Both the position numbers and the translations under genes were made by a program. DNA of 7,766 nucleotides, taken from contig JAGQIY010000203.1 of assembly GCA_020430865.1 (NCBI GenBank), forward strand, positions 1 to 7,766, written 5' to 3'. Positions 1-7,766 of this stretch are shown piece after piece. How positions within the stretch are numbered: the stretch's first letter is position 1; each line of letters begins with the position of its first letter. Under the pieces are notes generated by a model. It made no database searches. It worked only from the letters and a program-made list of their open reading frames with translations, and was not told the DNA's origin. The stretch comes from Myxococcales bacterium. Its GTDB lineage: Bacteria > Myxococcota > Polyangia > Polyangiales > Polyangiaceae.

Positions 1-548
1 AAGTCCATGACCTTCACGGAGCCGTTCGAGCCCACGAGGATATTCTGCGGGGAAACGTCCCGGTGGACGACGTCCAAGCGATTGCCGTGGTCGTCCGTCA
101 GCTCGTGCGCGGCGTGCAGGCCGCCACATGCTTCGGCGATGATCTTCGCCGCTAGACGGGCGTTGAGCCTCTGCGGCAGCGCTCCCTCGACTCCCGTTCC
201 AGGCTTGAGCAGGCGCGCGAGGCTCTCCCCCTCGACCCACTCCATGGCGAGGTAGAGCACCCCGTCTTCTTCACCGAGATCGAAGATCTCGCAGACATTG
301 GGGTGGTGTACTCCCGCTGCCACACGAGCCTCATCGAGGAACATGCGCTCGAAGGTCTCGTCCTCGGCGAGATTGGGGAGGATGGTCTTGATCGCGACCA
401 CCTTGCTGAAGCCACGCTGTCCGTGTTGCTTCGCCGCCCACACGCGCGCCATCCCGCCCTGGGCCACTGCGAGAAGAATCTCGTAGCGACCGAGGCGATC
501 TCCGGGATGGACCTCTCCGAGGCCACGGCCTGGCGCACTACCGATCAC
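1..548 (-). CDS. Ser/Thr protein kinase, N-terminal part (runs off the left edge)
   Basis: Hanks-type Ser/Thr kinase; 182 complete codons are visible and the gene continues past position 1. Translated from the GTG at 548-546, it shows a glycine-rich loop (AQGGMARVW, residues 29-37), the ATP-binding Lys in VAIK (K54), the helix-C Glu (E73), the catalytic loop HRDVSPQN (H162-N169), and the Asp of DFG (D182) as the last full codon. The loop has Ser where HRDLKPxN kinases have Lys, a variant common in Myxococcota kinases. The GTG is the only reasonable start: an in-frame TGA lies six codons upstream, and the next ATG falls inside the glycine loop. No Shine-Dalgarno is seen; a -10 box lies 9 bases upstream, so the mRNA may be leaderless. 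C-terminal sensor or effector domains are outside the window. Fold is certain; substrate unknown. Confidence 0.95.
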   Translation of the reverse strand, partial: MIGSAPGRGLGEVHPGDRLGRYEILLAVAQGGMARVWAAKQHGQRGFSKVVAIKTILPNLAEDETFERMFLDEARVAAGVHHPNVCEIFDLGEEDGVLYLAMEWVEGESLARLLKPGTGVEGALPQRLNARLAAKIIAEACGGLHAAHELTDDHGNRLDVVHRDVSPQNILVGSNGSVKVMD

Positions 549-557
549 GAACTGCTC

Positions 558-566
558 ATTATATCA
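558..566 (-). promoter_or_regulatory. Extended -10 promoter of the left kinase
   Basis: Reading on the minus strand, TGATATAAT is a perfect extended -10 element (TGnTATAAT). Its last base (558) is followed by nine bases and then the kinase GTG. A start of transcription 6-8 bases downstream would fall at or within a few bases of the start codon, so a leaderless or near-leaderless mRNA is inferred. No convincing -35 hexamer lies 16-18 bases upstream, as expected for an extended -10 promoter. Confidence 0.55.
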
Positions 567-743
567 AGCAAGCGCCGAACGCACGCCCGAGAGAACCCCC
601 CGAGGGGTGGTTTTACGATTGAGCGTTCGTTTTTCTTATCACTCAGTGACAGCTTTGCGACGTGTAGGGAAATGAACCGCGCAGTCTGACCTGGACGTTC
701 ACGATTTCGCGCGCCCGAGCGCCTCCGAGCGCGACCAAAGTTG

Positions 744-765
744 AACTCAACCTCAGGTTTGAGTT
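744..765 (-). terminator. A/T-rich inverted repeat after the small lipoprotein gene
   Basis: AACTCAA (744-750) and TTGAGTT (759-765) form a perfect 7-bp stem around an 8-base loop. It begins 25 bases past the stop of the lipoprotein gene at 790, and is A/T-rich in an otherwise G/C-rich region. Position suggests a transcription terminator, but neither strand has a long T tract (only TTTT on the plus side). A palindromic operator is the alternative. Confidence 0.35.
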
Positions 766-789
766 TTGCGCGTGGGAAGTCGCTCGCAT

Positions 790-1086
790 TCAGTAGGTGG
801 TCGTCGCCGTTGGAGCGCGCGCCATCACCACCTTGTTGCCGTAGGCGGGAGGTGGGGCGAGGTGCTCCGGCACCTCGCTGGGAGAATCGTACTCCGTGCG
901 CGGCTCGATCGCTCGCGGGGGTGCCTTGGGGCTGGGGGGCTGGGAAGCTGCGCACCCGCTCCCCAAACACAAAGCGAACACAGCCAACGCTCCGACACGC
1001 CAGCGCGCGATCGGGGTTGGTGAGTTGGTGGTGACCGGGGCGCGGGTCGCACTCGTTCCAGTGATACACCGCATCTCTTCAAGCAT
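790..1086 (-). CDS. Small putative lipoprotein (98 aa)
   Basis: No family recognised. The sequence shows a hydrophilic N-region of about 28 residues, a hydrophobic core (RWRVGALAVFALCLGSGC, residues 29-45 or so) ending in a signal peptidase II site with Cys45, then a short Pro/Ala-rich mature part of about 53 residues with no recognisable domain. The start at 1086 is supported by AGGAG seven bases upstream of the ATG, one of the best ribosome-binding sites in the window. A second ATG four codons in would also leave an intact signal peptide. It lies on the same strand as the downstream kinase but 241 bases away, with an inverted repeat and a separate promoter between, so co-transcription is not implied. 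Probably an envelope-anchored small protein; the long N-region is slightly atypical for a lipoprotein. Confidence 0.6.
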   Translation of the reverse strand: MLEEMRCITGTSATRAPVTTNSPTPIARWRVGALAVFALCLGSGCAASQPPSPKAPPRAIEPRTEYDSPSEVPEHLAPPPAYGNKVVMARAPTATTTY

Positions 1087-1306
1087 AGCTCATCTCCTCT
1101 GCGGCGCACGTCATCAGCGATCCGAACGGCGCATCCGCGACGGCGTTCTCGGTGCCCGCGATCGAGGTCTTTGCAGGGACCGCGCCGAAGATCCCCCGCG
1201 AAGGCTCCGGAGCGCGGGCGCCAGTCGCGGGGAGGAAGTGTGGCGTTATCGAGCCCGTGTGGAACCTTGCAACCACTCCCGGAGTCGGCAGCGTGGGCGA
1301 GCGCAC
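1079..1306 (-). CDS. Doubtful ORF overlapping the small lipoprotein start (75 aa)
   Basis: A GTG-started frame of 75 codons with an in-frame TAG just upstream. No domain, signal or membrane segment is recognised. Two things argue for it: its stop codon lies 8 bases inside the downstream lipoprotein gene, the arrangement seen in translationally coupled pairs, and third codon positions are mostly G or C. Against it: no clear ribosome-binding site, no family, and a composition that could arise by chance in G/C-rich DNA. It could also be the tail of a decayed gene. Confidence 0.25.
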   Translation of the reverse strand: MRSPTLPTPGVVARFHTGSITPHFLPATGARAPEPSRGIFGAVPAKTSIAGTENAVADAPFGSLMTCAAEEMSYA

Positions 1307-1626
1307 GTGGAGCTACATTGCCGTGCGGATATGAGTTCGCAACGACCGATTGCCGCCGCTCAGGTTCTCCAGGTATCGTGGCGTCGCCGAGCCACCCCCG
1401 ATCGTCTGCCAGCCAGGCAGCCACCCGAGCTCACAGTCCGGTCTCAGCTCACGCGATCGGGGGTGAGGACCGCTGGTGTGGCTCCCGAGCCTCGCCAGCA
1501 CGGCCCCGTCGCCGTCGCTGTTCCCCTCGCTGTTCCCGCGTCCACGAACCGCATTTCTGGCTGGATTCGTGGTCGAGGAGACTTCGGACGTGGCGCGCGT
1601 GCTCGCGTTGGGCTTTCCCCCTGTGA
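1307..1626. other. Stretch without a convincing gene
   Basis: Open frames exist on both strands here, but none has a recognisable domain or ribosome-binding site; plus-strand frames are Arg/Ala-rich in the way of shadow frames. A minus-strand frame ending at 1313 has some protein-like C-terminal sequence (about 1313-1440) but no start or family I can support. The stretch holds a 12-bp inverted repeat (1393-1465), reported separately, and must carry the promoter of the nuclease gene at its right end. It could be a degraded gene or a regulatory spacer. Confidence 0.4.
1393..1465. repeat. 12-bp perfect inverted repeat, 49-base spacer
   Basis: CACCCCCGATCG (1393-1404) is the exact reverse complement of CGATCGGGGGTG (1454-1465). 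The spacer also contains a short GAGCT/AGCTC pair and a direct repeat of AGCTCAC. As RNA from either strand it would give a long-armed stem-loop. Function unknown; it lies in a gene-free stretch upstream of the nuclease gene. Confidence 0.5.
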
Positions 1627-1632
1627 TAGCTT
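1627..1632 (+). promoter_or_regulatory. Possible -10 box of the nuclease-channel unit
   Basis: TAGCTT fits TAnnnT and ends six bases before the GTG at 1639, so transcription would begin at about the start codon. No good -35 hexamer is present at standard spacing (TTGGGC at 1608 is only 13 bases away). The case rests on position and on the absence of a Shine-Dalgarno. Confidence 0.25.
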
Positions 1633-1638
1633 GCCGCC

Positions 1639-2214
1639 GTGGATCGAGGCACGCAGTCATTCTGGCTGCTGGTGATGGTCCTCCTTGCCGCATCCGTCGT
1701 CTTCGGCTTCGGCGCGGAAGGGCGCCGTCGCCAGGTACAGAGCAGTGAGTCCAGTCTGGCGACTGGAGATATCGTGGGCCTCGCCGAGGTCGTCGATGGC
1801 GACTCCCTGGTCGTCGTCAAGGGCGAGCAGCGAGTCGCCGTGCGCCTGATCGGCATCAAGGCCTTCGATCCGAAGAGCGACCCTGGGGACGCTTCGCGCT
1901 TCGGCCGCGAGGCGGTGAGCGAGCTCACGCGGTTATTGAAGGACAAGCCGATCCGCGTGCTGCTGCACGATCCTCCCACCGACGCCCACGGGCGGACCCT
2001 GGCCGAGCTGTTCGTCGACGACCAAGACGTCGCGCTCGACATGGTCAAGCGGGGGCTGGTCTTGGTCTATACGGTGTATCCGTTCGGATCCATGAGCATG
2101 TATCTGCAAGAGCAGGCCAGGGCGAAGGCGGATCGCGTGGGACTGTGGTCGGAGTCGGACATGGCGAAGCGCGCCGAGCTCCTGAGCCGCGAATGGAGCC
2201 GGAAGTCGGAATGA
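1639..2214 (+). CDS. Membrane-anchored staphylococcal-nuclease-like protein (191 aa)
   Basis: Thermonuclease (SNase, OB-fold) family. An N-terminal hydrophobic helix (FWLLVMVLLAASVVFGFG, about residues 8-25) looks like an uncleaved anchor or signal peptide, placing the domain in the periplasm or outside. The SNase domain runs from about 42 to 172: VVDGDSLVV (D53, D55), VRLIGI (R69), GRTLAELF (R119), and a GLW end at 168-170. R69 and R119 match SNase Arg35 and Arg87, and D55 matches Asp21. Where SNase has D40-T-P-E43, this protein has K74-A-F-D77, so a calcium ligand is replaced by Lys and the general base Glu by Asp; activity may be altered or lost. GTG 1639 is chosen because an in-frame TAG lies four codons upstream; ATG 1675 would cut into the hydrophobic helix. 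The stop overlaps the channel gene start by four bases, so the two are probably coupled. Confidence 0.88.
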   Translation: MDRGTQSFWLLVMVLLAASVVFGFGAEGRRRQVQSSESSLATGDIVGLAEVVDGDSLVVVKGEQRVAVRLIGIKAFDPKSDPGDASRFGREAVSELTRLLKDKPIRVLLHDPPTDAHGRTLAELFVDDQDVALDMVKRGLVLVYTVYPFGSMSMYLQEQARAKADRVGLWSESDMAKRAELLSREWSRKSE

Positions 2215-3248
2215 CGCTGTTCCTCCGGTTCTTTTCCCGGCGCATGCTGCGGACCCCGCCGGCGCCATTCAAGGTCGGCGTGTTGATCGTCGCGGTGCTG
2301 CTCTACGGCGCTGCCGGCTTCCTCTACTTCGAGCTGCCGAGCAAACCGGACCTCGGCTGGGGGGATGCGTTCTGGTACTCGTTCGTGACGGTCACCACCG
2401 TCGGCTACGGCGACTACTATCCGTCGACCTGGGAGGGGCGCTTCTTCGTCGCCGTCCCGCTGATGTTTTTTGGCATCGGCTTGCTCGGCTACGTTCTGTC
2501 CTTGGCCGCGAGCGCGCTGGTCGAGGCAAAGACCAAAGAGGTGCGAGGAATGAGCGCTCACAAGCTGCAGGATCACCTGGTCGTGTTCAACTTCCCGGGG
2601 CTGGCGAAGTTCGAACGGCTCATGTCGGAGCTGCGGGCAGATTCGAACTTCGGGACCCATCGTGAGGTCGTGCTGGTCGACGAGGAGCTCGCGGAGCTCC
2701 CCGTGGAGCTGGTCGAACGTCACGTGCACTTCGTCAGGGGTAACCCCACGCGCGACGAGACGCTCACCCGAGCAAGCCTGGACGAGTCAGCCTACGCGAT
2801 CATCCTGGCGAAGAACCCGGGCGATCCCCACTCGGACAACCTCAGCGTCGCGATCACGCTGGCGGTCGAGGCCCGCACCGCGGGCGTCCACACCGTCGTG
2901 GAGTGCGTGGACTTCGCGACCCAGGAGCTACTGCGCAAGGCGGGCTGTGACTCGATCGTCTGCACCTCGCGCTTCGACGCCCACTTCATCTCTCACGAGT
3001 TGTTGAACCCAGGCGTGCAGGAGCTGCTACACGAGCTGACCAGCAACACCCACGGCCAGCAGCTCTACCTCACGCCGTCCAAGGAAGAGGGGAAGTTCAG
3101 CGCGCTGCGCGATCATTGCGTCAAGCAGGGGCACCTTCCCGTCGGCCTGCTGCGCAAGGGGGAGACGCTACTCAACCCTGCCCAGGACCTCGCGCTCGAG
3201 CCTGGCGATGCGTTGATCAGCATCGGACCGACGCGCTTGACGCTTTGA
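2211..3248 (+). CDS. Two-TM potassium channel with RCK (TrkA-N/TrkA-C) domains, MthK-like (345 aa)
   Basis: Inner-membrane K+ channel. In order: TM1 (about residues 22-41), pore helix and selectivity filter TTVGYGD (62-68), TM2 (about 77-104), linker, an RCK/Rossmann domain (about 121-255), and a TrkA-C-like domain to the end. A short cytoplasmic N-terminus precedes TM1. The usual GxGxxG nucleotide motif is replaced by FNFPGL (126-131), as in the calcium-gated RCK of MthK, which also lacks it. Of the MthK calcium ligands, the Glu in the VVEC segment (E231) may correspond to one, but the others appear absent, so the gating ligand is uncertain. A functional channel would be a tetramer. ATG 2211 is chosen over an upstream in-frame start at 2145 because GGAAG lies five bases before it and ATGA overlaps the nuclease stop exactly. 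Length fits a two-TM RCK channel. Confidence 0.93.
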   Translation: MTLFLRFFSRRMLRTPPAPFKVGVLIVAVLLYGAAGFLYFELPSKPDLGWGDAFWYSFVTVTTVGYGDYYPSTWEGRFFVAVPLMFFGIGLLGYVLSLAASALVEAKTKEVRGMSAHKLQDHLVVFNFPGLAKFERLMSELRADSNFGTHREVVLVDEELAELPVELVERHVHFVRGNPTRDETLTRASLDESAYAIILAKNPGDPHSDNLSVAITLAVEARTAGVHTVVECVDFATQELLRKAGCDSIVCTSRFDAHFISHELLNPGVQELLHELTSNTHGQQLYLTPSKEEGKFSALRDHCVKQGHLPVGLLRKGETLLNPAQDLALEPGDALISIGPTRLTL

Positions 3249-3251
3249 TCG

Positions 3252-3277
3252 GCGGCGCTGATCCCCTGCTGCGCCGC
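3252..3277 (+). terminator. Inverted repeat just after the channel gene
   Basis: GCGGCGC (3252-3258) and GCGCCGC (3271-3277) form a perfect 7-bp stem with a 12-base loop, starting four bases after the channel stop. There is no T tract, so an intrinsic terminator is only suggested by position; it could equally stabilise the 3' end of the mRNA. Confidence 0.35.
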
Positions 3278-3376
3278 TGAGCCCGCCGCGGCCTCGATGG
3301 CCTGAGGTGTCCAGTTCGGCGTCGCTTGCTGGTTTGTCGATTGACGGCGGGGGACGATGGGCGAAGGTTTCGCGGC

Positions 3377-5161
3377 GTGCGCTTCCTTTGGTCGGTGCTG
3401 GTCAACATCTGGCTGCTCTTGTGGTGGCCCCTACGCGCGTTGCGGTCCCGCCGTGCCTGCCCCAGGGGTGGTTTCCTTGCGCTGAAGCTCGATGGACAGG
3501 TGGTGGAAATCGCCGCTCGACGCCGCTTCTGGCAGCGGGGGCCGCGGGTCGTTTCCGTGCATGCGCTCCGGGAGACCCTCGAACTCGCCGCGCTCGACTC
3601 ACGAGTGCGAGGTCTGGTCGTCAGCTTTCGACACGCGAGTCTCGGGGCGGCGGTGGCCACGAGCTTGCGTGAGGTGCTCGAGGGGTGGCGTGCTCGGGGC
3701 AAACCGCTGATAGCCTTCTTGCCTCTGGGCGCCGGCAACCGCGAGCTGTATGTGGCTTCGGTCGCCGATCGCGTCTACCTGGGCCATGAGACGTGGGTAT
3801 TGCCGCTCGGATTTTCCGTCGACTCTCCGTATCTCAAGGGAGCGCTGGATCGCCTGGGAGTCGAGCCCGACGTGTACGCGCGTCGCGAGTACAAGACCGC
3901 GATGGAGTTCGTCACACGCAGTGAGATGAGCGCGGCCCAGCGTGAGCAGCTCGGCGCACTCCTGGATGATGCCTACGAGCGGCTGCTCCAAGCCCTGACC
4001 GGCGGTCGCGGTGTGACTCCCGAGCGCGCACGGGAATGGGTGGATGGCGCGCCCTATGACGCCGAGGACGCCGCCTCGGTGGGACTGGTTGATGGCGTCT
4101 TGGATGACGAGGCGCTGTTGCAGGTGCTGGCCAGTGCCGAGCTCACGCTTCCGGTGTCAGAGGACGCGCCGCGCGCCCGACTGGTATCCGTCGCCGCCTA
4201 CGCGCGACGTCGACGCGTGCGCTTCCGTCCACTGGTCCGACGGCCCTACGTCGCCGTCGTCGAGATGCGCGGAGCCATTGTTGGCAAGGGTCCAGGCGCT
4301 CCACAGCTGGGCGAGTTCGTGGTCGATGACGAGTTTCGAGAGATCCTCGAGGAAGTGGAGAGCGACCCCAAGGCGCTGGGAGTGGTCGTTCACATCGACT
4401 CGCGCGGTGGCAGCGCGCTGGCCTCTGACCGCATTCTCCGCGCCGTGAAGAAGCTCGCACGCAAGAAGCCAGTCGTAGCCTACATGGGGAACATCGCGGC
4501 GAGCGGCGGCTACATGATCGCCCTCGGTGGACAGCGGCTGATCGCGCAGCCTTCCACCATCACCGGTTCCATCGGCGTGGTCGCGGCGAGGCTGATCATC
4601 GAGCGCCTCGCCACGCGCCTCGGTGTCAGCTTCCAGCATGAAGCGCGGGGCGCGCATGCCGGCATGCTGTCCGCGTTCAAGCCGTTCAGCGTGAGCGAGA
4701 AGGCCCGCTTCGAGAGCCTGATCGATGCTGGGTACCGGCGCTTCGTGACGTCGGTCGCCGATGCCCGGGGGCGGAGCTTCGAAGACATCGAGCCGCTCGC
4801 CAGAGGTCGGGTGTGGAGCGCCAGCGCTGCGCTCGAGCGGGGCCTGGTCGACGAGCTTGGGGGCCTCGACCGCGCGCTTGAAGCCATACGGCAACGAATC
4901 GGTGAGAACGGGCGCAAGGCCGAGGTGATCGCCATCGCGCCCCGCAGCCTGCCGTCTCCGCTGTCGTTGGTCGGCGCGCGCGCGAGCCTGGGAGATCGCT
5001 TCGCGAGTCTCCTCGCACGGCTCGCGTCCCCGAGCGGGCTCGAGGCGTCGGTCCAGCCGCAGCTTGCTTTGCTTGGCCTCGGGCTACTGTCGGCAGCCGA
5101 GGCCGCCTCTCAGCGACCCCAGCTGTTGATGTGGTGTGACATCGAGACGCCGGGCGCTTAG
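3377..5161 (+). CDS. sppA: Signal peptide peptidase SppA, long (67K) type (594 aa)
   Basis: Membrane-bound serine protease (S49 family) that degrades cleaved signal peptides. It begins with an N-terminal membrane helix (VLVNIWLLLWWPL, about residues 7-19), followed by a first S49 domain carrying the catalytic Lys (K173 in REYKTAMEF) and a second S49 domain carrying the nucleophile Ser (S376 in NIAASGGYMIA). The Lys-Ser spacing of 203 residues is close to the 200 of E. coli SppA (K209, S409), and length (594 versus 618) fits the duplicated-domain form rather than the short SppA. GTG 3377 is chosen because it sits a few codons before the helix; in-frame TTG codons at 3326 and 3341 would add an unlikely hydrophilic extension. 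TTGACG at 3341-3346 could be a -35 box, with a weak -10 (AAGGTT, 3364-3369) before the GTG. No Shine-Dalgarno is evident. The gene stands alone and converges on the propeller lipoprotein. Confidence 0.92.
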   Translation: MRFLWSVLVNIWLLLWWPLRALRSRRACPRGGFLALKLDGQVVEIAARRRFWQRGPRVVSVHALRETLELAALDSRVRGLVVSFRHASLGAAVATSLREVLEGWRARGKPLIAFLPLGAGNRELYVASVADRVYLGHETWVLPLGFSVDSPYLKGALDRLGVEPDVYARREYKTAMEFVTRSEMSAAQREQLGALLDDAYERLLQALTGGRGVTPERAREWVDGAPYDAEDAASVGLVDGVLDDEALLQVLASAELTLPVSEDAPRARLVSVAAYARRRRVRFRPLVRRPYVAVVEMRGAIVGKGPGAPQLGEFVVDDEFREILEEVESDPKALGVVVHIDSRGGSALASDRILRAVKKLARKKPVVAYMGNIAASGGYMIALGGQRLIAQPSTITGSIGVVAARLIIERLATRLGVSFQHEARGAHAGMLSAFKPFSVSEKARFESLIDAGYRRFVTSVADARGRSFEDIEPLARGRVWSASAALERGLVDELGGLDRALEAIRQRIGENGRKAEVIAIAPRSLPSPLSLVGARASLGDRFASLLARLASPSGLEASVQPQLALLGLGLLSAAEAASQRPQLLMWCDIETPGA

Positions 5162-5177
5162 TTCCGCTGCCCGGCGT
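5147..5177. terminator. Perfect inverted repeat between convergent genes, probable bidirectional terminator
   Basis: ACGCCGGGC (5147-5155) and GCCCGGCGT (5169-5177) form a perfect 9-bp stem with a 13-base loop. It spans the sppA stop and most of the 23-base gap to the end of the convergent lipoprotein gene. The left arm can also pair with CCGGCGTC at 5179-5186, giving a competing longer-looped stem. No T tract follows on either strand, so termination is inferred from strength and position. Confidence 0.55.
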
Positions 5178-5184
5178 TCCGGCG

Positions 5185-6543
5185 TCACGGGCGGAAGGTC
5201 GAACTCCCTGTGTAGCCGAGGCCAGAGGTGAACGGGTTCTGAGCGATCACGCTGCGCGCACCCGTGGCTGCGTCGACGCGCACGACCTCGAACGTGGTGT
5301 TCGTGCCGTCGGAGACGGTGTCGACACCGTAGAGTGTGCCCTGCCCATCCGTGGTGGCTGCGTCGGGGACGAACGACACCTGGGCACCCAGGGTCGAGTC
5401 GGTCGTGTTCCAGGAATGCCCCTCCTCCGTGAAGCCCGCGAAGCTCTGAAGCAGCACCTGGTCGGGGTTCCAGAGCAGCGTGGAGTAGAAGGCGTCTCCA
5501 GCAGGCGCGAGGGCTTCGGTCTGGTGGAGGTCAGACAGCTTGATCGCATTCACGCCCAGGCTGCTACGCGCGCTGGCTCCGTTGCCAAAGCAGCCGGAAC
5601 TCAAGACGTAAAGAGTGTCGCTGCTCTCCACGTAGTGCACCGAGGTCGGCGCGACATGCAGTAGCTCCAGGCCGACGCCGGGATCTGAACCGTTGAGGTC
5701 GACGATGCTGTCGTCAGTCACGTCCAGGGCCATCAGCAGGCTCCTGCCCGTGCAGGCTAGCTGGTAGTCCGGTGCGATGATGGTGCTCAGGTCGATACGC
5801 GCGAGCGTGAACCAAATGCGATTCCTCGAGGAATCAAACCACGCATAGTCCGGTTCGACTCCGCCGTCCGTGTCCAGCGTGTCCCCAAAGCCCGTCAGGT
5901 CGATGGTCTTGGTCAGCGTGTTGTCGTCGAGGTTCAGCACGGCGACATGCCCAGCGTCATACAGCGGGACATACGCCTTTAGTGGACTCGTCCCTGTCGC
6001 CACCACGACGTCGTGAGGGTTCTGACTGGAGGCGCTGGCGACGGCGGTGCCGAGATCGATGCTGCTACCGGTCGCGGCGCCGTCCACGTCCAGCGGGTGA
6101 ACGACCGCCGCGGTGCGTTCCAGAGCGAACGCGCGCCCGCCGGACACCGTGACCACGCTGTCCGGATCGTCGAGCTCGAGGCGGGCGGTCTGGGTGCCGT
6201 CCAGCGTGAGCGCGACGACCTCCGTTGCCGTCGCGAAGTCCGTCGCCGAGACGAACAGCCGAGGCGCGGTCGGTTCGCTACCCCCGGCGCCAGCGTTGGA
6301 CCCGCCCGTGCCCCCGGCCCCACCAACGCCGGCTCCCCCGCTTCCAGCGCTGCCGCCAGCCCCAGCGATCGAGCCGCCCGCTCCCGCCCCTGCGGAGCTG
6401 CCTCCCGAACCCGCGCTCGAGGCGCCGCCGGCGTCGGTGCCCGCTTGGCCTCCCGTCGCCGTGCTGGAGTTCAGCGTTTCGTCCTCACCGCAGCCGCTGG
6501 TGAATGCCAAAAAAATCAGTAAATACAGTGCTTTATGCTTCAT
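5185..6543 (-). CDS. Beta-propeller-like lipoprotein under a B12 riboswitch; candidate cobalamin-capture protein (452 aa)
   Basis: Signal peptide MKHKALYLLIFLAFTSGC with the lipidated Cys at 18, then a Gly/Ala/Ser-rich stalk (about residues 29-92), then a domain of about 360 residues with repeated beta-strand units such as AYVPLYDAGHVAVLNLDD (190-207) and TLYVLSSG (310-317). These resemble YVTN/YncE-type beta-propeller blades. Two Cys in the domain (264, 318) could form a disulfide. The stalk suggests display on the outer membrane surface. The mRNA leader, over 390 bases, contains a cobalamin riboswitch, so expression should fall when B12 is plentiful. BtuG of Bacteroidota is a surface beta-propeller lipoprotein that binds B12; similarity here is in architecture and regulation, not a demonstrated sequence match. 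No enzyme motif is seen. The first 15 or so codons are A/T-rich (TTA, TAT, ATT), unlike the rest. A weak AAGAG/AGG lies before the ATG at 6543. Confidence 0.85.
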   Translation of the reverse strand: MKHKALYLLIFLAFTSGCGEDETLNSSTATGGQAGTDAGGASSAGSGGSSAGAGAGGSIAGAGGSAGSGGAGVGGAGGTGGSNAGAGGSEPTAPRLFVSATDFATATEVVALTLDGTQTARLELDDPDSVVTVSGGRAFALERTAAVVHPLDVDGAATGSSIDLGTAVASASSQNPHDVVVATGTSPLKAYVPLYDAGHVAVLNLDDNTLTKTIDLTGFGDTLDTDGGVEPDYAWFDSSRNRIWFTLARIDLSTIIAPDYQLACTGRSLLMALDVTDDSIVDLNGSDPGVGLELLHVAPTSVHYVESSDTLYVLSSGCFGNGASARSSLGVNAIKLSDLHQTEALAPAGDAFYSTLLWNPDQVLLQSFAGFTEEGHSWNTTDSTLGAQVSFVPDAATTDGQGTLYGVDTVSDGTNTTFEVVRVDAATGARSVIAQNPFTSGLGYTGSSTFRP

Positions 6544-6705
6544 TTGCCTACTCTTGTCGCCGCCCGCGACAGGGGCCCTGGGGGCGAGGTAGGCGAAGCT
6601 CGAGGCGAGGCAACCCGCATTCTGCGGGCAGGCCGAGCCGTTGCGACACCCGGCCCTGACACCCCGCAGAGCAATTTGGATGGGTTGGGTAACCGAAGGG
6701 CTACC
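6541..6705 (-). promoter_or_regulatory. Expression platform of the B12 riboswitch
   Basis: Just past the aptamer, GGTAGCC (6705-6699) and GGTTACC (6694-6688) form a 7-bp hairpin with a CTTC loop, in the place of P13 of known cobalamin riboswitches. Further on, the segment 6623-6628 can pair either with 6614-6619 (6-bp stem, 3-base loop) or, as 6621-6628, with 6663-6670 (8-bp stem); the two are mutually exclusive. The region before the start codon (AGTAGGCAAATG) can be covered by TTGCCT (6613-6608) or GCCTAC (6594-6589). This pattern fits translational rather than terminator control; no T tract is present. All pairings were found by eye. Confidence 0.5.
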
Positions 6706-6714
6706 GTTCGTCCT

Positions 6715-6940
6715 CGAGGCTCGGTCTCCTGACTTCCGGGTCGAACCTTCAGTGAGCCTTCCCAGAGCCTGACCTTTGCGCGGTTTGGCGCGTTCGGCTG
6801 CTCCAGTGGCGTTGCGCCGGCTCGCGAAGAGCTGACGTCACCTCAGTACCGGTCACAGTGGCGGGGGCCGTGCTGGTCTCACACCAGCTTCCCTTGCCTC
6901 GGGGAGCGTCACGGCGTGTGACGCGTGACCCCCATAGCAC
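6715..6940 (-). promoter_or_regulatory. Cobalamin (B12) riboswitch aptamer
   Basis: Reading 5'-3' on the minus strand: a 5' GGT followed by a hairpin GTCACG/CGTGAC (6929-6924 with 6913-6908); AAGGGAAG (J3/4); P4 GCTGGT/ACCAGC (6888-6883 with 6877-6872); CCCCCGCCACTGTGA; a CCGG/CCGG arm (6852-6849 with 6820-6817); GCCACTGG; GGGAAGGC; and the B12 box AAGTCAGGAGACC ending near 6724. A 6-bp helix CGAGGC/GCCTCG (6901-6896 with 6720-6715) closes the core. The box is followed by GAGCC rather than the usual TGCC. Order, spacing and total length of about 225 bases match known cobalamin riboswitches. The 5' boundary is approximate. Confidence 0.95.
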
Positions 6941-7245
6941 GCTTCCCGGGGCTCCCGTCCAACCCAAGCCGGCCCACCTGGGAAAATCGCGGGTTCACGC
7001 TGGGGGCTGTCCCTGGGGTGGTGATGCCAGAAGAAGTGACCCCGAGCGGTCCCTCACCCCCGAAAACCTGGCTTTCGATTGCAGAACAGTCACAGATCGA
7101 CGAGGCTACCAGCCTCTACTCTGCGCCTCTAAAGGTGCGAGCTGACACGTACTTATCGCCGCCGAAGTCGCCCTGGGTTTCCTGACTCCTCGAGCCACTC
7201 GACGGCACGACAGCAAGACCGCACTACAGGTAAGCTCTTTCCGGC
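6941..7245. other. Intergenic region between divergent riboswitch transcript and right kinase
   Basis: Must hold the promoter of the riboswitch-lipoprotein mRNA (minus) and that of the kinase (plus). No confident minus-strand promoter was found. Two small adjacent stem-loops occur: GAGGCT/AGCCTC (7102-7107 with 7111-7116, loop ACC) and GCGCCT/AGGTGC with one G-T pair near 7126-7140. A short plus-strand frame at 7024-7185 (53 codons) has mixed codon use and no supporting signal, so no gene is called. Confidence 0.5.
7207..7236 (+). promoter_or_regulatory. Possible promoter of the right kinase
   Basis: ACGACA (7207-7212, four of six -35 matches) and TAAGCT (7231-7236, fits TAnnnT) are separated by 18 bases. 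The -10 ends nine bases before the ATG at 7246, the same distance as for the left kinase, so a leaderless or very short-leader mRNA is possible. No Shine-Dalgarno precedes the ATG. Confidence 0.35.
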
Positions 7246-7766
7246 ATGGCTGGCGCACGCAACCTACCCCCGCTTGGTCACGGCACGATCGTCAACGACC
7301 GCTACGAGATCCGACAGAGCCTCGGCAAGGGTGGCATGGGCGAGGTATTCCTCGCTTACGATCGCAGCACGCAACAAACCGTGGCGCTGAAGATCGTGCG
7401 CGAGGAGAGCCGAATGCCTGGCGACGACGAGGCGCTACGCCAGGAGCTGTTGCTGGCGCGCAGCGTGAGTCATCCCAACGTGTGCCGCGTGCACGACCTC
7501 GCCCCGAGTCCATGGGGTCCGATCCTGGTGATGGAGCACATCCCGGGCCAGACGCTGCACACACACATCCGGCGTCGCAAGGCTCAGGGCGGGTACACGT
7601 CGGACGAGTTCCGCAAGATCGCCAGCGAGACCACGGCGGGACTGGCCGCGATCCACGCCCAGGGACTCGTCCACGGTGACCTGAAGCCGGGCAACGTGAT
7701 GGTCACCGCCGACAAGGCGGTGATCCTCGACTTCGGCTTCGCGCAGGAGCGCGCGCGTCTCAGCGC
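7246..7766 (+). CDS. Non-RD Ser/Thr protein kinase, N-terminal part (runs off the right edge)
   Basis: Hanks-type kinase with 173 complete codons visible. It shows RYEIRQSLGKGGMGEVFLAYD (glycine loop G27-G32), the ATP-binding Lys in VALK (K49), helix-C Glu (E67), the catalytic loop HGDLKPGN (H143-N150), and DFG (D162-G164). The Arg before the catalytic Asp is replaced by Gly (G144), making this a non-RD kinase, which in the family usually implies activity not controlled by activation-loop phosphorylation; all residues needed for phosphotransfer are present. The ATG at 7246 gives a 19-residue lead to the kinase domain, usual for this group. Downstream domains (often TPR, forkhead-associated or sensor modules) lie outside. 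It is divergent from the B12 riboswitch transcript; no functional link is shown. Substrate unknown. Confidence 0.95.
   Translation, partial: MAGARNLPPLGHGTIVNDRYEIRQSLGKGGMGEVFLAYDRSTQQTVALKIVREESRMPGDDEALRQELLLARSVSHPNVCRVHDLAPSPWGPILVMEHIPGQTLHTHIRRRKAQGGYTSDEFRKIASETTAGLAAIHAQGLVHGDLKPGNVMVTADKAVILDFGFAQERARLS

Follow-up and report, generated by a model that had tools for sequence, protein, structure and literature searches.

A stalked propeller lipoprotein behind a cobalamin riboswitch, very probably an aid to vitamin B12 capture in soil myxobacteria

Why should a soil myxobacterium place a stalked lipoprotein under the control of a vitamin B12 riboswitch? BtuG, a surface lipoprotein of gut Bacteroides, binds B12 very tightly and, judged by its relatives, the gene considered here very probably helps soil myxobacteria to capture the vitamin in a BtuG-like manner. 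The locus lies in a stretch of 7,766 nucleotides, called the window below. The initial annotation, made from the bare sequence, described it as a cobalamin riboswitch reading into a lipoprotein with a Gly/Ala/Ser stalk and a propeller-like domain, with neither btuB nor btuF in the window.

Each part of that description holds. The aptamer occupies 6723..6893 of the reverse strand, where the Rfam cobalamin model RF00174 matches over its positions 46-168 (of 189) with 73.1 bits (E 5.1e-17) against a gathering score of 31.5; it is the sole Rfam match in the window at the gathering threshold. The open reading frame that it precedes (5185..6543 (-), ATG start) encodes a BtuG-like propeller lipoprotein of 452 aa. 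This begins with a signal peptide carrying a lipobox-like FTSGC with Cys18 (6490..6543 (-), judged by eye), continues with a stalk defined by its composition (residues 19-92, 6268..6489 (-); 28 Gly, 15 Ala and 12 Ser make up 55 of the 73 residues 20-92) and ends in a predicted seven-bladed beta-propeller (residues 93-452, 5188..6267 (-)). The AlphaFold2 model of this 360-residue domain, built with a 21-sequence alignment, is confident (mean pLDDT 92.0, pTM 0.91) and its fold matches, described below, are propellers as well; we read its strand order as seven blades with the C-terminal strand closing the first, and the assignment of blades and of top and bottom loops is our own, from the strand list of this model. 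Neither Pfam nor NCBIfam gave a match to the protein up to E 1, and a search with it against PDB sequences found nothing useful. Its database relatives include some named Polyangiaceae bacterium; no similar plasmid DNA was found.

Of the five neighboring ORFs tested, the two at the ends of the window encode protein kinases and the others an SNase-domain protein, a TrkA_N-domain ion channel and an S49 peptidase. None of these is a B12 gene, no TonB receptor gene was found within the 7.8 kb of the window, and neither btuB nor btuF was seen among its ORFs. An orthologue 74% identical to the window protein (L001, in the MAG ‘Polyangia bacterium isolate Co_bin.42’) has kept both a riboswitch (77.4 bits) and the neighboring ORFs, so the arrangement is more than chance. 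The kinase genes lie at 3-548 (-) and 7246-7764 (+) (Pfam); a kinase whose N-terminal sequence is the same as that of the riboswitch-adjacent one is found, by eye, near the homologue in L042, L043, L045, L046 and L050.

From the end of the riboswitch to the ATG of the lipoprotein gene there are 179 nt, in which no intrinsic terminator was found as an expression platform. The minimum-energy fold of the leader (whole-leader z -2.4) predicts a hairpin at 6546..6594 (-), in which GCCUAC (6594-6589) pairs with GUAGGC (6551-6546) over the ribosome-binding site before the ATG, and this is the likely expression platform. In the L001 orthologue the ribosome-binding site is likewise paired, by other bases (CCUCGUC with GACGAGG), in a leader that is not unusual as a whole (z -1.0). 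Since the predicted hairpin covers the ribosome-binding site, these two leader sequences suggest translational control by sequestration: when B12 is scarce the riboswitch would leave the site free and the protein would be made, and when B12 is plentiful ligand binding would favor sequestration of the site.

The family was followed through the order and the phylum of the L001 genome, which is recorded as a Polyangia bacterium; from that record we infer the phylum Myxococcota. The full-length profile A2 matched 112 of 183 genomes of the order at E<=1e-5, many of the weak rows being matches to the stalk only. For a count of linkage, 66 places down to E 4.1e-12 in 51 genomes were searched for RF00174, with weaker rows dropped and six genomes left out (G155, G007, G011, G006, G013 and G010). 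A same-strand cobalamin riboswitch stands directly upstream in 45 of these 66 places, ending 54-475 bp before the aligned start. By our rough arithmetic (about 2.2 riboswitches per genome of about 7.5 Mb) well under 0.1 case would be expected by chance. Seen from the other side, 45 of the 114 riboswitch rows of the 51 genomes lead to the propeller lipoprotein family; five of the 114 score below the gathering threshold. No riboswitch was found upstream in the remaining 21 of the 66 places, some of which are second copies beside a riboswitch-led one in the same genome and some of which are on short contigs. In seven more genomes of the order, the six that had been left out together with G015, a riboswitch was seen by eye directly upstream in all except G155. 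In G108 a single 11 kb contig (L038, on C133) carries four consecutive matches to the propeller lipoprotein; this genome has three riboswitch rows, none of them on that contig. Elsewhere, in the L001 genome (contig C116, L002/L119), the ORF after another cobalamin riboswitch looks by eye like the large subunit of a class I ribonucleotide reductase; this class is a usual B12-independent replacement.

Where, then, is the receptor? Within the order it is often at another locus and under another riboswitch. The other 69 riboswitches lead to something else than a homologue; of these we read 22 of our own choosing, one of them below the gathering score, and tblastn found a TonB-dependent receptor downstream of eight. 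In G145 one riboswitch leads into an operon that encodes a TonB-dependent receptor, a FecCD permease, an ABC ATPase and a Peripla_BP_2 protein. Converging on this operon is the lipoprotein gene, behind a riboswitch of its own. The same converging layout is found in G146 and G147 (the ABC genes were tested in G145 and G146), and in G019 the receptor and lipoprotein genes are divergent, with separate riboswitches. In NCBIfam the receptor, permease and ATPase of G145 score best with the models of the B12 receptor, of BtuC and of a corrinoid ABC transporter ATPase, in each case far below the cut-off; for the binding proteins of G145 (L035) and of L090, a locus outside the order, BtuF is only the second-best model. 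The receptors match the BtuB family TIGR01779, at E<=0.001 in 20 of 20 genomes and over its cut-off in none of them. Two loci of the order, L110 (G088:C103) and L111 (G068:C484), have a second propeller match after a receptor that stands behind a riboswitch (by tblastn, E 2.5e-4 in L110 and 1.9e-5 in L111; the profile A9 described below also matches G088, at E 1.4e-16); both layouts can thus occur in one genome.

Outside the order, a phylum-level profile search found weaker homologues, and there the receptor is mostly next door. Among the best 14 new genomes a same-strand riboswitch was seen by eye within about 4 kb upstream in 11; in G444 and G352 the contig end cuts inside the receptor gene, and G205 has no riboswitch upstream. 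Thirteen loci have a riboswitch or a receptor, and in 11 of them (L085-L091, L094, L095, L099 and L100) the receptor, with Plug and barrel, comes before the lipoprotein. In the other two, L092 and L093, a short companion lipoprotein, not a receptor, lies between the riboswitch and the propeller gene; a receptor follows in L092, and none was seen in the 7 kb read of L093. In L090 the lipoprotein gene is followed by BtuF- and BtuD-like genes, and the receptor of this locus scores best with a siderophore-receptor model.

A wider count was made with profile A9, which was built from 11 members (ten from outside the order and one, L096, from a genome of the order) and which matches 76 of 188 genomes of the phylum at E<=1e-12. 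All 40 unexamined genomes outside the order down to E 2.8e-27 were taken irrespective of any riboswitch and searched for RF00174. Of the 42 places where these genomes hold a homologue, 28 are preceded by a riboswitch on the same strand, at 1.8-2.4 kb in 26 cases and at 43 bp and 3.8 kb in the other two; none was found upstream in 14 of the 42. Two of the 28 linked places form a mirrored pair on one contig of G275, perhaps an assembly artefact, and one copy was left out, leaving 27 loci that were read. In 25 of these 27 the DNA that separates the riboswitch from the lipoprotein gene has tblastn matches to TonB receptors confirmed by Pfam (E 1.6e-42 or better); of the remaining two, L123 has the companion lipoprotein alone and L141 has nothing between. 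Receptor then lipoprotein is also the btuB-btuG arrangement of Bacteroides (PMC6143338, PMC10404256), and most of the relatives read outside the order share it.

On this evidence we strongly favor a corrinoid-capturing outer-membrane lipoprotein that works with a BtuB-like receptor and whose gene, in the window's order, is often uncoupled from the receptor gene. One face of its seven-bladed propeller, which the Gly/Ala/Ser stalk would allow to reach out from the membrane, would capture vitamin B12 and other corrinoids, and the protein would pass them, probably in a complex, to a TonB-dependent receptor resembling BtuB; this is the part that BtuG plays in Bacteroides. The lipoprotein gene mostly stands behind its own riboswitch in the window's order, often apart from the receptor locus, and elsewhere in the phylum mostly right after the receptor gene, the two sharing one riboswitch. 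An alternative is a corrinoid carrier that stays in the periplasm and moves B12 from the receptor to BtuF. Surface export is not proven by the sequence, and the export signal of the BtuG lipoproteins is described as exclusive to the Bacteroidetes (PMC6143338); however, some of the loci already encode BtuF-like binding proteins, and a place on the outside is favored by the length and flexibility of the stalk and by the lid that BtuG forms in BtuBG, taken as an analogy. We consider a periplasmic carrier unlikely.

Capture in the manner of BtuG, which we prefer, gains further support from the predicted fold. For two models from different members of the family, the best fold matches are BtuG chains (Foldseek ranks 1-3 and 1-10, VIA ranks 1-11 and 1-8). 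The nearest known proteins are BtuG1, BtuG2 and BtuG3 from Bacteroides thetaiotaomicron, with their relatives (PDB 8bmx, 8bai, 8bmy, 8bmz, 8bn0, 8okv, 8p97, 8blw, 8ptd and 8ptf; 3dsm). The lead of BtuG in structure score over a generic propeller, the YVTN propeller of an archaeal surface-layer protein (1l0q), is small, 1.4 and 0.9 Z for the two predicted models. XusB and BtuK1 are also among the fold matches, below most of the BtuG chains. XusB (9hqk, 9hqe), a xenosiderophore lipoprotein of Bacteroides, is a propeller lipoprotein too and binds an iron chelate; its ligand is a siderophore, and it comes at Foldseek rank 13 in the list of the second model, behind the BtuG2 and BtuG3 chains.

Sequence profiles give a more graded answer. 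The full-length profile A2 found only stray matches in the PDB, many of them in the stalk region. A5, the profile of the window's own group, reached 1l0q (1.9e-8), YncE (1.5e-4) and a glutamine cyclotransferase (0.0016), and no BtuG. A9, by contrast, hit only BtuG among PDB sequences at E<1e-3: nine rows with E 3.9e-6 to 1e-4, all of which we take as BtuG, with the next entry at 0.32. Two of the nine, 8puj and 8baz, have no BtuG title and are taken as BtuG because their ranges are nearly those of 8okv/8p97 and 8bai/3dsm. A5 and A9 align with each other (hhalign probability 99.9, E 9.6e-34), and A9 recognizes members inside the order, for example the orthologue in G001 at E 1.8e-21. The combined profile A10 places 1l0q first (5.8e-15) and, second, the same nine rows of BtuG2/3 type (2.6e-6 to 2.7e-5, about 250 columns), followed further down by glutamine cyclotransferase (4.2e-4) and by BtuG1 at only 0.05-0.2. 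Because A5 misses BtuG, A9 reaches it and the two profiles align, the case for kinship with BtuG appears good for the family across the phylum, and indirect where the protein of the window is concerned. DUF5074, which we take to be the Pfam family of BtuG, matched one of 27 members, with an E of only 0.09, and was not counted.

We conclude that the protein is probably homologous to BtuG and that there is a high probability that it works like it. The initial annotation had proposed a myxobacterial counterpart of BtuG and looked to the fold of residues 93-452, and to homologues behind B12 riboswitches or beside TonB receptors, for support; the fold matches, the riboswitch and receptor linkage and the match of A9 to BtuG all speak for its proposal. 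An N-terminal lipoprotein, a seven-bladed propeller and cobalamin riboswitch control are common to BtuG1/2/3 and the window's family, and the A9 match covers the stretch that we read as blades 3-4, yet identity in the structure alignments is only 10-16%. Unlike BtuG, the window protein is myxobacterial and has a long Gly/Ala/Ser stalk, and its group has two invariant cysteines and a riboswitch of its own, often at a locus apart from the receptor; phylum, stalk, cysteines and, in the order, often separate regulation are the points of difference.

The A5 matches to 1l0q and YncE reflect a shared propeller superfamily. The protein could be imagined as a YVTN/YncE-type propeller lipoprotein of a generic kind, brought under B12 control but serving some other function (adhesion, a scaffold or another metallocofactor). 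This is improbable in the face of the linkage under cobalamin riboswitches, repeated in many genomes, with TonB receptors and with genes like those of BtuCDF, and of a profile, A9, that matches BtuG and nothing else. The family studied here is also marked by a DxDG motif, unlike 1l0q and YncE, for which we know of no B12 riboswitch or transport linkage. As B12 riboswitches also regulate B12-independent isozymes, and as glutamine cyclotransferase appears among the weak matches (2 of 27 members in Pfam, best E 0.0021; 0.0016 in the PDB), a lactonase- or cyclotransferase-like propeller acting as a B12-independent replacement enzyme could also be proposed, but with a stalked lipoprotein, linkage to transport genes and resemblance to BtuG it is scarcely credible.

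Conservation within the propeller was also examined (protein numbering is domain numbering + 92). A D-T-D-G motif (protein residues 224-227, 5863..5874 (-)) with domain residues D132 and D134 lies, by our assignment, in a top-face loop; in the alignment of the window's group D134 is kept in 49 of 49 sequences and D132 in 48. Cys264 (domain C172, 5752..5754 (-)) and Cys318 (C226, 5590..5592 (-)), possible disulfide partners, are present in all 49, and D132, D134, D159, C172 and C226, each kept in 47-49 of the 49, are all in assigned top-face loops. Over a 32-sequence alignment Asn83, Pro84, Asp132 and Asp134 reach at least 90%; the cysteines are not kept in the more distant A10 sequences, where Cys264 is gapped. 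The 12 conserved polar positions fall six in top loops, six in strands and none in bottom loops, a weak contrast with bottom loops making up 64 of the 360 positions, and the top-loop positions 11, 103, 127, 168, 279 and 346 are aromatic (or His) in 67-92%. For BtuG2 B12 is placed in the central cavity of a negatively charged face, with Trp and Tyr around the upper ligand (PMC10404256); the likeness of our conserved top face to this binding face is suggestive only. A negatively charged face as in BtuG2 was also looked for, and was not relied on: the top is more acidic than the bottom in 36 of 48 sequences, a trend of the means only (-8.6 versus -4.2), and in the window protein the two faces are about equal (-11 and -12).

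The short companion lipoprotein, recognizable by a FENxF motif, deserves separate mention. It is what 11 of the 22 other riboswitches read in the order lead to, with a receptor also present in five, and in several loci its gene comes just before that of the TonB receptor. In G145 it lies between two propeller genes (L035:13337-14041), and it occurs also in L086 (3105-4094), L092 (5114-6163), L093 (4310-5059), L123 and L142; further loci are L120 (3632-4222 (-)), L101, L102, L103, L105, L107, L108, L112, L113, L117 and L118. The NCBIfam model LIC_13355 is matched by 14 of 15 companion members, at best with E 1.5e-14; where bit scores were given, for two of the matches, they are 33.5 and 45.6, below its cut-off of 120. 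Against PDB sequences the companion profile has a sole and weak match, 7biz (E 0.035), the code deposited with the BtuH2 paper (PMC8941943). It is striking that this single weak match should be a B12-binding lipoprotein, and the companion family is possibly related, on sequence, to BtuH; BtuH2 has PKD domains, whereas the companion is a short protein without them and its score is marginal.

It seems to us a reasonable bet that these genes together represent a myxobacterial outer-membrane corrinoid apparatus parallel to that of the Bacteroidota, with a BtuB-like receptor, a BtuG-homologous propeller lipoprotein and a distant BtuH-like short lipoprotein, all under cobalamin riboswitches, and with the lid, in the window's order, uncoupled from the receptor and given its own switch and a long stalk. 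If so, BtuG-type B12 lids would be older or more mobile than one phylum. Wexler et al. 2018 reported BtuG homologues exclusively in Bacteroidetes, in a BLASTP search of 313 human gut genomes (PMC6143338); soil myxobacteria were outside a search so limited. Another B12-binding family, DUF4465 (BtuJ), is reported in Myxococcota too (PMC13398666), and in the literature searched, which covered few subscription papers and no bioRxiv preprints, no report of BtuG in this phylum was found; the one paper there that names both BtuG and the myxobacterial group deals with DUF4465. Should a riboswitch-led BtuG-like family indeed extend across the myxobacterial phylum, surface corrinoid capture would be a wider strategy, of interest in soil bacteria, whose vitamins may come from prey or from neighbors. 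A protein with no Pfam or NCBIfam match would also gain a testable function, and the BtuBG lid model could be put to the test in a natural setting, one in which lid and receptor genes often have separate control. In the G145 operon the gene for the binding protein is followed by that of a DUF7676 protein (L035:10920-11582), for which a B12-linked role is possible.
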